From Glycomyces tritici (GTDB lineage Bacteria; Actinomycetota; Actinomycetes; Mycobacteriales; Micromonosporaceae): DNA of 64,000 nucleotides. The translations under genes and the position numbers were made by a program. The DNA lies in NCBI RefSeq assembly GCF_030403505.1, contig NZ_JAUEMJ010000006.1, positions 7,126 to 71,125 on the forward strand. Direction: 5' to 3'. Numbering within the stretch: the stretch's first letter is position 1; the number at the start of each line of letters is the position of its first letter. Of the stretch, positions 1 through 64,000 are shown piece after piece. The notes below the pieces were generated by a model. The model saw nothing but the letters and a program-made list of their open reading frames with translations, searched no databases and was not told where the DNA came from.

Positions 1-8
1 GAGACGCC

Positions 9-41
9 GCCGTCCGCGACCGGAGACCGGTCGCGGACGGC
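9..41 (-). terminator. Hairpin terminator of the two-component operon
   Basis: A perfect 15-bp stem (GCCGTCCGCGACCGG and its complement) closes on a 3-base loop. It lies 19 bases past the stop codon of the DUF4097-like gene, at the end of a three-gene minus-strand operon. There is no clear T run, as is common in high-GC actinomycetes. Confidence 0.75.
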
Positions 42-59
42 GGGAGAGAGCACTCGGTG

Positions 60-854
60 TCAGTCGGCGTACCGGACCGTGAGGTCCCCGACGCTGGTGT
101 TGACCGAGATGACGTAGTCGGCGCGGGAGGACGGGTCGGTCGCGATGTCGATGTCCTCGCTGCCGACGCCGGACTCGAAGACCACGTCGTAGGTGGTGCC
201 GTCATCGGGCACGATGATCTCGACGTCGCCGGTGCTGTTGATGACGCTGATGTCGCCGCGGACCTCGGCGTACTCCAGGCGGACCGAGCCGACGCTGGAT
301 TCGACCCGGGTCTCGGTGGCCCGCAGGTTCTCGCCTTCGACGCCGCCGATGCTGGTCTCGACGTCGATCGTGCCGTCGAGGCCGTCCATGTGCACGTCGC
401 CGACCGAGTTCTCCGCTTCGGCGGCGGCACCGCTGGGCACGGCGATCGTGTAGTTCACATCGCACTCGTCGCTCGCGAAGACGATCAGGCGGTCGTTGCA
501 TTCGCCTGAGGCCGTGAACGTCTCGCCCTGCCACTGCTCCTTGACCTTGGGATCCTCACCGCGCCAGATGGTCTCGCGGTCGACCACGAGCGAGCCGTCG
601 GCGGAGGCGTTGAGTTCGATGCTCCCGACCTCCACGGTGACGTCGACGCCCGTGGTGGGTTCCGTGTACGTCTCGCTGTGGGTCTCGGACTTCTCGGGCG
701 AGGCGGTGGACCAGATCCAGACGCCGGCGGTGGCCAGGGCGAACAGGAGCACGATGCCGGTGGAGGCGACCCCGACGATCCACCAGACGGTACGGGCGGC
801 GCGGGGGGCTTCGGGCTCGGGGGCGGTGGTCTGCTTCTCGGGGGTGTCGATCAT
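60..854 (-). CDS. Membrane-anchored DUF4097-like (putative adhesin-fold) protein
   Basis: A 264-aa protein with a short cytoplasmic N-terminus, one membrane helix near residues 22-48 and an extracytoplasmic region of repeated beta-type units of the form 'SVGDV', 'SIGGV', 'STGDV', 'SVGDL'. This pattern is characteristic of the DUF4097/DUF4098 beta-helix-like family, whose biochemical role is unknown. It overlaps the upstream response-regulator gene by 4 bp (ATGA), so it is the third gene of the sensor kinase-regulator operon and may be an envelope-stress partner or target (inference). Two cysteines (CNDR, CDVN) near the middle could form a disulphide outside the cell. The family assignment is fairly secure; the function is not. 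Confidence 0.8.
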   Translation of the reverse strand: MIDTPEKQTTAPEPEAPRAARTVWWIVGVASTGIVLLFALATAGVWIWSTASPEKSETHSETYTEPTTGVDVTVEVGSIELNASADGSLVVDRETIWRGEDPKVKEQWQGETFTASGECNDRLIVFASDECDVNYTIAVPSGAAAEAENSVGDVHMDGLDGTIDVETSIGGVEGENLRATETRVESSVGSVRLEYAEVRGDISVINSTGDVEIIVPDDGTTYDVVFESGVGSEDIDIATDPSSRADYVISVNTSVGDLTVRYAD

Positions 855-1510
855 GACCGGTCCTTCGTGTTGCCTTGCAGGAACTTGAGAATGGCGAGCA
901 CGCGGCGGTTGCCGCTGTCACTGGGCGGGAGCCCGAGCTTGGTGAAGATCGAGTTGATGTGCTTGCTGACCGCGCCCTCGCTGAGGACGAGGACGGCGGC
1001 GATGCCGGCGTTGGAGCGGCCCTCCGCCATGTGCGAGAGCACTTCGCGCTCTCTCGGGGTGAGGCGGTCGAGCTCGCTGCCGTTGCGGCGCACCAGGAGC
1101 TGGGAGATCACCTCGGGGTCGAGGGCGGTGCCGCCGTCCGCGACCCGCTTGAGCGAGGCGAGGAACTCGGCGACGTCGGCGACCCGGTCCTTGAGCAGGT
1201 AGCCGATGCCGCGCATCTGCCCGGTGAGCAGTTCGACGGCGTACCGCTCCTCGACGTACTGGGAGAGCATGAGGATCGCCAGGTCCGGGTACTGGCGGCG
1301 CAGCACCAGTGCGGCGCGCACGCCTTCGTCGCTCTGGTCGGGCGGCATCCGCACGTCGGCCACGACGAGGTCGGGCCGGTCGCGCTCGACCGAGCGCAGC
1401 AGTGCCTCCGCATCGCCCACGGTGTCGATGACTTCGATGCCGCCGATCTCCATGAGCCTGGCCAGGCCCTCCCGCAGCAGGACCGAGTCTTCGGCGATCA
1501 CGACGCGCAT
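851..1510 (-). CDS. NarL/LuxR-family response regulator
   Basis: A 219-aa DNA-binding response regulator. The receiver domain has the acidic pair at residues 7-8, the phospho-acceptor Asp52 in 'VVADVRMP' and the conserved Lys107 in 'YLLKD'. A LuxR-type helix-turn-helix follows at about residues 152-205 ('LTPREREVL...GRSNAGIA...LSEGAVSKH'). It starts inside the 3' end of the sensor kinase gene (13-bp overlap) and overlaps the next gene by 4 bp, so the three are translationally coupled. The cognate partner is almost certainly the adjacent kinase. Its targets are not visible here, although the co-transcribed membrane protein suggests a cell-envelope signal. Confidence 0.92.
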   Translation of the reverse strand: MRVVIAEDSVLLREGLARLMEIGGIEVIDTVGDAEALLRSVERDRPDLVVADVRMPPDQSDEGVRAALVLRRQYPDLAILMLSQYVEERYAVELLTGQMRGIGYLLKDRVADVAEFLASLKRVADGGTALDPEVISQLLVRRNGSELDRLTPREREVLSHMAEGRSNAGIAAVLVLSEGAVSKHINSIFTKLGLPPSDSGNRRVLAILKFLQGNTKDRS

Positions 1511-2757
1511 GGCAGCTCCGCTTCGATTTCCGTGGGGCCCCCGAGGGGGCTGGTGATGCGGAAGGTGCCGTCGACCGAGCGCACCCGGTCGGACAGGCCC
1601 TGGAGTCCGGTGCCCGCCTGAGCGTCCGCGCCGCCGCGGCCGTCGTCGGCGATGCGCAGGTGCAGCACCCCGTCCTCTAGGGACACTTCGACCGCGGCGT
1701 GCTCGGCCTCGGAGTGTCTGGCCACATTGGTCAGTGCCTCGGAGACGACGAAGTAGGCGACGGCTTCCACGTCCCGGGCGACGCGTCGGTCCATGTCGAC
1801 GCGCAGCCGCACCGGGACCGGCGAGCGGGCGGCGACCGCCGAGAGCGCGGCGTCCAGGCCGCGGTCCTCGAGCACCGCCGGGTGCAGGCCGCGCACCAGG
1901 TCGCGCAGGTCGGTGAGGACCTGCTTGGCCTCCTCGTGGGCTTCCGCGATGGCGCGGGCGCCCTCCTCAGGAAGGTCGTCAAGAGTGGCGCGGGCGATCC
2001 CGAGGTTCATGGCGAGCGAGGTGAGCCGCTGCTGCGCGCCGTCGTGGAGGTCCCGCTCGATGCGGCGCCGCTCCGCGTCCGCCGCATCCACAGTAGAGTC
2101 GCGGCTCGCGGCGAGATCGGTCACCCGCAGCTCGAGGGCCTCCGCCCGGCTGGTGCCCAGGAGGACCCGCGCCATGAGCTCGTCGAGCACCGCCAGGCCG
2201 CGGGTGATCCAGGGCGCCGCGAGGGTCAGGACGATGCCGGTGCCGCAGAGGATCCAGTGCCTGGGGTCCAGCCCCGACTCGCGGCCGATGAGCGGCGCGA
2301 AGACCATCGCGGGGCCCGCGGTCCACGCGGCGATCGCGAAGGCCGCCGCCAGAAAGCCGTAGATCCCGGCGATCGCGTGGTAGGCGAGCTGCCGCCATGT
2401 GCGGGGGTGCTTCACGATCGCCAGGAGGTGGCGCGGCGCGAACGTCACCGGCTGCGTGAACGGCCCTTCGGGCCACTCGGTGCCGAGGAACGCGGTGTGG
2501 CGGCTGCGCTGCACCACCGTGAGCACGCCGTTCACGACCAGCAGGATGCCGCCCATGATGATCGGGACGATGATGGTGATGAGGCCGCCGACGCCGGTGG
2601 CGACGAGTGCGGCGATGGCGGCGCCGCCGGCGATGCCGACCAGCGCCCCGGTGACGAGGTGCATGAGGGAGCGCCAGGTCGAGCCCGCCCAGAAGGCCCG
2701 CACTGCTGCTCGCGGGGCTCTGCGCCAGGGGATCGGCGGCGCCGCTGAAATGTCCAT
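1498..2757 (-). CDS. Sensor histidine kinase (HisKA_3 type)
   Basis: A 419-aa membrane sensor kinase. Hydrophobic segments around residues 33-56, 60-82, 127-150 and 168-184 form an N-terminal putative sensor domain. The dimerisation/phospho-acceptor box 'RRIERDLHDGAQQRL' carries His238. An ATPase domain follows, with the N-box 'SEALTNVARHS' and the glycine-rich 'DDGRGGA' and 'GTGLQGL'. The ATG at 2757 gives the usual start for this family; an earlier in-frame codon adds 12 unremarkable residues. It is the first gene of the operon with the NarL-type regulator and the DUF4097-like protein. The stimulus is unknown. Confidence 0.9.
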   Translation of the reverse strand: MDISAAPPIPWRRAPRAAVRAFWAGSTWRSLMHLVTGALVGIAGGAAIAALVATGVGGLITIIVPIIMGGILLVVNGVLTVVQRSRHTAFLGTEWPEGPFTQPVTFAPRHLLAIVKHPRTWRQLAYHAIAGIYGFLAAAFAIAAWTAGPAMVFAPLIGRESGLDPRHWILCGTGIVLTLAAPWITRGLAVLDELMARVLLGTSRAEALELRVTDLAASRDSTVDAADAERRRIERDLHDGAQQRLTSLAMNLGIARATLDDLPEEGARAIAEAHEEAKQVLTDLRDLVRGLHPAVLEDRGLDAALSAVAARSPVPVRLRVDMDRRVARDVEAVAYFVVSEALTNVARHSEAEHAAVEVSLEDGVLHLRIADDGRGGADAQAGTGLQGLSDRVRSVDGTFRITSPLGGPTEIEAELPCAS

Positions 2758-2843
2758 GCATTGAACAGTAGGTTCGCGAGCGGGCCCGCACATTGCCGCT
2801 GGTGCCCGACTTCACGGTGAAGTTATCTCCACCCCTGCGAGCG

Positions 2844-2874
2844 GCCGAGGCCGGGAGGTGCTCCCGGCCTCGGC
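2844..2874 (-). terminator. Hairpin terminator after the esterase gene
   Basis: A 14-bp perfect stem (GCCGAGGCCGGGAG and complement) with a GTG loop sits 29 bases beyond the stop codon of the secreted esterase gene and upstream of the sensor kinase start. Confidence 0.75.
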
Positions 2875-2902
2875 TGCGGGGTGGTGGTCCGGCGCGGGGG
2901 CG

Positions 2903-4330
<1,428 letters not shown>

Positions 4331-4332
4331 TC

Positions 4333-4362
4333 AGCGTACTTACATATGACGTATCAGGTCAA
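4333..4362 (-). promoter_or_regulatory. Candidate promoter of the secreted esterase gene
   Basis: On the minus strand TTGACC (-35) is followed after 18 bases by TACGCT (-10), about 65 bases upstream of the GTG start. The 4268-4549 stretch is noticeably AT-rich for this genome and holds no other gene that I can support. Confidence 0.4.
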
Positions 4363-4549
4363 GAGGTCGGTGCAACCACGGATAAATCAGGCCTACCGCC
4401 TGATCAGCGCATCCGAGAGGCCTCGTTCATCTGATCTTTCTGCAGGCGAATCCCTTCGCCGCCCCGGCCTGGCCACGAGCAAGTGAGCCCGGCTCGCGAA
4501 TAGTGCCGCTTTTGCATATTTGCGCCGTTCACAGCCGTACGATCGATAT

Positions 4550-4714
4550 ATGGCTACTGTTCTATGGCTTCTGATCATTGTCTGGGTCGTGCTCGCGATC
4601 GTCGGCTTCGCCATCGAGGGCCTGCTCTGGCTGGCCATCATCGGCATCGTGCTGTTCATCGGCACCATCGTCTTCGGATTCATCAGGCGCGGCGCCGGCC
4701 GCGGCGCAGCCTGA
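4550..4714 (+). CDS. Small hydrophobic membrane protein
   Basis: A 54-aa protein that is almost entirely two adjacent hydrophobic helices (about residues 4-22 and 25-45, split by a Glu), ending in a basic tail 'FIRRGAGRGAA'. Small two-helix proteins of this type are common in actinobacteria and often stress-induced, but no function is established. The ATG at 4550 is preferred over an upstream TTG because it starts just before the first helix; neither has a convincing ribosome binding site. The next gene also encodes a small membrane protein 85 bp downstream. Confidence 0.6.
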   Translation: MATVLWLLIIVWVVLAIVGFAIEGLLWLAIIGIVLFIGTIVFGFIRRGAGRGAA

Positions 4715-4799
4715 TCCGGCGGCCCCGGACGACCGGGCGGGGTTTCGTCCCGCCTGGGAACGGGCATGCTCTCGGAACCGAACGCCAGGAGGATGCGCC

Positions 4800-5120
4800 A
4801 TGAGCACATTGATCGAATCAACCGAGACCACCGGAGCCGAGGACGACCAGTCGCCCTCAGACGAGTTGCGGGACAACGAACTCGACGTCCTGCGGGAGAC
4901 GGGCGGCATCAGGTCGATGCTCCCGGTCCTCGTGGGATCGGTCGCCGTCGGCATCGCCGCCGTCGCCGTCATCGGGGTGCAGCTCACCCGCCGGCGCCGG
5001 TCGAAGACGCTCCTGCGACGGGCCGCGTCCCGCGCGGAGGACGTCAGGGACGCCCTGACGCACGCCGCGGCCGAACTCCCCGAACGCGGCAAGGCCGCAG
5101 TCCGGCGAGTGCGCCGCTGA
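4800..5120 (+). CDS. Small single-pass membrane protein, unknown function
   Basis: A 106-aa protein with an acidic N-terminus (residues 1-38), one helix at about 41-60 ('MLPVLVGSVAVGIAAVAVI') and a basic, alanine-rich C-terminal segment (about 63-106) that may be amphipathic. The layout resembles YtxH-like stress proteins, but no signature motif confirms this. The start is supported by AGGAGG 7 bases before the ATG. It lies between another small membrane protein and a sigma-factor gene of the general stress type; co-regulation is plausible inference. Confidence 0.65.
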   Translation: MSTLIESTETTGAEDDQSPSDELRDNELDVLRETGGIRSMLPVLVGSVAVGIAAVAVIGVQLTRRRRSKTLLRRAASRAEDVRDALTHAAAELPERGKAAVRRVRR

Positions 5121-5197
5121 CCGGCTCGCCCTCGTTCCCAAGCGGACTCGGCACCCGCACCGATCCACTCAGGATTCAGGTGACCATCCCCGCCCCA

Positions 5198-5443
5198 ATG
5201 CCTTCCCTCGTCTGGAAGCCCGCCGCCCCCGACCTGTACGTCGCGACGCTGGACGGCGAGTTCGCCGGGTACGTCTCGGCCGTCGAGGAACTGCACTCGG
5301 CCTTCGGGCCGCACGCGCAGCACCTCGGCTCCTACCGCTCGTTCCGCACCGCGTCGTCCGCGCTCGGCCACTGGCTGGCGCACGCGGTGGGGTGCGGCGT
5401 GCCGCCGAGACTGTCGAAAGTGGCACTCCCTGCAGGTTTATAG
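5198..5443 (+). CDS. Hypothetical small soluble protein
   Basis: An 81-aa protein with no recognised domain. It is soluble-looking, with aromatic and charged residues ('LVWKPAAPDLYVATLDGEFA') and codon use typical of this genome (third positions almost all G/C), which supports its being real. A GTG at 5180 in the same frame could add six residues; neither start has a strong ribosome binding site. It precedes the sigma-factor gene by about 300 bp. Confidence 0.5.
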   Translation: MPSLVWKPAAPDLYVATLDGEFAGYVSAVEELHSAFGPHAQHLGSYRSFRTASSALGHWLAHAVGCGVPPRLSKVALPAGL

Positions 5444-5739
5444 GAACGGGCAGCGGTCAGCCAGGCCGCATTGAGACCGAATCGGTATAGGCTGGGCACA
5501 TCGATGGAGCCGCTCGGGCACCTGCACGGCCCGCTTTGACGCGAGCCGGGACGGGAATCGAAGACCCGAGCGCTCCGCATGTGTCAGCAGAACCGCGCTC
5601 TGAACGCCTGCGATGCGGGACCTACCCCGCACGCAGGGGTGGAACGCGCTGGTGCCGGCCCGGGAAGCGCAACCTGGTCGATCCGAAGCCGGGTGTTCAC
5701 CGGTTGCCCAACCAGACAGCCGCAAGGCGGTAGCCGCAC
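5444..5739. other. Gene-free stretch upstream of the sigma-factor gene
   Basis: No convincing coding frame. Around 5540-5600 the minus strand contains a T-arm-like string (GGGTCTTCGATTCCC) that resembles part of a decayed tRNA, but no cloverleaf can be completed. The promoter of the sigma-factor gene is expected here; none is clear by eye. Confidence 0.4.
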
Positions 5740-6585
5740 ATGGCACCACGACACCTCAGCCGACGCAAGAGCGACGACGAATACGGGGAGTTCGCCCCCT
5801 TGTTCGGTCAGATGGCCGGACTCGACGTCCACGATCCCCGACGCGAGGAACTCAGGAGCCGGATCATCACCGGATACCTCCCCCTCGCCGACCACATCGC
5901 CCGCCGATACTCGAGCCGCGGCATCGCCAAGGACGACCTCGCCCAGGTCGCCACGGTCGGCCTCATCCGCGCCATCGACCGCTTCGACCACGAACGCGGC
6001 GAGTTCCTCTCCTTCGCCGTGCCGACCGTCATGGGCGAGGTGCGCCGCCACTTCCGCGACACCGCCTGGCCGGTGCGCCTGCCGCGCCGCCTCCAGGAGG
6101 TGCGCATGGCGATCACCACCGCGGCACTCCAGCTCTCCCAGACGCTCGGCCGTCCGGCCACCGCCGGCGACCTCGCCGAGCGGCTGGGCATCCCCGAATC
6201 CGAAGTCCTGGAAGGGCTGGAGGCGATCAAGTCGCTCCGGTCGGTCTCCCTCGACCAGCCGGTGCACGAGGACGGCCTCTCGCCGGTCGAGACGATCGGC
6301 TCGGAAGACCTCGCCCTCGAACTGGTCGACAACCTGACGTCCCTGCTCCCGCTCCTGCGGCGGCTGCCCACGCGCGAGCGCCAGATCCTCGCGCTGCGGT
6401 TCTTCGGCGAGAAGACGCAGTCCCAGATCGGCACGGAGATCGGCGTCTCGCAGATGCACGTCTCCCGCCTGCTCAAGAGCACGCTCACGGAGCTGCGCGC
6501 CGGCATGCTCACCCCGCCGCCGCAGGACACGACCGCTGAGCGCGGGCCTCCGACAAGGCCGCGTGAGCGGCGTCCCGGAAGCTGA
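5740..6585 (+). CDS. RNA polymerase sigma factor, SigB/SigF/SigG family
   Basis: A 281-aa group 3 sigma factor that directs RNA polymerase to stress, envelope or sporulation promoters. Region 2 is clear ('LADHIARRYSSRGIAKDDLAQV...GLIRAIDRFD..RGEFLSFAVPTVMGEVRRHFRD'), region 3 follows ('GRPATAGDLAERLGI'), and region 4 carries the helix-turn-helix ('LPTRERQILALRFFGEKTQSQIGTEIGVSQMHVSRLL'). No anti-sigma or anti-anti-sigma gene is adjacent, although a PP2C phosphatase of the kind used in partner switching lies at 39.9 kb. The last 15 or so residues are encoded by sequence that aligns with the 3' end of the AICE integrase gene (6541 onward), so the natural C-terminus was probably replaced when that relic formed. 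Confidence 0.93.
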   Translation: MAPRHLSRRKSDDEYGEFAPLFGQMAGLDVHDPRREELRSRIITGYLPLADHIARRYSSRGIAKDDLAQVATVGLIRAIDRFDHERGEFLSFAVPTVMGEVRRHFRDTAWPVRLPRRLQEVRMAITTAALQLSQTLGRPATAGDLAERLGIPESEVLEGLEAIKSLRSVSLDQPVHEDGLSPVETIGSEDLALELVDNLTSLLPLLRRLPTRERQILALRFFGEKTQSQIGTEIGVSQMHVSRLLKSTLTELRAGMLTPPPQDTTAERGPPTRPRERRPGS

Positions 6586-6706
6586 GCGAACGTCTTGAGC
6601 CCGAGGACCGGCGTCGCCGCACCTCGCTGCCGCAGACACGGTCAGGGCCGGCATCCCGCAGGGGAGACCGGCCCTGAACTGCTGTTTCATCCGTCGGGGT
6701 GACTGT
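6541..6706 (+). pseudogene. Decayed 3' end of a tyrosine integrase plus its downstream hairpin
   Basis: Bases 6541-6706 align almost without gaps to 18857-19016, the last codons of the AICE integrase gene and its downstream hairpin. By eye the first 110 positions match at about three quarters or better. Shared blocks include GACAAGGCC, GGAAGCTGAGCGA, TTGAG(T/C)CCGAGGAC, GTCAGGGCCG and ACTGCTGTTTCAT. The integrase frame is broken by a TGA and by substitutions that raise GC. The hairpin TCAGGGCCGG...CCGGCCCTGA is kept (6642-6677). The intact tRNA-type att core is not present after it. This is best read as a fossil of an earlier related element. Confidence 0.8.
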
Positions 6707-6780
6707 GTGCTGGAAACCCGTGTCTCGGGTCATAGGAAGCGTCTCGGTGTCTGGTCTGGGGTCCCTGGCCTTCGGCTCGG

Positions 6781-7377
6781 TTAGGCGGCACGGAGCTTCC
6801 CGCGCAGCCACCAGGCGATCTGGAGGAGCACACCCAGGGCGATCGCCCCCATGAGGACGTTCAGCAGCACTTCGTCCGCGACGGCGATCGCCGATTCCAG
6901 GTGCGCGCCGGTCCTCCATTGCGGTACCTGAACACTGATCGCGAAGACCGCGCAGCCCAGGGCGGGCAGACCGTAGGCGAGGCGGCGGCCCGGCAGCGGC
7001 CAGGAGGCCGCGATGAGCACCACCGCGGCGGCGGCGAACGCCGCGGTGAAGCCCGGTGACGCCGTCTCGTTCGGATTGCCGGCGGGCAGGAAGTACACGG
7101 CGGTGACGAAGAGCGAGAGCAGCATCGCGGCCAGGGCGCCTCCTTCGACGAGGTACGTCTTCACGCGGCGGCGCGGCATCCGCCATGAGGCCCAGAGCAG
7201 CCAGGGTGCCGGCAGCGACAGGACCGCGATGCCGAGTGCGGTCTGGACCGGGCCGGACAGGTCCCCGTCCAAGTCGAGCCATCCCAGGAGAAGGAAGAGC
7301 CATGCGAACGGGGCGAGCCCCCAGAGGACGGCGGGCACAATGCCCCTTGCGGCGGTGGTCTGCGGTGTCGTGTTCAT
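6781..7377 (-). CDS. Integral membrane protein, unknown function
   Basis: A 198-aa protein with about five to six hydrophobic helices, among them 'VLWGLAPFAWLFLLLGW', 'LGIAVLSLPAPWLLWASW', 'GALAAMLLSLFVTAVYFL', 'FAAAAVVLIAASW' and a C-terminal 'VLMGAIALGVLLQIAWWL'. It ends in a short basic tail. I do not recognise the family. The ATG at 7377 is chosen over an earlier frame start because the first 21 residues of the longer version are compositionally odd. It stands alone between the integrase relic and the left end of the AICE. Confidence 0.7.
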   Translation of the reverse strand: MNTTPQTTAARGIVPAVLWGLAPFAWLFLLLGWLDLDGDLSGPVQTALGIAVLSLPAPWLLWASWRMPRRRVKTYLVEGGALAAMLLSLFVTAVYFLPAGNPNETASPGFTAAFAAAAVVLIAASWPLPGRRLAYGLPALGCAVFAISVQVPQWRTGAHLESAIAVADEVLLNVLMGAIALGVLLQIAWWLRGKLRAA

Positions 7378-7469
7378 GAGGCCAGTGTCGCGACCATCCG
7401 CAAGCACTCCACTACCGAATCCGCGCCTCAGTTGGAGCATTCCTACAACAGATCCCTACGATCGATCTG

Positions 7470-7745
7470 CGACGCCCTCGTATTTTCTCGGATTTCCACA
7501 AACGGTCTGCCGTGATCGTCCGGTCGGATCCTTTCGGTATTCGGCCTGTAAGAAGCGGTAGACGCCGAAGCACTCGAGTGCGATCAGGCCGCCCCAGGCC
7601 GCCCCCGCCCGGCGTCGTGAGCGCGGCGTCGAGGCCGCCGGTCTGCTTCGGGTCGAAGTCGACCGCCGCGGAGACGGTCAGGGCGCCGGCAAGGGCGACC
7701 GCGACGTCACCCTGCGCCGGGCGGAAGACGCCGCCACATCGGCCA
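7470..7745 (-). pseudogene. Broken C-terminal remnant of a DUF1206-type membrane protein
   Basis: Read on the minus strand, one frame gives 'DVAVALAGALTVSAAVDFD' and 'QTGGLDAAL'. A second frame immediately downstream gives 'AWGGLIALECFGVYRFLQAE'. Together they match the closing part of DUF1206 proteins, typically '..FDP..AGGLDGAL...G..LLA.GLLAFGVY.F..ARYR'. A frameshift around 7590-7620 separates the two pieces and the N-terminal two thirds are absent. It is a dead gene next to the tRNA-Pro terminator. The family recall is from motif pattern only. Confidence 0.6.
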
Positions 7746-7760
7746 CGGCGCGCGAGCACG

Positions 7761-7783
7761 GAAAAGGGGGCCTTGCGGCCCCC
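7761..7783 (-). terminator. Original tRNA-Pro terminator, now separated from its tRNA
   Basis: On the minus strand AAGGGGGCC-GCAA-GGCCCCCTT is followed by TTC: a clean rho-independent terminator. It lies just past the 44-bp tRNA-Pro fragment at 7793-7836. The natural reading is that it terminated tRNA-Pro before the AICE inserted between them. Confidence 0.75.
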
Positions 7784-7792
7784 TTGTCTTTG

Positions 7793-7836
7793 GTCGGGTT
7801 GACAGGATTTGAACCTGCGACCCCCTCGTCCCGAAC
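7793..7836. repeat. Left attachment site (attL), tRNA-Pro 3' fragment
   Basis: A 44-bp copy of the tRNA-Pro(CGG) 3' part, identical to 19006-19049, with no 5' half. It marks the left chromosome-element junction. Confidence 0.92.
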
Positions 7837-7918
7837 TATCGGCATGGGGGTCGTTGGGGGCCAACCAAGGTGCATCGCAGCTGGTCAGAGCCAATCCGAG
7901 GTATCCTCGCTCGCTGCG

Positions 7919-7941
7919 GTTGCTGTACTTTGCTGCTGTAC
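7919..7941 (+). promoter_or_regulatory. Candidate left arm-type integrase binding site
   Basis: A 23-base block with two GCTGTA hexamers 11 bp apart matches 19 of 23 positions with 18924-18946 next to attR, in the same orientation. It lies 83 bp inside the left end of the element. Arm-type sites of this spacing are usual for tyrosine integrases; binding is inferred. Confidence 0.5.
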
Positions 7942-8002
7942 TGCGGTCAAGCCGGAGCCATAGGAATAATCCATATTCGGAATGTCAGTACACGCGAGTC
8001 GA

Positions 8003-8458
8003 CTATCTGGTAGATCGATCTGCGCCCAAATCCTTCCGAGCATATTTGCGGAAATCATTTAGGCAGTTGAGTATCACTTCCTGGAAATTGTCCGGATCGC
8101 CGCTGATCGCTTCCGAGATCGTGACAAGGTGTTTGTCTGCACTGTCCGTCACCTGATTCGTCCCTACGAGTCTGATTTGGTCGATCCATGCAGCGCCCCG
8201 CTGAAGTTGATCTTTTGTGACGCGCGCCTTGTCCTTACCATCCCAACCGAATTGGAGATCACGGAGAAATGACGCATACCCCTCATATGCCTCTAGTCGT
8301 GCCTGTCGCAACCACTTCCGGTGTTCGAGGCGCAGCGTCAGGAAGGATGTCACGAACGCCGCCAGCACAAGCGCGATAGCGGCAATGATTGCTGGAGCTA
8401 GCTGGACAATCAACGGTGTCTCAGAGCCTACTTGCACAATGATTGGGGTTTCTTCCAT
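8003..8458 (-). CDS. Single-pass membrane protein, AICE cargo, unknown function
   Basis: A 151-aa protein with a short acidic N-terminus, one membrane helix (about residues 20-42, 'APAIIAAIALVLAAFVTSFLTL') and a soluble helical C-terminal domain containing 'RQARLEAYEGYASFLRDLQFGWDGKD'. The layout recalls actinobacterial hypothetical proteins with an N-terminal anchor and a cytoplasmic helical bundle. It is the first gene inside attL, has the lowest GC in the element and ordinary codon bias is absent, so it looks like recently acquired cargo. The ATG at 8458 follows GGGGAT at a reasonable distance. The function is not known; superinfection exclusion is only one possibility. Confidence 0.65.
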   Translation of the reverse strand: MEETPIIVQVGSETPLIVQLAPAIIAAIALVLAAFVTSFLTLRLEHRKWLRQARLEAYEGYASFLRDLQFGWDGKDKARVTKDQLQRGAAWIDQIRLVGTNQVTDSADKHLVTISEAISGDPDNFQEVILNCLNDFRKYARKDLGADRSTR

Positions 8459-8948
8459 CAGACGATTATCCCCGCGCACAGTCAGTCAGTGTCAATCGCA
8501 TCTTGACGGTCCTTTTGGTTGGCAGAGGGCTCGGTCATAGTTCAGCCCATTACCCAGCTCGCTCTTGACCTCACTGGAGGCCGGGTTCATTGGCCGGGGG
8601 CGGGTGCGCGATACGCTCGCTCGGCGACAGGGCGGGCCCGCAGGGATCGCCCGCTATCCGGCCTGGCCGCGCGCCCGCAGGGGTCCCCGGCCAAGGGTTC
8701 CGGCCGGAACCTTTCTTCCATCCTCAGGGCGTCCTCCGCTTGGCCCGTGGCCGGCCGAGGACCGCCCGCAGCGAAGCGAGGACCGGACCGCAGGCCTGCC
8801 GCGAGGCGCGGCCGCAAGGCCGCCTTGAAGATGTATAGAAAGTTCTCACAGGGCTTCTTGGCCTGGGCTCCGGCCGTAGTGGGCCCGCCAGCGGCGGTGC
8901 GCTGGGGTTCTTCCTCAAAGCAGTTCAGGCGTTATAGTGGCAGCACGT
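8459..8948. other. Non-coding, hairpin-rich GC stretch in the AICE left arm
   Basis: About 490 bases without a credible gene. The segment 8580-8830 is extremely GC-rich and holds several self-complementary blocks: a perfect 16-bp palindrome GGTTCCGGCCGGAACC at 8696-8711 and the hairpin GCGGCC-GCAA-GGCCGC at 8808-8823. Frames that stay open here are Arg/Pro/Gly-rich in every direction, as expected for non-coding GC DNA. Near the right edge, TATAGT (8931-8936) may be the -10 of the HD-domain gene, giving a leaderless or nearly leaderless message. Confidence 0.5.
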
Positions 8949-9503
8949 ATGACTACCTATGATGAAGCTTTCGAGACATCGCGAGCGGCACTCCAAGAGG
9001 CGTTGCCCCGCCGATGGGCACACGTCCAGGCGGTAGGTGCCAAAGCCCTTGCGGTCGGTCCGAAGATCCTTTCCGAGCCGGATGCCGATGCACTCGCTAT
9101 CGCCGCAATCCTGCATGACATCGGTTACGCCCCAAGCATTGTCGACACCGGCTTTCACCCACTGGACGGTGCACGCTGGCTGCAACGTCATGGTTGGGAT
9201 GCTCGCATTGTGAACCTAGTTGCCAACCACTCGTGCGCCTGCCTTGAGGCGGATGAGCGCGATCTTCGGGCAGAGTTGGGTGAGTTCCCGAACGAGAAGA
9301 CCCTCATCACAGACGCACTGTTGTACTGCGACATGACAACCGGTCCTGACGGTCAAGACTTCGAGATTGAGGAACGGCTCGCGGAGATCAAGTCACGCTA
9401 CGGTCCTGAGCACCTGGTGTTCCGGTTCATCTCGCGGGCCGAGCCTTCGCTCATCGACGGGGTGCGGACGGTCCAGCGGGAACTGGGTCATCAGCCGATG
9501 TAG
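8949..9503 (+). CDS. HD-domain phosphohydrolase-like protein
   Basis: A 184-aa protein with an N-terminal HD fold: a first histidine in 'RRWAHVQAVG', the HD doublet in 'IAAILHDIGYAPSI' and a later 'LITDALLYCDMTTG' that supplies the usual distal Asp. HD proteins hydrolyse phosphate esters, often nucleotides, using bound metal. It converges with the Nudix gene, overlapping it by 13 bp at the 3' ends. AICEs often carry an HD protein beside a Nudix protein, so a nucleotide-based control or immunity role is a reasonable guess. A GTG 12 bases upstream is an alternative start; with TATAGT just ahead, the message may be leaderless. Confidence 0.8.
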   Translation: MTTYDEAFETSRAALQEALPRRWAHVQAVGAKALAVGPKILSEPDADALAIAAILHDIGYAPSIVDTGFHPLDGARWLQRHGWDARIVNLVANHSCACLEADERDLRAELGEFPNEKTLITDALLYCDMTTGPDGQDFEIEERLAEIKSRYGPEHLVFRFISRAEPSLIDGVRTVQRELGHQPM

Positions 9504-9961
9504 GGCTCAGCCAGACCCTGGAACCCGTGTTTGATGCGCAGCCTCATTGAGGAATTGATCCTCACTGAGGCTGTTTCTGCTTCGCTGAACCACTGGACCT
9601 TGAGGGATTCCTCGCTGGTTTGGATCTCGCCGCCGATCGGCACAGCACGGAAGCAGAGCGAGAACTGCTGCCGGACTTCGCCATCGCTGTACTCCGAGAG
9701 GTGGCCCGGGTCTGTGTATATCCCGATGAGGCCGGTGATCTCGATGTCGAGACCGGTCTCTTCCTTCGCCTCGCGAACGGCAGTCTGGCTGATCGTCTCA
9801 CCGAAGTCGTGGGCTCCGCCTGGCATCGCCCAATCCTCGTTGTCGCTCCGCTGGATCAACACAATCCGTCCGGCCCCGTCTTCGATGAACGCTGTGGTCG
9901 ACGGAACCACGCTGTTCGGCTCGGGCGCGTTCGGATCGTTGATGTGGTCGACGCGGGTCAT
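9491..9961 (-). CDS. Nudix hydrolase, AICE (Pif-like candidate)
   Basis: A 156-aa Nudix protein with a complete Nudix box: G-x5-E in 'GAHDFGE', then seven residues and 'REAKEETGL'. It should hydrolyse a nucleoside diphosphate linked to another moiety. The ATG at 9961 overlaps the stop of the XRE regulator gene (ATGA), so the two form a leftward operon. In pSAM2 the immunity factor Pif contains a Nudix motif and blocks redundant transfer between element-bearing cells. A similar role is likely by position and class but not proven by sequence. Confidence 0.88.
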   Translation of the reverse strand: MTRVDHINDPNAPEPNSVVPSTTAFIEDGAGRIVLIQRSDNEDWAMPGGAHDFGETISQTAVREAKEETGLDIEITGLIGIYTDPGHLSEYSDGEVRQQFSLCFRAVPIGGEIQTSEESLKVQWFSEAETASVRINSSMRLRIKHGFQGLAEPYIG

Positions 9962-10722
9962 GGGCGCATCGTACCTTGTTGACCTGTCCAGATATTGACC
10001 GAATTTGCGAGGACCCGCTCGAAGCACTCGGTAAAGGTGCGGAACATGCCACCGCCTGGCAGCTCCTTCAGGTGCATGACCGGAGCGTGGGAGGCGTAGC
10101 ACCCGAGGACGTGGGTGTTCACCAGCATCTCGGAGTCACACCAATAGATGCTGTTGTACAAGGTTGTGTCGTGGAACCCGACCCAGATTCCCGGCGTGCC
10201 CTCAAGCTGCTGGTAGAACGGCAACACGGCCTCGATACGGCGCTGCATACCTTTGCCGACGCCTTCCTCCTCGCCGCGGAGCTCGACCGCGGTCGATTTG
10301 GGATCCCCGAGAAGGATCGAGACCTTCACGCCCTCAGCGGCCTTTGCTTTGAGGAGCGGCACCAAGCCAGCATCGCCCTCGGGGAGGAACAGGCCAGCGT
10401 AGGCAAGGACTCCGATGTGCCGCGTCGCTTGCCTGAAGATCCGAGACCACAGCTCCGCTGGGACATCGTTCCGCTTCGCATAGGTGTGCACCAGCTCAGA
10501 CTCACTGACCAGCTTCGCTTTCTGCTCAGGAAGGGCATCAGGCCAGAGGTAGTTCTCGCTCTGCTGCAACGCCAGAGCGACTGCGGCCCGCGTCTTCGCG
10601 TATGGGTTGCGCCCCTTGGTGATCCAGCGTTCGACCGACTTCGGGTCGACTCCGATCGTCTGAGCAAGTTGGGCGGGGGTCATGCCCTGCGCATGGATCG
10701 CGCTCCGGAGCCGTTCGTTCAT
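9958..10722 (-). CDS. XRE-family transcriptional regulator with C-terminal sensor-like domain
   Basis: A 254-aa regulator. Residues 1-60 form a helix-turn-helix ('MTPAQLAQTIGVDPKSVERWIT'). The remaining 190 residues form an alpha/beta domain with 'VKVSILLGDP' and 'HDTTLYNSIYW', of the type called DUF5919 in actinobacterial regulators. The ATG at 10722 has AAGGA 8 bases upstream. It is divergent from the replication-transfer operon and separated from it by a 50-bp palindromic array, so it is the likely master repressor (KorSA-like role) or Pra-like switch of the element. Which of these it is cannot be decided from sequence. Confidence 0.85.
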   Translation of the reverse strand: MNERLRSAIHAQGMTPAQLAQTIGVDPKSVERWITKGRNPYAKTRAAVALALQQSENYLWPDALPEQKAKLVSESELVHTYAKRNDVPAELWSRIFRQATRHIGVLAYAGLFLPEGDAGLVPLLKAKAAEGVKVSILLGDPKSTAVELRGEEEGVGKGMQRRIEAVLPFYQQLEGTPGIWVGFHDTTLYNSIYWCDSEMLVNTHVLGCYASHAPVMHLKELPGGGMFRTFTECFERVLANSVNIWTGQQGTMRP

Positions 10723-10747
10723 ACCGCTGTCCTTCACCTCTGAAGTA

Positions 10748-10797
10748 GGGACGTCTAGGGACGAGTCTAACAGTATTGAGACGTCCTGAGAAGTCCC
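10748..10797. promoter_or_regulatory. Palindromic operator between the AICE regulator and transfer operon
   Basis: A 50-bp imperfect inverted repeat. The left arm GGGACGTCTAGGGACGAGTCT is mirrored by a right arm whose complement reads GGGACTTCTCAGGACGTCTC, with a 9-base centre. Each arm holds two GGAC-type half-sites, so the region could bind two dimers. It lies 26 bp before the XRE gene start and about 110 bp before the rightward operon. Confidence 0.65.
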
Positions 10798-10908
10798 ATG
10801 CGGTGGTGAATGTGTCCTCTTTGAAGCCTCATTCTTGAGTCATCAGCCCGGATCACCTGGGTTGGGGCCCAAGCGGGTCAAGCAAAACGACAAGGAAGAG
10901 GTAGGGCT

Positions 10909-11220
10909 ATGAAGCTCAAGCTGGATGTCTCGGACGTGACTTTCATGGTGTCGCTGGCCCCGGTGGCCAAGGAGTACGACGGCAAGCACCAGACCGACAA
11001 GGACGGTTCGCTGAAGTGGACCACCGAACTCATCGCGCTCGGCTCGTCCGAGGACGAGGGTGCGTCGGTCATCAAGGTCGTCACCACTGGTGAGAAGCCG
11101 AACCTCCCCAAGGGGAAGCCGGTCTCGGTCGTCGACCTGGAAGCGGTCCCGTGGGTCTCCAAGCAGGGCACCCTCGGCACGGCGTACCGGGCCTCTGCGA
11201 TCAATCTCGCCGGTAAGTAG
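10909..11220 (+). CDS. AICE conserved hypothetical protein
   Basis: A 103-aa soluble protein rich in beta-type segments ('MKLKLDVSDVTFMVSLAP', 'SVIKVVTTGEKPNLPKGKPVSVVDLEAVPW'), with no catalytic motif. Short proteins of this appearance commonly open the transfer/replication operon of actinobacterial AICEs and conjugative plasmids. A single-strand-binding-like fold is possible but unsupported. The start has AGGAAGAGG upstream. It is the first gene after the operator region. Confidence 0.7.
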   Translation: MKLKLDVSDVTFMVSLAPVAKEYDGKHQTDKDGSLKWTTELIALGSSEDEGASVIKVVTTGEKPNLPKGKPVSVVDLEAVPWVSKQGTLGTAYRASAINLAGK

Positions 11221-11262
11221 TCACCCTGAGGCTTACGCCTCTTGATCCCGAGAGGATCTGCC

Positions 11263-11571
11263 ATGCACGACTTCCCGATGAACGCCACGTTCGGCGCTCA
11301 CCTCAAAGAGGGTATGGGCCTGCGGTCCAGCGTTCACCACTCCGAATGCGGGGTGCTGACCGTGGGGACCTGGAGAGAGGACAACTGGGAGCTGAGCCTG
11401 TTCGGTTCGCCCGCCAGTCTCCGCAAGCTCGCTGAGGCGCTGCACCAGCTCGCCGACGCGACCGAGCGCGATGTCAACCGTCAACGGACGCTTGACAACG
11501 CTCCGGCAATCCGCCGGTCCAAGTTCGTCCTGGAGGGCGAAGCCACCACCGAAATCAAACTCGCCGCTTAA
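11263..11571 (+). CDS. Hypothetical protein in AICE transfer operon
   Basis: A 102-aa protein of unknown function. It has an amphipathic helical middle ('SPASLRKLAEALHQLADATERDVNRQR') and few hydrophobic stretches, so it is cytoplasmic. The ATG at 11263 is preceded by GAGAGGA. It sits 42 bp after the previous gene and about 106 bp before the membrane protein gene, in the same orientation, so it is probably co-transcribed with the translocase. Confidence 0.65.
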   Translation: MHDFPMNATFGAHLKEGMGLRSSVHHSECGVLTVGTWREDNWELSLFGSPASLRKLAEALHQLADATERDVNRQRTLDNAPAIRRSKFVLEGEATTEIKLAA

Positions 11572-11677
11572 GCGGCACTGGGGAACCGGTCCAAATCCGA
11601 CCAAGAACTCGACCGGCTCCCCGGTTTCCAACAAGCAACCATCCCTTGCCCCCAAGGGGGCGGAAAGGAGTGCTGCC

Positions 11678-12646
11678 ATGCCTCGTAATGGTAGCAACCG
11701 TGCCAGCTCCGGGCGTTCCCGCTCGGGTGTTCGTGCTGGTCAGACCATCATCGATACCTTCGAGATCGACTCGGCGAAGCGCCGGGCCAAGATCGTCGGC
11801 ATCCTCGCTGGCGTCTTCGCTGGCCTGGTCGCCTTCGCGATCGCTCTGACGGTCAAGGATGGCGCTGCGGCGTTCCTCCTGGCGGTCGTCGTCGCCTTCG
11901 CCACCGGCTTCGTCGCCGCTGGCTTGGTGCTGATCTGGCCGGGGCTGCGCATGGCGTGGCACTGGGCCGGAGAGCTGGTCGTCCTGGCCCTGGTGGTCAG
12001 CGTCTGGGCGTTGCTCAACGCTTGGGCGGGACCGCTGGTCGCTCTTGGCGCGACGCTCCTGCTGATCGGTGTGCCGTGGCTGTTCCGCCCGGTGTGCCGG
12101 TTCCTGGTCCGTTGGGCCTGGTGCATGATCGTGCGCCACCGCATCCGTGTCGCCTGCGATGCCTTCATTGAGGGCAAGGGCGTTCGCGGTTCGGTGATGC
12201 CGCTGATCCTGTGGGCTTGTCCCACGGATTCCGGTGAGCGTGTGTGGCTTTGGCTGCGCGGTGACCTCACCTTGGACGATCTGCGGGACCGTCTCACCGA
12301 ACTCGCTTCGGTGTGCTGGGCACACGAGGCATCGGCCGAAATGGCCGGGTCGAAAGCGGCCTACGTGGTCGTGGACATCCGTCGCCGTGACGTCCTCGCT
12401 GAGGGCGTGGCCATGCCAGTCACCGAGATGCTCGAAGGCATCGATCCCGATTCCTACCCGGTCGAGTACCGCCGGGTGGACGACTCCGAAGGCGTCGACC
12501 TGACACCGGAGTCGGTGAACGCCGAACTGGATGCCCTGCTGGGCACCAAGGGCGGTCGCAAACCGCGTCAGCGCAAGGCCGATGACGGCCAGACCACCGC
12601 ACCCGATGAGAACCCGGACGAGGGCGACATGCCCGCCTGGGTCTAA
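11678..12646 (+). CDS. Membrane partner of the FtsK-like translocase
   Basis: A 322-aa protein. After a Ser/Arg-rich N-terminus come four hydrophobic helices (about residues 36-58, 62-85, 92-110 and 114-132), then a soluble domain (about 145-290) with 'MPLILWACPTDSGERVWLWLRGDLTLDDLRDRLTEL', and a charged, disordered tail. It resembles the membrane half of FtsK/Tra proteins, encoded separately from the motor that follows 128 bp downstream. The start is supported by GGAAAGGAG 7 bases before the ATG. It should anchor the DNA pump at the septal or lateral membrane. The split-gene reading is inference from order and topology. Confidence 0.72.
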   Translation: MPRNGSNRASSGRSRSGVRAGQTIIDTFEIDSAKRRAKIVGILAGVFAGLVAFAIALTVKDGAAAFLLAVVVAFATGFVAAGLVLIWPGLRMAWHWAGELVVLALVVSVWALLNAWAGPLVALGATLLLIGVPWLFRPVCRFLVRWAWCMIVRHRIRVACDAFIEGKGVRGSVMPLILWACPTDSGERVWLWLRGDLTLDDLRDRLTELASVCWAHEASAEMAGSKAAYVVVDIRRRDVLAEGVAMPVTEMLEGIDPDSYPVEYRRVDDSEGVDLTPESVNAELDALLGTKGGRKPRQRKADDGQTTAPDENPDEGDMPAWV

Positions 12647-12774
12647 CCCAAAAAGCTCCCCAACTGGGGCTGCTCACGGTGGGAGCCGTGGAAGCCAGAG
12701 AGGCCAAGTACCGGCTCCCACCACCAAAACTCACGCATCGATAGATGCACCGATTTCACTAAGGAGATTGCACG

Positions 12775-13578
12775 ATGAACATCGCACTGGGACCGGTCAT
12801 GTCGATCAAAGACCCCATCTACCTGGGCCGGTCGGCTTCGAACGAGGCCGTCAACGTCACCATGTACGGCAAGAACATGATGCTCAATGGCGAGCCCGGC
12901 TCGGGCAAGTCGGGGCTGATGAACAACATGATCGCGCAGGTGTCACTGATGCCGGACGCGCGAATGCTCGGCTTCGACGCCAAGTTGGTCGAGCTGATGC
13001 CCTGGACCGATGTCATGGACGTGTTCGTGGGCCCGGAAATGCGCAAGGCGCTTCAGACGATGCTGTGGATCCAGAAGCTCATGGACCGCCGCTACGACTG
13101 GATGTCGCGCAACCGGATCCGCAAGCTCGTCCCGTCGCCGGCCGAACCGGCGTGGGTGCTCTTCCTCGATGAGGTCGCGTACTACACCTCGGTCGCGGGA
13201 ACCAAGGTCGAGCAGGAGCTGTTCTCCGCGCTCTTCCGTGACGTGGTTGCCCGGGGACGGGCAGCGGCGATCATCCCGATCATGGGCACGCAGCGTGCCT
13301 CCTTCGACATCCTGCCGACCGCACTGCGCGACCTGTTCGCCTACCGGTGGACCGGCCGCGCGACCACGCCCGGCTCCTCGGATGTCGCCCTCGGGGCCGG
13401 TTGGGCCGAAGCGGGCTACAACGCAATGAGCCTGGACCCCAAGAAGCCCGGGGACTCCTTCCTCCTCGCCGAGGGGAATGCACCGCAACGGATGCGGGCG
13501 GCCTGGATGACCGACGAAGAGATTCAGACTGTCGCGGCCTTCGCTGCGCAGCTTCGGGGCCACAGGGCCTCTGCCTAG
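12775..13578 (+). CDS. FtsK/SpoIIIE-like DNA translocase (Tra)
   Basis: A 267-aa P-loop ATPase with Walker A 'GEPGSGKS' (residues 39-46), Walker B 'LFLDE' (129-133) and the following 'RDVVARGRAAAIIPIMGTQRAS', typical of FtsK-HerA motors. AICEs use such a single protein, related to TraB/TraSA, to move double-stranded DNA between mycelial cells without a type IV apparatus. It lacks the large membrane domain and the gamma domain of chromosomal FtsK; the preceding gene probably supplies membrane anchoring. TAAGGAGATT is an excellent ribosome binding site for the ATG at 12775. A structured intergenic RNA element follows the stop codon. Confidence 0.9.
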   Translation: MNIALGPVMSIKDPIYLGRSASNEAVNVTMYGKNMMLNGEPGSGKSGLMNNMIAQVSLMPDARMLGFDAKLVELMPWTDVMDVFVGPEMRKALQTMLWIQKLMDRRYDWMSRNRIRKLVPSPAEPAWVLFLDEVAYYTSVAGTKVEQELFSALFRDVVARGRAAAIIPIMGTQRASFDILPTALRDLFAYRWTGRATTPGSSDVALGAGWAEAGYNAMSLDPKKPGDSFLLAEGNAPQRMRAAWMTDEEIQTVAAFAAQLRGHRASA

Positions 13579-13581
13579 AGC

Positions 13582-13672
13582 GAGTGCCGTCAGCGCCAAC
13601 AGATGTCAACGAGCAGTTGACGGCACTCCAGGGCGAATGGTTCACCCGGGGTTCGATTCCCCGGCGTCCACG
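13582..13672 (+). ncRNA. Structured element 1: hairpin plus tRNA T-arm-like minihelix
   Basis: Two parts. First, an 11-bp hairpin: GAGTGCCGTCA (13582-13592) pairs with TGACGGCACTC (13618-13628). Its loop side contains a competing GTCAAC/GTTGAC pair. Second, a minihelix: GGGCG (13631-13635) pairs with CGTCC (13665-13669) and encloses CCGGGG-TTCGATT-CCCCGG (13646-13664). The T-arm-like stem stacks directly on the outer stem, as T arm and acceptor do in tRNA, and ends in 'ACG'. There is no D or anticodon arm, so it is not a normal tRNA. A second copy of the architecture lies at 13972-14038. Confidence 0.5.
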
Positions 13673-13759
13673 ACGTAAGGAATCCCAGCACTAATCGCAC
13701 ACGGGCTAGTACTGCGTCCTGCTGATGAGGCATTGATAACAAAGGAAAGAGGGCAAGAA

Positions 13760-13975
13760 ATGAAGCACCTCAAAGTGACGCTCGACGGTGAGGACAAGAA
13801 CGTAAATCACTACGTCACCACTGACGAGAACGCCGCTGCCGTAATTGCGGACTTCAAGGAAGGCGACATGATCGCCATCGACAACCACATCTTCCGAGGT
13901 GACGTGACGGTTAACGATTCGACCACGCTCATCCGGGTGCACCGGATTGTGGAGATCGAGATCAAGAACAGGTAA
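13760..13975 (+). CDS. Small hypothetical AICE protein
   Basis: A 71-aa acidic protein, predicted beta-rich ('MKHLKVTLDGEDKNVNHYV', 'DFKEGDMIAIDNHIFRGDVTVN', 'LIRVHRIVEIEIKNR'), resembling a small beta-barrel. No family is recognised. The ATG at 13760 is preceded by AGAGGGC. GC is low for the genome. It is bracketed by the two tRNA-like minihelix elements; the second begins in its last codons. Confidence 0.6.
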   Translation: MKHLKVTLDGEDKNVNHYVTTDENAAAVIADFKEGDMIAIDNHIFRGDVTVNDSTTLIRVHRIVEIEIKNR

Positions 13976-14038
13976 GCCGTAGCGGCTTACTGGTAGAGCG
14001 ATCGGCAATCTTCGGGGTTCGAGGCCCCGACGCTCACG
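13972..14038 (+). ncRNA. Structured element 2: hairpin plus tRNA T-arm-like minihelix
   Basis: The same architecture as 13582-13672. A perfect 8-bp hairpin GTAAGCCG-TAG-CGGCTTAC (13972-13990) overlaps the stop codon of the upstream gene. It is followed by a minihelix in which GAGCG (13996-14000) pairs with CGCTC (14031-14035) around CGGGG-TTCGAGG-CCCCG (14013-14029), ending in 'ACG'. The TGGTAGAGCG stretch resembles a tRNA D arm, but only 12 bases separate it from the T arm, leaving no room for an anticodon arm. Confidence 0.5.
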
Positions 14039-14078
14039 CAGCAATAACCACGAATGACACAGAGAGGAGGAGTGTGCA

Positions 14079-14438
14079 TTGTTCCGGACCGAATTCGATG
14101 ACCCTGAAGGCATCCGCCACGGCGGATTGCCGACGTTCAACTACCGCTGCGCGCCGGTCGGACTGTACACCCGCCGACAACTCGCCGCTGAAGGTCTTAC
14201 GCCTGGGCGGCAACCCATCGCAGGCCAGATCTTCTGGCGTCGCGGTAACCGAGTCGCCTACCTCTATAGGCGTGACCTGCCCGTGCCCAAGCGCCCGGCT
14301 ACCGACGCCCAACTGCGGGCCCTGATGAAAGCGTGGGTCGCTCTGTCGACCTGCCCGTCATGCCAGACGGAATACGGCTACTACATCCCCAAGCGCTACG
14401 GCGAATGCCTCGACTGCTTCGAAGGCGGCGCGCGATGA
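14079..14438 (+). CDS. RRQRL-type zinc-binding protein, AICE
   Basis: A 119-aa protein with 'YTRRQLAAEGLTPG', which matches the RRQRL-motif family found in Streptomyces integrative elements, and a C-terminal zinc-ribbon made of 'CPSC' and 'CLDC'. The function is unknown; a DNA- or RNA-binding role is likely from the zinc ribbon. The start is a TTG preceded by a strong GAGAGGAGGAG, and no ATG/GTG in frame fits. It overlaps the next gene by 4 bp. Confidence 0.75.
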   Translation: MFRTEFDDPEGIRHGGLPTFNYRCAPVGLYTRRQLAAEGLTPGRQPIAGQIFWRRGNRVAYLYRRDLPVPKRPATDAQLRALMKAWVALSTCPSCQTEYGYYIPKRYGECLDCFEGGAR

Positions 14439-14752
14439 CCGATCTCCTCGCCGCGTTCGCCATCTTCCGCGAAGCGATGCCACTGCATCGCGTCAAGCAG
14501 ATCGACTCGCTTCCCCCGTGGGAGCCCGATCTTTCCCGAATGCGGTTCCTCTGCGTCATCTGCGACGTGCACATGACCGGAACCGAACTCGCCGACGACG
14601 ACAGGCACCTCCTCCTATCCCTGCCCTTCGAGGGCTGGGAAATGCGGGCGTGCGAGGTCTGCGGCGAAGAGACCGTGCCAACGGTCGAGCACTCCAAGAA
14701 ATGCGACTACTGCACCGGCGTGCAGTGGCAGAAGCCAAGGAGCCAGAAATGA
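14435..14752 (+). CDS. Hypothetical Cys-rich protein, AICE
   Basis: A 105-aa protein with three Cys pairs ('CVIC', 'CEVC', 'CDYC'), likely binding zinc. The N-terminal 40 residues are helical and the rest compact. Its ATG overlaps the upstream stop and its stop overlaps the downstream ATG (ATGA at both junctions), so it is translationally coupled within the operon. No family is recognised. Confidence 0.7.
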   Translation: MTDLLAAFAIFREAMPLHRVKQIDSLPPWEPDLSRMRFLCVICDVHMTGTELADDDRHLLLSLPFEGWEMRACEVCGEETVPTVEHSKKCDYCTGVQWQKPRSQK

Positions 14753-15300
14753 AACTCGAAGACGGCGTGCAAACCGTCATCATGCTGTCCATGGGTGTGG
14801 CCGCTGGCGCGGTCTCCTTCACCCACGTCCACGACGCCACCGTCGCGGCCGGTCAGCCCTCCTGGGTCGGCTGGGTCAACGCGGTGACCATCGAACTGAT
14901 GGTGATCGCCCTCGGTCTCGAGGTGCGACGCCGCCGCCGCAACGGCGGCCACAAGGTCAAGTCCGTGATGGCGATGATGATGTTCTTCATCGCCCTCTCG
15001 CTTGGGGCCCAAGTCCTCGACGCTGAACCGACTGTTGTCGGTTGGCTCGCCGCTTCGGCTTCGGCCCTGGGGTTCTTGACCCTGGTCAAGGTCGTACTCT
15101 CGCGGCCCGCTGAGGCGCAGCCGGCCGAATCGCCGGTGGCCTCATTTGCGGAACCGGATTGGAGGGAGTCGGCCCCGGTCGCCTCCTCGGATCCGATCGA
15201 CGTGCCGAGCCTCCAAGCCGAGCGCTCTGCCGTCGCCGCTGAGCCTGCTCAGCCGGACTGGGCCAACGCCTTCGCCAACCTCGGCAACGGGGACCGGTGA
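14749..15300 (+). CDS. DUF2637 (spread-type) membrane protein
   Basis: A 183-aa protein with four hydrophobic segments in the first 115 residues (about 8-28, 41-60, 74-92 and 98-114), then a Pro/Glu/Ala-rich soluble tail. This matches DUF2637 proteins, found in most actinomycete conjugative elements near the spread (spd) genes, which help DNA move through the mycelium after transfer. The link to spreading is by family context; the exact role is unknown. ATGA overlap with the preceding gene and GTGA overlap with the next. Confidence 0.82.
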   Translation: MKLEDGVQTVIMLSMGVAAGAVSFTHVHDATVAAGQPSWVGWVNAVTIELMVIALGLEVRRRRRNGGHKVKSVMAMMMFFIALSLGAQVLDAEPTVVGWLAASASALGFLTLVKVVLSRPAEAQPAESPVASFAEPDWRESAPVASSDPIDVPSLQAERSAVAAEPAQPDWANAFANLGNGDR

Positions 15301-15578
15301 TCGTAATGGTCGAGAACCGCGAGTTCAACGGCTTCGCCCGCCGCATCATCCGCGCCTATGGGCGCCGGGTCGCTGAGGGTGACGTGGACGCACTTCCCGA
15401 GCTCCTTGAGCTCTCAGCCTCGCTTGATGAAGCCATCACTAACGCAGTCAAGGGCCTTCGCGCCTTTGGCTACTCCTGGGCTGAAATCGCCGAACGTATC
15501 GGCATGTCCAGGCAGGCCGCCCAGCAGCGCTGGGGCAAGGCCATCCCCGATCAACGGGATCCCAACTCCGACACCTAG
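15297..15578 (+). CDS. Small helix-turn-helix protein
   Basis: A 93-aa protein with a C-terminal sigma-region-4-like helix-turn-helix ('FGYSWAEIAERIGMSRQAAQQRWGK'). Probably a DNA-binding protein of the AICE replication/transfer operon. The GTG at 15297 overlaps the upstream stop (GTGA), which favours it over the ATG at 15306. Target unknown. Confidence 0.75.
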   Translation: MIVMVENREFNGFARRIIRAYGRRVAEGDVDALPELLELSASLDEAITNAVKGLRAFGYSWAEIAERIGMSRQAAQQRWGKAIPDQRDPNSDT

Positions 15579-15662
15579 CGCCGAGGGCGCGGCCAATCTT
15601 CCACAACCGCCGCGCCCCGGCAACAACCTGCCAACCATCGCGATTGAAAGGCGAAAACCAGT

Positions 15663-15986
15663 ATGCCAACCGAACCCATCACCTTGGCTCACCACTACCG
15701 GCAGCCGATCCTCGGCGACATCACCGGAGCTGCGGGCGAATGCCAGTACCCCGAACCGGTCGACCCGCCCCACTTCAACGGCGAACGCTGCTACCGGGTC
15801 TACAAGTGCCCCGAATGCCACTTCGTGCTGCATGTCAACGGCGGCAACCTCGACCAGCCCGAACCCCTCGACATCGTCTTGGTGGTCTGCGGCTTCTGTT
15901 CGTATCCCGACTTCGTGCGGGACAACCCCTATCCCGAAGACCTGTGCCGTTGCTTCGGCTGGGTCTACCTCGACGACGAGGACTGA
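15663..15986 (+). CDS. Hypothetical Cys-rich protein upstream of the initiator
   Basis: A 107-aa protein with Cys motifs 'CPEC' and 'CGFC' plus a 'CRCF' near the end, suggesting zinc binding. It is rich in Pro, Asp and Tyr and has no membrane segment. AAAGG precedes the ATG. It ends 88 bp before the replication initiator. No family is recognised. Confidence 0.6.
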   Translation: MPTEPITLAHHYRQPILGDITGAAGECQYPEPVDPPHFNGERCYRVYKCPECHFVLHVNGGNLDQPEPLDIVLVVCGFCSYPDFVRDNPYPEDLCRCFGWVYLDDED

Positions 15987-16074
15987 ATAGCGCCCTGTCC
16001 GGCCGCTCCTTTATTACGCACGAGCCGCCGGACGGGGTCACAACACGCCTGCCCGCACTTGGAAGGAGGACACC

Positions 16075-17499
16075 TTGCCTACAAGCACCATTCGACCCGG
16101 CTTCGCCGCCGACATCATCGCCCGGTCCGAGTCGACCGGTTGGGAACCATGGCTCTCGCACGTCGCCGGTGCCGCTGGATGCTCCAACCCGGTACGCCTT
16201 CGCGGCGATCTCCACACCGTCAATGAGTCCACGGGCCAAGTCCTCTCCGCCCGGTCCACCGGCTCCATGCCCGACGGCATCATCTACAAGGCCTGCGGCA
16301 CGCGCCGGGCTTCCCTCTGCCCCACCTGCGCCAAGACCTACCAACACGACGCTTTCCACCTCGTGCGCTCCGGCATGACCGGCGGCAAAGGCGTCCCCGA
16401 GACGGTCACCGCTCATCCGGCACTGTTCGTCACCCTCACCGCCCCCGCCTTCGGACCCGTCCACACGCACACGCTCACCGCCTCAGGCAAAGTCCGGCCC
16501 TGCCGCGCGCGTCGTGACGCCGTGACCTGCCCCCATGACGTCCGACTGGCCTGCCACACCCGGCACGACGAAAGCGCCGGCCAGATCGGCCAGCCGCTGT
16601 GCCTGGACTGCTACGACCATGACGCCCAAGTCGTCTGGAACGTCGCCTCCGGCGAACTGTGGCGGCGCACCCGCATCAACATCGACCGCGGATTGTCGCG
16701 CCTCGCCAAGGCCCACGGCATCGACCCGGCCTCGGTGCGGCTGCGCTACGTCAAGGTCGCGGAGTTCCAGCGTCGCGGTGCCGTTCACTTCCACGCGCTA
16801 ATCCGCCTCGACGGTCGCATGCCCGGCAGTGACGCGATCCTGCCGCCGCCTGCCGCCCTCGACGCCGAGGCCATTGCTGCACTCGTTGCCGATGCCGCCG
16901 CCTCGACCAGCTTCCGCACCGAGGAACACGACAAACGCCCTGAGGGCTGGCTCATCCGCTGGGGTGCGCAAGTCGATGTCCGCCAGGTCGAACTCGGCGA
17001 TGACGAGTTGAGTGAGAACCATGTGGCGGGCTACCTCGCCAAGTACGCCACCAAAGCCACCGAGGACACCGGCCACCTGTCCGGCCGCCTCACCGAGGCC
17101 ACCGTCTCCGTCTACGCCGACCCCGAAGGCGACCACATCGCCCGTCTCATCGCCGCGTGCTGGCGGCTCGGTTCCGAAGGCGGGGAATGGATCCGGCTTC
17201 GTAAGTGGGCGCACATGCTCGGCTTCGGCGGCCACTTCATGACCAAGGCGCGCGCCTGGTCGACCACCTTCGGTGCGCTCAGAGACGCACGCGCGCAATG
17301 GATTCGCTGTCAACACGAGGTTGACACCGATCCGACTGAAACGATCGTCCTCGTCAACTACCTCCGCTATGACGGCACCGGCTGGCACACCGAGGCTGAC
17401 GCCCTCATGGCGTCCTCTGCCGCCGCTCGCGCCCGGGAGCAACGGCAGCTCGCCCGTGAAGCTTTGGATGAACTCACCACTATGGATCGATTGGATTGA
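16075..17499 (+). CDS. Replication initiator, RepSA-type (HUH, rolling circle)
   Basis: A 474-aa initiator. An N-terminal zinc-binding stretch ('CGTRRASLCPTCAKTYQHDAF') precedes the HUH core: a beta strand 'LFVTLTAPAFGPVHTH' and the metal-binding motif 'GAVHFHALIRLDG' (His-Phe-His). The candidate catalytic tyrosine is in 'GYLAKYATKA'. Such proteins nick the double-stranded origin and allow AICEs to replicate after excision. The start is TTG, supported by GGAAGGAGG 6 bases upstream. The stop overlaps or nearly abuts the xis gene, so initiator, xis and int are one transcription unit, as in pSAM2. Confidence 0.9.
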   Translation: MPTSTIRPGFAADIIARSESTGWEPWLSHVAGAAGCSNPVRLRGDLHTVNESTGQVLSARSTGSMPDGIIYKACGTRRASLCPTCAKTYQHDAFHLVRSGMTGGKGVPETVTAHPALFVTLTAPAFGPVHTHTLTASGKVRPCRARRDAVTCPHDVRLACHTRHDESAGQIGQPLCLDCYDHDAQVVWNVASGELWRRTRINIDRGLSRLAKAHGIDPASVRLRYVKVAEFQRRGAVHFHALIRLDGRMPGSDAILPPPAALDAEAIAALVADAAASTSFRTEEHDKRPEGWLIRWGAQVDVRQVELGDDELSENHVAGYLAKYATKATEDTGHLSGRLTEATVSVYADPEGDHIARLIAACWRLGSEGGEWIRLRKWAHMLGFGGHFMTKARAWSTTFGALRDARAQWIRCQHEVDTDPTETIVLVNYLRYDGTGWHTEADALMASSAAARAREQRQLAREALDELTTMDRLD

Positions 17500-17504
17500 T
17501 TGCG

Positions 17505-17717
17505 ATGGAAGGAAGCACGGTACTCAAACCGCGTTGGTACGACACCAGGCAGACCGCCGAGGTCCTCGGCTTCGGCGTCTCGAAGGTCAAGATGCTCATC
17601 GCCTCCGGCGAGCTGCGCTCGGTCAAGGTCGGCGGCCACCGCCGCGTCCTGCCCGAATGGATCGAGGAATACGTCGAGGGCTTCGCCCGCCAGGACGACT
17701 ATGTGGGTGCGGCATGA
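17505..17717 (+). CDS. xis: Excisionase, MerR/BldC-like helix-turn-helix
   Basis: A 70-aa winged-helix DNA-binding protein ('WYDTRQTAEVLGFGVSKVKMLIASGELRSVKVGGHRRV'), of the type that acts as a recombination directionality factor in AICEs. It lies between the initiator and the integrase and overlaps the integrase start (ATGA). A TTG at 17496 would add three residues and overlap the initiator stop; the choice is uncertain. It should bend DNA at the att arms to favour excision. Confidence 0.85.
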   Translation: MEGSTVLKPRWYDTRQTAEVLGFGVSKVKMLIASGELRSVKVGGHRRVLPEWIEEYVEGFARQDDYVGAA

Positions 17718-18922
17718 GCAAGCGGGGCAACGGGGAAGGCTCGATCTACCCACATGGCAACGGGTACGCCGCCTACGTGTGGGTCACGACCCCTGCGGGC
17801 GTGAAGAAGCGCAAGTACGTCTACGGCCCAACCCGTGAGGTGGTCCACGGCAAGTGGCTCGATCTCCACCAGGCCGCCGCGCGCGGTGCTGTCGAGACCA
17901 AGTCCAAGACCGTCGAGCAGTACTTGCACGCCTGGCTCGAAGAGGTCATCAGGCCCAACCGGGAACCGAAGACCTACGACGGGTACGAGCGGTTCATTCG
18001 GCTGCACATCGTGCCGTGGCTCGGTAAGAAGAAGCTCGATCGGCTGTCAGCGCGGGATATCCAGCAGTGGGCGAACAAGCTCGCGACGGTGTGTCAGTGC
18101 TGTCAGCAGGGCGTTGATGAGCTGCGGACGCCGCACAAGTGCTGTGCGAAGGGCAAGTGCTGTCGAAAGGCGTTGTCCGCCAGGTCGATCAGTGACGCTC
18201 GTACGGTGCTGCGCTCGGCGCTGTCGCAGGCGGTCACTGATGAGCTGGTGTCGGTGAACCGGGCCATGCAGATCCGTTTGCCTAGCGGGCGCAAGCGTCG
18301 CAAGAAGTCGTGGGGCACCGATGAGGCTCGGCGGTTCCTCGAACACGTCCGCCCTGATCCGCACTACGCGGCGTACCTGCTGGTCCTCGCGATGGGCCTG
18401 CGCAAAGGCGAAGTCCTCGGCTTGACCTGGGACAGCCTCGACCTCGACGAGGGCGTTCTTGAGCCGCAGTGGCAGCTCCAGCGGGTCATGGGCGAACTGA
18501 TCCACAAGAGGAAGGCCAAGACCGAGGAGTCCGAGAACGCCCTGCCGATGCCTGATCTGTGCGTCAAGGCGCTGCGGGAGCGTCGGGAGCGGCAGCTTCG
18601 GGACCGGGCGAAGGCCGATGTCTGGCATGACTCGGATCTGGTCTTCACCACTCGGTACGGGACGGCGATCGAGCCGCGCAACTTTCACCGGTACTTCGTC
18701 AACCATCTCGAGGCAGCCGGCCTCCCCCGGATCTCGGTGCACGACGCCCGGCGGACCTGTAGCTCGCTGCTGGTGGACCTCGACGTTCACCCTCGCGTGA
18801 TCATGGCGATCATGCGGCACTCGGACTTCAAGATGACCATGGAGGTCTACGCGCAGGCCTCTGACAAGGCCACCAGGGAGGCGCTGCGGAAGCTGAGCGA
18901 GAGTTTTGAGTCCGAGGACTAG
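17714..18922 (+). CDS. int: Site-specific tyrosine integrase of the AICE
   Basis: A 402-aa tyrosine recombinase. The N-terminal arm-binding domain (about 1-60) is followed by a core-binding SAM-like domain (65-185) and the catalytic domain (200-390), with Arg230 ('GLRKGEVLGL'), His343 and Arg346 ('HDARRT'), His369 ('MRHSDF') and the nucleophile Tyr379 ('MEVYAQ'). The core-binding domain has a Cys-rich insert at residues 127-150 ('CQCC', 'CC', 'CC') that could bind zinc; similar inserts occur in other actinobacterial integrases. It ends 83 bp from attR. Canonical enzymes have His or Lys after the 'HxxR' Arg, here Arg347; this is tolerated in the family. Confidence 0.95.
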   Translation: MSKRGNGEGSIYPHGNGYAAYVWVTTPAGVKKRKYVYGPTREVVHGKWLDLHQAAARGAVETKSKTVEQYLHAWLEEVIRPNREPKTYDGYERFIRLHIVPWLGKKKLDRLSARDIQQWANKLATVCQCCQQGVDELRTPHKCCAKGKCCRKALSARSISDARTVLRSALSQAVTDELVSVNRAMQIRLPSGRKRRKKSWGTDEARRFLEHVRPDPHYAAYLLVLAMGLRKGEVLGLTWDSLDLDEGVLEPQWQLQRVMGELIHKRKAKTEESENALPMPDLCVKALRERRERQLRDRAKADVWHDSDLVFTTRYGTAIEPRNFHRYFVNHLEAAGLPRISVHDARRTCSSLLVDLDVHPRVIMAIMRHSDFKMTMEVYAQASDKATREALRKLSESFESED

Positions 18923-18923
18923 C

Positions 18924-18946
18924 GTTGCTGTAAATCGCTGCTGTAG
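18924..18946 (+). promoter_or_regulatory. Candidate right arm-type integrase binding site
   Basis: Two GCTGTA hexamers 11 bp apart, starting just after the integrase stop; 19 of 23 positions match 7919-7941 near attL. The same block in the relic at 6541-6706 has decayed to GCCGCA hexamers. Confidence 0.5.
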
Positions 18947-18952
18947 ACACAG

Positions 18953-18990
18953 TCAGGGCCGGGATCCCGAAGATGGGAGACCGGCCCTGA
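18953..18990 (+). terminator. Hairpin after the integrase gene
   Basis: A perfect 10-bp stem TCAGGGCCGG/CCGGCCCTGA encloses 18 bases. It lies between int and attR, and is conserved in the fossil copy at 6642-6677. It may terminate int or take part in the att complex. Confidence 0.6.
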
Positions 18991-19005
18991 ACTGCTGTTT
19001 CATCT

Positions 19006-19049
19006 GTCGGGTTGACAGGATTTGAACCTGCGACCCCCTCGTCCCGAAC
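19006..19049. repeat. Right attachment site (attR), within tRNA-Pro
   Basis: The 44-bp copy identical to 7793-7836. It begins in the tRNA-Pro anticodon loop and ends at the 3' terminus, so integration restores a full tRNA gene. Confidence 0.92.
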
Positions 19050-19080
19050 GAGGTGCGCTACCAAGCTGCGCCACAACCCG
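19007..19080 (-). tRNA. tRNA-Pro (CGG)
   Basis: A 74-nt cloverleaf. The acceptor CGGGTTG pairs with CAACCCG, followed by discriminator A. The D arm has GCGCAGCTTGGTAGCGC. The anticodon stem CCTCG/CGAGG holds the loop TTCGGGA with anticodon CGG. The T arm is CAGGTTCAAATCCTG. CCA is not encoded. Its 3' 43 bases belong to attR and its own terminator now lies 11 kb away beyond attL, so transcription must end elsewhere, perhaps at the hairpin 18953-18990. Confidence 0.96.
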
Positions 19081-19164
19081 ATGTTCTATTTTCACGCACG
19101 CTGGGCGTTCGTGTCGATTGGAAATGCTACCTGAGGGCGCCGACCCCCATCGAGCGGGGGCGGG

Positions 19165-19200
19165 GCGCTTCGGGCCCGGTCACATCCGGGCCCGAAGCGC
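19165..19200 (-). terminator. Terminator of the metallophosphoesterase gene
   Basis: A 15-bp perfect stem GCGCTTCGGGCCCGG and complement with a 6-base loop, 17 bases past the stop codon. Confidence 0.75.
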
Positions 19201-19216
19201 GCCTCGCGTCAAGCGG

Positions 19217-20113
19217 CTAGAAGGCCTTCGGCACGAAGGTCAGCAGGCTGGCCTCCGGGGCGCACGCGAAGCGGACCGGCGCGTACGGGCTCGTGCCCAG
19301 GCCGGCCGAGACGTGCAGCCAGGTGTCCTCCCACGGGTGCAGGCCCTTCACGCGCTCGCGGTCGATGCCGCAGTTGGTGACGAGCGCCCCGTAGCCGGGG
19401 ACGCAGACCTGGCCGCCGTGGGTGTGGCCGGCGGCGATGAAGTCGTAGCCGTCGCGGGCGAACTCGTCGAGCACGCGCGGCTCCGGCGAGTGCGTAAGGC
19501 CTATCGACAGGTCGGCGCTCGCGGGCACCGGCCCGGAGACGAGCTCGTAGTCGTCCAGGTCGAAGTGCGGGTCGTCGACGCCCGCGAAGTGGACGTTGAG
19601 GCCCGAGACGACCTTGTCGGCGGCGGCGTTGTTCAGGTCGAGCCAGCCGCCGTCGACGAGCACCTTGCGCAGCTCCTCTGTGGGCAGCGGCGCGCCGTAC
19701 TTGTGCTCGTGGTTCGGGTTGAAGTACTGCAGCGGGTTCTTGAACACCGGCGCGTAGTAGTCGTTGGAGCCGAACACGAACGCGCCCGGCGCGCGGAACA
19801 GCGGCCGGAGCGTCCTGGTGACGAGGTCGATCGCGTCCGGGTGGGCGAGGTTGTCGCCGGTGAGGAGCACCAGGTCCGGATCGAGCGCGGCGAGGGACGC
19901 GACCCAGTGGGCCTTGCGCACCTGCCCGGGCGTCATGTGCAGGTCGGAGATGTGCAGCACCCGAATCGGCTCGGCGCCTTCGGGCAGTGCGGGCACCGCG
20001 AAATGGCGGAGCGTGTACTGGACGCGCTCGTAAAGAGAGGCGTAGGCGAGTGCCAGCGCCCCGGCGCCGACCCCGATCCCGGCTGCTGCGGCTAGTCCAC
20101 GGCTGATCTTCAT
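19217..20113 (-). CDS. Membrane-anchored metallophosphoesterase
   Basis: A 298-aa calcineurin-like phosphoesterase. An N-terminal hydrophobic segment (about residues 7-25) acts as anchor or signal. Metal-binding motifs follow in order: 'ISDLHM' (D-x-H), 'LLTGDN' (GD), 'GSNDYY' (GND in place of GNH(D/E)), 'THSPEP' and 'AAGHTHGGQV' (GHxH). Substituting Asp for the catalytic His in the third motif is the usual variant of YkuE/YaeI-like enzymes. The substrate is unknown; lipid-linked or UDP-linked phosphoesters are typical. Divergent from the yqeY gene. Confidence 0.88.
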   Translation of the reverse strand: MKISRGLAAAAGIGVGAGALALAYASLYERVQYTLRHFAVPALPEGAEPIRVLHISDLHMTPGQVRKAHWVASLAALDPDLVLLTGDNLAHPDAIDLVTRTLRPLFRAPGAFVFGSNDYYAPVFKNPLQYFNPNHEHKYGAPLPTEELRKVLVDGGWLDLNNAAADKVVSGLNVHFAGVDDPHFDLDDYELVSGPVPASADLSIGLTHSPEPRVLDEFARDGYDFIAAGHTHGGQVCVPGYGALVTNCGIDRERVKGLHPWEDTWLHVSAGLGTSPYAPVRFACAPEASLLTFVPKAF

Positions 20114-20137
20114 ACCCCAACGGTAGATTGTCGAGTC

Positions 20138-20593
20138 ATGAGCGAGCTAAAGACCCGGTTGGAAACCGATATGAGAGCCGCCCTCAAGGCGCAGGACAAG
20201 GTGACGCTGGGCACCCTGAGGATGGTGCTCACGGCGGTCCGGAACGAAGAGATCGCAGGTAAGACCCCTCGCGAGCTCGATGACGCGGACGTCGTGAAGG
20301 TCCTGGTCAAGCAGGCCAAGCAGCGGCGCGAGGCGGCCGAGGGGTTCCGTTCGGGGGGCCGCGAGGAGTCGGCCGAGGCCGAGCTCGCGGAGGAGGCCGT
20401 GATCAAGCGGTACCTGCCGACCGAGCTCACTGAGGCCGAAGTCACGCAGCTGGTGCGCGAGGCGATCGCCGAGGGCGGTTTCGCCGGTCCGAGGGACATG
20501 GGCAAGGTCATGAAGGCGGTCGGCCCGAAGACGGCGGGCCGCGCGGACGGCAAGCTCGTGTCCGGGATCGTGAAGGCCGAGCTCGCGGGGTAG
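20138..20593 (+). CDS. GatB/YqeY domain protein
   Basis: A 151-aa helical protein of the YqeY family, related to the tail domain of the GatB amidotransferase subunit that contacts tRNA. It matches over its length: 'LKTRLETDMRAALKAQDKVTLGTLRMV', 'VIKRYLPTELTEAEV' and the C-terminal 'DMGKVMKAVGPKTAGRADGKLVS'. The role is not defined; effects on tRNA-dependent amidation or stability are suggested by homology. It is divergent from the phosphoesterase with only 24 bp between starts. Confidence 0.9.
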   Translation: MSELKTRLETDMRAALKAQDKVTLGTLRMVLTAVRNEEIAGKTPRELDDADVVKVLVKQAKQRREAAEGFRSGGREESAEAELAEEAVIKRYLPTELTEAEVTQLVREAIAEGGFAGPRDMGKVMKAVGPKTAGRADGKLVSGIVKAELAG

Positions 20594-20671
20594 CGCAGCC
20601 GGGTCGTGTCGCCGTTCACGGCTATCGTTGAGGGTCGGGCCCGCTTCGCTTTTCGAAACCTTGAGGAATCC

Positions 20672-22303
20672 ATGTCCAGCCATATCGCGGCCGAGGCCGC
20701 GCGCCGCCGCACCTTCGCGGTGATCTCGCACCCCGACGCCGGAAAGTCGACGATCACCGAGGCCCTCGCCCTGTACGGGCGGGCGATCTCGTCGGCCGGC
20801 GCCGTCCACGGCAAGGGCGACCGCAAGGGCGTGGTCTCCGACTGGATGTCGATGGAGCAGGACCGCGGCATCTCGATCACCTCGGCGGCGCTGCAGTTCG
20901 AGTACCGCGGCTGCGTCGTGAACCTGCTCGACACCCCCGGCCACGCCGACTTCTCCGAGGACACCTACCGGGTGCTCACCGCCGTCGACGCCGCCGTGAT
21001 GCTCCTGGACGCCGCGAAGGGCCTGGAGCCGCAGACCCTCAAGCTCTTCGAGGTGTGCCGGGCCCGGCGCATCCCGGTGATCACGTTCATCAACAAGTGG
21101 GACCGCCCGGCGAAGGACGCCCTGGAGCTCATCGAGGAGATCGAGACCCGCATCGGCATCAAGCCGACGCCGGTGACGTGGCCGGTGGGCGTAGGCGGCG
21201 AGTTCCGCGGCGTCATCGAGCGCGTGGGGTTCGGGGACGAGACCGGGGGGCGTCGTGCGGTCGGCCCGCAGGTGCCGGGCATGGTCCGCTACGAGCGTTC
21301 GCCGGGCGGGCAGCAGCTGGCCACGGCGGAGTTCCTGGACGAGGACGCGGCGATGGCCCAGTTCGGGCCCGATTATGAACGCGCCCAAGAGGAGTCGGAG
21401 CTGCTGAGCGAGGTCGAGGCGGATTTCGACCCGAAGACCTTCGAGTCCGGGCAGACGACGCCGACCCTGTTCGGGGCGGCCCTCGTCCACTTCGGGGTGG
21501 GCCAGCTCCTCGACCTGCTCGTGGACATCGCGCCGTCGCCGTTCTCGCGTGAGGACGCCAAGGGGAGTCCGCGCGATCTGGAGGACGGCTTCTCCGGGTT
21601 CGTCTTCAAGTCGCAGGCGAACATGAACGCGTCGCACCGCGACCAGCTGGCGTTCATCCGCGTCTGCTCGGGTCGTTTCGAGCGCGGCATGCAGGTCACG
21701 CAGGCGCAGGGCAAGCGCACCATGTCGACCAAGTACGCGCAGACGCTCTTCGGCTCGGCGCGGGACACTGTGGACGAGGCCTGGCCGGGCGACATCGTGG
21801 GCCTGGTCAACGCGACCGGTCTTTCAGTGGGCGACACGATCTATGCGGGCAAGGCGGTGGAGTACCCGCCGCTGCCGGCGTTCGCGCCCGAGCACTTCGG
21901 GGCGCTCCAGATGCACGACACGTCGAAGGCGAAGCGGTTCCGGCGCGGCATCGCGCAGCTCGACGCCGAGGGCGTCGTGCAGGTGCTCTACTCCGAGCGC
22001 CGCGGCGAGGCCACGCCGGTGCTCGCGGCGGTCGGTCCGCTCCAGTTCGAGGTGACGGTGGCGCGTCTGCAGGCCGAGTTCGACGTCCCCGCGACGATCA
22101 ACAACCTGCCGTTCAAGCTCGCGCGCCTCACCGATGCCGAAGGCGCGCAGCGGCTTCGCACTGCGCCCGGGGTCGAGGTCTTCACCCGCCCGCGCGACGG
22201 CGCGCACCTGGTGGCGCTGCCGAACAAGTACCGCATCCAGACGATCGTGAACGACTACCCCGGGCTCGTGCTCGAACCGCTGCTCGCGGGAGGCCAGGGC
22301 TGA
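20672..22303 (+). CDS. prfC: Peptide chain release factor 3
   Basis: A 543-aa translational GTPase that recycles RF1/RF2 from the ribosome. G motifs: G1 'SHPDAGKST', G3 'DTPGHADFSEDTYR', G4 'NKWDRP'. The C-terminal domain has 'FSGFVFKSQANMNASHRDQLAFIRVCSG', typical of RF3. The ATG at 20672 gives the family N-terminus ('ARRRTFAVISHPDAGKST'); ribosome binding is weak (TTGAGGA). The last base of the stop codon is the first base of the rsmA ATG. Confidence 0.95.
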   Translation: MSSHIAAEAARRRTFAVISHPDAGKSTITEALALYGRAISSAGAVHGKGDRKGVVSDWMSMEQDRGISITSAALQFEYRGCVVNLLDTPGHADFSEDTYRVLTAVDAAVMLLDAAKGLEPQTLKLFEVCRARRIPVITFINKWDRPAKDALELIEEIETRIGIKPTPVTWPVGVGGEFRGVIERVGFGDETGGRRAVGPQVPGMVRYERSPGGQQLATAEFLDEDAAMAQFGPDYERAQEESELLSEVEADFDPKTFESGQTTPTLFGAALVHFGVGQLLDLLVDIAPSPFSREDAKGSPRDLEDGFSGFVFKSQANMNASHRDQLAFIRVCSGRFERGMQVTQAQGKRTMSTKYAQTLFGSARDTVDEAWPGDIVGLVNATGLSVGDTIYAGKAVEYPPLPAFAPEHFGALQMHDTSKAKRFRRGIAQLDAEGVVQVLYSERRGEATPVLAAVGPLQFEVTVARLQAEFDVPATINNLPFKLARLTDAEGAQRLRTAPGVEVFTRPRDGAHLVALPNKYRIQTIVNDYPGLVLEPLLAGGQG

Positions 22304-23169
22304 TGGCGAAGCTGCTGACTTCAAGCGCCATCAGGTCCCTGTCGCGCGGCCTGCAGATCTCGCCGACGAAGAAGTGGGGCCAGAACTTCGTCGTGGACGC
22401 CAACACGGTGCGCCGCATCGTCAACGTCGCCAAGCTCGACGCGGACGACGTGGTGATGGAGGTCGGCCCCGGTCTCGGATCGCTCACCTTGGCGCTCATC
22501 GAGGTGGCGCGGCACGTGATCGCCGTCGAGATCGACCCGAAGCTCGCCCTCGCCCTGCCCACCACTGTGGAGCACCGCGCGCCGGAGGAGCACAAGCGGC
22601 TCACCGTCATCGAGACGGACGCCGCCCGGATCAAGCCCGAGCAGATGCCCGAGGCGCCCACCGCGCTCGTGGCGAACCTGCCGTACAACGTGGCCGTGCC
22701 CGTGGTCCTGCACGCCCTGGAGAACTTCCCGAGCCTCCGCAAGGGCCTCGTCATGGTCCAGGCCGAGGTCGGCGACCGGCTCACGGCCGGGCCGGGCTCC
22801 AAGATCTACGGCTCGCCCAGCGTCAAGATGGCCTGGTACGCGAAGGCGCGGCGCGCCGGGTCGGTCTCGCCGAACGTGTTCTGGCCGGTCCCGAACGTCG
22901 CGAGCGGCCTGGTCGCGTTCGAGCGCATCGAGAGCCCCGACGCGAACCGCGTCGAGGTCTTCGGCGCCGTGGACGCCGCGTTCGGGCAGCGGCGCAAGAT
23001 GCTGCGCCAGTCGTTGAAGGCCTGGGTCGGCGCCGACGTGGACGCCGTGCTCGATCGGGCGGGAATCGAACCCACCAGGCGGGGTGAATCGTTGGACATA
23101 GCGGAGTTCATCGCCCTCGCCGACGCCAAGGAGGCGCTGGGCGCGACCGCACCGTCTCAGGAGGCCTGA
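22303..23169 (+). CDS. rsmA: 16S rRNA (adenine1518-N6/adenine1519-N6)-dimethyltransferase
   Basis: A 288-aa KsgA/Dim1 methyltransferase that dimethylates two adjacent adenines in helix 45 of 16S rRNA. 'KKWGQNFVVD', the SAM-binding 'EVGPGLGSLTLAL', 'AVEIDPKLA' and the catalytic 'NLPYNVAVPV' are all present, followed by 'PSVKMAWYAKARRAGSVSPNVFWPVPNVASGLV'. It overlaps prfC by one base and is followed directly by ispE, the usual actinobacterial rsmA-ispE pair. Confidence 0.96.
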   Translation: MAKLLTSSAIRSLSRGLQISPTKKWGQNFVVDANTVRRIVNVAKLDADDVVMEVGPGLGSLTLALIEVARHVIAVEIDPKLALALPTTVEHRAPEEHKRLTVIETDAARIKPEQMPEAPTALVANLPYNVAVPVVLHALENFPSLRKGLVMVQAEVGDRLTAGPGSKIYGSPSVKMAWYAKARRAGSVSPNVFWPVPNVASGLVAFERIESPDANRVEVFGAVDAAFGQRRKMLRQSLKAWVGADVDAVLDRAGIEPTRRGESLDIAEFIALADAKEALGATAPSQEA

Positions 23170-24102
23170 ATGACCGGACAGACCGCGCCAGCCCAGCCGG
23201 GCGCCCAGATCAGCGTCGATGTGCCCGCCAAGATCAACCCGCACCTCGGCGTGGGCGACGCCCGGGCGGACGGCTACCACGCACTGTCCACCGTGTACCA
23301 GGCGATCAGCCTGCACGACACCGTGACCGCCGAGCGGCGCGGCGAGCCGGGCATCGAGATCACCATCTCCGGGGAGGGCGCGGCGACGCTGCCCACCGGC
23401 GAGGCGAACCTGGCCCACAAGGCCGCGAAGCTCATCGCCCTGTACGCCGGGATCGAACCGGACGTGAAGCTGCACCTGACCAAGCGCATCCCCGTCGCCG
23501 GCGGCCTCGCCGGCGGCTCGGCGGACGCGGCCGGAGCGCTCATCGCGTGCGCGCGCCTGTGGGAGGTCGAGATCGGCGACGCCGAACTGGAGCGCCTCGC
23601 CGCGGGCCTCGGCTCTGACGTGCCGTTCTGCCTCAAGGGCGGCACGGCGATCGGCTCCGGGCGGGGCGAGGAGCTGACCCCGGTGGCCGCCAAGGGCACC
23701 TGGCACTGGGTGGTCGCCACGACGGACACGCAGATCTCGACCCCGGAGTGCTACAAGGAGGTCGACCGCCTCCGCGAGGACGGCATCGGCCGATACTCCT
23801 CCGATGTGGGCCCCCTGGTGAAGGCGTTCGAGGCTGGCGCGAGCGCCGACGACCTCGCGCGGCTGCTCATCAACGACATGGAGGCCGCCGCCGTGAGCCT
23901 GCGCCCCCAACTGGCCTCACTGATGCACGGCGGCCTCGAAGAAGGCGCCCTCGCCGCGCACGTCTCCGGCTCGGGCCCGACGGTCCTGTTCCTGGCCACC
24001 GACGTCAAGCACGCGGTCGCCCTGGCCCGCCGCATCCGCATGCGCGGCGGCGCGAAGAGCGTCCACCTGGCCCACGGCCCGGTGAACGGCCCGGCCGCCT
24101 AA
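23170..24102 (+). CDS. ispE: 4-diphosphocytidyl-2-C-methyl-D-erythritol kinase
   Basis: A 310-aa GHMP kinase of the non-mevalonate isoprenoid pathway. It phosphorylates CDP-methylerythritol at the 2-hydroxyl. Motifs: 'VPAKINPHLGVGDARADGYHAL', the ATP-binding 'PVAGGLAGGSADAAGAL' and the C-terminal 'HVSGSGPTVLFL'. It begins 1 base after the rsmA stop with AGGAGG placed inside the rsmA end. A short unoccupied gap separates it from a convergent pentapeptide gene. Confidence 0.95.
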   Translation: MTGQTAPAQPGAQISVDVPAKINPHLGVGDARADGYHALSTVYQAISLHDTVTAERRGEPGIEITISGEGAATLPTGEANLAHKAAKLIALYAGIEPDVKLHLTKRIPVAGGLAGGSADAAGALIACARLWEVEIGDAELERLAAGLGSDVPFCLKGGTAIGSGRGEELTPVAAKGTWHWVVATTDTQISTPECYKEVDRLREDGIGRYSSDVGPLVKAFEAGASADDLARLLINDMEAAAVSLRPQLASLMHGGLEEGALAAHVSGSGPTVLFLATDVKHAVALARRIRMRGGAKSVHLAHGPVNGPAA

Positions 24103-24114
24103 GGTCACGCGGCC

Positions 24115-25641
24115 TCAAACTGCTTCGAGGCCGGACTGCCGCTTCCTGTCCACAGGTCTGCGTTGAGGAATGACCGGCTCGCTGCCGTCGCGCTTGACCG
24201 TCCACAAGAACCGGAAGCCCTTCGAGGTCTCCACCGGACGGTACTGGCCCGGCAGCGACTGGTCGTGCAACACCCGGCGGAGCAGGGCACCGTTCAGTGA
24301 GACGTCGTCGAGAAACACCGAACCCGCGAAGTCGACGGTGGCGTTGAAGCGCGCCATGAGGAAGCTCGCTCGCGAGTGCCACGCCGATTCGCGGTACACG
24401 CTGCCCCCGTTGAAGACCGAACCATCGAAGTTGGCTCCGCCCCTGAAGGCGGACCGTGCGAAGCTCGTCCAGCTGCCGAACGCCACGGAATCGAAATCCA
24501 CGCGGCCACCGAAGACGACTTCTTCGAACGTCGTCGTGCCCACGAACCGCGCGAACCCGAATTCGGCCGCGCCCGTGAAAGTTGACCTGCTGAGATCCGC
24601 AGAACCGTGGGACACCGCTCCCTTGCAGTTCGCTTCCCCACCAACGGAGACCCCGGAGAACTCCAGGTGCTTGCGGAACTCGGCCAGCGAGCAGTCCACG
24701 CGTTCGACGAACCGCGCCTTCGCGAACCAAGCCGTGCCGAACCACATCGCGCGGCTGAGGTCGGCGTCGGCGCTGAATACGGCCTCCTCGAAATCGACCT
24801 GGTCCTCGAATCTCGCATCGGAGAACGACACCGACTGCTCGAAGACGACCCCGGTGAACCAGGTCATCCCATCGAAGCAGGTGCCCCGAAACTTCGTGGA
24901 GCCGCGGAAGCGGGCGCCGGTGAAATCGACGTTCCGGAGGCGGCAACCGCTGAAGTCGACGAGGCGCAGTGAGGCTCCGGTGAGATTGAGGCGATTGTGG
25001 CTCCAGTAGTTCCGGCGGCCGAGTCGGCGCTTGAGTCGCCGTTGCAGGATCTCCTGCGCGAAGGCGCGCACCTCACGCTCGGGATCGGCAGGCGGGCTCG
25101 TCATTGCGTCGAATGGACGGCGCAGATAGGAGCAGATCTCGTCTAGGACGAGCTGCCGCAGCTCCTCGTGCTGCTCGCCAAGGCGTTCGAGGTTGTAGAG
25201 GCCGCCGATGCGGATGGTCGCGTTATTGTCCGACGAGAGCTGCTCCACCGCTTGGATACGCAGCTCGGTAATCCGCTGCTGCGTGCTGTGGAACTCGTCG
25301 TGCTGCTGCCGTCTGAAGCTCAGCACGAGCGCGGAGGCGGCGCCGATGCCGGCCGCCACGGTGAGCGTCGCGCGTACCGTTTCGAGCCGCATCTTCGCGA
25401 TCTCCAGGTCGGCCTGGGCGTCTCCGGGCGTGCGCAGCGCCTCGATCTCGGCCATCTGGAGGTCGTAGTACCACCAGCCGCCAAGCAGGATGAGGGCGAA
25501 GACGACCAGAAGCACCCAGGTCCGGATCGGGCGGGGCCGCCACGGCGGCTTGGGCGCAGGGTCCTCAGAGCGCCGGCTCCGCGCGTCTCCGCGTCGCATG
25601 AGGACCCGGAGCATCCAGAAGGCGAGGGGGCGCAAGGGCAT
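24115..25641 (-). CDS. Membrane-anchored pentapeptide-repeat protein
   Basis: A 508-aa protein. Two hydrophobic helices lie at about residues 41-60 and 90-107, separated by a charged loop. After a helical cytoplasmic stretch (about 115-210), a long run of A(D/N)LxF-type repeats (about 215-440) such as 'LRNVDFTGARFRGSTKF' and 'VDFEEAVFSADADLSRA' predicts a right-handed quadrilateral beta-helix. The C-terminal 60 residues are repeat-free and basic. Proteins of this layout are common in actinobacteria with no assigned role. It is convergent with ispE. Confidence 0.85.
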   Translation of the reverse strand: MPLRPLAFWMLRVLMRRGDARSRRSEDPAPKPPWRPRPIRTWVLLVVFALILLGGWWYYDLQMAEIEALRTPGDAQADLEIAKMRLETVRATLTVAAGIGAASALVLSFRRQQHDEFHSTQQRITELRIQAVEQLSSDNNATIRIGGLYNLERLGEQHEELRQLVLDEICSYLRRPFDAMTSPPADPEREVRAFAQEILQRRLKRRLGRRNYWSHNRLNLTGASLRLVDFSGCRLRNVDFTGARFRGSTKFRGTCFDGMTWFTGVVFEQSVSFSDARFEDQVDFEEAVFSADADLSRAMWFGTAWFAKARFVERVDCSLAEFRKHLEFSGVSVGGEANCKGAVSHGSADLSRSTFTGAAEFGFARFVGTTTFEEVVFGGRVDFDSVAFGSWTSFARSAFRGGANFDGSVFNGGSVYRESAWHSRASFLMARFNATVDFAGSVFLDDVSLNGALLRRVLHDQSLPGQYRPVETSKGFRFLWTVKRDGSEPVIPQRRPVDRKRQSGLEAV

Positions 25642-25749
25642 GGCCCAAGCCTACGAACCCACCGCATCGCCTGGGGTTCGCCCGGGAACGATGTCGGGGT
25701 TTCCAGGGACTATGACGGTGTCACGACCTCGATCTACGAGGTCACAGAG

Positions 25750-26068
25750 CGGTACGAGTCCTGGAGCGCTCGAGGTCCGGCTTGGCGAGGCACCTACGCG
25801 GGATCAGATCGATGAGTTTGTGAACGAGATGCGTTACGACTACCGCAATGCGACTCCGAAAATGAACTTCCTCGCAGTAGAGGCGTTGATCCGCGCGCTC
25901 TACGGCGAAGAAGAACTCGCCGATGACATTGCCGCTGCGGACCAGTATCGCGTGCAAATCTCAACGATCGTCAAGATCGTCACCCAGTCCGCGCCGATGC
26001 AGGCGCAGCTTGACATTTATCTTGCCGAAGCCGAAGCGCTCGCGACGCAGTGGAGTAGCGCAACCTAG
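25750..26068 (+). pseudogene. Truncated member of the 28.3-29.3 kb protein family
   Basis: A frame ending at 26068 encodes 'DQIDEFVNEMRY', 'LAVEALIRALYGEEELAD' and a helical tail. It corresponds to the C-terminal half of the 157-aa protein at 28850-29323 ('LGAFMTELRH', 'LGVEAVIRALYGEPHLA'). The N-terminal half is missing; upstream (25680-25750) the matching frame is lost and no start with a ribosome binding site exists. A short functional protein starting at the GTG near 25818 cannot be excluded. The surrounding GC is lower than usual, in keeping with a decayed accessory gene. Confidence 0.55.
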
Positions 26069-26093
26069 TCGCTATCAAGAGTTTAGACGGCAA

Positions 26094-26118
26094 GGGACAA
26101 GGGCTTTGCCCTTGTCCC
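26094..26118 (+). terminator. Rho-independent terminator
   Basis: A perfect 11-bp stem GGGACAAGGGC/GCCCTTGTCCC with a TTT loop, 26 bases after the truncated gene's stop, followed by CCTTATGTTTT. Confidence 0.75.
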
Positions 26119-26302
26119 CCTTATGTTTTCAAAAACTTCTAGACGCTTTTGTGTCGTAAGTTGACACGTAAGTTTTTGGTGAGTCATCATCGAAGGACCG
26201 GCACTCGCAATCTCATGCGGGCCAGGTTCTTACGTCTCGAACGGAGCTTGTTACGAAGCATCCAGATCACACCAGCCTTGATTGATAGGCCAGAATATAA
26301 AC

Positions 26303-26348
26303 GCCGCCCGGTGGTCTCCGACTACCAATCCTGATTCCACCGGGCGGC
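26303..26348. promoter_or_regulatory. 12-bp inverted repeat ahead of the unknown operon
   Basis: GCCGCCCGGTGG and its exact complement are separated by 22 bases and lie 24 bp before the GTG start at 26372. It could form a leader hairpin (attenuator or mRNA stabiliser) or be a protein-binding palindrome. Confidence 0.5.
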
Positions 26349-26371
26349 CAACAACAGAAAGCGAGCCTTCT

Positions 26372-27949
26372 GTGTCGTCTACGACGATACGCTATTCCGG
26401 CGTACCTGAAAACAGCCATTCCCGGCGGTTCGATCCCGACCACACCATCGAACCCACCGGTGAACCCACCTCCGGCATGACCGCCGATTCGACCATCTAC
26501 TCCCGTCCAGCCCCGGCCGGCGGCTTCGACCGTGGCCCGGAATCGGACCTCACCCTCAAGTGGCGCAAGCGCCTCCGCGCTCTCGCCGACGAAGATCCCG
26601 CCACCGACTCGGACGCTCGCCCACAAGACTCCGGTCCATCTGGCCGCTCCCAGCAAGGCGCATTCCGCGCGGACCGATCCGGGCGCTTCACCGACCGCTC
26701 CGATCAGGCGGAGAACCCCGTCTCCAGCGGATACGACCTTGCAGAAGGCTGTGTCGCAAGCGGGCCCGACCTCATCGCAGAGCACACCGCCACCGATCCC
26801 TCCCACACATCAGAGTCCGCCACCGACTTCGTCCCCGGGTTCACTCCCGGCAAGGCCGGTCCGATCTCACCCGACCCGCGCCACAATCGCGCATTCCCGC
26901 ACCCGCAGAACCCCGGCCTGTTCGCCGACGCGGACGGCTTCTACGACTGGGCGAACCGTCGCCCCTACCTCGCCGACGGGTCCCCCGACCCGTTGACCCC
27001 GGGCGCCTACCGGTACCAAACCCGACCCGATCTCTGCGACCTGGACGCACCCGACTCCGACCCGTCCAGCCCCCGTTACGAGCCGATGCATCTGCGCCAC
27101 AAGCCAGGCGATGACTGGCTGATCGACAACAACCGGCCTTACGACGTCCTCGACCCGGGTCCCTTCGGCTCTCCCGAATGGTTCCCCGACCGCCGCACCG
27201 GACGTCACCGCCGCGACGAGCTCCCCGACCCGATCCCCTGGTGGGAAACCGAAGAGGAACCCGAGAAAGCCGAGTGGGCCAAGCACGCCGAAGCGCTCTA
27301 CGACCGCCGAACCCGCACCACCCGCGAGCGCGAAGCGCGCGAGGACAACCGCCGCGACGACACCGACCCTCCCGAACCGCCGTCTCGGCAGTCGGCGGTT
27401 TCGGAGGAGCGTCCGCATCGGCAGCAGTCGCCCCGTCCTCAACCCTGGTCCCGGTCCGAACCCGAAGCGCGCGAACCGTTCCATGAATCTTCGCCATCGC
27501 AGACCCGTCCGCAGCGCCGACCTCACCTGCCCCGCCAGGCCGATCGCCGTACGACCGGCATTCCCGAAGAGCCCCCGCACCGGTTCGAAAAACTCCGCGA
27601 AGACGCCTGGGACCGGTTCATCGACAAGTCCGCCGATCTCGCCGCAGCCCACCGCTCGCCGGCCGCGATCGAACGCGAATGCGGGCCGACCATCGGACGG
27701 ATCGCACGCGGGATCCGCCTGATCACCGGGCTCCTCCGCCACCGACCCAAGCCACGCGACACCGACACGGCGCCTCCCGACCAACGCACCAGGCTGACCG
27801 AGGCGGTGCGGCCCGACCGGCACGCGGTGCTCGCGGCCCGGACCGCCCGCTTCGCCGGTGCGGTGCGCGGAGCGCAGCGCGCCCGCACTGGAGCGCCCCC
27901 ACTGCGGATGGCCCGTGCCGACGCGCCCGGTGGTGCGGCATGGGCGTAG
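26372..27949 (+). CDS. Large disordered Pro/Arg/Asp-rich protein, unknown function
   Basis: A 525-aa protein of low complexity with no membrane segment and no catalytic motif I recognise. The middle contains aromatic/proline motifs ('FYDWANRRPYLADGSPDPLTPGAYRYQTRPD', 'DDWLIDNNRPYDVLDPGPFGSPEWFPDRRTG'). The last 110 residues are helical and basic ('RFEKLREDAWDRFIDKSADLAAAHRS'). The start is GTG at 26372, preceded by GAAAGCGAG. Codon third positions are strongly G/C, arguing that it is expressed. It overlaps the next gene by 10 bp and begins a four-gene operon close to WXG100-like genes. A secretion scaffold or phase-forming protein are guesses only. Confidence 0.6.
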   Translation: MSSTTIRYSGVPENSHSRRFDPDHTIEPTGEPTSGMTADSTIYSRPAPAGGFDRGPESDLTLKWRKRLRALADEDPATDSDARPQDSGPSGRSQQGAFRADRSGRFTDRSDQAENPVSSGYDLAEGCVASGPDLIAEHTATDPSHTSESATDFVPGFTPGKAGPISPDPRHNRAFPHPQNPGLFADADGFYDWANRRPYLADGSPDPLTPGAYRYQTRPDLCDLDAPDSDPSSPRYEPMHLRHKPGDDWLIDNNRPYDVLDPGPFGSPEWFPDRRTGRHRRDELPDPIPWWETEEEPEKAEWAKHAEALYDRRTRTTREREAREDNRRDDTDPPEPPSRQSAVSEERPHRQQSPRPQPWSRSEPEAREPFHESSPSQTRPQRRPHLPRQADRRTTGIPEEPPHRFEKLREDAWDRFIDKSADLAAAHRSPAAIERECGPTIGRIARGIRLITGLLRHRPKPRDTDTAPPDQRTRLTEAVRPDRHAVLAARTARFAGAVRGAQRARTGAPPLRMARADAPGGAAWA

Positions 27950-28326
27950 GCCGACTCGCGCCGCACCAGGTCCGGGCCCGATACGCGCAGGCGCTGAAGG
28001 AGATCCCACTGCCGGTCCGCTCGTTCACCGGGATCGACCCAGGCGGGCTCACGCCCGTTGGCGAAGCGGAGATCGCCGGGAGGCGCGTGCAGTTCGGGGT
28101 GCTGTACGCGATCCCGAGACTGTGGATCACCTTCCCCGAACATCTGCCCCCGATCCTGGGGTTCCTCACCGGCTTCGACGGCACCGCAGGCGATGCCATG
28201 AGAACAGAACTCCACGTCACCGAACTCGACCACCTCGACTGGGCCCGACAGCCCGGCCAGGCCGCGACCCTCAAACGCGCAGCGGCCGACATATGGCGAG
28301 CAGCCCAACGCGAATGCGAAGGATGA
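27940..28326 (+). CDS. Hypothetical protein, second gene of unknown operon
   Basis: A 128-aa soluble protein with mixed alpha/beta pattern ('RRVQFGVLYAIPRLWITFPEHLPPILGFLTGFDG'; 'HVTELDHLDWARQPGQAATLKRAAADIWRAAQREC'). The family is not recognised. It overlaps the upstream gene by 10 bp and the downstream gene by 4 bp, so the products are probably made together. Confidence 0.6.
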   Translation: MGVGRLAPHQVRARYAQALKEIPLPVRSFTGIDPGGLTPVGEAEIAGRRVQFGVLYAIPRLWITFPEHLPPILGFLTGFDGTAGDAMRTELHVTELDHLDWARQPGQAATLKRAAADIWRAAQRECEG

Positions 28327-28853
28327 CCATGAACCACACCGAAAGCGCGGCGCTGTTCCGCGCCCACGCCACCGCGCGCCTCACCGGCGACACCATCGAG
28401 ACCGCCCGCCTCGCCGCGCACATCGGCGACGAGCAGCGCATGAGCCACCTGCTGTTCACGCTGACACTCTTCACCCAGTTCGTGGTCGAAGAACTCGGCT
28501 GCGAACCCGACCCGGCCGACCTCGCCGCACTCACCAAACGCCTGCATGACAAGCACTACCGACCGGAGCGTCCATTCGAGGCGCTGCGCGCCGAGGCCAT
28601 GATCCGGGCCGTCACCGCCGAATCGGTCCTGCTCACCGAGATCCCGCACACCGAGCAGGCCGCCTACATGTGGGCCGTCATCGATGAACTCGCCGATCCG
28701 AAGCTGAGCGCTTCCGAACTGGACGAACTCTTCGACCTCGTCAAAGAAGCCCGAGACGATCTCCTCGGCAAAGCCCTCGATTCGCCGGAGCTCAACCCGG
28801 CGAGGCACGAGCAGGTGCCAGCCACTTCCGCCGAGGAAGGAACCGACGCATGA
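28323..28853 (+). CDS. Unknown helical protein, paralog A
   Basis: A 176-aa all-helical protein. Its first 140 residues align with the next protein in the operon: 'LFRAHATARLTGDTIETARL' with 'LHRTHLTALVTGKIDTAAKL', and 'RAEAMIRAVTAES' with 'GVEAVIRALYGEP'. It has an acidic C-terminal tail. The ATG overlaps the upstream stop (ATGA). No known domain is recognised; the pair may form a heterodimer. Confidence 0.65.
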   Translation: MTMNHTESAALFRAHATARLTGDTIETARLAAHIGDEQRMSHLLFTLTLFTQFVVEELGCEPDPADLAALTKRLHDKHYRPERPFEALRAEAMIRAVTAESVLLTEIPHTEQAAYMWAVIDELADPKLSASELDELFDLVKEARDDLLGKALDSPELNPARHEQVPATSAEEGTDA

Positions 28854-29323
28854 CACCCGACGCGCTCCACCGCACCCACCTCACCGCCCTCGTCACCGGC
28901 AAGATCGACACCGCCGCGAAACTCCGGCAGCAGTTCCAGGCGAAGGACCACGGCATCGCCGCCGAACACCTCCTCGCCGCCGTCGCAGTCGTTCTCGAAT
29001 ACCGCTTCGGGCCCGGGGCCGGGCTCGGGGCAGGCCCGATCGACTACGACCGCCTGGGCGCGTTCATGACCGAGCTCCGGCACGCCTGTAAGAGCACCAT
29101 GCCACCGCCCGACCACCTCGGTGTCGAAGCCGTCATCCGCGCGCTGTACGGCGAACCGCACCTCGCCGCACCGCTCGCCGAGCAACGCCACAGCCAGGCG
29201 CTGTACACCGCCCTCGCCTACGAGCTGAGCCGCCACCACTGGCTCAGAGCCAACCCGGAACACCTCGTCCACTACGCAAGGAAGCGCATGACCACCTGGA
29301 TCCTCGGGCGCCCTGAGGAGTGA
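28850..29323 (+). CDS. Unknown helical protein, paralog B
   Basis: A 157-aa all-helical protein related to its upstream neighbour and, in its second half, to the truncated frame at 25750-26068 ('LGVEAVIRALYGEP' against 'LAVEALIRALYGEE'). It is the last gene of the operon, coupled by an ATGA overlap. A GC hairpin at 29333-29360 follows. The function is unknown. Confidence 0.65.
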   Translation: MTPDALHRTHLTALVTGKIDTAAKLRQQFQAKDHGIAAEHLLAAVAVVLEYRFGPGAGLGAGPIDYDRLGAFMTELRHACKSTMPPPDHLGVEAVIRALYGEPHLAAPLAEQRHSQALYTALAYELSRHHWLRANPEHLVHYARKRMTTWILGRPEE

Positions 29324-29332
29324 ACGGAGCCG

Positions 29333-29360
29333 CCTGGGGTCGCCCAACAACGGCCCCAGG
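29333..29360 (+). terminator. Hairpin after the unknown operon
   Basis: CCTGGGG/CCCCAGG encloses 14 bases, 10 bases past the stop; a second hairpin (GTGCCGGG/CCCGGCAC) lies just downstream. The rest of the 250-bp gap up to 29573 holds no gene and presumably the promoter of the YbaB-type gene. Confidence 0.5.
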
Positions 29361-29573
29361 CCCGGTCCGGTGCCGGGGCCGCTCGGCGGTCCCGGCACGC
29401 GATCTCGGTGCGGCCGTTGCAGTTCTATAAAGAATCCGATGGGATAGGTCCAGATCCACCTGGACCGGAACCCGCAGCTTCGTCCAGAAGGGCCGCGAGG
29501 CGCACCAACCTGTAACCATGGGCGGTTACGTTCACGCCGTTGCAAGCTCGTTTCGAGAAAGGCGCGTGGAAGC

Positions 29574-29933
29574 ATGCCCTCCGTGTTCGAAGATCCAGAA
29601 GGATTCATGCGGGAGTTCGAGAGCCGCATAGCCACCATGGTCGAGAAGGCGTCCTCACTGGACGAGGCGCTGGGGGCGGCCACGGCCACCGCCAGATCCG
29701 CGGACGGCGAGGTGCGCATCACCGTCGGCCTCGGCGGCGTGCTCCAGGAGATCCACCTCAGCAGCAAAGCGCAGACCCTGACCCCGAGAACCCTTGCCGC
29801 CATGATCAAAGAGACCTACGACAAGGCCGCGATCCAGGCCGGCAGCAACTCCACCCAGGCCCTCTCGGATGTCTTCGGCGAGGACAGCGCGATCGTCCAA
29901 GAGGCCCGCGCGAACCGTCACCCCGAGGAGTAG
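29574..29933 (+). CDS. YbaB/EbfC-family protein
   Basis: A 119-aa protein with the YbaB fold pattern: an N-terminal helix ('FMREFESRIATMVEKASSLDEAL'), then 'TARSADGEVRITVGLGGVLQEIHLSSKA' and a C-terminal helical part. Family members bind DNA as dimers; a branch is encoded next to type VII (ESX) substrates in actinobacteria, as here. It opens a three-gene operon with two WXG100-like proteins. The start is supported by spacing and by a weak GGAAG. Confidence 0.8.
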   Translation: MPSVFEDPEGFMREFESRIATMVEKASSLDEALGAATATARSADGEVRITVGLGGVLQEIHLSSKAQTLTPRTLAAMIKETYDKAAIQAGSNSTQALSDVFGEDSAIVQEARANRHPEE

Positions 29934-29937
29934 TCGC

Positions 29938-30270
29938 GTGCAGGACCGCATCGACATCCCCTCCGCGGAAGCGTTCGAAGCGCACGCCGCAGGCATCAAG
30001 TCCAAAGTGGTCGACCCGGTGGCGCAGGCCTTCGACGCCGCCCAGCAGAAGGGCTTCGGCGAACTCCTCGACTTCGGCATCGTCAACCTGCCGTTCGCGG
30101 GCGGCGCCGCCGACCTGGCGGGCAAGGCCACCGAAGCCATCGGAAAAGCTCAGGAGGGCACCGAGGAGCTCGCCAACCGGATCAAGCAGACCGGCGAGGC
30201 GTACCACGACAACGACGGCGAGGTCGCCGCCATGTTCAACGAGTTCACCAGCGAGACGGAGCAGCAATGA
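29938..30270 (+). CDS. Small WXG100/EspC-like helical protein
   Basis: A 110-aa protein, two long helices around a short turn, with 'EAFEAHAAGIKSKVVDPVAQAFDAAQQKGFG' near the N-terminus and an acidic C-terminus ending 'NEFTSETEQQ'. Layout and place match ESX-associated EspC-type (DUF2580-like) proteins. The start is GTG at 29938 with GAGGAG 7 bases upstream, 4 bp after the YbaB stop. The canonical WxG turn is not evident, so assignment rests on context. Confidence 0.65.
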   Translation: MQDRIDIPSAEAFEAHAAGIKSKVVDPVAQAFDAAQQKGFGELLDFGIVNLPFAGGAADLAGKATEAIGKAQEGTEELANRIKQTGEAYHDNDGEVAAMFNEFTSETEQQ

Positions 30271-31415
30271 ACGACCTCATCGTCGACCCCGACAAGGCCG
30301 TACCCGGCGCCGGCACGTTCACCGGTGCGAAGGCCCTCCACAGCGCCCAGCTCCTCGCGAACTCCGAGACCGACCTGGAGAAGGGCCTCAACGGCACGGT
30401 CATGGCCCTGGACGTCCTCGGCATGGTCATGAACCCTCTCATGGGATTCATGAAGGCCGGCGTCGGATTCCTCATCGAACACGTCGGGCCGCTCCGGGAC
30501 TTCCTCGAGGTGCTGGCGGGCGACCCCGTCTCGATCAACGCCACCAAGGACACCTGGAAGAACATCGAGGCCGCGCTGGACCAGGCGGCCACCGACCTCA
30601 TCGGCGACGCGGCCACGGTGTCCGACTGGGTCGGCGACGCCGCCGACGCCTACCGGGACAAGATCACCGACTTCGAGGCCGCGATCCGGGCCGGGAGCTC
30701 CGCCGCCGGGAGCATCGCGAAGTACATGGAGGTCATGGGCATCTGGACCGCGGTCACCCGCGCACTGGTACTGGAGCTCATCTGCGAGTTCGTGTCGCGT
30801 GCCATCATGTACGCGCTCGCGGCCCTGGCCGCCTCGTGGTTCACCTTCGGCGGGTCGTTCGCGGCGATGATCTCGGGAGTCATCGCGGACGCGATGGTCC
30901 TCATCGCCAAGATCTCGACGCACTTCGCCAAGCTCGGCAACGCCATGTCCAAGCTCGCGGGCCGGTTCCCCCAGCTCGCCGGCTCGCTCGACGACGCCGG
31001 CAAGGCGGTCACGAACTTCGGGATGAAGGGGTACGTCAAGAGCGCCGGCAAGAACATCGCCCAGCACAACAAGATGCTCGATCAGCAGGAAGCCCTGATC
31101 AACGCGGGCAAGAACGTCAAAGGGCTCGGCGGCAGGATGCCGCACACGCAGAGCGCCAACCAGAAGACGATCTACGACACGCTGCGAAGCCCGTTCGGCT
31201 CCGGCAACATCCCCGGCACCGGCGGCCTCAGGCCGATCTACAAGGACAAGGTGATCCCGCCGACGTCCGTGGGCGGGCACTCGGTCACCGGCGGCAGGAG
31301 CCTGTCCGAGATCATCGGCGGCTACCCGATGAGCGGTGCCAAGGGCGGCATGAAGGGCGCCCCCGCCGCGACGCAGGACCCCCAGCCGCAGCAGGAGGAG
31401 CAGCCGCAGCAGTGA
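30267..31415 (+). CDS. WXG100-like type VII secretion candidate protein
   Basis: A 382-aa protein with a helical N-terminal region bearing a WxG-type turn followed by 'DAADAYRDKI' (about residues 116-128), the hallmark of WXG100/EspB-like substrates. A hydrophobic segment lies at about 168-212 ('IMYALAALAASWFTFGGSFAAMISGVIADAMVL'). The C-terminal 120 residues are Gly/Pro/Gln-rich and look disordered ('PQPQQEEQPQQ'). The gene overlaps the preceding one (ATGA). No toxin domain can be recognised, and no ESX ATPase or membrane component is present in the window. Confidence 0.7.
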   Translation: MNDLIVDPDKAVPGAGTFTGAKALHSAQLLANSETDLEKGLNGTVMALDVLGMVMNPLMGFMKAGVGFLIEHVGPLRDFLEVLAGDPVSINATKDTWKNIEAALDQAATDLIGDAATVSDWVGDAADAYRDKITDFEAAIRAGSSAAGSIAKYMEVMGIWTAVTRALVLELICEFVSRAIMYALAALAASWFTFGGSFAAMISGVIADAMVLIAKISTHFAKLGNAMSKLAGRFPQLAGSLDDAGKAVTNFGMKGYVKSAGKNIAQHNKMLDQQEALINAGKNVKGLGGRMPHTQSANQKTIYDTLRSPFGSGNIPGTGGLRPIYKDKVIPPTSVGGHSVTGGRSLSEIIGGYPMSGAKGGMKGAPAATQDPQPQQEEQPQQ

Positions 31416-31451
31416 CGCCCGGTCGGAGCGGTGCGAGTCCTGAGCCCCGTG

Positions 31452-32213
31452 TCAAACGTTGCGGTCCCAGATCATCCTCAGGCCGTGGAGGGTCAGGTTC
31501 GGCTCGTAGTGGGTCACGGTCTCGCACTGCTCGATCACGACCGGCGCGAGGCCGCCCGTGGCGACGACCGCGGTCGGCGTGGTGCCGAGCTCTTCGGTGA
31601 TGCGGCGGACGAGGCCGTCCACCTGGGCCGCGGTGCCGTAGACCATGCCCGACTGCAGGCACTCGACCGTGTTCTTGCCGATCACGCTGCGCGGTTTGAC
31701 GAGCGGGATCTTGAGCAGGTTCGCGGCGCGGGACGCGAGGGCGTCGATCGAGATCTCGATGCCGGGCGCGAAGGCGCCGCCGAGGAAGTCGCCCGTGGCC
31801 GAGATGACGTCGATGTTCGTCGAGGTCCCGAAGTCCACGGTGATGCACGGCCCGCCGTACAGGTGGAACGCCGCGTGCGTGTTCGCGATCCGGTCCGGGC
31901 CGGCCTCGCGCGGGTTGTCGATGCTCAGGCGCACACCCGTCTTGATGCCCGGCGCGATCTGCACGAGGTGCGCGTGCGGGTAGTACCGCTGCACCATCTT
32001 GGCGACCTCCGCGCCCTGCTGGGGCACGGTGGACGACAGGGCGATGCCGCTCAGGTCCACGCCGTCGCCGTCGAGGAGGGCCCGGAAGGTGAGCCCCAGC
32101 TCGTCGGCGGTCGCGTGCGGGTCCGTGCGGATCCGCCACGAGTGCTTGAGGGTCTCGCCCTCGAACACGGCGAGCACCGTGTTGGTGTTCCCGATGTCGA
32201 CGCACAGCAGCAC
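31452..32213 (-). CDS. coaX: Type III pantothenate kinase
   Basis: A 253-aa ASKHA-fold kinase that makes 4'-phosphopantothenate, the first step of CoA synthesis from pantothenate. The N-terminal phosphate loop 'LLCVDIGNTNTVLAVFEG' and 'NPREAGPDRIANTHAAF' with 'GPCITVDFGTSTNIDVI' are diagnostic; 'GGLAPVV' closes the fold. It lies 3 bp after nadC in a nadB-nadC-coaX operon, common in actinobacteria, close to panC/panD. Confidence 0.95.
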   Translation of the reverse strand: MLLCVDIGNTNTVLAVFEGETLKHSWRIRTDPHATADELGLTFRALLDGDGVDLSGIALSSTVPQQGAEVAKMVQRYYPHAHLVQIAPGIKTGVRLSIDNPREAGPDRIANTHAAFHLYGGPCITVDFGTSTNIDVISATGDFLGGAFAPGIEISIDALASRAANLLKIPLVKPRSVIGKNTVECLQSGMVYGTAAQVDGLVRRITEELGTTPTAVVATGGLAPVVIEQCETVTHYEPNLTLHGLRMIWDRNV

Positions 32214-32216
32214 GGT

Positions 32217-33116
32217 CTACTCCTCGAAGTCGAGTCCGATGTCCAGAATGGGCGAGGAGTGGGTGAGCGCGCCGACCGAGATGTAGTCGACGCCCGTGGC
32301 GGCGTAGTCGACCACGCTGTCGAGGCTGATGCGCCCGGTCGCCTCGAGCTCCGCCCGGTCGCCCACCGACTCCACGACCTCGGCGAGCTCCTTGGGGCTC
32401 ATGTTGTCGCACAGGAGGAACACGGCCCCGGCCGCGACCGCTTCGAGCGCCTCGTCGAGGGACTCGACCTCCACCTGGATGTCGATCTCGGGCTCGGCGG
32501 AGCGGACGGCGGCGAAGGCCTCGCTGATCGAGCCGGCCGCCTCCTTGTGGTTGTCCTTGATCATCGCCACGTCGTACAGGCCCATGCGCTTGTTGTCGCC
32601 GCCGCCGGCGCGCACCGCGTACTTCTCCAGGGCGCGCAGGCCCGGCGTGGTCTTGCGGGTGTCGAGGACGGTGGTGTGCCAGTCGGCCAGCACGTCCGCG
32701 AAGCGGCGGGTGTGGGTGGCGACGCCGCACATGCGGCAGAGCAGGTTCAGCGCGGTGCGCTCGGCCGCGAGGAGCGAGCGGGTGGGGCCGGAGACGCGGG
32801 CGAGGACCTGCCCGGCGCGGATGCGCGCGCCTTCCTTGGCGAGGTACGTGAACTCGACGTCGCCGGGCATGGCGTGGAAGACCGCGTGCGCGACCGGGAG
32901 CCCCGCGAGGAGGCCGTCGGCGCGCGCGGTGACCGCCACAGTGGACTTGTGCTCGGGTCCGAAGATCGACTCGGAGGTCACGTCGCGGCGGGCGTGCGAG
33001 AGGTCCTCGTCCAGGTAGTCCTGGACGGCGACGTACACGTCTTCAGGGTCGAGGCGGAGGGCGAGCAGGCGCTCGTCCAGTCCGGCCCCGCCGGGCGCTT
33101 CGGCGAATCGGCTCAT
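32217..33116 (-). CDS. nadC: Nicotinate-nucleotide pyrophosphorylase (carboxylating)
   Basis: A 299-aa quinolinate phosphoribosyltransferase that makes nicotinate mononucleotide from quinolinate and PRPP. Signature blocks: 'ERTALNLLCRMCGVATHTRRFAD', 'VLDTRKTTPGLRALEKYAVRAGGGDNKRMGLYDVAMIKDNH', and 'DNMSPKELAEVVE'. It overlaps nadB by 4 bp (ATGA) and is followed directly by coaX. No nadA lies in this window, so the quinolinate synthase gene must be elsewhere or unlinked. Confidence 0.96.
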   Translation of the reverse strand: MSRFAEAPGGAGLDERLLALRLDPEDVYVAVQDYLDEDLSHARRDVTSESIFGPEHKSTVAVTARADGLLAGLPVAHAVFHAMPGDVEFTYLAKEGARIRAGQVLARVSGPTRSLLAAERTALNLLCRMCGVATHTRRFADVLADWHTTVLDTRKTTPGLRALEKYAVRAGGGDNKRMGLYDVAMIKDNHKEAAGSISEAFAAVRSAEPEIDIQVEVESLDEALEAVAAGAVFLLCDNMSPKELAEVVESVGDRAELEATGRISLDSVVDYAATGVDYISVGALTHSSPILDIGLDFEE

Positions 33117-34783
33117 GCGATGGGCTCCCAGGTGGTTTCGAGCTCCCCGTCGGCGCTGATGGAGAGACTGAGGTGGCCGAGCCAGTCGGCCTCGGCGTCC
33201 GGGTGGTCCTCGCGCCAGTGGCTCCCCCGGGTCTCACGCCGCCGGTGGGCGGCGGCGGTGACCGCGGTGGCGACGGTGAGGAGGTTGGTTGCCTCCCATG
33301 TGGCCGGTCGAGGACGTCCGGACACATTGTCCCCCAAAGCCGTCAGCGACTCTGCGGTGGCCTCCAGTGACGATTCGGAGCGGAGCACCCCGGCGCCGGA
33401 GGTCATCGCCTCCTGGATCGGCGCGCGGGAGGTCGTCGAGCAGACGTCGCCTTCGCCCTCGGGCGCCTCGGCCGCGCCGGGGCTCGGCTTGTGCTCGGCG
33501 AGGTCGTCGGCGATGCGCTGCGCGAACACGAGCGCCTCGAGCAGCGAGTTGGAGGCGAGGCGGTTCGCACCGTGCAGGCCCGTGCAGGCGGCCTCGCCGG
33601 CCGCGTACAGGCCGGGGACGCTGGTGCGGCCGAACAGGTCCGTGCGCACGCCGCCGGAGGAGTAGTGCGCGGCTGGCGCGACCGGGATCATGTCGACCAC
33701 GGGGTCGATGCCCAGCGCGCGGCAGGACGAGGTGACGGTGGGGAAGCGCGTCTCCAGCATCTCCTTGCCGAGGTGCCGGGCGTCCAGCCAGACGTGCGAC
33801 TGCCCTTCGGCCCGCATGCGGGCGGTGGCGGCCTTGGCGACGACGTCGCGCGGGGCGAGCTCGGCGAGCTCGTGGGCGCCGACCATGAACCGGTCGCCCG
33901 TGAAGTCGCGCAGGTGCGCGCCCTCGCCGCGGATCGCCTCGGTGATCAGGGGCTGTCGGTCCCCGCCGATACCCTCGAGGAACAAGGCGGTCGGGTGGAA
34001 CTGGACGAATTCGAGGTCGGTCACGGTCGCCCCGGCCCTGAGGGCCAGCGCCACGCCGTCGCCGATGGACACCGAGGGGTTGGTGGTGGACTGGAAGATC
34101 TGACCGAGGCCGCCGGTGGCGAGCACGACCGCGCGGGCCTCGACGCCGCCCACACCGTGCTCGACGCCTTCGCCGAGGACGTGGAGGCTGACGCCGGCCG
34201 TGTGGCCCTTGGCGTCGGTGAGCAGGTCGAGGACCATGGCGTGCTCGATGATGCGGATCCACGGGTCGCGCAGGACCGCGGCGTGGAGGGCGCGCTGGAT
34301 CTCGGCGCCGGTGGCGTCGCCGCCGGCGTGCACGATGCGGCGGGCGCGGTGGCCGCCTTCGCGGGTGAGCTGGAGTGAGCCGTCGGGGTGCCGGTCGAAC
34401 TCGGTGCCGAGGTGGATGAGGTCGGCGATGCGGGCGGGGCCTTCGGTGACGGTGACGTCGACCGCGGCCGGGTCGCAGAGGCCGACGCCGGCGATCTGGG
34501 TGTCGCGGGCGTGCGCTTCCGGGGTGTCGACGGGGTCGAGGACGGCGGCGACGCCGCCTTGGGCCCAGCGGGTGGAGCCGTCGTCGATGCGGACCTTGGT
34601 GACGACGGTGACGTGGAATCCGGCCCGGCGCAGGTTGAGGGCACAGGTGAGGCCGGCGACGCCGGAGCCGATGACGCACACGTCGGTGGTCTCGGTCCAG
34701 GACGGGGCCGCGGCGCGCATCCGCCGCGGCAGGCGCGGCAGGTCCGGCAGTGGCACTGAGTGAGGCATGGTCGCGGGTGACAC
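33113..34783 (-). CDS. nadB: L-aspartate oxidase
   Basis: A 556-aa flavoprotein that oxidises L-aspartate to iminoaspartate, the first step of NAD synthesis. FAD-binding 'VCVIGSGVAGLTCALNLRRAG', 'STRWAQGGVAAVLDP', 'HVLGEG', 'YAAGEAACTGLHGANRLASNSLLEALVFA' are clear. The GTG at 34783 has AAGGG upstream and is preferred; ATG 15 bases later is possible. It starts the nadB-nadC-coaX operon. A C-terminal helical region typical of the succinate dehydrogenase/fumarate reductase family completes it. Confidence 0.95.
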   Translation of the reverse strand: MSPATMPHSVPLPDLPRLPRRMRAAAPSWTETTDVCVIGSGVAGLTCALNLRRAGFHVTVVTKVRIDDGSTRWAQGGVAAVLDPVDTPEAHARDTQIAGVGLCDPAAVDVTVTEGPARIADLIHLGTEFDRHPDGSLQLTREGGHRARRIVHAGGDATGAEIQRALHAAVLRDPWIRIIEHAMVLDLLTDAKGHTAGVSLHVLGEGVEHGVGGVEARAVVLATGGLGQIFQSTTNPSVSIGDGVALALRAGATVTDLEFVQFHPTALFLEGIGGDRQPLITEAIRGEGAHLRDFTGDRFMVGAHELAELAPRDVVAKAATARMRAEGQSHVWLDARHLGKEMLETRFPTVTSSCRALGIDPVVDMIPVAPAAHYSSGGVRTDLFGRTSVPGLYAAGEAACTGLHGANRLASNSLLEALVFAQRIADDLAEHKPSPGAAEAPEGEGDVCSTTSRAPIQEAMTSGAGVLRSESSLEATAESLTALGDNVSGRPRPATWEATNLLTVATAVTAAAHRRRETRGSHWREDHPDAEADWLGHLSLSISADGELETTWEPIA

Positions 34784-35128
34784 GTGCCGTTGCCCTTCTA
34801 GCGGTGGACGCCCGGTGGCCCGGGCGCCCGTTCGATGGGTGCGCCGCCGATGGGCGCGGCGGTCGGCTCAACTGTGCCCCCGCGGGCACGGTGGGTGCCA
34901 AGCAGGTGTGGCGTGCGTCCCCTTGTTCGGAGGCGATCCCAGCGGCGGCCCCGGTCGGGACGGCCGGAGCGCTTCGCCGGGGGCGCGCTCGGAGCGGTGC
35001 CCGCGTTCGGCTCGCGTCCGGTGCATCGGCCTGCGCGGCCCGGGTCGATGGGCGCGGTGCACGGCCGGGCCCGGCGTTCGCCGCTTGCGGCGGCGTCGGC
35101 CGGGCCCGGATACGCGTGCATGTCGGTG
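34784..35128. other. 345-bp GC-rich gap with no supported gene
   Basis: Frames are open on both strands only because of extreme GC content; products are Arg/Pro/Ala-rich and lack starts with ribosome binding sites. It should contain the nadB promoter. No repeat or palindrome stands out. Confidence 0.5.
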
Positions 35129-36613
35129 CTAGCCCCGGTTCGTGGAGCGTCGGATGAAGTCGGCGAGGTCGGCGGACTGCTGGACGCGCGACTCCTCGTG
35201 GACGTACATCATGTGCCCGGCCGGGTAGGTCTTCGTCTCGATCCGCTCGCGGTCGGCGAGGGGGATCTCGAGGTGGTCGAGGGTGTACTCGATGGCCTCG
35301 ATCGGGACGCCGCCGTCGTAGCGGCCCATCGCGATGTGGACCTGCAGGAACGGGTTGAGGCGCATGACGTTGCCGAGCTTGCCGATGACGTCGACGGCCT
35401 CGCCCTCGAACTCCTTGTACGACCACGGATGCACCGCGCGGGAGAGGCGCTCGTACACGTGGTCGTTCTCGTATTCGAGCTCGGTGCGCACGTAGTACTG
35501 GAGCGCGGCCGAGTACGGGCCGTCGGTGCCGACCAGGAACGGGTCGTACGGCATCCGCTCGTGCGTGTAGTGGTCGGCGGGCCCGGTGAAGCGGGTGTCG
35601 AGGCGGCCGGTGATGAGGCGCTTGTGCCGCAGGAGCTCGGCGTAGAACCGGGTGTGCTCCAGGCGCAGGTTGGCGCGGTCGACGTAGTCCTCGCTCACCC
35701 CGGTGAGCGAGGCGACCTTGGCGACGGCGGCGGCGCGCACCTCGGGGGCGAGGTTCTGGCCCTTGGCGAGGATGCCGCGGAACTCGTCGGCGTAGGCGCG
35801 GGCCTCGTCGACGACCGCTTCGAGGGTGCGGTCGGGGTGGAGTCCGTGGTAGTGGGCGGTGGCCGCGTACGTGGGGAGGAACAGCGGGTCGGGCAGCTCG
35901 GAGCGGCTGGCGTGGTAGAGGGTCTCGGTGTTGAACGCGGGGGCGATGAACATGACGCCGTTGAGCGCCATGCCGAACCGGGACTGGAGGTACTCGGCGA
36001 TGCCGGCGCCGCGGGTGCCGCCGTAGGACTCGCCGATGAGGAACTTCGGCGAGAGCCAGCGGTTGTTGCGGGTCGTCCACAGCCGGATGAGCTCGCTGAT
36101 GGACTCGATGTCCTTGGAGAAGCCGTGGTAGTCCTTGGCCTTCTCGCCTTCGACGGCCCGGGAGTAGCCGGTGGAGACCGGGTCGATGAAGACCAGGTCG
36201 GTGTGGCGCAGCAGGGTCTCCTCGTTGTCGAGGAGGCCGAAGGGCGGCGGGGTGAGGCTCCCGGCGTCGCCGGAGTCGACGCGGCGGGGGCCGAGGAGGC
36301 CCATGTGCAGCCAGATCGAGGAGGAGCCGGGGCCGCCGTTGAACGCGAAGGTGACGGGGCGCTGGGTGACGTCGGCGTCGTCGAGGGTGTACCAGGTGAT
36401 GGAGACCTCGGCCTTGGGCTTGCGGCCGTTGAACTTGTCGTCCTCGGTGATCTCCTCGTGGAGGACGATGCGACCGGTGATGGCGGTGTAGGCGAGGTCG
36501 CCGAGGGTGTGCTGGGTGGTCTTGAGGTCGTCGGCGGGCGCGGGCTTGTCGGCCTGCTTCGCGTCCTTCTCGGCGCCGTTGTCGGCGGCCTCGTTCTTCG
36601 GTTCGTCGGTCAT
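35129..36613 (-). CDS. Serine carboxypeptidase-like peptidase (family S10)
   Basis: A 494-aa alpha/beta-hydrolase of the S10 type. The nucleophile elbow 'LIGESYGGTRGAGIA' contains the catalytic Ser, 'FAFNGGPGSSSIWLHMGLLGPRRV' forms the oxyanion/binding region, and the C-terminal 'VHIAMGRYDGGVP' and 'PAGHMMYVHEES' supply Asp and His. No signal peptide is seen; the N-terminus is a charged, low-complexity stretch ('EPKNEAADNGAEKDAKQADKPAP'), so it may be cytoplasmic. It lies between the nad and pan operons with no obvious metabolic link. Confidence 0.9.
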   Translation of the reverse strand: MTDEPKNEAADNGAEKDAKQADKPAPADDLKTTQHTLGDLAYTAITGRIVLHEEITEDDKFNGRKPKAEVSITWYTLDDADVTQRPVTFAFNGGPGSSSIWLHMGLLGPRRVDSGDAGSLTPPPFGLLDNEETLLRHTDLVFIDPVSTGYSRAVEGEKAKDYHGFSKDIESISELIRLWTTRNNRWLSPKFLIGESYGGTRGAGIAEYLQSRFGMALNGVMFIAPAFNTETLYHASRSELPDPLFLPTYAATAHYHGLHPDRTLEAVVDEARAYADEFRGILAKGQNLAPEVRAAAVAKVASLTGVSEDYVDRANLRLEHTRFYAELLRHKRLITGRLDTRFTGPADHYTHERMPYDPFLVGTDGPYSAALQYYVRTELEYENDHVYERLSRAVHPWSYKEFEGEAVDVIGKLGNVMRLNPFLQVHIAMGRYDGGVPIEAIEYTLDHLEIPLADRERIETKTYPAGHMMYVHEESRVQQSADLADFIRRSTNRG

Positions 36614-36624
36614 GAAAACAGAAC

Positions 36625-37047
36625 TTACCGCGCGGCTAGTGGCGACGCCACAGGGTTGCCCGCGGTGCCGGGCGCGGGGTGCGCCTTGTCCGCGTTGACC
36701 TCGATGATCTCGTTGCGCTCGTTCACGTGGACGACCGTGGGTTTGAACGCGCGCGCCTCGGCGTCCTCCATCTGCGCGTAGGAGATGAGGATCACCAGGT
36801 CGCCCGGTTGGACGAGGCGGGCGGCGGCGCCGTTGATGCCGATGACGCCGGTGCCGCGCTCACCCGCGATCGTGTAGGTCTCGAGGCGGGCGCCGTTGGT
36901 GATGTCGACGATGGCGACCATCTCGCCGTCGAGGATGTCGGCGGCGTCGAGCAGGTCCGCGTCCACGGTCACCGAGCCCACGTAGTGGAGGTCGGCCTGG
37001 GTGACGGTAGCGCGGTGGATCTTGGACTTGAACATGGTCCGGATCAT
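36625..37047 (-). CDS. panD: Aspartate 1-decarboxylase
   Basis: A 140-aa pyruvoyl enzyme converting aspartate to beta-alanine for pantothenate. The self-cleavage site is in 'HYVGSVTVD' (Gly-Ser, where Ser becomes the pyruvoyl group). '[16 protein letters not shown]', '[38 protein letters not shown]' match the family throughout. Its C-terminal tail is about 20 residues longer than the Escherichia coli enzyme, as in Mycobacterium. It overlaps panC by 4 bp. Confidence 0.96.
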
Positions 37048-37901
37048 CGGGCGTCTCCAATAGCGGTGTGTCCCACAACAACGGGGGCGTTGTCGATCAG
37101 GCGGGTCGTGCCCGCCTTAGCGGCGATGAGCAGTCTCGCGGGCCCCTGTGCGGGGGCCTCGCCGAGGTCGGTGGCGCGGACGACGACGTAGTCGACGTCC
37201 AGGCCGGGCTCGGCGGCCAGGGTCTTCTGCGCCGCGGCGAGCGGATCGGGGGAGGCCTGCGCCGCCTCGACGGCGCGCGGGATGGCAAGGGCGGCAGCGC
37301 GTTCGGCCTCGGAGAGGAACACGTTGCGGCTGGAGCGGGCGAGGCCGTCAGGCTCGCGGTCGGTCGCGACGGCGACGACGTCGATGCCCATGTCGAGGTC
37401 GCGCACCATGCGGCGGACCATCGCGAGCTGCTGGAAGTCCTTCTCCCCGAACAGGGCCGCGTCGGGCCGGGTGAGGTGGAAGAGCTTCGAGACGACGGTG
37501 AGCACGCCGGTGAAGAACCCCGGGCGCGAGGCGCCCTCGAGGATCTCGCCGTCCGGTCCGGCGTGGACGGTGGTGAGGCCGTCGCGGCCGTCCGGGTACA
37601 TCTCGATGACGCTCGGCGCGAACACCAGGTCCACGCCTTCGGCCTCGCACATCGCGAGGTCGGCGTCGAGCGTGCGCGGGTACTTGTCCAGGTCCTCGTT
37701 CGGCCTGAACTGCAGCGGGTTCACGAACACCGTCACGATCACCGCATCGGCGATCTCCTTGGCGCGCTCGATGAGCGTCCGGTGGCCATTGTGGAGCGCG
37801 CCCATGGTGGGGACGACGGCGACGCGCCCGGGCAGGGCCGCGCGGGCCTCGGCCAGGTCGGCCTTGGTGTGGCTGAGCCTTGTAACACCAGGTGCCGTCA
37901 C
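37044..37901 (-). CDS. panC: Pantothenate synthetase
   Basis: A 285-aa enzyme that joins pantoate and beta-alanine using ATP. '[21 protein letters not shown]', '[21 protein letters not shown]', '[19 protein letters not shown]' and '[16 protein letters not shown]' are the conserved blocks (HIGH-like and KMSKS-like). The GTG at 37901 has a perfect AAGGAGGAG upstream and overlaps the stop of the DUF2520 gene (GTGA). Co-operonic with panD. Confidence 0.97.
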
Positions 37902-38800
37902 GGCGTCTCCTCCTTCTCGGGTTGCGCCAGGACTTCGAGCAGCCCTTCGGCGTCGGCGCTCTTGAGGCGGCCGGACGCGAGGGCGCGCTCGGCGGTGCGG
38001 CGGGCCATCGTCCGGTACACGTCCTCGATCCCCGTGCCGCCCAGCGCCGCCAGGTGGCGGGCCACAGTGCCGGCGTCGCCGCGCGAGACCGGGCCGGTGA
38101 GCCCGGCGTCGCCGTGGCGCAGCGCGTTGTCGAGCGAGGCCGACACGAGCGGCGAGAGCAGCCGCTGCGGGTTCGCGACGCCGATGGCGCGCAGCTGCTC
38201 GGCCGCGTCGTTCACCAGGGTCTGGAGGTGGTTGGCGGCGTAGACGAGTGCCGCGTGGTAGCGGGCGCGGTCGGCCTCGTCCACATGCTCGGGGTCGCCG
38301 CCCATCTCGAGGACGAGCGCTTCGCCCACGAACCGGGCCTCGGCCTCGCCGGTGATCGCCCACGAGACGCCCGCCAGGCGCTCCAGGTCCTCGTCGCGGC
38401 CGGTGAAGGTCATCGCGGGGGCCAGGGCGGCGGTGAGCGCCCCGGCGTCGCGGGCGGGCCGCAGCACGTCGGCGCCGAGCGCGCCGGAGGTGTGGACCCA
38501 GATCTGGCCCGGCCTGACGGGCAGGGAGGCCACGAGCGGGGCGATGGCGTCGTCCGGAACGGCGATGAGCACGAGTTCGGAGGCGGCGACGACGTCCGGG
38601 GCGGGGAGGATCTCGGCGCCGGGGAGGTGGCGGGCGGCGCGGGCGCGGGAGGCGTCGGATACGGCGGAGGCGGCGACGACCCGGTGGCCGGCGCGGGTGA
38701 GGGCCGCTCCGACGACGGAGCCGACCCTGCCTGCGGAGACGACCCCGACGGCGAGCCGTGAGGCGGGCCGCTGCGGGGCTGCGCTGCGCTGCTGATCCAT
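37898..38800 (-). CDS. Rossmann-like/DUF2520 protein of the pantothenate operon
   Basis: A 300-aa protein with an N-terminal NAD(P)-binding Rossmann fold ('LAVGVVSAGRVGSVVGAALTRAGHRVV') and a C-terminal DUF2520 domain ('YHAALVYAANHLQTLVNDAAEQL'). The usual GxGxxG is changed to G-V-V-S-A-G-R-V-G, as in this family. DUF2520 genes commonly sit just before panC in actinobacteria, which suggests a linked step, perhaps ketopantoate reduction or a metabolite repair role (inference). First gene of the operon. Confidence 0.88.
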   Translation of the reverse strand: MDQQRSAAPQRPASRLAVGVVSAGRVGSVVGAALTRAGHRVVAASAVSDASRARAARHLPGAEILPAPDVVAASELVLIAVPDDAIAPLVASLPVRPGQIWVHTSGALGADVLRPARDAGALTAALAPAMTFTGRDEDLERLAGVSWAITGEAEARFVGEALVLEMGGDPEHVDEADRARYHAALVYAANHLQTLVNDAAEQLRAIGVANPQRLLSPLVSASLDNALRHGDAGLTGPVSRGDAGTVARHLAALGGTGIEDVYRTMARRTAERALASGRLKSADAEGLLEVLAQPEKEETP

Positions 38801-38927
38801 GATGCTGATCCAGTCCTTATGGAGGTACCGGTCATTGCTTACGCGTTAATTGTGCTTCGCAGGAATGCTGACGACAGCCTGGGAGGCTCTGAGTGGCAAT
38901 TCTCACTCGCCGACTATGGTCGGGGCC

Positions 38928-39872
38928 ATGACGGGGTTCGAACGCTGGGGCGAGGCGATGGCTCGGACCCTGTACGGGCCGGGCGGCTTCTACCGGCGCG
39001 AACTGCCGGGGCGCCACTTCGCGACGAGCGCGCAGACCCCCGCGTTCGCACAGGCGATCGCGAGGCTCGCCGACCAGGTCGACGAAGGCCTGGGCCGGCC
39101 CGCGGGCTTCACCGTCGTGGACGTGGGCGCGGGCGGCGGCGAGCTCCTGGAGCGCCTCGCCGGGCTCCTCGACGAGCGCGTGCGCCTGGTCGCGGTCGAC
39201 CTGCGGCCCAGGCCCCCGTACCTGCCCGGCCGCGTCGAATGGCGCGCGGAACCCCCGGAGCGGATCGAGGGCCTCCTGATCGCGTGCGAGCTGCTCGACA
39301 ACGCGCCGTGCGACGTCGCGGTGGTCGACGCCCGCGGGCGCGCCCGGTACGAGGAGGTCAACGGGGCGGGCGAGACCCGCCTGGGCGACCTGGTCACGAA
39401 GGCCGACGACGCCTGGCTCGCCCAGTGGTGGCCGATCTTCACCGAAGGCGAGCGCGCCGAGATCGGCGCGCCCCGCGAAGCCCTGTGGCGCAACCTGACC
39501 GCCCGCCTGACCCGGGGCACGGCCCTGGCGGTCGACTACGGCCACCTGCGGCACGACCGGCCCAAGGCGGGCACGATGACCGGCTTCAAGGACGGCCGCG
39601 AGACCCCGCCGATCCCGGACGGCACGAGGGACGTCACCGCGCACGTGGCGGTCGACGCCGTCCCCTGCGACCACCTGGAACCCCAGCGCGAGGCCCTCCT
39701 GCGGCTCGGCCTCGACGCGACCCTGCCGCCGCTCCCGATGGCCTTCCAGGACCCGGTCGGCTACGCCCAGGCGCTGGCCCACGCCGGCGCCGCCGCGCGC
39801 CTCACCGACCCGGCGGGCCTGGGAGCCCACTGGTGGCTCCGCACCGACCGCTGGCCGGATCTGCGGCGATGA
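38928..39872 (+). CDS. SAM-dependent methyltransferase (MidA/NDUFAF7-like)
   Basis: A 314-aa class I methyltransferase. The N-terminus 'GFERWGEAMARTLYGPGGFYRREL' and SAM-binding 'TVVDVGAGGGELLERLAGLLDERVRLVAVDLRPR' are clear, and 'IACELLDNAPCDV' occupies motif IV. Eukaryotic NDUFAF7 methylates an Arg of complex I; bacterial relatives are uncharacterised. The ATG at 38928 is preceded by GGTCGGGG. It is divergent from the DUF2520-panC-panD operon and convergent with the PAS-PP2C gene. Confidence 0.85.
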   Translation: MTGFERWGEAMARTLYGPGGFYRRELPGRHFATSAQTPAFAQAIARLADQVDEGLGRPAGFTVVDVGAGGGELLERLAGLLDERVRLVAVDLRPRPPYLPGRVEWRAEPPERIEGLLIACELLDNAPCDVAVVDARGRARYEEVNGAGETRLGDLVTKADDAWLAQWWPIFTEGERAEIGAPREALWRNLTARLTRGTALAVDYGHLRHDRPKAGTMTGFKDGRETPPIPDGTRDVTAHVAVDAVPCDHLEPQREALLRLGLDATLPPLPMAFQDPVGYAQALAHAGAAARLTDPAGLGAHWWLRTDRWPDLRR

Positions 39873-39887
39873 CGCCGCGCCCGACGG

Positions 39888-41120
39888 TCAGAGCCGGGCG
39901 ATGATGAGGGAGATGTCGTCGGGCGCGCCGCCCGCCACCCCGAGCTCGTCGAGCACCACGTCCGCCATCTGCCGCGGGGCGAGGTCGCAGTGGCGGGCCA
40001 GGGTCTCGCAGAGCCGGTTCAGGCCTGCGTCGATGTCCTCGTCCCGCCGTTCGATCAGCCCGTCCGAGTAGAGCACGAGGGTGTCCCCCGCGGCGTAGGG
40101 CTGCCCGGCCTGCGAGCAGGGGACGTGCTGCGGGCGGGCGCCCAGCGGAGGGTCGAGGGCCTGGGTCAGCAGGTCGCATCGGCCGTCCGGGTGCACGAGC
40201 GCCGGGGGCGGGTGCCCGGAGTTGCTGTAGATGATCAGTCCGCTCGAGGGGTCGACCAGCGCCTCCACGGAAGTGGAGTTCAGCGCGCCCTCCATCGAGC
40301 GGGCGTACAGGGCGAGGACTTCGAGGGCGTGGGCGGGCCGTTCCAGGGCGCGGATGGCGGCGTTCAGCACGCTGCGGAGCATGCCCATGACCGCGGCGGC
40401 CTCGAGGCCGTGGCCGACGACGTCGCCGACCCCCACGGCGAAGCGGCCGCCCGACAGGTCGACCACGTCGTACCAGTCGCCGCAGACGTTCAGGCTCTCG
40501 GTGGCGGGCAGGTACCGCACCGCGATGTCAACGTGCTTCTCGAGGTCCGGGGTCAGCAGCATGGCCTTCTGGAGCGTGACGGCCACCTGGTGGTCGCGCA
40601 GGCTGGCCTGGCTCAGCTCCACATTGTGGTTCTGGAGCTCGCGGGCCCGTTCGAAGAGCTCGGCCTCCCGCGCCATCGCCGCGGAGGGGACCTCGGCCCG
40701 CAACGGGCGGCGGAAGTCGTGGGACTGGACGAACGCCGTCACGTCCTCCGCCCTGATGAGGATCCATTCGACCGGGTTGTTCGGACCGGCGATCGGCGAG
40801 TTGATGAGCGACCACCACCGCTCCTCGAACTCGGGGGTCCCCCCGGTGGGGACGTCGTACTTCAGCAGGGCCATGGTGTGCTGCCGCCCGGTCTCCAGGA
40901 CCCAGTTCAGCGAGGTCCGGACGTTCCGCTCGCCGCTGGCGTCGGGATCGGGGAAGACGTCGAAGAGGGGACGCCCGACCAGTTCGTCGCGGCTCTTGCC
41001 GGTGGCCGCCATGTAGGCCGCGTTGGCGGCGACGATCGTGAAGGCCCGGTCGATGACCACGCAAGGAGTCGGTAGCGCCGCGAACACCGCCACGTAATCC
41101 AGATCCGTCATTTCAGACAA
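39888..41120 (-). CDS. PAS-domain PP2C (SpoIIE-type) serine/threonine phosphatase
   Basis: A 410-aa protein. An N-terminal PAS domain (about residues 9-130, 'VIDRAFTIVAANAAYMAATGKSRDELVG') is followed by a coiled-coil linker ('EAELFERARELQNHNVELSQASL') and a SpoIIE phosphatase domain (about 190-410) with 'ESLNVCGDWYDVVDLSGGRFAVGVGDVVGHGLEAAAVMG', the metal-binding 'DTLVLYSDGLIER' and 'PDDISLIIARL'. Such proteins dephosphorylate anti-anti-sigma factors in partner-switching systems controlling SigB/SigF-type sigma factors; one such sigma factor is 33 kb away. The link between them is inference. No anti-sigma kinase is fused here. Confidence 0.9.
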   Translation of the reverse strand: MSEMTDLDYVAVFAALPTPCVVIDRAFTIVAANAAYMAATGKSRDELVGRPLFDVFPDPDASGERNVRTSLNWVLETGRQHTMALLKYDVPTGGTPEFEERWWSLINSPIAGPNNPVEWILIRAEDVTAFVQSHDFRRPLRAEVPSAAMAREAELFERARELQNHNVELSQASLRDHQVAVTLQKAMLLTPDLEKHVDIAVRYLPATESLNVCGDWYDVVDLSGGRFAVGVGDVVGHGLEAAAVMGMLRSVLNAAIRALERPAHALEVLALYARSMEGALNSTSVEALVDPSSGLIIYSNSGHPPPALVHPDGRCDLLTQALDPPLGARPQHVPCSQAGQPYAAGDTLVLYSDGLIERRDEDIDAGLNRLCETLARHCDLAPRQMADVVLDELGVAGGAPDDISLIIARL

Positions 41121-41336
41121 CCCCTGCGTCCCGGGCGATGCATTCCTGCCCTTCGGTCCCTCCCGTCACTGTATACGCTGGTGGGGCCGCGAAAGGTGAA
41201 CACGGAAATGCGCCTCAAGACCCGCGGGCCCGGGAGCCCGCCGACGGCTCCGCACCGAGCGCTGCAGGTCGCAGCGCCCGATCGCACATGACAATCGTTG
41301 GCGTCAAGGCAGCGCCGCGGGCAGCCCCTGCCGTGG

Positions 41337-42272
41337 TCAGACCGCGGCGGCGGTCTTCTCGATCTTGCGGTATTCGCTGGGGCTCTTGCCTTTTCGGCGT
41401 TTGAAGGCGTTGCTGAACCCGAACTGGTCGGCGTAGCCGATCCTGCGGGCGACCTGGGCGACGGTGAGGTCGGGGTCCGCGAGGAGTTCTTCGGCGAGCT
41501 GCATGCGCCATTCGGTCAGGTAGGTCAGGGGCGGTTCGCCCATGATCTCGTTGAAGCGCTTGGCGAGCAGCGCGCGGGAGACGCCCGCTTCGCCCGCGAG
41601 GTCGGCCACCGTCCACGGGTTCTCGGGTCGCGTGTGGATGGCCTCGAGCGCCGGTCCGGCCACGGGGTCGGAGAAGCCGCGGTACCAGACCGGGGCCGAG
41701 CGGCCCTGCTGGTCGAACCAGGTGCGCAGCGTGCAGACCAGGCCCCAGTCGAAGAGGCGGTCGATGAACGCCTGCGTGCCGGGCTTGCGGCTGCCGATGT
41801 CGATCACGCAGGCGTCGAGCCACACGCAGATGTCGGAGTCGTCGTCGACCACCAGGACCGGCGGGAGGGCGCGCAGGAGGCGTTCGTGGCGGCGGCCCGA
41901 AGCGCGGTAGGCGCCCACGAACAGGGCCGTGGCCTCGCCGTTCGCGTTGAGGGGCGCGGGGCTCGGCAGCTCGGCGCACGCCTCGGGGTCGAAGCAGGTG
42001 AGCCAGTAGTCGAGGTGCGGGCGGTCCACGGACGCGGCCTCATCGGCCATCTTGAACGGTTCGCCGCCGCTCACGACCGCCGTCTGCCCGGCCTTGAGCT
42101 CGACGCGGGTGCCGTCGGCCAGCATGATGACGCCGCCGCCGCGCGCCACCGTGACCATGGTGAGCGGGGCGCGGTCGTCGAAGCTGACCACCCACGGGGC
42201 CTTGAGGATCGCGTCGCTGAGGATCGCGCCTTCAGCGCGGATGCCACCGAGGAGTTCACTGAGCGGGTCCAT
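41337..42272 (-). CDS. AraC-family regulator, copy 1
   Basis: A 311-aa regulator with an N-terminal cupin-type AraC-binding domain (about 1-190, 'APWVVSFDDRAPLTMVTVARGGGVIMLADG') and two C-terminal helix-turn-helix motifs ('WTVADLAGEAGVSRALLAKRFNEIMGEPPLTYL' and 'LTVAQVARRIGYADQFGFSNAFKRRKGKSPSEYR'). It is divergent from an NAD(P)H-dependent oxidoreductase gene, which it probably controls. A paralog with the same arrangement lies at 45355-46230, and both share a conserved upstream region. Ligand unknown. Confidence 0.92.
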   Translation of the reverse strand: MDPLSELLGGIRAEGAILSDAILKAPWVVSFDDRAPLTMVTVARGGGVIMLADGTRVELKAGQTAVVSGGEPFKMADEAASVDRPHLDYWLTCFDPEACAELPSPAPLNANGEATALFVGAYRASGRRHERLLRALPPVLVVDDDSDICVWLDACVIDIGSRKPGTQAFIDRLFDWGLVCTLRTWFDQQGRSAPVWYRGFSDPVAGPALEAIHTRPENPWTVADLAGEAGVSRALLAKRFNEIMGEPPLTYLTEWRMQLAEELLADPDLTVAQVARRIGYADQFGFSNAFKRRKGKSPSEYRKIEKTAAAV

Positions 42273-42337
42273 CCCCCGATCGTAGACGAACTCGCATGGA
42301 TCGGAGCGCCACGGCCATCGCGCGTCCAGCGAATCGA

Positions 42338-42347
42338 GGCTGTACTG
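42338..42347 (-). promoter_or_regulatory. Conserved AraC-module site, copy 1
   Basis: CAGTACAGCC on the minus strand lies exactly 65 bases before the AraC start codon, followed by GATTCGCTGGACG and later TCGTCTAC 9 bases before the ATG. The same signals occur with identical spacing at copy 2 (45280-45289), so the pair is probably a conserved operator plus promoter. Confidence 0.55.
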
Positions 42348-42380
42348 GACACCAGGCACCGAGACCACCTGGAGCACACC

Positions 42381-43028
42381 ATGACCGCGAAAACCGCCCT
42401 CGTCGTCGTCGCACACCACCGCGCCGACTCCCTCACCGCCCGCCTCGGCGACGTCGTGGCCGCCCGCCTCGAAACCGCCGGGTACGCGATCGACCTGCTC
42501 AACCTGCAGGCCGAGGGGTTCGACCCCCGCATGAACACCGCGGACCAGCCCGACTGGGACGACCGCGACAAGGCCTACTCCCCCGAGACGCAGTCCCATA
42601 TGGACCGCATCCTCGCCGCCGACCTGATCATCCCGGTGTTCCCGGTCTACTGGAACGCCCCGCCCGCCCTCCTCAAGGGCTGGATCGACCGGGTCTGGAA
42701 CTACGGCTTCTCATACGGCCGCAGCAAGCCCCGCCTCGCCGGGAAGCGGATGCTGTGGATCGGCACGGCCGGCGCAACCGAGGGCGACGAGTACTGGGCG
42801 TCGCTCCAGAACATCCTCGACCTCACCCTGCGCGAAGGCATCTCGTACTACAACGGGATCACCGACGCCGCCGTCGAGATCCTGCCCGACGCCGAGGGCG
42901 AACCGCAGATCGTCGACCCCGCCGGCAACTTCACCAAGGGCGAGGCGCTCACGGGCGAGCAGCGCACCGCCCACTACCAGGCGCTCGAACGGCGTACCGT
43001 CGAACGCCTCGAGAAGTTCCTGGCGTAG
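42381..43028 (+). CDS. NAD(P)H-dependent flavin oxidoreductase, copy 1
   Basis: A 215-aa flavodoxin-fold protein of the NQO1/KefF/MdaB type. 'LVVVAHHRADSLTARL' binds FMN phosphate; 'IIPVFPVYWNAPPALLKGWIDRVWNYGFSYG' is the family signature. It should reduce quinones or similar electrophiles in two-electron steps. The start is the ATG at 42381, 109 bp from the divergent AraC gene. The paralog at 44627-45235 has the same motifs. A bidirectional terminator follows. Confidence 0.88.
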   Translation: MTAKTALVVVAHHRADSLTARLGDVVAARLETAGYAIDLLNLQAEGFDPRMNTADQPDWDDRDKAYSPETQSHMDRILAADLIIPVFPVYWNAPPALLKGWIDRVWNYGFSYGRSKPRLAGKRMLWIGTAGATEGDEYWASLQNILDLTLREGISYYNGITDAAVEILPDAEGEPQIVDPAGNFTKGEALTGEQRTAHYQALERRTVERLEKFLA

Positions 43029-43034
43029 CGGGCA

Positions 43035-43071
43035 GGCCCGGTACCCCTTGCAAGGCAAGGGGTACCGGGCC
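43035..43071. terminator. Bidirectional terminator
   Basis: A perfect 17-bp stem GGCCCGGTACCCCTTGC and complement with an AAG loop lies between convergent oxidoreductase and ferredoxin genes. Confidence 0.85.
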
Positions 43072-43075
43072 GCGC

Positions 43076-43267
43076 TCACGCCAGTCGCAGCGCCCCGGCG
43101 GGGCACAGGCGCACCGCGTCGGCCACCTCGCCGTCGCAGTCCTCGGCCTCATCGGCGAGGAGCACGACCCGGCCGTCCTCGTCGTCCTGGTCGAAGTAGC
43201 CGGGCGCGGTCAGCGCGCACATGCCCGAACTCGCGCACGCCTCCGTGTCGGCGATGATCCTCACCAT
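43076..43267 (-). CDS. 3Fe-4S type ferredoxin
   Basis: A 63-aa ferredoxin with Cys11, Cys17 and Cys54 ('EACASSGMCALTAPGYF...VRLCPAGALRL'). The lack of the fourth Cys (Ala/Ser at the middle position) makes a [3Fe-4S] cluster likely, as in actinobacterial ferredoxins that feed electrons to P450s. It directly follows the P450 gene at 43277 with a 9-bp gap and should be its redox partner. Confidence 0.93.
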   Translation of the reverse strand: MVRIIADTEACASSGMCALTAPGYFDQDDEDGRVVLLADEAEDCDGEVADAVRLCPAGALRLA

Positions 43268-43276
43268 GACTCCTCC

Positions 43277-44536
43277 TTACCAGGTCACCGGCAGTTCGGC
43301 GACGCCGTAGAAGCTCTGCCCGGTCACCAGCGGCACCTCCGCGGCGGGAACGGCCAGCCGCAGGCCCGGGAACCGCTCGATGAGCCCGGCGAACGCGATG
43401 CGCATCTCCATGCGCGCCAGCTGCTGCCCCAGGCACTGGTGCACGCCGTGCCCGAACGTCAAGTGTCCCTTGGCGTCCCCGGTCACGTCCAGCTTGTCGG
43501 GCTCGATGAAGTGCGCCTCGTCCCGGTTCGCGGTCTGGACGGACACCGTGACGTACTCGCGGGCCTTGATCAGGTGCCCCTCGAACTCCATGTCCTCCTT
43601 CACCTGCCGAATGAGTCCGGTGTGGATGATCGTGAGGTAGCGCAGCAGCTCCTCGACGCCGCCGGCCATCAGCTCGGGCCGCGCGCGCAGCAGCTCCCAC
43701 TGGTCCCGGTTCTCCAGGAGCGCCATGGTGCCCAGGGCGAGCATCTTCGCGGTCGTCTCGTGCCCCGCGACGAGCAGCAGGATCGCCATGCCCGCCACCT
43801 CGTTGTCGTCGAGCTCCGCATCGGCGGCGAGGTCGGAGAGCAGGTCGTCCGTGGGGTTCGCCCGCTTGGCCGCGACCAGCTCGCCGAGAAATGCGAAGAG
43901 GTTCAGTATCGCGGCCTGCTTGCCCTCGCCGGTCTCGTCGGTGGTGAAGATCGCCCGGCTGTCGGCTTCGAAGCGTTCGCGCTGGTCGTAGGGGACGCCG
44001 AGCAGTTCGCAGATCATCATGGCGGGCACGGGGACCGCGAAGTCGGCGACGAGGTCGGCGGGTCTGGGCCCGGCGGCGAGGGCGTCGAGGCGGTCCTGGA
44101 CGTGCGCGGCGATGCGCGGTTCGAGCTGCTTCATGCGCTTGACGGTGAACACGCCGGTGAGTTTGCGGCGCAGGCGGGTGTGGTCGGGCGGGTCCATCTC
44201 GATGAACATGCCGGGGGTGAGCGGGAAGTCGCCTTCGAAGTCGAGGTAGCCCTCGAGGCCGGGCATCGGGATCGGCACCTGCGCCGGGCTGCCGAGCGTG
44301 GAGCTGAACCGGGTGTCGGCCAGGACCTTGCGGGCGAGGCGGTGGCTGGTGACGAGCCAGCCCAGGCGGCCCTCGGGGTAGTAGCGCATCCGCCGCATCT
44401 CGGACCCGCGGTGCAGGGCCATGACGGCGGCGGGCGGGTCGAACGGGTGGTCGCGTTCGAGTGGGATGCCGTAGGGCACCGCCGCTTCGGTGCCGTCGGG
44501 AGTGCTGGTTTCGGGAGTTCTGTCGGGTGCTGACAC
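43277..44536 (-). CDS. Cytochrome P450, copy 1
   Basis: A 419-aa bacterial class I P450. The I-helix oxygen-binding motif 'LLLVAGHETTAKML', the K-helix 'ELLRYLTI' and the heme-binding loop 'FGHGVHQCLGQQLARMEM' are all intact. The nearest-looking families are CYP105/CYP107-like, but no substrate can be read. It is paired with the ferredoxin just downstream. A striking AT-rich palindrome (44570-44616) lies upstream of its start. A second P450 with the same general architecture sits at 48262-49479. Confidence 0.95.
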   Translation of the reverse strand: MSAPDRTPETSTPDGTEAAVPYGIPLERDHPFDPPAAVMALHRGSEMRRMRYYPEGRLGWLVTSHRLARKVLADTRFSSTLGSPAQVPIPMPGLEGYLDFEGDFPLTPGMFIEMDPPDHTRLRRKLTGVFTVKRMKQLEPRIAAHVQDRLDALAAGPRPADLVADFAVPVPAMMICELLGVPYDQRERFEADSRAIFTTDETGEGKQAAILNLFAFLGELVAAKRANPTDDLLSDLAADAELDDNEVAGMAILLLVAGHETTAKMLALGTMALLENRDQWELLRARPELMAGGVEELLRYLTIIHTGLIRQVKEDMEFEGHLIKAREYVTVSVQTANRDEAHFIEPDKLDVTGDAKGHLTFGHGVHQCLGQQLARMEMRIAFAGLIERFPGLRLAVPAAEVPLVTGQSFYGVAELPVTW

Positions 44537-44569
44537 GGGTGCCTCCTCGGTGGTGGTCGATCGCGGCTC

Positions 44570-44616
44570 GCACGATCTACGTATATATAGGCTATACGTA
44601 TATACGTGGATCGTGC
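44570..44616. promoter_or_regulatory. AT-rich palindromic operator before P450 copy 1
   Basis: The arms GCACGATCTACGTATATA (44570-44587) and the reverse complement of GCACGATCCACGTATATA (44599-44616) match at 17 of 18 positions, with an 11-base centre. It stands out from the surrounding 72% GC DNA and lies 34 bp before the P450 start and 11 bp after the oxidoreductase stop. It could be a regulator dimer or tetramer site. Confidence 0.65.
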
Positions 44617-44626
44617 AAGCCGCCCC

Positions 44627-45235
44627 TCACCCGGCGAGCAGTTTGTCGACCGCCCCGTCCGCGCGGGCGAGCAGGGCCGCGTAGTGGCGCGCCCGCTCCG
44701 CGCCCTCCAGGCCCTTCGCCTCACTGTCGAACAGGGCCTCGGTGTGCACGTCCGTGACGTCGCAGAACTCGCTGATCCCGCGCCGCAGCGCCCCGTCGAG
44801 GAGCGCGCGGGTGAGGTCCGAGTTCGGGTCGTCCTCGGCGAGCCCGGCCAGGCCGAGCCACAGCATCCGCTTGCCCGCCATGGGCTTCTCGCGCCGCCCG
44901 TAGGTGAGCCCGTAGTTCCAGACCCGGTCGATCCAGCCTTTGAGCAAGGCGGGCAGGCCGAACCACCACACCGGGAACACGACGGCGACGAGATCGGCGG
45001 CCAGCAGCCGCCCGGCGTGAGCGTGCACCTCCGGCGAGTACCGCTTGTCGCGGTCGCCGTAGTCGGGCTCGTCCTCGACCCGGTTGCGGGGGTCGAACCC
45101 CTCGGCGTGCAGGTCGAGCAGGTCGACGCGATATCCGGCGGCCTCGATGCGGTCCGCGGCGCGGCGGGCGAGGACCGCCGTGAGCGCATCGGCGCGGTGG
45201 TGGGCGAAAACGACGAGGGCCGTGGGCCTGTCCAT
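44627..45235 (-). CDS. NAD(P)H-dependent flavin oxidoreductase, copy 2
   Basis: A 202-aa NQO1/KefF-type flavodoxin-fold enzyme with 'LVVFAHHRADALTAVLARR' and 'VAVVFPVWWFGLPALLKGWIDRVWNYGLTYG'. It is similar throughout to copy 1. The ATG at 45235 has GGAAGGAG upstream. It is divergent from the AraC gene at 45355, mirroring copy 1. The two are products of a module duplication. Confidence 0.88.
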   Translation of the reverse strand: MDRPTALVVFAHHRADALTAVLARRAADRIEAAGYRVDLLDLHAEGFDPRNRVEDEPDYGDRDKRYSPEVHAHAGRLLAADLVAVVFPVWWFGLPALLKGWIDRVWNYGLTYGRREKPMAGKRMLWLGLAGLAEDDPNSDLTRALLDGALRRGISEFCDVTDVHTEALFDSEAKGLEGAERARHYAALLARADGAVDKLLAG

Positions 45236-45279
45236 GCGGGTCTCCTTCCGGTGGCGCCGCCGCAGCGGCGGCGCCCCTT

Positions 45280-45289
45280 CAGTACAGCC
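45280..45289 (+). promoter_or_regulatory. Conserved AraC-module site, copy 2
   Basis: CAGTACAGCC, 65 bases before the AraC ATG, followed by ATTTCGTGGACGG and TCGTCTAC 9 bases before the ATG; the same spacing as in copy 1. Confidence 0.55.
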
Positions 45290-45354
45290 CGCATTTCGTG
45301 GACGGACCATGGTCGAGAGGCGGCGAAACCTTCGCGATCGTCTACCGTTGCGGC

Positions 45355-46230
45355 ATGGACCCGCTCAGCGACATGCTCGCCGACCTCCGCGCCGAGGGCG
45401 CGGCCGTGCACCAGGCCGCACTCGACCCGCCGTGGCGCCTGCGCTTCGATGGCGACGCGCCGCTGACGATGGTCACCCTCGTCGCCGGGAGCGCCGAACT
45501 CGTCCTGCGCGACGGCACGATCCGCCCGCTCGCCCCCGGCTCCACCGCGATCGTCCGCGAACCGTTCGAACTCGCCGACGACCGCTCCACACTAGACCGT
45601 CCGATCGCCGCTCTACCGATAAGCGAAGCGCCGCAAGGCGAACGGGACGTCCTCATCGCCGGGACCTACCGTCCCGCGAGCGCCCGGCACCAGCGGCTCC
45701 TGCGCGCGCTCCCCGCAGCGCTCGTCCTCGACGAGGAGGTCGAGGACGTGCTCTGGCTCCACTCCATGCGCGACGCCCTCACCCGGGCGCAGGCGCCCGG
45801 CGGGCAGGCCATGCTCGACCGCATCCTCGACTGGGGGCTCGTGTGCACCCTCGGCTGCTGGTTCGAGCGCCAGGAGGCGGACGCGCCCGGCTGGTACCTG
45901 GGCGCGCTCGACCCCGTCACCGGCCCCGCGCTCGAGGCGATCCACCGCCACCCCGACCGGGCGTGGACCGTGGCGTCGCTCGCCGCCCGCGCGAACGTCT
46001 CGCGCGCGCACTTCGCCAAGCGCTTCACCGAGGTCATGGCGCAGCCGCCGCTGCGGTACGTGGCCGAGCGCCGCATGGAGCTCGCCGCCGACCTGCTCGC
46101 CGATCCGGAGGTCCCGGTGGCGGCGGCCGCCGCCGCGGTCGGCTACCGCGACGCGTTCGCGTTCTCCACCGCGTTCAAACGCCACCGGGGGCTGAGCCCC
46201 CGCGACTACCGGTCGCAGCGGCGCCGGTGA
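45355..46230 (+). CDS. AraC-family regulator, copy 2
   Basis: A 291-aa regulator related to copy 1 at 41337-42272 from the first residues ('MDPLSDMLADLRAEGAAVHQ' against 'MDPLSELLGGIRAEGAILSD'). The C-terminal domain has 'WTVASLAARANVSRAHFAKRFTEVMAQPPLRYV' and 'VPVAAAAAAVGYRDAFAFSTAFKRHRGLSPRDYR'. The N-terminal cupin is about 20 residues shorter. It is divergent from oxidoreductase copy 2, with the same promoter spacing as copy 1. Probably responds to a related but distinct effector. Confidence 0.92.
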   Translation: MDPLSDMLADLRAEGAAVHQAALDPPWRLRFDGDAPLTMVTLVAGSAELVLRDGTIRPLAPGSTAIVREPFELADDRSTLDRPIAALPISEAPQGERDVLIAGTYRPASARHQRLLRALPAALVLDEEVEDVLWLHSMRDALTRAQAPGGQAMLDRILDWGLVCTLGCWFERQEADAPGWYLGALDPVTGPALEAIHRHPDRAWTVASLAARANVSRAHFAKRFTEVMAQPPLRYVAERRMELAADLLADPEVPVAAAAAAVGYRDAFAFSTAFKRHRGLSPRDYRSQRRR

Positions 46231-46242
46231 CATCGACGGCGG

Positions 46243-46398
46243 TCACAGCCGTGCGACGAGCCAGCCGACGCCGGCCAGCAGTGCGATGAGGGCGAAGAAG
46301 ACGTAGATCGCCAGCTCGACCCATTCGCTCGCCGAGCTCGGGCGCCAGAAGCGCCTGCGCTGCCGCCCGGGTTCGTTCCGGTCAGGGGTGTCGTTCAT
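46243..46398 (-). CDS. Small single-helix membrane protein
   Basis: A 51-aa protein with a basic N-terminus ('RNEPGRQRRRFWRPSSASEWVEL') and one helix (about residues 28-48, 'AIYVFFALIALLAGVGWLVA'). The function is unknown. It is convergent with AraC copy 2 and divergent from the ABC-F gene. Confidence 0.55.
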   Translation of the reverse strand: MNDTPDRNEPGRQRRRFWRPSSASEWVELAIYVFFALIALLAGVGWLVARL

Positions 46399-46483
46399 GC
46401 GTCCAGCGTAGGCAGTGGACCCCACCGAATCCAACACACCAAATGACTTTGACGCAGTGCCGTTAGCCGCACAGAATCAACGC

Positions 46484-48133
46484 ATGGGATACGTAGACCT
46501 CTCGGGCGTGCGGTACGGCCTCAGCGACGGCACCACATTGTTCGATGAGGTGTCGTTCCGTGTCGGCGAAGGCGCGAAAGTCGCCCTCATCGGCGCGAAC
46601 GGCGCGGGCAAGACCACGCTGCTGAACATCGTCACCGGATTGCTCGCACCGGACGCGGGCACCGTCGCGCACTCGGGCGGGCTCGGCGTCATGCGCCAGC
46701 TGGTGGGCATGCGCGAAGGCGAGCGGCCACTGCGCCACCTCGCTGTGGACCTCGCGCCGCCGCCGGTGCGCCTCGTGGCCGCGCGGCTGGCGAAGGCCGA
46801 GGCCCGCATGGCCTCCTCGGACGGCACGGAGAAGGACCAGCTCGCGTACGCGCAGGCCCTCGCCGACTGGGGCGAGGCCGGCGGCTACGAGTTCGACGTG
46901 CTCTGCGACACGGTCGCGGTCGCGATCCTCAGGCAGCCCTGGGAAGCGGTCAAGAACCGTCCCCTCAGGACGCTCTCGGGCGGCGAGCAGAAGCGGTTCG
47001 CGCTCCAACTGCTCCTGCAGGGCCGCGACGAGGTCCTGGTGCTCGACGAGCCTGACAACTTCCTCGACGTGCCCGCCAAGCGCGAACTGGAGCAGGCGAT
47101 CCGCGACTCGGACAAGTCGATCCTGTTCGTCTCGCACGACCGCGAGGTGCTCGCGAACGCCGCGAGTTCGATCGTGACGCTCGAGGCCGGCACGACCTGG
47201 ACGCACGGCGGCGGGTTCGCGACCTGGCACGACGCCCGCGCGTCGCGCCACGAGCGGTTCGAAGAACTGCGGCGCCGCTGGGACGAGGAGCACAAGAAGC
47301 TGCGCGAACTCATGCTCATGTACAAGAACAAGGCCGCGTACAACTCCGACATGGCCTCCCGGTACCGGGCCGCCCAGACGCGCCTGCAGAAGTTCGAGGA
47401 GGCCGGGCCGCCGCCCTCGCCGCCGCGAGACCAGGACATCCGCGTGAAGCTCGAAGGCGGGCGGACCGGCAAGCGCGCCGTCATCTGCGAGCAGCTGGAG
47501 CTGGAGGACCTGACGTTCCCGTTCGACCTCGAGGTCTGGTACGGCGACCGCGTCGCCGTACTGGGCGCCAACGGGACCGGCAAGAGCCACTTCCTGCGCC
47601 TGCTCGCGCAGGGCGGCTCCGACCCGGAGGCCGGGCTCGCCGCGAAGCGCAGCCTGGAACCGGTGCGGCACTCCGGGATCGCCCGACTGGGCGCCCGCGT
47701 CTACCCCGGTCACTTCTCGCAGACGCACGAGCATCCGGAGTTCGACGGCCGCACCCTGCGCGAGATCCTCTGGGAGGGCGACGAGGACCGGCCCTCGCTC
47801 GACCGGTCGAAGGCCATGAGCGCGCTCAACCGCTACGAGCTCACCGGACAGTCCGAACAGGACTTCAAGACGCTCTCGGGCGGCCAGCAGGCGCGGTTCA
47901 TGGTGCTCATGCTCGAGCTCTCCGGCGCGACCTGCCTGCTCCTGGACGAGCCCACGGACAACCTCGACCTCGCCTCGGCCGAAGCTCTCGAGCAGGGCCT
48001 CAAGGCCTTCGACGGCACCGTCCTCGCCGTCACCCACGACCGCTGGTTCACGCGCGGCTTCGACCGCTTCGTGGTCTTCCAGAACGACGGCGAAGTCATC
48101 GAGTCGGACGAGCCGGTCTGGGACGTGCGCTGA
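46484..48133 (+). CDS. ABC-F family ATPase
   Basis: A 549-aa protein with two ABC domains joined by a linker and no membrane domain. First P-loop 'GANGAGKTTLL', signature 'LSGGEQKRFALQLLL', Walker B 'VLVLDEPDNFLDV'. Second P-loop 'GANGTGKSHFL', signature 'LSGGQQARFMVLML', Walker B 'LLLDEPTDNLDLA'. The linker (about 245-330) is rich in charged helices. ABC-F proteins act on the ribosome; some protect against antibiotics, others aid translation. No attenuator is evident upstream. Which subtype it is cannot be told. Confidence 0.92.
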   Translation: MGYVDLSGVRYGLSDGTTLFDEVSFRVGEGAKVALIGANGAGKTTLLNIVTGLLAPDAGTVAHSGGLGVMRQLVGMREGERPLRHLAVDLAPPPVRLVAARLAKAEARMASSDGTEKDQLAYAQALADWGEAGGYEFDVLCDTVAVAILRQPWEAVKNRPLRTLSGGEQKRFALQLLLQGRDEVLVLDEPDNFLDVPAKRELEQAIRDSDKSILFVSHDREVLANAASSIVTLEAGTTWTHGGGFATWHDARASRHERFEELRRRWDEEHKKLRELMLMYKNKAAYNSDMASRYRAAQTRLQKFEEAGPPPSPPRDQDIRVKLEGGRTGKRAVICEQLELEDLTFPFDLEVWYGDRVAVLGANGTGKSHFLRLLAQGGSDPEAGLAAKRSLEPVRHSGIARLGARVYPGHFSQTHEHPEFDGRTLREILWEGDEDRPSLDRSKAMSALNRYELTGQSEQDFKTLSGGQQARFMVLMLELSGATCLLLDEPTDNLDLASAEALEQGLKAFDGTVLAVTHDRWFTRGFDRFVVFQNDGEVIESDEPVWDVR

Positions 48134-48137
48134 GCGG

Positions 48138-48180
48138 GCGCGGCCGGGACGCCGCTGGTGGAACGGCGACCCGGCCGCGC
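48138..48180 (+). terminator. Terminator after the ABC-F gene
   Basis: GCGCGGCCGGG pairs with CCGGCCGCGC, with a nested CGCCG/CGGCG inner stem, 4 bases after the stop codon. Confidence 0.7.
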
Positions 48181-48261
48181 GATCGTGACCCCCTAAGGGG
48201 GAGAGCCGGTCTGCGGCCCGCTCAGGGCACTCGCGTTGCAGACCAGTGGAAACGGCGCCGG

Positions 48262-49479
48262 CTACCAGGTGACGGGCAGCGTGTGGACCCCGTACACGGC
48301 CATGTCGCTGCGCATCGGGATCTCCTCGGACGGCACGGCCAGCCGCAGCTCGGAGAACGCCTCGATGAGCTTCGCGAAGCCGATGCGCATCTCCACGCGC
48401 GCCAGCTGCTGGCCCACGCACTGGTGGACGCCGTGCCCGAACGCCATGTGTCCCTGGGCGTCCCGCCCGATGTCGAGCACGCCGGGCGCCTCGTACTTGT
48501 GCGGGTCGCGGTTGGCCGCCTGGAGCACCACGGTCACATGCTGGCCCGCCCGGATGCGGCGGCCGTCGATCTCCGCGTCCTCCTTCGCGATGCGCATGAT
48601 CCCGTTGTGCGCCACCGTGAGGTACCGCAGCAGCTCCTCGACCGCGGCGGGCATGAGGCCCGGCTCGCCGCGCAGCCGCGCCAGCTGGGCCGGGTGCTCG
48701 AGCAGCGCGAACGTGCCCAGGGCGAGCATGTTCGCCGTCGTCTCGTGCCCGGCAACCAGCAGGATCAGTGCGATGCCGGCGGCCTCGACCTCGTGGATCT
48801 CGGGGTCGGCGGCCAGCACGCTGAACATGTCGTCCCCGGGCTCGGCGCGCTTGGCCGGGACGAGCGCCATGAGGTAGCCGAACAGCTCGGCCATCGACTT
48901 GTTGCGCTCCTCGACCGAGCGGGAGAGGTCGAGCATGTCGGCCGAGTTCCGCTGGAACGCGTCCCGATCGGCGTAGGGGACGCCGAGCATCTCGCAGATC
49001 ACCAGCGAGGGCACGGGAAGGGCGAACTCGCGCACCAGGTCCGCGCCGGGACCGGCCGCGCGCAAGGCCGCGATGCGCCCGTCGACGATGTCCGCGATGC
49101 GCGGCTCCAGGTCCTTCATCCGCTTGACGGTGAAGACACCGGTCACCTTGCGGCGCAACCGGGTGTGCTCGGGCGGGTCGAAGAACAGGAAGAACCCGGG
49201 CGGGACCTGCTCCGAGATCGACACGAACACGTGCGGGAGCTCCGTGGGCGAGCGGGTGAACCGCTCCCCGGTGGCGAAGCGCGGGTCGGCGAGGACCTTG
49301 CGGCCCTCGGCGTGCCCGGTGACGAGCCAGCCTTCGACGCCGTCGGGGTAGTACCTGATGGGCCGCAGCGGCTGCGACTGCAGGTCCATGAGCGCGGTCG
49401 GCGGGTCGTAGCGGGTCTCCCGCCGGTACGGCATGCCGAAGGGCAGGTCGTGCTCTGCGGCGAGGTCTTCTGAAACCAT
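48262..49479 (-). CDS. Cytochrome P450, copy 2
   Basis: A 405-aa class I P450 with 'LLVAGHETTANMLALGTF', 'ELLRYLTVAHNG' and heme loop 'FGHGVHQCVGQQLARVEM'. It resembles copy 1 over the whole length, so they are probably duplicates with diverged substrates. The ATG at 49479 has AGGAG 5 bases upstream. No dedicated ferredoxin gene is adjacent; it may use the one at 43076. Upstream 200 bp hold no gene. Confidence 0.95.
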   Translation of the reverse strand: MVSEDLAAEHDLPFGMPYRRETRYDPPTALMDLQSQPLRPIRYYPDGVEGWLVTGHAEGRKVLADPRFATGERFTRSPTELPHVFVSISEQVPPGFFLFFDPPEHTRLRRKVTGVFTVKRMKDLEPRIADIVDGRIAALRAAGPGADLVREFALPVPSLVICEMLGVPYADRDAFQRNSADMLDLSRSVEERNKSMAELFGYLMALVPAKRAEPGDDMFSVLAADPEIHEVEAAGIALILLVAGHETTANMLALGTFALLEHPAQLARLRGEPGLMPAAVEELLRYLTVAHNGIMRIAKEDAEIDGRRIRAGQHVTVVLQAANRDPHKYEAPGVLDIGRDAQGHMAFGHGVHQCVGQQLARVEMRIGFAKLIEAFSELRLAVPSEEIPMRSDMAVYGVHTLPVTW

Positions 49480-49682
49480 GGGAACTCCTGGGAGTGCGGC
49501 AGCACGGTCGCCGAAGCCCCCGATCGGTTGCGGCGCAGCGCTTTGCGCCCGCACCGCCGCCGATCACGGCTTCGTGGTCCCCACCACATCGGAGCTTATG
49601 GCCGGACGCGCTGGCGCGCAACGGCTCCACGCGCTCCTGTCAGTAACCCGACACGGATCGTGCGCACGGGTGTGCCCGTGGC

Positions 49683-50510
49683 CTACGGGAGTTCGAGGAG
49701 CGCCTCGATGTACTGGGCGACCCCGTCGTCGTTGTTGCCCGCGGGGGCGATCTCGGTCGCGGCGGCCTGGACCCACGGGTGGCCGTTGGGCATCGCGACG
49801 GAGTGGCCGGCGGCCTCCATCATGCTCAGGTCGTTCGTGGCGTCGCCGAAGACGAGCACATCGGACCAGTCGATGCCGAACTTGTCGAGCACGACCTGGA
49901 TCCCGGCGGCCTTGGTCACGCCCACGGGGCAGACCTCGAGCATGCCCACGCCGGACTCGGTGACGGTGACGAGCGAGGGGTCGATGACGTCCTTCGCGGC
50001 GACCAGCAGCTCAGGGCCGGTGTACTCGTCGGACACGAAGTAGCCCTTGACCATCGGCCCGGTGAAGGCGATCTCGCGGGGCGCGGTCTCCAGGGTGACG
50101 GCCGTCCACGGCCAGTCGGGCATGGCGTCGCCGGTGATGTGCCGCGCGGGGTCGGCCGGCTCGGCGAGCGCCCGCACGGGGCCGACCTCGGCCTCGATCA
50201 GGCGGAGCGCCTCCAGGAGCACCGAGCCTTCGACGGAGCGGTCGGCGAGCTGGACCACCGTGTCGTCGTAGCGGCATTCGTAGACGAACGCGCCCTGACC
50301 GAGCACGAGGAAGTCGGCGGAGGGGATGTCGTTGCGGCACAGATCGATCAGCCGCGGTCCGCGGCCGGTGGCGCCCACGAGGATGACGCCCGCGGCGGCG
50401 AGGCGCTTGAGCGCGGCCATGGTGCGCGGGGAGACGGTCTCGTCGGAGCGGACGACGGTGCCGTCAAGGTCCGTCGCCACGAGTCGAGGTGCCCGGTCCA
50501 GCTGGATCAT
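49683..50510 (-). CDS. HAD-family (Cof-type) phosphatase, copy 1
   Basis: A 275-aa HAD hydrolase. Motif I 'ATDLDGTVV', motif II 'ILVGATGRG', and motif IV 'VLVFGDATNDLSMMEAAG' are present with the C2B cap typical of Cof enzymes acting on sugar phosphates or small phosphometabolites. It is followed at 50632 (upstream in its own direction) by a related gene. A small hairpin CACGGG-TGTG-CCCGTG at 49665-49680 lies just beyond the stop. Confidence 0.9.
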   Translation of the reverse strand: MIQLDRAPRLVATDLDGTVVRSDETVSPRTMAALKRLAAAGVILVGATGRGPRLIDLCRNDIPSADFLVLGQGAFVYECRYDDTVVQLADRSVEGSVLLEALRLIEAEVGPVRALAEPADPARHITGDAMPDWPWTAVTLETAPREIAFTGPMVKGYFVSDEYTGPELLVAAKDVIDPSLVTVTESGVGMLEVCPVGVTKAAGIQVVLDKFGIDWSDVLVFGDATNDLSMMEAAGHSVAMPNGHPWVQAAATEIAPAGNNDDGVAQYIEALLELP

Positions 50511-50631
50511 GTGTCCTCCTAGGTCGTCTCGCTGCAGTCCGCCGGCCGTGGACGCCGCCCGTGGGGAGGCACTGCCGCATCGGTCGATGCGGAGCCGTTG
50601 GCCCGCTTGGGCCCGGGCGGCGCGGCGGCCG

Positions 50632-51519
50632 TCAGAACCACCGCGACAGCACCTTCGCCACCCCGTCCTCCCACACCGAGGGGGCGACCTCGTCGGCTGC
50701 GGCCCGCACGTCAGGGGCCGCCTGGCCCATCGCCACGGACCAGCCCGCCCACGCGAACATCGTCAAGTCGTTGTGGGCGTCGCCGAAGACGACGGTGTCG
50801 GACGATGATACGCCGTAGTGGGCCGCGATACGGGCGATGCCGGTGGCCTTGCTGATCCCGGGGGGTCCGATGTCGACCCAGCCGTTGTATCCGACCTCCA
50901 CGTGGTAGTCCGCGGTGTCGAGGGCCGCACCGGCGGCGAGGCGCATCGCCTGCGGGCAGCGCACGGGCCCGCCGTAGGCGTTGGTGGAGTCGACGCGGGC
51001 GACCAGCCGCGGGGCCGGGCGCGAGACCAGCTCCTCGACGGTGATCTCCCCGGCCCAGCGGGCGGGGAAGTCGCGGCGGAAGCCCTTGGTGTGCCACCAG
51101 CCCTCCAGGTCCCACTCCACCGCGAACTCGACGGACGGGTTGGAGGCGATCAGCGCTTCGACCGCGACGGCGGCGTCCACGGTGGCCTGGTGCGAGATCG
51201 CGCGGGCGCCGAGGTCGTATTCGCCGGCGCCGTGCGAGGCGGAAGCGAAGCCCTCGTCGAGCCCCAGGTCGTCGGCGGTGCGGACGGCGCCCCAGATGGC
51301 GCGGCCGGTGACGACGGCGACGGGCACGCCCGCGTCGCGGACGGCCTGGAGGGCGTCGATCACCGCGCGGCTGGGCCTGGTCGACGGCGTGCCGCCGCCG
51401 GGCTTGACGCTCTTCGTCTCGTGGTAGTCCACCACGGTGCCGTCGAGGTCGACCGCCACCAGTTTCGGCGGCGTCCGGCGGGGCTCGGCGGGGGCGGGGG
51501 TCAGGGCGGTGTCTGGCAC
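50632..51519 (-). CDS. HAD-family (Cof-type) phosphatase, copy 2
   Basis: A 295-aa paralog of the preceding gene: motif I 'VAVDLDGTVVDYHETKS', motif II 'PVAVVTGRAIWG', motif IV 'TVVFGDAHNDLTMFAWAG'. Same orientation, 121 bp apart, so they may be co-transcribed. The substrate is unknown. Confidence 0.9.
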   Translation of the reverse strand: MPDTALTPAPAEPRRTPPKLVAVDLDGTVVDYHETKSVKPGGGTPSTRPSRAVIDALQAVRDAGVPVAVVTGRAIWGAVRTADDLGLDEGFASASHGAGEYDLGARAISHQATVDAAVAVEALIASNPSVEFAVEWDLEGWWHTKGFRRDFPARWAGEITVEELVSRPAPRLVARVDSTNAYGGPVRCPQAMRLAAGAALDTADYHVEVGYNGWVDIGPPGISKATGIARIAAHYGVSSSDTVVFGDAHNDLTMFAWAGWSVAMGQAAPDVRAAADEVAPSVWEDGVAKVLSRWF

Positions 51520-51649
51520 GCCTCAACCGTAGCGCCGCTTGAGTGAACAGCAGGGTACCGAGGGTTTGAACTCACGCCGCCGCGCTCATGACAAGCTGCA
51601 ATCACACCAAACCCACCCACAGGGGCGGCTTGCGGCATACGGTTCGTCT

Positions 51650-52021
51650 ATGGGCGAGATCATGATCGAACGCGTCTACGACTACCGCGCGGACCCGCAG
51701 CGGGCCGGGGCGGTCTTCCTGGTCGACCGGCTGTGGCCGCGCGGCGTCAGCAAGGAGGACCTCGAGGGGGTCACCTGGGCGCAGGACGCCGCGCCGTCGC
51801 CGAACCTGCGGATCTGGTTCGGCCACATGGCCGACCGCTTCGAGGAGTTCACCGGCCGCTACCGCAGCGAGCTCGACGGCCACCCCGAGCGCGCCGAACC
51901 GCTCCTGGAAGCGGCGAGAACGGGCCCGGTGACCCTCCTCTACGCCGCCAAGGACCCAGAGGTGAACCACGCACTGGTCCTGAAGGCCTGGCTCGAAGAG
52001 CAGCAGTCCGAACCCGAATAG
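51650..52021 (+). CDS. DUF488 family protein
   Basis: A 123-aa protein with the DUF488 signature 'LVDRLWPRGVSKEDL' and 'WFGHMADRFEEFTGRYRSEL'. The family is widespread and its biochemical function is unknown. The start is taken at the ATG at 51650; an ATG at 51662 is an alternative. Two 40-bp repeats follow the stop codon. Confidence 0.88.
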   Translation: MGEIMIERVYDYRADPQRAGAVFLVDRLWPRGVSKEDLEGVTWAQDAAPSPNLRIWFGHMADRFEEFTGRYRSELDGHPERAEPLLEAARTGPVTLLYAAKDPEVNHALVLKAWLEEQQSEPE

Positions 52022-52030
52022 CCTTCGATC

Positions 52031-52151
52031 CTGTCGGACCCCTATGCCAGGTTCGTTGAACCGGGGGCCCGCAGAATCGTAGGGGCTCCCGGCGAAAACC
52101 GACACGCCGACACTGTCGGACCCCCATGTCAGGCTTTGAGACCGGGGGCCC
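52031..52151 (+). repeat. Pair of 40-bp direct repeats (CTGTCGGACCCC family)
   Basis: Copies at 52031-52070 and 52113-52151 share CTGTCGGACCCC(C/T)ATG(C/T)CAGG, a variable middle and CGGGGGCCC. A third copy, reversed, lies inside modC at 56282-56320 (31 of 39 positions match copy 2). The two halves can pair (ACCCCC with GGGGG), so each unit can form a small hairpin. Confidence 0.7.
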
Positions 52152-52198
52152 ACAGGTTGGTCGGGTCGCCAAAACAACCGGAAACTCCCGAACGCACA

Positions 52199-52228
52199 CG
52201 GCCCGCCGGTCACCAGACCGGCGGGCCG
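52199..52228 (-). terminator. Terminator of serS
   Basis: A perfect 13-bp stem CGGCCCGCCGGTC and complement with an ACCA loop, 13 bases past the serS stop. Confidence 0.8.
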
Positions 52229-52241
52229 CTCACGTATCGCG

Positions 52242-53501
52242 CTACTTCTTCGGTTCGAGCACGTCCTTGCCGAGGAACGGCTGCAGCGCCTTCGGCACCG
52301 CCACCGAACCGTCCGGCCGCTGGTGGTTCTCGAGGATCGCCACCAGCCAGCGCGTGGTCGCCAGCGTCCCGTTCAAGGTCGCCGCCACCGCGTTCCGGCC
52401 CTGCTCGTCGCGGTACTTCACGTTGAGGCGCCGCGCCTGGAAGGTGGTGCAGTTCGAGGTCGAGGTCAGCTCCCGGTACCGGCCCTGCGTGGGCACCCAC
52501 GCCTCGCAGTCGAACTTGCGCGACGCCGAGGTGCCGAGGTCGCCCGCGGCGACGTCGATGACCCGGTAGGGCAGCTCCATCTTCTGCAGCATCTGCTCCT
52601 CATAGGACAGCAACTTCTCGTGCTCGGCCTCGGCGTCCTCGGGCTTGCAGAACGAGAACATCTCGACCTTGTCGAACTGGTGCACCCGGATGATGCCCTT
52701 GGTGTCCTTGCCGTACGACCCCGCCTCGCGGCGGAAGCACGACGACCAGCCCGCGTACCGGCGCGGCGCGGTCAGCTCGCCCAGGTTCTCCCCCGAGTGG
52801 TACGCCGCGAGCGGCACCTCCGAAGTACCCACGAGGTACATCTCGTCGCGCTCGAGGTAGTAGATCTCGTCGGCGTGCTCACCGAGGAAACCGGTGCCCT
52901 CCATGGCCTCCGGGCGCACGAGCACCGGCGGGATCATCGGCGTGAAGCCGGTCTCGACCGCCTGCTGGATCGCCAGGTTGAGCATGGCGAGCTGCAGCAG
53001 CGCACCGTCGCCGGTGAGGTAGTAGAAGCGGGCGCCTGAGGTCTTCGCGCCGCGCTCGGTGTCGAGCAGGCCGAGGGCCGTGCCGATCTCGAGGTGGTCC
53101 TTCGGGTCCTCGATCTCGGGCTTCTCGCCGACCTCGCGCAGCACGATGTAGTCGTCCTCGCCGCCGGCGGGCGCGCCCTCGGCCACCAGGTTGGGGATGG
53201 CCTTCCCGGCCGCGTCGAACGCGGCGGCCGTCGCGGTCACCGTGAGCTCGGCGGCCTTGACCTCCTCCGAGAGGGTCTTCGTGCGGTCGAGCAGCGCCTG
53301 GCGCTCCTCGGCGGCGGCGCCGGCGATCCGCTTGCCCAGGCCCTTCTGCTCGGCGCGGAGCGTCTCGAAGGATTGGAGGGCACTGCGGTGGTCGGCGTCG
53401 GCGGAGAGGAGGGCGTCGACGGCCTCGACGGAGGCACCCCTCTTGCGCTGGCTGTCGCGGTAGGCGTCCGGGTTGTCTCGCAGTGCACGCAGATCAATCA
53501 C
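52242..53501 (-). CDS. serS: Seryl-tRNA synthetase
   Basis: A 419-aa class II synthetase charging tRNA-Ser (and tRNA-Sec). The N-terminal tRNA-binding coiled coil (about residues 25-105) precedes the catalytic core with motif 2 '[26 protein letters not shown]' and motif 3 '[18 protein letters not shown]'. Complete and standard in length. It is divergent from a small zincin gene. Confidence 0.97.
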
Positions 53502-53554
53502 GTGACCAGATTACCGGCCGGTCCACCTCGGCCCCGAGCGCATATTGTGGGCGT

Positions 53555-53908
53555 GTGGCGGTCGATATGGGCGAGGCGGAATTCGAGGCGGCGGTGTCCG
53601 ACGCGCTGGACGCGGTGCCGCAGGAGCTGATGGCGATGCTCGACAACGTCGTGATCCTCGTGGAGGAGGAGCCCGAGGGGCCCGAGAAGGACCTGCTGGG
53701 CCTGTATCAGGGAACGGCGCTGACGGACCGCGGCTGGGAGTACGGCGGGGTCCTGCCCGACACGATCACGATCTACCGGGGGCCGACGCTGCGGATGTGC
53801 GCGACCGTGAAGGAAGTGGTCGACGAGGTGGCCGTGACCGTGGTGCACGAGATCGCCCACCACTTCGGGATCGAGGAGCACCGCCTCCACGAACTCGGCT
53901 GGGGTTAG
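53555..53908 (+). CDS. Zincin-like metallopeptidase family protein
   Basis: A 117-aa protein with the zincin motif 'VVHEIAHHFGIEEHRLHELGW' (HExxH plus downstream E). It is a compact, cytoplasmic, presumed metallopeptidase of the small actinobacterial family; the substrate is unknown. Start: GTG at 53555, close to CATATT, so the message may be leaderless. An ATG at 53567 is an alternative. Confidence 0.85.
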   Translation: MAVDMGEAEFEAAVSDALDAVPQELMAMLDNVVILVEEEPEGPEKDLLGLYQGTALTDRGWEYGGVLPDTITIYRGPTLRMCATVKEVVDEVAVTVVHEIAHHFGIEEHRLHELGWG

Positions 53909-53967
53909 CACCGCATCTGCGTCGATCCACCCCGTAACGGCCGCGTAAATACGAGCCCAGAAGGCTG

Positions 53968-53995
53968 TTGTGCCTCGCACCCGCGAGGTTAGACT
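53968..53995 (+). promoter_or_regulatory. Promoter of the molybdate operon (leaderless)
   Basis: TTGTGC (-35) and TAGACT (-10) are separated by 16 bases; the -10 ends 6 bases before the GTG at 54002, so the transcript would begin at or next to the start codon. Confidence 0.5.
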
Positions 53996-54001
53996 GACTT
54001 C

Positions 54002-54397
54002 GTGACGACGTTTCGCATCGGAGAGGCCGCCGAACTGCTCGGGGTCTCCGCCGACACGGTCAGGCGCTGGATCGACTCCGGGCGCCTCGCCGCCTCCCGC
54101 GACGAGCAGGGGCAGCGGTCGATCCCGGGCGCCGACCTCGCCGCATTCGCGCGCGAACGGGCCAGCGCCCCCGACACGGGAGCCGGATCGTCCTCGGCCC
54201 GGAACCGCCTGCGCGGCATCGTCACCGCGATCACCAAAGACCAGGTCATGGCACAAGTCGACCTGCAGGTCGGGCCGTTCCGCGTGGTCTCGCTGATGAG
54301 CCGCGAGGCGGTCGACGAACTCGGGCTCGAGGTCGGCTCGCTGGGAACCGCCGTCGTCAAGTCCACGAACGTGGTCGTCGAACGACCCGACCATTGA
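54002..54397 (+). CDS. Helix-turn-helix/TOBE molybdate-responsive regulator
   Basis: A 131-aa protein with an N-terminal MerR/excisionase-type helix-turn-helix ('TFRIGEAAELLGVSADTVRRWIDSGRL') and a C-terminal TOBE (molybdate-binding) domain ('RNRLRGIVTAITKDQVMAQVDLQVGPFRVVSLMSREAVDELGLEVGS'). The arrangement suggests a molybdate sensor controlling the transporter, analogous in role to ModE but with a different DNA-binding domain. Start: GTG with a likely leaderless mRNA. It overlaps modA by 4 bp (TTGA). Confidence 0.9.
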   Translation: MTTFRIGEAAELLGVSADTVRRWIDSGRLAASRDEQGQRSIPGADLAAFARERASAPDTGAGSSSARNRLRGIVTAITKDQVMAQVDLQVGPFRVVSLMSREAVDELGLEVGSLGTAVVKSTNVVVERPDH

Positions 54398-55188
54398 GCC
54401 CCCCGGGAGTCCGATTGCGCACCGCCACCGTCCGCCGCCCCCTCGCCGCCGTCGCGGCGCTCGCCACTGCGCTCCTCACCCTCACCGCGTGCAGCCCGGA
54501 AGAGGACAAGAACAACGTCCTCACCGTCTTCGCCGCCGCCTCGCTCACCAAGGCCTTCAACCTGATCGCCGACGAGTTCGAGGAGGAGCACCCCGACAAC
54601 GGCATCCTGTTCAACTTCGGCGGGAGCGCCGCGCTCGCCGTCCAGATCAACGAAGGCGCACCAGGCGACGTCTTCGCCGCCGCCGATGCGACCACGATGG
54701 CCGCCGCGGTCGACGCGGGCACCGTCGCGGAGCCCGAGGTCTTCGCCCGCAACCAGCTCGTCATCGCCGTCCCCGAGGGCAATCCGGACGGCGTCACCGG
54801 CCTCCAGGACCTCGCCGGCCTCTCGGTCGCCGTCTGCGCCGAGGAGGTGCCCTGCGGCGCCGCCGCCCAGACCGCGATCGCGGCCTCCGGCGCATCGATC
54901 GACCCGTCCACCTACGAGCCCGACGTCAAGGCGACGCTGGCGAAGCTCGCGATGGGCGAAGTCGACGCCGCGCTGGTCTACCGCACCGATGTCATCGCCG
55001 CCCGGGGCGGCGTCGACGGCGTCGAGTTCCCCGAGTCCGACTCGGCCGTCAACTCCTACCCGATCGCGGTGCTGGACGAGGCCGACAACCCCGACCTCGC
55101 GGCCGAGTTCATCGCCTACGTCCAGTCCGACGCCGGCCAGGCGGTGCTCGAGACCGCCGGGTTCCAAGCGCCCGACGGCGACCGGTAG
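54394..55188 (+). CDS. modA: Molybdate ABC transporter substrate-binding lipoprotein
   Basis: A 264-aa lipoprotein. The signal peptide ends with lipobox 'LTAC'. Mature part: 'LTVFAAASLTKAFNLIADEFEEEHPDNGILFNFGGSAALAVQINEGAPGDVFAAAD', typical ModA. It captures molybdate outside the membrane. The TTG start overlaps the regulator stop. First structural gene of modABC. Confidence 0.94.
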   Translation: MSPPGVRLRTATVRRPLAAVAALATALLTLTACSPEEDKNNVLTVFAAASLTKAFNLIADEFEEEHPDNGILFNFGGSAALAVQINEGAPGDVFAAADATTMAAAVDAGTVAEPEVFARNQLVIAVPEGNPDGVTGLQDLAGLSVAVCAEEVPCGAAAQTAIAASGASIDPSTYEPDVKATLAKLAMGEVDAALVYRTDVIAARGGVDGVEFPESDSAVNSYPIAVLDEADNPDLAAEFIAYVQSDAGQAVLETAGFQAPDGDR

Positions 55189-55202
55189 CGACGGGGAACA
55201 CC

Positions 55203-56003
55203 ATGCCCGCCAAGCGAACCCGCCGACGCCGCGTCCCGGCCGCGCTGCTGGCGCCCGCCATCGCCGGCCTGGTGTTCCTGATCCTTCCGCTCCTCGGCCT
55301 GCTCGCCCGCGCCCCCTGGACCGAACTCCCGGCCCGCCTCGCCGAACCCGAAATGCTCGCGGCCCTGCGGCTCTCACTGCTCACCGCGACCGCCGCGACC
55401 GCGCTCTCGCTGTGCTTCGGCATCCCGATCGCCTGGCTGCTCGCCCGCGGCGAGTTCCCCGGCCGCAGCGTCCTGCGCGCCCTGGTGACCGTGCCGCTCG
55501 TGCTCCCGCCCGTGGTCGGCGGCGTGGCACTGCTGCTCGTGTTCGGCCGCAACGGGATCCTCGGGTCGTGGCTGCACGAGCGGTTCGACGTCACGATCCC
55601 GTTCACGACCACCGCGGTCGTACTGGCGATGACCTTCGTGTCGATGCCGTTCCTCGTGGTCTCGGTCGAAGGCGCGCTGCGCGGGGCCGACATCCGCTTC
55701 GAGGAGGCCGCCGCGACCCTCGGCGCGGGGCGGTGGACCGTGTTCACGCACGTGACCCTGCCGATGGTCGCGCCGGGCGTGCTCGCCGGGGCGGTGCTGT
55801 GCTGGGCGCGCGCGCTCGGCGAATTCGGGGCGACGATCACGTTCGCCGGGAACTTCCCGGGCCGCACCCAGACGATGCCGCTCGCCGTCTACCTTGCGCT
55901 GCAGACAGATCCGGAGGCCGCGATCGTGCTCAGCCTGATCCTGCTGGCCGTGTCCGTGATCGTGCTGGCGTCACTGCGCGACCGCTGGACGGCGGCCCCG
56001 TGA
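55203..56003 (+). CDS. modB: Molybdate ABC transporter permease
   Basis: A 266-aa protein with about five to six membrane helices and the permease EAA motif 'EEAAATLGAGRWTVFTHVTLPMVAPGVLAGAVLCWARALGEFGATITFAG'. It forms the channel for molybdate. 14 bp after modA; GTGA overlap with modC. Confidence 0.94.
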   Translation: MPAKRTRRRRVPAALLAPAIAGLVFLILPLLGLLARAPWTELPARLAEPEMLAALRLSLLTATAATALSLCFGIPIAWLLARGEFPGRSVLRALVTVPLVLPPVVGGVALLLVFGRNGILGSWLHERFDVTIPFTTTAVVLAMTFVSMPFLVVSVEGALRGADIRFEEAAATLGAGRWTVFTHVTLPMVAPGVLAGAVLCWARALGEFGATITFAGNFPGRTQTMPLAVYLALQTDPEAAIVLSLILLAVSVIVLASLRDRWTAAP

Positions 56004-57319
56004 ACGCCGCGGCGGACCCCGGCGGGCAGGCCGCGGGCCTGGACGCGCACCTGGTCGTGGACCGCGGAGGCTTCCGGCTCGACCTGCGGCTGCACGTCGC
56101 CCCCGGTGAGACCGTGGCCCTGCTGGGGCCCAATGGCGCGGGCAAGACCACGGCCCTGCGGGCACTGGCCGGACTCGAGCAGCTGTCGGACGGCCACATC
56201 GCGTTGAACGGCGAGGTTCTGGACCGGCCGGGATCGCAGCCGGGCCGGATGCGGGCAGCGCGAAGCGGGTCGCAGATCGATGGGCCCCCGAACGACAACC
56301 CTGACACGGGGGTACGACAGCCCTTTTCGGACGCGTTCGAACAGGGCAGGGCGGACGGAGTCGCCGGCGGCCGGCGGGGCGATCGGTGGGTGCCGCCGGA
56401 GGAGCGGCGGATCGGGGTGGTCTTCCAGGACTACCTGCTGTTCCCCCACCTGACGGCGGCCGACAACATCGCGTTCGGGCCCCGCAGGCGCGGGCTCGGC
56501 AGGGCCGAGTCGCGTGCGATCGCGGCCGAATGGCTCGAACGGGTCGGCTTGCAGGAGTTCGGGAAGCGCCGCCCGAAGCAGCTCTCGGGCGGGCAGGCGC
56601 AGCGGGTGGCGCTGGCCCGGGCGCTCGCGTCCGAACCCGCGCTGCTGCTCCTCGACGAGCCGCTGGCGGCTCTGGACGCCCGGACCCGGCTCGACACCCG
56701 GGCGGAGCTCCACAGGCACCTGACGGGCCACACGGGCCCGGCGATCGTGGTGACGCACGATCCGGTGGACGCGCTGATGCTCGCGGACCGGCTCGTCGTG
56801 GTCGAGGACGGCCGGGCCGTCCAGGAGGGCGACGCCGAATCGGTCACCGCCCGCCCGCGCACGGACTACATCGCGCGCCTGGTCGGCCTGAACCTCTATC
56901 GCGGAGTGGCGGAAGGCAACCAGGTCGTCCTCGACGGCGGGCTCTCGGTAGCCGCCGCGGCCGGGCCGGGCCGGGGCGACGATGGTTCCGGGCCCGCTAC
57001 CGCGGTGGCGGCCGGTCCGGCCGAAGGCCCGATGGTCCTCGTCGCGGCCGATCCGCTGAGCGGCCCGGCGTTCGCCGCATTCCCGCCGAGTGCCGTCGCG
57101 CTGTACCCGGAGCGGCCTGAGGGCAGCCCCCGGAACACTTGGCGGGCGACCGTTTCGGGAGTGCACCGCCATGGCGACAATGTGCGCGTCCAGCTCGACG
57201 GTCCGCTCAAGGCCGCTGCGGACGTGACGCCCGCGGCGGCCGCCCAGCTCCGCCTCGAGCCGGGCCGCGGCGTCTGGGCGACGGTGAAGGCCTCGGAGAT
57301 CCGCACCTACCCGGCCTGA
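56000..57319 (+). CDS. modC: Molybdate ABC transporter ATP-binding protein with an internal insertion
   Basis: A 439-aa ATPase energising molybdate import. Walker A 'GPNGAGKTT' (43-51), signature 'LSGGQAQRVALARAL', Walker B 'LLLLDEPLAALD', H-loop 'VVVTHDPVDAL', and a C-terminal TOBE region. It is about 80 residues longer than most ModC. Between 'GEVLDRPG' (residue 78) and 'WVPPEERRIGVVFQDYLLFPH' lies a roughly 50-residue Gly/Arg/Asp-rich insertion; residues 95-107 are encoded by a reversed copy of the repeat found at 52.0-52.2 kb. A second low-complexity Gly/Ala stretch (about 315-350) also lengthens the C-terminal part. The insertion is in a loop before the Q-loop and the frame is intact, so function may be kept. 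Confidence 0.92.
   Translation: MNAAADPGGQAAGLDAHLVVDRGGFRLDLRLHVAPGETVALLGPNGAGKTTALRALAGLEQLSDGHIALNGEVLDRPGSQPGRMRAARSGSQIDGPPNDNPDTGVRQPFSDAFEQGRADGVAGGRRGDRWVPPEERRIGVVFQDYLLFPHLTAADNIAFGPRRRGLGRAESRAIAAEWLERVGLQEFGKRRPKQLSGGQAQRVALARALASEPALLLLDEPLAALDARTRLDTRAELHRHLTGHTGPAIVVTHDPVDALMLADRLVVVEDGRAVQEGDAESVTARPRTDYIARLVGLNLYRGVAEGNQVVLDGGLSVAAAAGPGRGDDGSGPATAVAAGPAEGPMVLVAADPLSGPAFAAFPPSAVALYPERPEGSPRNTWRATVSGVHRHGDNVRVQLDGPLKAAADVTPAAAAQLRLEPGRGVWATVKASEIRTYPA
56282..56320 (-). repeat. CTGTCGGACCCC-family repeat inside modC
   Basis: Read on the minus strand, CTGTCGTACCCCCGTGTCAGG and CGGGGGCCC match copy 2 at 52113-52151 (31 of 39 positions). It lies within the extra ~50-codon segment of modC (56228-56383). 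Confidence 0.65.
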
Positions 57320-57572
57320 GCCCGGCCGTCGTCCTCGCCTCTGATCGCCTGATCAGGCCGATGTGCACGCCTGCCGACCCCGGCTCGCGCTCGTTCACTC
57401 GATCGGGCGACAACGTGGCCTGGAACCCTTCGTTTTGTCGGACCCGAGCGGGAGGATCGGCCTACCGTCCTTCCCCTCTAGTGGTGGGTGGGGGCTGGGG
57501 ACGGCCGTATTCTCCGGCTTCAAAAACGCCGCCCCCCACCCGAATCGCTCACCACCGCAACGCGATCGGCGC
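57320..57572. other. Non-coding gap between modC and MFS genes
   Basis: No gene. A G-rich block and its C-rich complement (GGGTGGGGGC near 57486 and GCCCCCCACCC near 57530) can pair and may terminate both convergent genes. A TGTCGGACCCG string at about 57437 is reminiscent of, but shorter than, the 40-bp repeats. Confidence 0.45.
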
Positions 57573-58841
57573 TCAAGCCGCGGCCGCGGCGAGTTCGCGC
57601 CCGGCGGTCGGTGCCGCCGGAGTCCCGGCTCCGTCGTCGCGGGCCGCGCGGCGGATGGCCGGCAGGCAGGCGAGCACGATCGCGATCGACAGGAGGCCGA
57701 CCGCCGCGAAGGCGACCTGTACCTCCATCACCATCGACATCGCCCCGCCGAGCAGGAACCCGATGAGCTGAGCGGCGCTCAACCGGCCGTGCACCGCCGC
57801 GTTCGCGCGGCCCAGGAACGCCTCCGGCACGCGCCGGGCCACCGCGATGCCCAGCGCCGAGTTCTCCCCCGCGTTGAACATCCCGCCGAGCAGGTTGAGC
57901 GGCACCATGAGCAGCACCGTGAACAGCGGCATCCCCTGCCCGAAGCACACCAGCCCGACCCCGGCCAGGCACGCCATGACCATCCACGCCAGCTGCACAT
58001 CGCGGTCCAGGCGGCGGATGACCGCGGCCGCGACCCATGCACCGACGACCATGCCGGCGGTCCAGCAGGCCTTGATGAGCCCGTACATGCTCTCGCTCGC
58101 GTCGTACACCTCGCGCACCAGGAAGACGCTGAGCACGTTCACCGCGCACAGCGCCGCGATGACCGAGCTGAAGGCGATGACGACCACCGTGAGCAGCCGG
58201 TCGCCGCCCAGTCGCCAGCCCGGGCCCGCGGTCGCCTCGTCCGCCTTGACGGGCCGGCGCACGCCGCCTCGCCGCGTGCGGATGTCGCAGCACAGCAGGA
58301 CCCGCGCCGTCGCGCAGGCCGCCGCGAGGGCGAGCGCCGCACCGACGCCGTTGGCGCCGATGAGGAATCCGGCGGCGGCGGGCCCGGCGGCGAGGCCGAC
58401 GAGCGTGCCGGTCTGGACCAGGGCGACCGCCCGCGGCAGGTCCTCGCGGCTCGACATGGACGGGACGAGCGCGCTCACGACCGGTTGCAGGACCGCCGTT
58501 CCGGCCGCGTTCACGATGACCAGCCCGTACAGGCCGTACAGGTTGTCGGTGAACGCCATGGCGACGATCGCGGCGGCCTGGACGAGGCCCGAGGCGGCCA
58601 TGAGCGCGCGGCTGTCGAACCGGTCGGCCATGCGCCCGGTGAACGGCGCGAGGAGGAACAGCGGCAGGGTCGCGCAGATGATGAGCGCGGCGATGGCGAG
58701 GCCGCCGTAGCCCTCCGTCTGGAGGCGGAGGGTGAGGGCGAAGTCGGCCGTGAACATGGCGGTTCCGGCGAGGAACGCGCAGATCGCGGCGGTGTAGACG
58801 TCGGACCAGCGGGTCCCGTCCAGGAAGGATGTGAAAGACAT
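57573..58841 (-). CDS. MFS transporter, drug-efflux type
   Basis: A 422-aa protein with about 12 hydrophobic helices, e.g. 'AAICAFLAGTAMFTADFAL', 'GLAIAALIICATLPLFLLAPFTGRMADRFDSRALMAAS' (which includes a GRxADRF motif A variant), 'MVVGAWVAAAVIRR', 'VAFAAVGLLSIAIVLACL'. It is probably an exporter. The ATG at 58841 is chosen because a TATCTT -10 lies 9 bases upstream, implying a leaderless mRNA, and because a likely operator overlaps the GTG at 58862 (which would add 7 residues). It is controlled by the ArsR-like gene next to it (inference). Confidence 0.85.
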   Translation of the reverse strand: MSFTSFLDGTRWSDVYTAAICAFLAGTAMFTADFALTLRLQTEGYGGLAIAALIICATLPLFLLAPFTGRMADRFDSRALMAASGLVQAAAIVAMAFTDNLYGLYGLVIVNAAGTAVLQPVVSALVPSMSSREDLPRAVALVQTGTLVGLAAGPAAAGFLIGANGVGAALALAAACATARVLLCCDIRTRRGGVRRPVKADEATAGPGWRLGGDRLLTVVVIAFSSVIAALCAVNVLSVFLVREVYDASESMYGLIKACWTAGMVVGAWVAAAVIRRLDRDVQLAWMVMACLAGVGLVCFGQGMPLFTVLLMVPLNLLGGMFNAGENSALGIAVARRVPEAFLGRANAAVHGRLSAAQLIGFLLGGAMSMVMEVQVAFAAVGLLSIAIVLACLPAIRRAARDDGAGTPAAPTAGRELAAAAA

Positions 58842-58912
58842 ATTTCGAAGATACTCTTTCACAGTTGGACGCGAAAGAGGTTTTTCAGATTTTTCGAAGG
58901 ATTTCTTTTACA
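58840..58912. promoter_or_regulatory. Tandem operator sites at the MFS promoter
   Basis: On the minus strand two direct copies, at 58889-58912 and 58840-58863, share TGT(A/G)AAAGA and CTTCGAAA(A/T)AT. The proximal copy also lies within a palindrome, GTGAAAGA (58831-58838) and TCTTTCAC (58855-58862). The stretch is AT-rich. It sits between the MFS gene and the 3' end of the winged-helix regulator. Confidence 0.6.
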
Positions 58913-58960
58913 TCTTCGAGCGCCCTGCTCCCGCTGCCGCCCAAGCGGACCCGGGGCGCC

Positions 58961-59677
58961 TCAGACCTTCGGGAAGAACCGGAACAGCGTGTTGAACACG
59001 TACGTGCCGTCCTCCTCGTCGACACCCCGCTCCGCCCGCTCCGACGTGCGGTCGGCGTACTCCTGCTCCAGCTCCTGGTAGCGGCGGCTGAACTCCGTCG
59101 CCTCCTCGATCGTGAGCCGCAGGTGCGCCTGCTGGGTCAGCGCGGCCTCGCGCAGCGCCGGGTCGGCCTCGAACCGCTGGTCGAGCCAGCGCGAGAAGTT
59201 GCGGTCGTGCTGCTCCATGAACATCTCGCCCATGGTCCGCTCGATGACCTTGGCACTCTCGGGGGCGTCGTCCTCCGCGCGGATCGAGAAGCTCTGGATC
59301 TTCATGCGCCACAAGCGCTCGCGCGCGTCGCCCCGGCTCGGCGCCTCCTCGATGAAGCCGGCCTTCGCGAGGGTCCGCAGGTGGTAGCTCATCGCGCTCG
59401 GCGTCATGCCCGCGACCTCGGCGATCTCGGTGGCCGTGGCCCCTTCGAACCCCGCGACCCGGTGCCCGGCGAGGAAGTCGAAGACCGCCATGCGCGCCGG
59501 GTGGGCGAGCGCCTTCATCCGCTCGGGGTCGGTGATCTTCACGTGCTCCTTGCCCATGAACCGCGGCTTGCCCGGCGGCGTGGGCGGCAGCGGCGGTGTC
59601 GGCGGGACCGGCACCGCGGGCCCCGCCGTCGCGCCCGGCACGGCGCCTTCGGGACGCGAAGCAGGTGTTTCAGACAT
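58961..59677 (-). CDS. ArsR-like winged-helix transcriptional regulator
   Basis: A 238-aa regulator. After a Pro-rich N-terminal tail (about 40 residues), a winged helix follows: 'ERMKALAHPARMAVFDFLAGHR...GATATEIAEVAGMTPSAMSYHLRTLAKAGFIEE'. The C-terminal half is a helical domain ('VIERTMGEMFMEQHDRNFSRWLDQRFEADPALREAAL') as in transporter-linked ArsR-type regulators. The gene is immediately upstream of, and in the same orientation as, the MFS gene with the operator-like repeats between them. It probably represses the exporter until an inducer binds. Confidence 0.88.
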   Translation of the reverse strand: MSETPASRPEGAVPGATAGPAVPVPPTPPLPPTPPGKPRFMGKEHVKITDPERMKALAHPARMAVFDFLAGHRVAGFEGATATEIAEVAGMTPSAMSYHLRTLAKAGFIEEAPSRGDARERLWRMKIQSFSIRAEDDAPESAKVIERTMGEMFMEQHDRNFSRWLDQRFEADPALREAALTQQAHLRLTIEEATEFSRRYQELEQEYADRTSERAERGVDEEDGTYVFNTLFRFFPKV

Positions 59678-59732
59678 GGGACAAGCTAACCACGGCCGGG
59701 CGCGGGCCGCGGCGACGACCGCTGGGGAAGGC

Positions 59733-60356
59733 CTAGCCCGATGACGACGCGGCGGCGTTGGCGCCCTCGCGGTTGGTCACCGCCTTGCGCGTCGCCGCCC
59801 CGACCCAGTGCGCTTCGGCGAGGGCCTTGAGCTCCTTGCGGGACGGGCGGGTCTGGCGGTCGGGGAAGATCGCCTTCTCCAGGCGGATGGCGGCCATGAG
59901 CGACAGGAGCGCCTGCGTGCGCTCGTCGAAGGCACGCCCGGTCCGGACGGCGGAGGTGAGCCGGGTGCGGGCGTCGGCCGTCGCGTGCCGGTCGCGCGGG
60001 TGGTACCGGTTGACGGGGAAGATCCCGAGGGCCTTGCCGCGCTCGTGGCGCAGCTCGCCGGTGGCGACGAGGCGCTCGCGCAGCGCGGGAACGAGGCCTT
60101 TGGAGGCCCGCTCAAGGACGCTGTGGGGTGCGCGCGGCTTGTCGGCGGCGATGGCGGCGAGGCGGGAGTCGACGACGGGGTCGCCGGTGGGGGTCGGGTC
60201 GAGGACGCGGACCTTCTTGCCGTCCAAGCCGATGCGTCCGGCGAGCGTGAGTTCGAACAGGACCGCGCCGCCGAGGCCGAGGTCGAGGTAGCCGCCGGCG
60301 CGGCCGTTCGCGGCTTCGTGCGAGAGCAGCGCCAGCTCTTCGGGCAGTGTCGACAT
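59733..60356 (-). CDS. GPP34 (GOLPH3-like) phosphoprotein family protein
   Basis: A 207-aa all-alpha protein of the GOLPH3/VPS74-related family: 'LPEELALLSHEAANGRAGGYLDLGLGGAVLFELTLAGRIGLDGKKVRVLDPTPTGDPVVD'. Eukaryotic relatives bind phosphatidylinositol 4-phosphate; actinobacterial members are small, cytoplasmic and of unknown function. It lies 37 bp after the pheA stop in the same orientation and may share its transcript. Confidence 0.85.
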   Translation of the reverse strand: MSTLPEELALLSHEAANGRAGGYLDLGLGGAVLFELTLAGRIGLDGKKVRVLDPTPTGDPVVDSRLAAIAADKPRAPHSVLERASKGLVPALRERLVATGELRHERGKALGIFPVNRYHPRDRHATADARTRLTSAVRTGRAFDERTQALLSLMAAIRLEKAIFPDRQTRPSRKELKALAEAHWVGAATRKAVTNREGANAAASSSG

Positions 60357-60393
60357 GCCTTTCAGCGTAGGCCCGGTGCGCTCGCGGCGCGGT

Positions 60394-61308
60394 TCACGCG
60401 CCCCCGGTGCGGAGGCGGTCGAGCCAGGCGGCGGCGTCGGCGAAGTCGGCGTCGCTCAGTCCGGCCGGGGGCGGGACGGGCTTGTCGGAGTGGTCGCGCG
60501 GGTAGGAGCCGAGGTAGCGGACGTCGGCGCAGATGCGGCGCAGGCCCATGAGGGCCTCGCCCATGCGGGCGTCGGCGAGGTGGCCCGTGCAGTCGAGGAA
60601 GAACGCGTACCGGCCCAGGCCCTCGCCGGTGGGGCGGGACTCGATGCGGGTGAGGTTGATGCCGCGGATCGCGAACTCGGTGAGGACGCCGAGGAGCGCG
60701 CCGACCCGGTCGTAGTCGATGTAGACGACCAGGGAGGTGATGTCGTTCCCGCTCGGCTCGGGCGGGCTGGTGGGGCGCACGACGTGGACGAAGCGGGTCG
60801 CGGCGTTCGGGTTGTCGCCGATGTCGAAGGCCTGCACGGGAAGTCCGACGGCTTCGGCGGCGAACGGCGGGCACACGGCGGCGTCGAACTCGCCGTCGGC
60901 GGCGCGCTGGGCGGCCTGGGCGGTCGAGAGGGCCTGGTGGACGACGGCGTTCGGCAGTTCGCGGCGCAGGTACTTGCGGACCTGGGCGAGGGCGACGGGC
61001 ATGGAGGCGACGGTGGTGATCTCGCCGACGGGCTTCTCGGAGGCGAGCACGAAGGTGACCGGCAGGACGACCTCGCCGACGATGACGAGCGGGTCGCCGC
61101 CCACGAGCTCGTCCACCGTGACAGTGACCGTGCCCTCCTGGGAGTTCTCGATCGGCACGAAGCCCGCGTCGACCTCGCCGCGGCGCACGGCGTCGAGGAT
61201 CTCGAAGATCGAGGACATCGGTGTGGCGGTGGCGGTCTTGGCGGCGGGCAGTCGGCGGAGCGCGGCCTCGGTGAAGGTCCCGCGCGGCCCCAGATAGGCG
61301 AACTCCAT
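60394..61308 (-). CDS. pheA: Prephenate dehydratase
   Basis: A 304-aa monofunctional enzyme that makes phenylpyruvate for phenylalanine. N-terminal periplasmic-binding-type catalytic domain: 'MEFAYLGPRGTFTEAALRR', 'VPIENSQEGTVTVTVDELV', 'TRFVHVVRP'. A C-terminal ACT domain ('DYDRVGALLGVLTEFAIRGINLTRIESRPTGEGLGRYAFFLDCTGH') includes the ESRP motif for phenylalanine feedback inhibition. No chorismate mutase domain is fused. Confidence 0.95.
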   Translation of the reverse strand: MEFAYLGPRGTFTEAALRRLPAAKTATATPMSSIFEILDAVRRGEVDAGFVPIENSQEGTVTVTVDELVGGDPLVIVGEVVLPVTFVLASEKPVGEITTVASMPVALAQVRKYLRRELPNAVVHQALSTAQAAQRAADGEFDAAVCPPFAAEAVGLPVQAFDIGDNPNAATRFVHVVRPTSPPEPSGNDITSLVVYIDYDRVGALLGVLTEFAIRGINLTRIESRPTGEGLGRYAFFLDCTGHLADARMGEALMGLRRICADVRYLGSYPRDHSDKPVPPPAGLSDADFADAAAWLDRLRTGGA

Positions 61309-61525
61309 GGGCCAACGCTAGCAAGCGGGGCCGGGCAGGGGCCGCGAGCTGGCCTTCTGCCCGGGCGGGTCGCGGCGCGGATGAGACGGCGATCTCATCG
61401 GCGCCCCGCCGTGGACGGACTTCCCGCTGTCCCGTATGCTTGTCGAGCCCAAGCGGAATTCCGCGGTGGTAAGCACAGGGAAATCGGAATGCGGCCCTCG
61501 GGTTCGTATGCCAGGATCACTGAGC

Positions 61526-61598
61526 GCCCCCATCGTCTAGGGGCCTAGGACGCCGCCCTTTCAAGGCGGTAACACGGGTTCGAATCCCGTTGGGGGTA
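61526..61598 (+). tRNA. tRNA-Glu (TTC)
   Basis: A 73-nt cloverleaf: acceptor GCCCCCA/TGGGGGT with discriminator A, D arm with TCTAGGGGCCTAGGA, anticodon stem CGCC/GGCG with loop containing TTC, T arm CGGGTTCGAATCCCG. CCA not encoded. Confidence 0.96.
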
Positions 61599-61688
61599 CG
61601 GCCCAGACGCGGTTCCGGTCACACGGAGAGCGCCTGGTATAAATAAAGAGGTCTTGCGACCTTGTAGGACACGCAAGTGTTCGACCAA

Positions 61689-61763
61689 GGTCCCGTAGAG
61701 CAGCTAGGAGTGCTCGCCACCCTGTCAAGGTGGAGGTCGCGGGTTCAAATCCCGTCGGGACCG
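61689..61763 (+). tRNA. tRNA-Asp (GTC)
   Basis: A 75-nt cloverleaf: acceptor GGTCCCG/CGGGACC with discriminator G, anticodon stem CCACC/GGTGG with loop CTGTCAA (GTC), T arm CGGGTTCAAATCCCG. It lies 91 bp after tRNA-Glu and is followed by a strong terminator. Confidence 0.95.
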
Positions 61764-61773
61764 CAGTGAAGGG

Positions 61774-61803
61774 AAAGCCCGCCGATTCGTCGGCGGGCTT
61801 TTT
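61774..61803 (+). terminator. Rho-independent terminator of the tRNA cluster
   Basis: AAAGCCCGCCGA-TTCG-TCGGCGGGCTTT followed by TTTC. Confidence 0.9.
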
Positions 61804-62086
61804 CGTTGTCTCATGGACATGGCGCCCAGGTGGCCGGGCGCGCGGTAGACACGGCGGTCGAGGGTTCAGCCGTACCGCGCGGGGGTACTGCATCAGGGAC
61901 CGGACCCGGCCGGAGTGGAAGCGGGCTCCGGCGCGGCGCGCGCGGGCGCTCGGCAACCTGGTGGACACTTGGGACGGCGGGAGGCGCGCCGGACCGGTTC
62001 GCCCGGGCCTGTCTGCGCATCGGTCGCGCTTCGGTCCCCGCGGCGGCCGATGGTGATCCCGTGATCGTGAGCGGATTTCAGAGCGC
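61804..62086. other. Non-coding gap between tRNA cluster and ppk
   Basis: About 280 bases, no supported gene or repeat; the ppk regulatory site begins at its right edge. Confidence 0.5.
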
Positions 62087-62117
62087 GTTCACCGCGGGTT
62101 CATTTTCTTCGTTAACC
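62087..62117 (+). promoter_or_regulatory. PHO-box-like direct repeats before ppk
   Basis: GTTCACCGCGG and GTTCATTTTCT form two adjacent 11-bp units, the spacing of actinomycete PhoP boxes (GTTCACC-type repeats), with a third partial unit GTTAACC at 62111-62117 that overlaps a TAACCT -10. They end 9 bases before the ppk start. Confidence 0.6.
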
Positions 62118-62126
62118 TTGTGATGT

Positions 62127-64000
62127 ATGACGAATAGTGACCCTGTTCCCCTCGTTGACACCGGTTTGCCGCCTGACCGGTATCTCGACCGGGAAGAGAG
62201 CTGGCTGCGGTTCAACGGCCGGGTGCTGCGACTCGCGCAGTCCCCCGAACTGCCCCTGCTCGAACGGGTCAGGTTCCTCTCGATCTTCTCCAACAACCTC
62301 GACGAGTTCTTCATGGTCCGCGTCGCCGGGCTCATCCGCCGCCTCGCCACCGGCCTGCCCGTGCGCACCTCCTCGGGCCGCTCGCCCCACGCCGTCCTCA
62401 CCCGCATCGCCGGCCTCGCCCACCAGATGAGCATCGAGCACGCCGAATACTTCCGCGACGAGATCGCCCCGCTCCTGGCCGAGAAGGACATCGCGATCGT
62501 GCGCTGGGCCGACCTCGAAGAGGTCGAACAGGCCCGCATGCATGAGCTGTTCCGCACCCGCATCTACCCGGTGCTCACCCCGCTCGTCGTCGACCCCGCC
62601 CACCCCTTCCCGTACATCTCCGGGAACTCCCTCAACCTCGCCGTCCAGGTGCACGACCCCCGCAACGGCACCACCCGCTTCGCGCGCGTCAAGGTCCCGC
62701 CGCTGCTCTCGCGGTTCATGGCCGTCGCGCCCGGCCGGTTCACGCCGCTCGAGGACGTCATCGCCGCCCACCTCGCGCAGCTGTTCCCCGGCATGGACGT
62801 GCTCGGGCACCACACGTTCCGCGTCACCCGCAACCAGGACCTCGAGATCGACGAGGACATCACCGAGAACCTCCTCCAGACCCTCGAGCGCGAGCTGCTG
62901 CGACGCCGCTTCGGGCCCGTCGTGCGCCTCGAAGTGGAGGACACCATCGACGGGAAGGTCCTCGACCGGCTCATCGCCGAACTCGGGGTCGACGAGCAGG
63001 TCGTCTACAAGCTGCCCGGCCCGCTCGACCTCGCCGGGCTCGACGCGATCGCCGACCTCGACCGGACCGAGCTGAAGTACCCCCGCTTCCGGCCGTCCGA
63101 GAAGGTGCTGCCGCCGGACGCCGACCTGTTCGCCGTCATGCGCGACCGGGACGTGCTCGTGCATCACCCCTACGACTCGTTCACCGCCTCGGTCGAGCGG
63201 CTCATCGAGGAGGCCGCCGCGGACCCGAAGGTCCTGGCGATCAAGCAGACCCTGTACCGCACGAGCGGCAAGTCCCCCATCGTCGACGCGCTCATCAGCG
63301 CCGCCGACGCCGGCAAGCAGGTCGTCGTCGTCGTGGAGATCAAGGCCCGCTTCGACGAGCAGGCCAACATCGACTGGGCGCAGAAGCTCGAGCAGGCCGG
63401 CTGCCACGTCATGTACGGCATAGTGGGCCTCAAGACGCACTGCAAGCTCGCGCTGGTCGTGCGGCAGGAGACCGACGGGACGCTGCTGCGCTACAGCCAT
63501 GTCGGGACCGGGAACTACCACCCGACCACCGCCCGGCTCTACGAGGACGTCGGCATCCTCACCACCGACCCCGAGGTCGGCGAGGACGTGAACGCGATCT
63601 TCAACCACCTCACCGGCTTCTCGCGCGACGAGGACTTCCACCGGCTCCTCGTCGCCCCGCACTCGCTGCGGCCCGGCCTCATCGAGCGGATCGACCGCGA
63701 GATCGAGAACCACCGCAAGGGCCTGCCCGCGCGGCTGCGGTTCAAGTGCAACTCGCTCACCGACGAGGGCATCATCGACGCCCTCTACCGGGCCTCGCGG
63801 GCCGGCGTCCCAGTCGACCTGTACATCCGCGGCATCTGCGCGCTGCGGCCCGGCGTGCCGGGCCTCTCGGAGACCATCCGGGTCAGGAGCGTCCTGGGGC
63901 GCTTCCTGGAACACTCCCGGGTGTACGTGTTCGAGAACGGCGGCGACCCGGAAGTATGGTTGGGCAGCGCGGACCTCATGCACCGCAACCTCGACCGCCG
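62127..64000 (+). CDS. ppk: Polyphosphate kinase (cut by the window end)
   Basis: The first 624 residues of a PPK1-type kinase that reversibly makes long-chain polyphosphate from ATP. '[47 protein letters not shown]' is the N domain; '[13 protein letters not shown]', '[19 protein letters not shown]', the catalytic-His region '[12 protein letters not shown]', and '[20 protein letters not shown]' follow. The window stops inside the second conserved His motif '[12 protein letters not shown]', so the last 80 or so residues are missing. The ATG at 62127 is chosen; an overlapping ATG at 62123 hits a stop at once. No ribosome binding site; TAACCT just upstream suggests a nearly leaderless mRNA. Confidence 0.95.

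Follow-up and report, generated by a model that had tools for sequence, protein, structure and literature searches.

A small tRNA-elbow-like RNA element repeated between genes of actinobacterial phages and of a Glycomyces AICE, and its possible part in the cutting of messages

In mitochondria, tRNA-shaped structures standing between genes direct the cutting of polycistronic transcripts, an arrangement known as tRNA punctuation that makes use of working tRNAs, and the tRNA-like domain of tmRNA has a D loop but no proper D stem. Also close in kind are mascRNA and menRNA (RF01684), found in MALAT1 and MEN-beta. These are tRNA-like elements inside longer transcripts, in which a small D loop docks two of its G on the T-loop and a stem is kept in the place of the anticodon arm; they are processed by RNase P and RNase Z, and the elbow is held to explain their recognition by both enzymes (PMC11693755, sections available). 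Bacterial RNase P RNA also cuts hairpins made of an acceptor stem, a T-stem and a T-loop, and certain phage RNAs and mRNAs are substrates of RNase P, among them M3 RNA, C4 RNA and T4 gene 32 mRNA (PMC11143913, sections available). For RNase Z, which clamps the elbow, CCA is an antideterminant (PMC4919913, sections available).

The two elements studied here lie in a window of 64,000 nucleotides of Glycomyces tritici (contig NZ_JAUEMJ010000006.1), within an AICE that spans 7793..19049 and is bounded by 44-nt direct repeats of tRNA-Pro sequence (7793-7836 and 19006-19049), the tRNA-Pro itself lying at 19006-19080. The features of a pSAM2-type AICE are present, namely a RepSA gene (16075-17499, E 2.7e-147), a tyrosine integrase (ORF ending at 18922, E 2.9e-17), an FtsK-like gene and integration in a tRNA gene. 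The FtsK/SpoIIIE (TraB-like) gene (12775..13578, forward strand; PF01580, E 1.1e-10) is located upstream of the first minihelix, and a 71-aa gene (13760..13975, forward strand), which matched no Pfam family above cut-off and no PHROG at E 0.001, is located between the two minihelices. A scan of genome contigs gave two related loci, L001 of Glycomyces algeriensis and L002 of Glycomyces niveus; the FtsK protein of the window is 100% identical over 267 aa to that of G. algeriensis DSM 44727 and 67% identical to that of G. niveus L002.

Both elements were read directly and rechecked in the window sequence, on the forward strand. Hairpin 1 (11 bp, 13582..13628) stands upstream of minihelix 1 (13631..13669), which consists of GGGCG, a 10-nt bulge (AATGGTTCAC), CCGGGG TTCGATT CCCCGG and CGTCC, and thus of a 5-bp outer stem, a D-like bulge with G18G19, a 6-bp T-stem and the T-loop TTCGATT; R73 (A) and C74 follow at 13670..13671, with A C G occupying 13670-13672. 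Hairpin 2 (8 bp, 13972..13990) overlaps the stop codon TAA of the 71-aa gene (13973-13975) and stands upstream of minihelix 2 (13996..14035), consisting of GAGCG, an 11-nt bulge (ATCGGCAATCT), TCGGGG TTCGAGG CCCCGA and CGCTC; here too the outer stem has 5 bp, the bulge is D-like (11 nt), the T-stem has 6 bp and the T-loop is TTCGAGG, and R73 (A) and C74 lie at 14036..14037, with A C G occupying 14036-14038. Both elements thus show the 5+6 bp stack, the bulge with G18G19, the TTCRA T-loop and R73-C74 by which the family described below is defined. The clear hairpins of the window are both upstream of the minihelices, and element 2 has no obvious downstream hairpin.

Neither element was reported by ARAGORN or, at the gathering score, by Rfam, the three tRNAs of the window all being elsewhere, and no anticodon arm that would complete a cloverleaf is present in either. 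The covariance model R1, built from 25 copies, scored minihelix 1 at 54.0 bits and minihelix 2 at 59.2 bits, both being among its training sequences. A descriptor, drawn up once the family had been recognised, asked for 6/6 T-stem pairs, 5/5 outer pairs, GG at bulge positions 4-5 and an R followed by C behind the stem; it matched twice in the real window and not once in 300 dinucleotide-Markov copies. By energy, element 2 retains the outer stem and prefers a different inner stem in its minimum-energy fold, and the centroid fold of element 1 leaves the outer stem open; the fold given above is nevertheless preferred, since tertiary contacts have no place in energy models and the question is decided by comparison of the copies. 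Alanine identity (G3-U70) was discarded as a general trait: element 1 has G-U there, but so do only 3/25 copies in the first alignment.

In the AICE of G. niveus, both hairpins and both minihelices are kept in the same places. The two stems of minihelix 1 are identical in the two species, whereas bulge bases and the hairpin loop differ; hairpin 1 has a shorter loop in G. niveus and a 10-bp stem, with one T-A changed to T-G. In minihelix 2, a base change in the bulge turns a U-G contact into C-G.

The element is not specific to AICEs, and recurs in the intergenic spaces of Mycobacterium, Streptomyces and Gordonia phages and in prophage-like and other mobile-element-like loci. When a 541-nt stretch of the window was searched by blastn, it matched Mycobacterium phage Predator (E 4e-3) and Streptomyces Camvirus phages (E 0.2) in two pieces, one per minihelix with a small gene between; these matches are weak alone, and the intergenic spaces of Predator and of the Camvirus phages hold many successive copies. 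Searched against 50,697 phage records at E up to 10, a 43-nt consensus gave matches in 248, and in 140 of these the match covered 80% of the query or more. The names Streptomyces (115), Mycobacterium (58), Halorubrum (21) and Gordonia (17) are among the matched records, and annotated tRNA genes and haloviruses among the weaker matches. Plasmids gave 8 weak consensus matches in 72,556 records, none of which covered 80%, and blastn of the window stretch likewise gave no plasmid match of 80% coverage. Model R1 found 114 matches at E up to 0.1, many of them clustered, in 87 sources (the window and L001-L086, leaving aside L087-L126), and 47 in six annotated phage stretches; copies within one phage and in related phages are kin, so that such counts are not independent. 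Among whole genomes, a match at E up to 0.01 was found in at least 10/296 of the class and at least 5/61 of the family of G. algeriensis, itself counted, both being lower bounds because 21 or 102 first-look candidates were scored out of thousands per genome.

The surroundings of the genomic matches, with genes of L184-L187 and L202-L205 chosen by our own codon-composition rule, include a terminase gene (L185) and portal and primase genes (L186). Two further loci carry arrays among very small genes, with 11 full and 1 partial minihelix matches in 3.2 kb of L202 (6636-9815) and 7 matches in L204 (8791-10988). Such arrays adjoin mutually related proteins of 723-729 aa (34% identity between L202 and L204, 33% between L205 and L204), those of L202 and L204 having 723-725 aa, and the protein beside the L204 array has a sub-threshold FtsK match (18.2 bits against a cut-off of 24). 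L202 and L204 could perhaps represent an undescribed type of mobile element.

Among the first 25 copies, RNAalifold gave 11 pairs, 7 with compensatory changes. The larger sample of 139 R1 matches came from 49 sources mostly picked for having hits, and has no bearing on prevalence; its 121 distinct rows were paired in 98.9% of cells, with double changes in 10/11 pairs, and showed a covariation of 0.679 against 0.157 when shuffled and at most 0.111 when slid, in an alignment fitted to model R1. Removal of identical cores left 118 copies, and to avoid alignment freedom we used the 101 of these whose bulge has 11 nt and whose stack has 11 bp, since they can be aligned ungapped. Mutual information among the positions left unpaired by the model pointed in this set to further contacts: a D pair that joins bulge positions 2 and 8 and so closes a D loop of 5 nt containing G18G19, and a pseudoknot in which bulge positions 9 and 10 pair with T-loop positions 60 and 59. 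With these contacts included, 99.1% of 1414 cells over 14 pairs are paired and 13/14 pairs show double changes, for a covariation of 0.653, compared with 0.146 after shuffling and no more than 0.123 after sliding; the D pair is missing in 3 of the 101 copies, and the two pseudoknot pairs are missing in 1 and in 3. Element 2 has all three contacts (D pair U-A, pseudoknot pairs U-G and C-G). Element 1, with its 10-nt bulge, has an A-U D pair and one of the two pseudoknot pairs, but its L002 counterpart has both; in this bulge class the pseudoknot does not fit cleanly.

The contact between positions 18 and 55 follows a strict rule in the ungapped set, being G-T in 95/101 copies and A-G in 6/101, the six in six different loci, and never mixed, and G19-C56 is found in 101/101. 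A pattern that left the outer stem free was matched at 131 sites in 120 IMG/VR loci; among the 76 sites outside ARAGORN tRNAs, 42 had 5/5 outer pairs, compared with 5.0 on average and 10 at most in the shuffled control. Four scans, whose patterns fix CA after position 19, examined 105 loci for G18-T55 and 120 for each other combination. Among the non-tRNA matches listed, R73-C74 minihelices made up 22/66 for G18-T55 and 29/119 for A18-G55, several of the latter being identical copies, and 0/119 and 0/77 for the mixed combinations G18-G55 and A18-T55. Without the R73-C74 condition, the numbers among the matches listed were 24, 34, 1 and 2 (G18-T55, A18-G55, G18-G55, A18-T55), against partner-shuffle means of 1.3, 4.0, 0.1 and 0.6. 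Already known loci accounted for 6/22 and 4/29 of the R73-C74 minihelices, including three of the six A-G copies that gave the rule, and new loci for 16 and 25. In the new distinct R73-C74 cores, a set that counts distinct cores and retains any ARAGORN tRNAs, the D pair and both pseudoknot pairs were present in 50/50, against 16/134 of the pattern matches that were not minihelices; for the 9-60 pair this is a test of one side alone (A in 50/50), the patterns having fixed T60.

The 18-55 covariation, G19-C56 and the pattern scans point to docking of the T-loop on G18 and G19, as in the elbow of tRNA. Since positions 59 and 60 are flipped out in canonical tRNA (PMC7912444, sections available), the pairing of the linker with the T-loop is a departure from tRNA. 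Together, the D hairpin with G18G19, the pseudoknot, the 18-55 covariation and the scan results indicate, with near certainty at the level of comparative sequence analysis, a minimal mimic of the tRNA elbow of about 42 nt. To our knowledge it would be the smallest elbow-forming tRNA mimic known. The helical stack has 11 bp in 110/118 copies, 12 in 7 and 10 in 1, compared with 12 (7+5) in tRNA, so that for an enzyme that measures distance the minihelix would usually be one pair off. Gordonia phage Cafasso (L142, 36829-40396) has five copies with a stack of 6+6 bp, 12 bp as in tRNA, of which R1 scores three low and misses two at E 0.1.

The original prediction had described two elements of one plan in the AICE, each copying the acceptor/T-arm half of a tRNA without D or anticodon arm and under selection for structure, and had made the claim depend on structural conservation in related AICEs. 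Positions and plan were borne out to the base, and the acceptor/T-arm mimicry and the missing anticodon arm stand; the missing D arm does not, as a one-pair D hairpin is found whose G18G19 covaries with the T-loop. Selection on structure is supported by the double changes and near-complete pairing in the ungapped set, and the retention of both elements in G. niveus leaves the claim unrefuted.

Comparison with described RNAs places the element as a variant of tRNA-like structures. No Rfam family reaches its gathering score at the window elements or in four phage loci (L003-L006), where ten sub-threshold matches were found, seven of them to mascRNA-menRNA (best 26.3 bits, E 0.18; gathering score 42.5). 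The end signals of the minihelix appear compatible with processing of the mascRNA kind, but at about 42 nt, with one D pair, a pseudoknot, many copies per genome and nothing in the place of the anticodon arm, it differs from mascRNA. One phage copy matched the tmRNA domain (RF00023) with the lowest E of this weak list (21 bits, E 6.7e-5), under the gathering score of 47, and the 42-nt element has neither an mRNA-like part nor a tag. With tRNA (RF00005) and the minihelix model substrates of RNase P it shares the TTCRA T-loop, G18G19, R73-C74 and the stacked acceptor and T stems, but unlike tRNA, including the working tRNAs of mitochondrial punctuation, it has no anticodon arm, and it has one D pair and usually an 11-bp stack. 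M3 RNA, C4 RNA and T4 gene 32 mRNA are single substrates, whereas here a dispersed, covarying family with an apparent tertiary elbow is seen. No description of such elements was found in the literature covered, which included the available parts of PMC2864571 and of the halovirus HF2 paper PMC8707807, and none of the A18-G55 contact under a restrictive query. As many journals fall outside this coverage, it is weak evidence that the architecture (one D pair, pseudoknot, G18-U55/A18-G55 rule) and its repeated intergenic use by phages are undescribed.

Placement was counted for 36 of the 47 R1 matches, in the stretches of Predator, Send513, Endor2 and Sujidade, apart from nine rows of L142, one of L143 and a weak row of L138 at 18151. 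Of these copies, 33 have no overlap with an annotated gene, a position shared by 3.7-8.8% of 40-mers, and three overlap one; the neighbouring genes are on the same strand as the copy in all 36. A median of 9 nt separates the copies from the stop codon before them, with 29/35 between 5 and 19, and the distance to the next annotated start a median of 44.5 nt, with 29/36 between 29 and 58. A hairpin of at least 5 bp beginning no more than 8 nt after R73 was found in 68/118 copies (base-shuffled mean 9.3, maximum 20), starting 2-4 nt after R73 in 56 of the 68. The 30 nt upstream are also enriched in hairpins (50/118 against a shuffled mean of 12.8), and since 50/118 copies have no downstream hairpin by the same definition, the downstream hairpin is not a unique partner of the minihelix.

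The deposited annotation of Streptomyces phage Endor2 (L140) places a tRNA-Arg at 44378-44460, overlapping a minihelix copy, and other phage tRNA annotations may be such elements.

The ends of the element were compared with 45 host tRNA genes reported by ARAGORN in stretches L144-L183 of G. algeriensis. Position 73 is A in 102, G in 12 and C in 4 of 118 copies, and position 74 is C in 114; all 45 tRNA genes have C74, including the 22/22 without an encoded CCA, and C74 may therefore be a shared habit of tRNA genes and not the sign of one enzyme. Encoded CCA is found in 1/118 copies and 5/50 of the new cores, compared with 23/45 host tRNA genes. At position 75 the copies have T (57), G (49), A (10) or C (2), with C75 in 6 of the 50 new cores, and the CCA-less host genes have A (12), G (5), C (3) or T (1), with one unread; ten of these 22 genes read CAG. 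The minihelix end thus looks like that of the CCA-less tRNA genes of the host, although T and G are favoured over A at position 75. On the other side of the helix, the preceding base is A in 79, C in 23, G in 15 and T in 1 of 118 copies, and T in 4 of the 50 new cores, whereas T precedes 13/45 host tRNA genes. U(-1) is the usual preference of RNase P, and the scarcity of T before the helix counts against cutting by this enzyme.

The fold, its covariation, the sense placement between genes and R73-C74 all emerge from comparison of sequences, and the R73-C74 end with scarce CCA, as in CCA-less tRNA genes of the host, points to cutting by RNase Z or RNase P in the manner of tRNA punctuation. On this basis we lean, without great confidence, towards the reading that the element marks sites at which messages are cut and their ends protected, which would insulate neighbouring genes. 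The element would be transcribed within the operon RNA. Its fold is that of a minimal top half of a tRNA, in which the acceptor-like stem (5 bp) and the T-stem (6 bp) are stacked to make 11 bp below a 7-nt T-loop. The linker forms a one-pair D hairpin that offers G18 and G19 to the T-loop, and then pairs two bases with positions 59-60. With its elbow at a fixed distance from the R73-C74 end, the element may be mistaken by host enzymes for a pre-tRNA that lacks CCA. RNase Z would then cut after R73 and/or RNase P before G1, and the polycistronic message would be split between genes. The upstream message would then have a compact tRNA-like 3' end, or end just past its stop codon, and the downstream message, for many phage copies, would begin 2-4 nt ahead of a stable hairpin; both ends would be resistant to exonucleases, allowing separate expression and decay of the genes. 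Processing by RNase P and RNase Z between operon genes had been among the roles proposed originally, and by this reasoning it may well take place; the abundance of copies in phages leaves an RNA regulator of transfer unsupported as a general role.

A fuller version, which we regard as doubtful though worth stating, is that this is an undescribed RNA family, widespread in actinobacterial phages and conjugative elements, that imitates pre-tRNA where one gene gives way to the next and so divides polycistronic messages into units with ends of their own. After cleavage by RNase Z and addition of CCA, phage mRNAs would carry tRNA-like 3' ends with a CCA tail, and the downstream hairpin would cap the next message, amounting to a tRNA punctuation driven by host enzymes without tRNAs.

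The intergenic position on the sense strand, mostly close after stop codons, would also suit an element that is never cut, in which the pseudoknotted tRNA-like fold is a roadblock that halts PNPase coming from the 3' side and RNase J coming from the 5' side, both exonucleases, and thereby stabilises the cistron next to it. The enrichment of hairpins on both sides of the minihelix and a linker/T-loop pseudoknot going beyond the ordinary tRNA elbow are in keeping with such a role, but a roadblock would have no need of the exact elbow (18-55, 19-56), of R73-C74 or of the scarcity of CCA, which are signals of tRNA processing, and we consider it unlikely. Slightly less likely again is a binding platform whose elbow is held by the L1 stalk of the ribosome, EF-Tu, a T-box-like RNA or a phage protein, controlling the downstream gene, or whose excised copies are trans decoys of host factors that act on tRNA. 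The strong constraint on the elbow, the many copies per phage and the regular distance to the next annotated start agree with this proposal, while the even distance from the preceding stop codon speaks for a role in cis within the message.

Decayed tRNA genes, att-site remnants or sites acting as DNA are brought to mind by the position of the window AICE in a tRNA gene and by the TraB-like gene upstream of element 1; R4-like phages have repressor stoperators, and clt consists of TraB-binding repeats. All of these are very improbable. The compensatory changes in 13/14 pairs and the 18-55 rule are not expected of them and rule out DNA-binding repeats of the stoperator or clt type, and an origin as att site or decayed tRNA is ruled out by the covariation and the copy number; the elements are, by eye, unlike the att-site tRNA-Pro, and their orientation is sense throughout.

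If the cutting model is true, it would explain how the small genes of long phage operons come to be expressed separately. The element would be a new structured-RNA family, in spaces that the actinophage records examined leave unannotated or, once, cover with a tRNA gene, and its natural second solution of the 18-55 contact could serve to probe the true needs of RNase P and RNase Z. A possible relative in viruses of haloarchaea would extend the family across domains. In haloarchaeal tailed viruses (L206 594-638, and L207-L213) a similar T-arm minihelix followed by a hairpin stands before a gene, and the stem of the hairpin varies with its pairing kept; because the stems of the minihelix itself show no variation in the 8 aligned records and position 73 is C, this structure is only a lead.

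Two further observations concern the AICE. Between the 322-aa gene and the FtsK gene, the window has at 12678-12726 an 11-bp stem (GGTGGGAGCCG/CGGCTCCCACC) followed by ACCA, and the stretch around it (12644-12740) folds with a z of -3.46. At the same place L002 has, by eye, a 10-bp hairpin of different sequence that likewise precedes ACCA and that MAFFT does not align with the first; the stem and ACCA are perhaps a third tRNA-end-like signal. After minihelix 1, the untranslated positions 13670-13736 are identical to G. niveus in 65/67 bases although the FtsK protein is only 67% identical, and by eye they contain GACGTA..TGCGTC together with crossing CCC/GGG and ACTA/TAGT complementarities that would form a pseudoknot.
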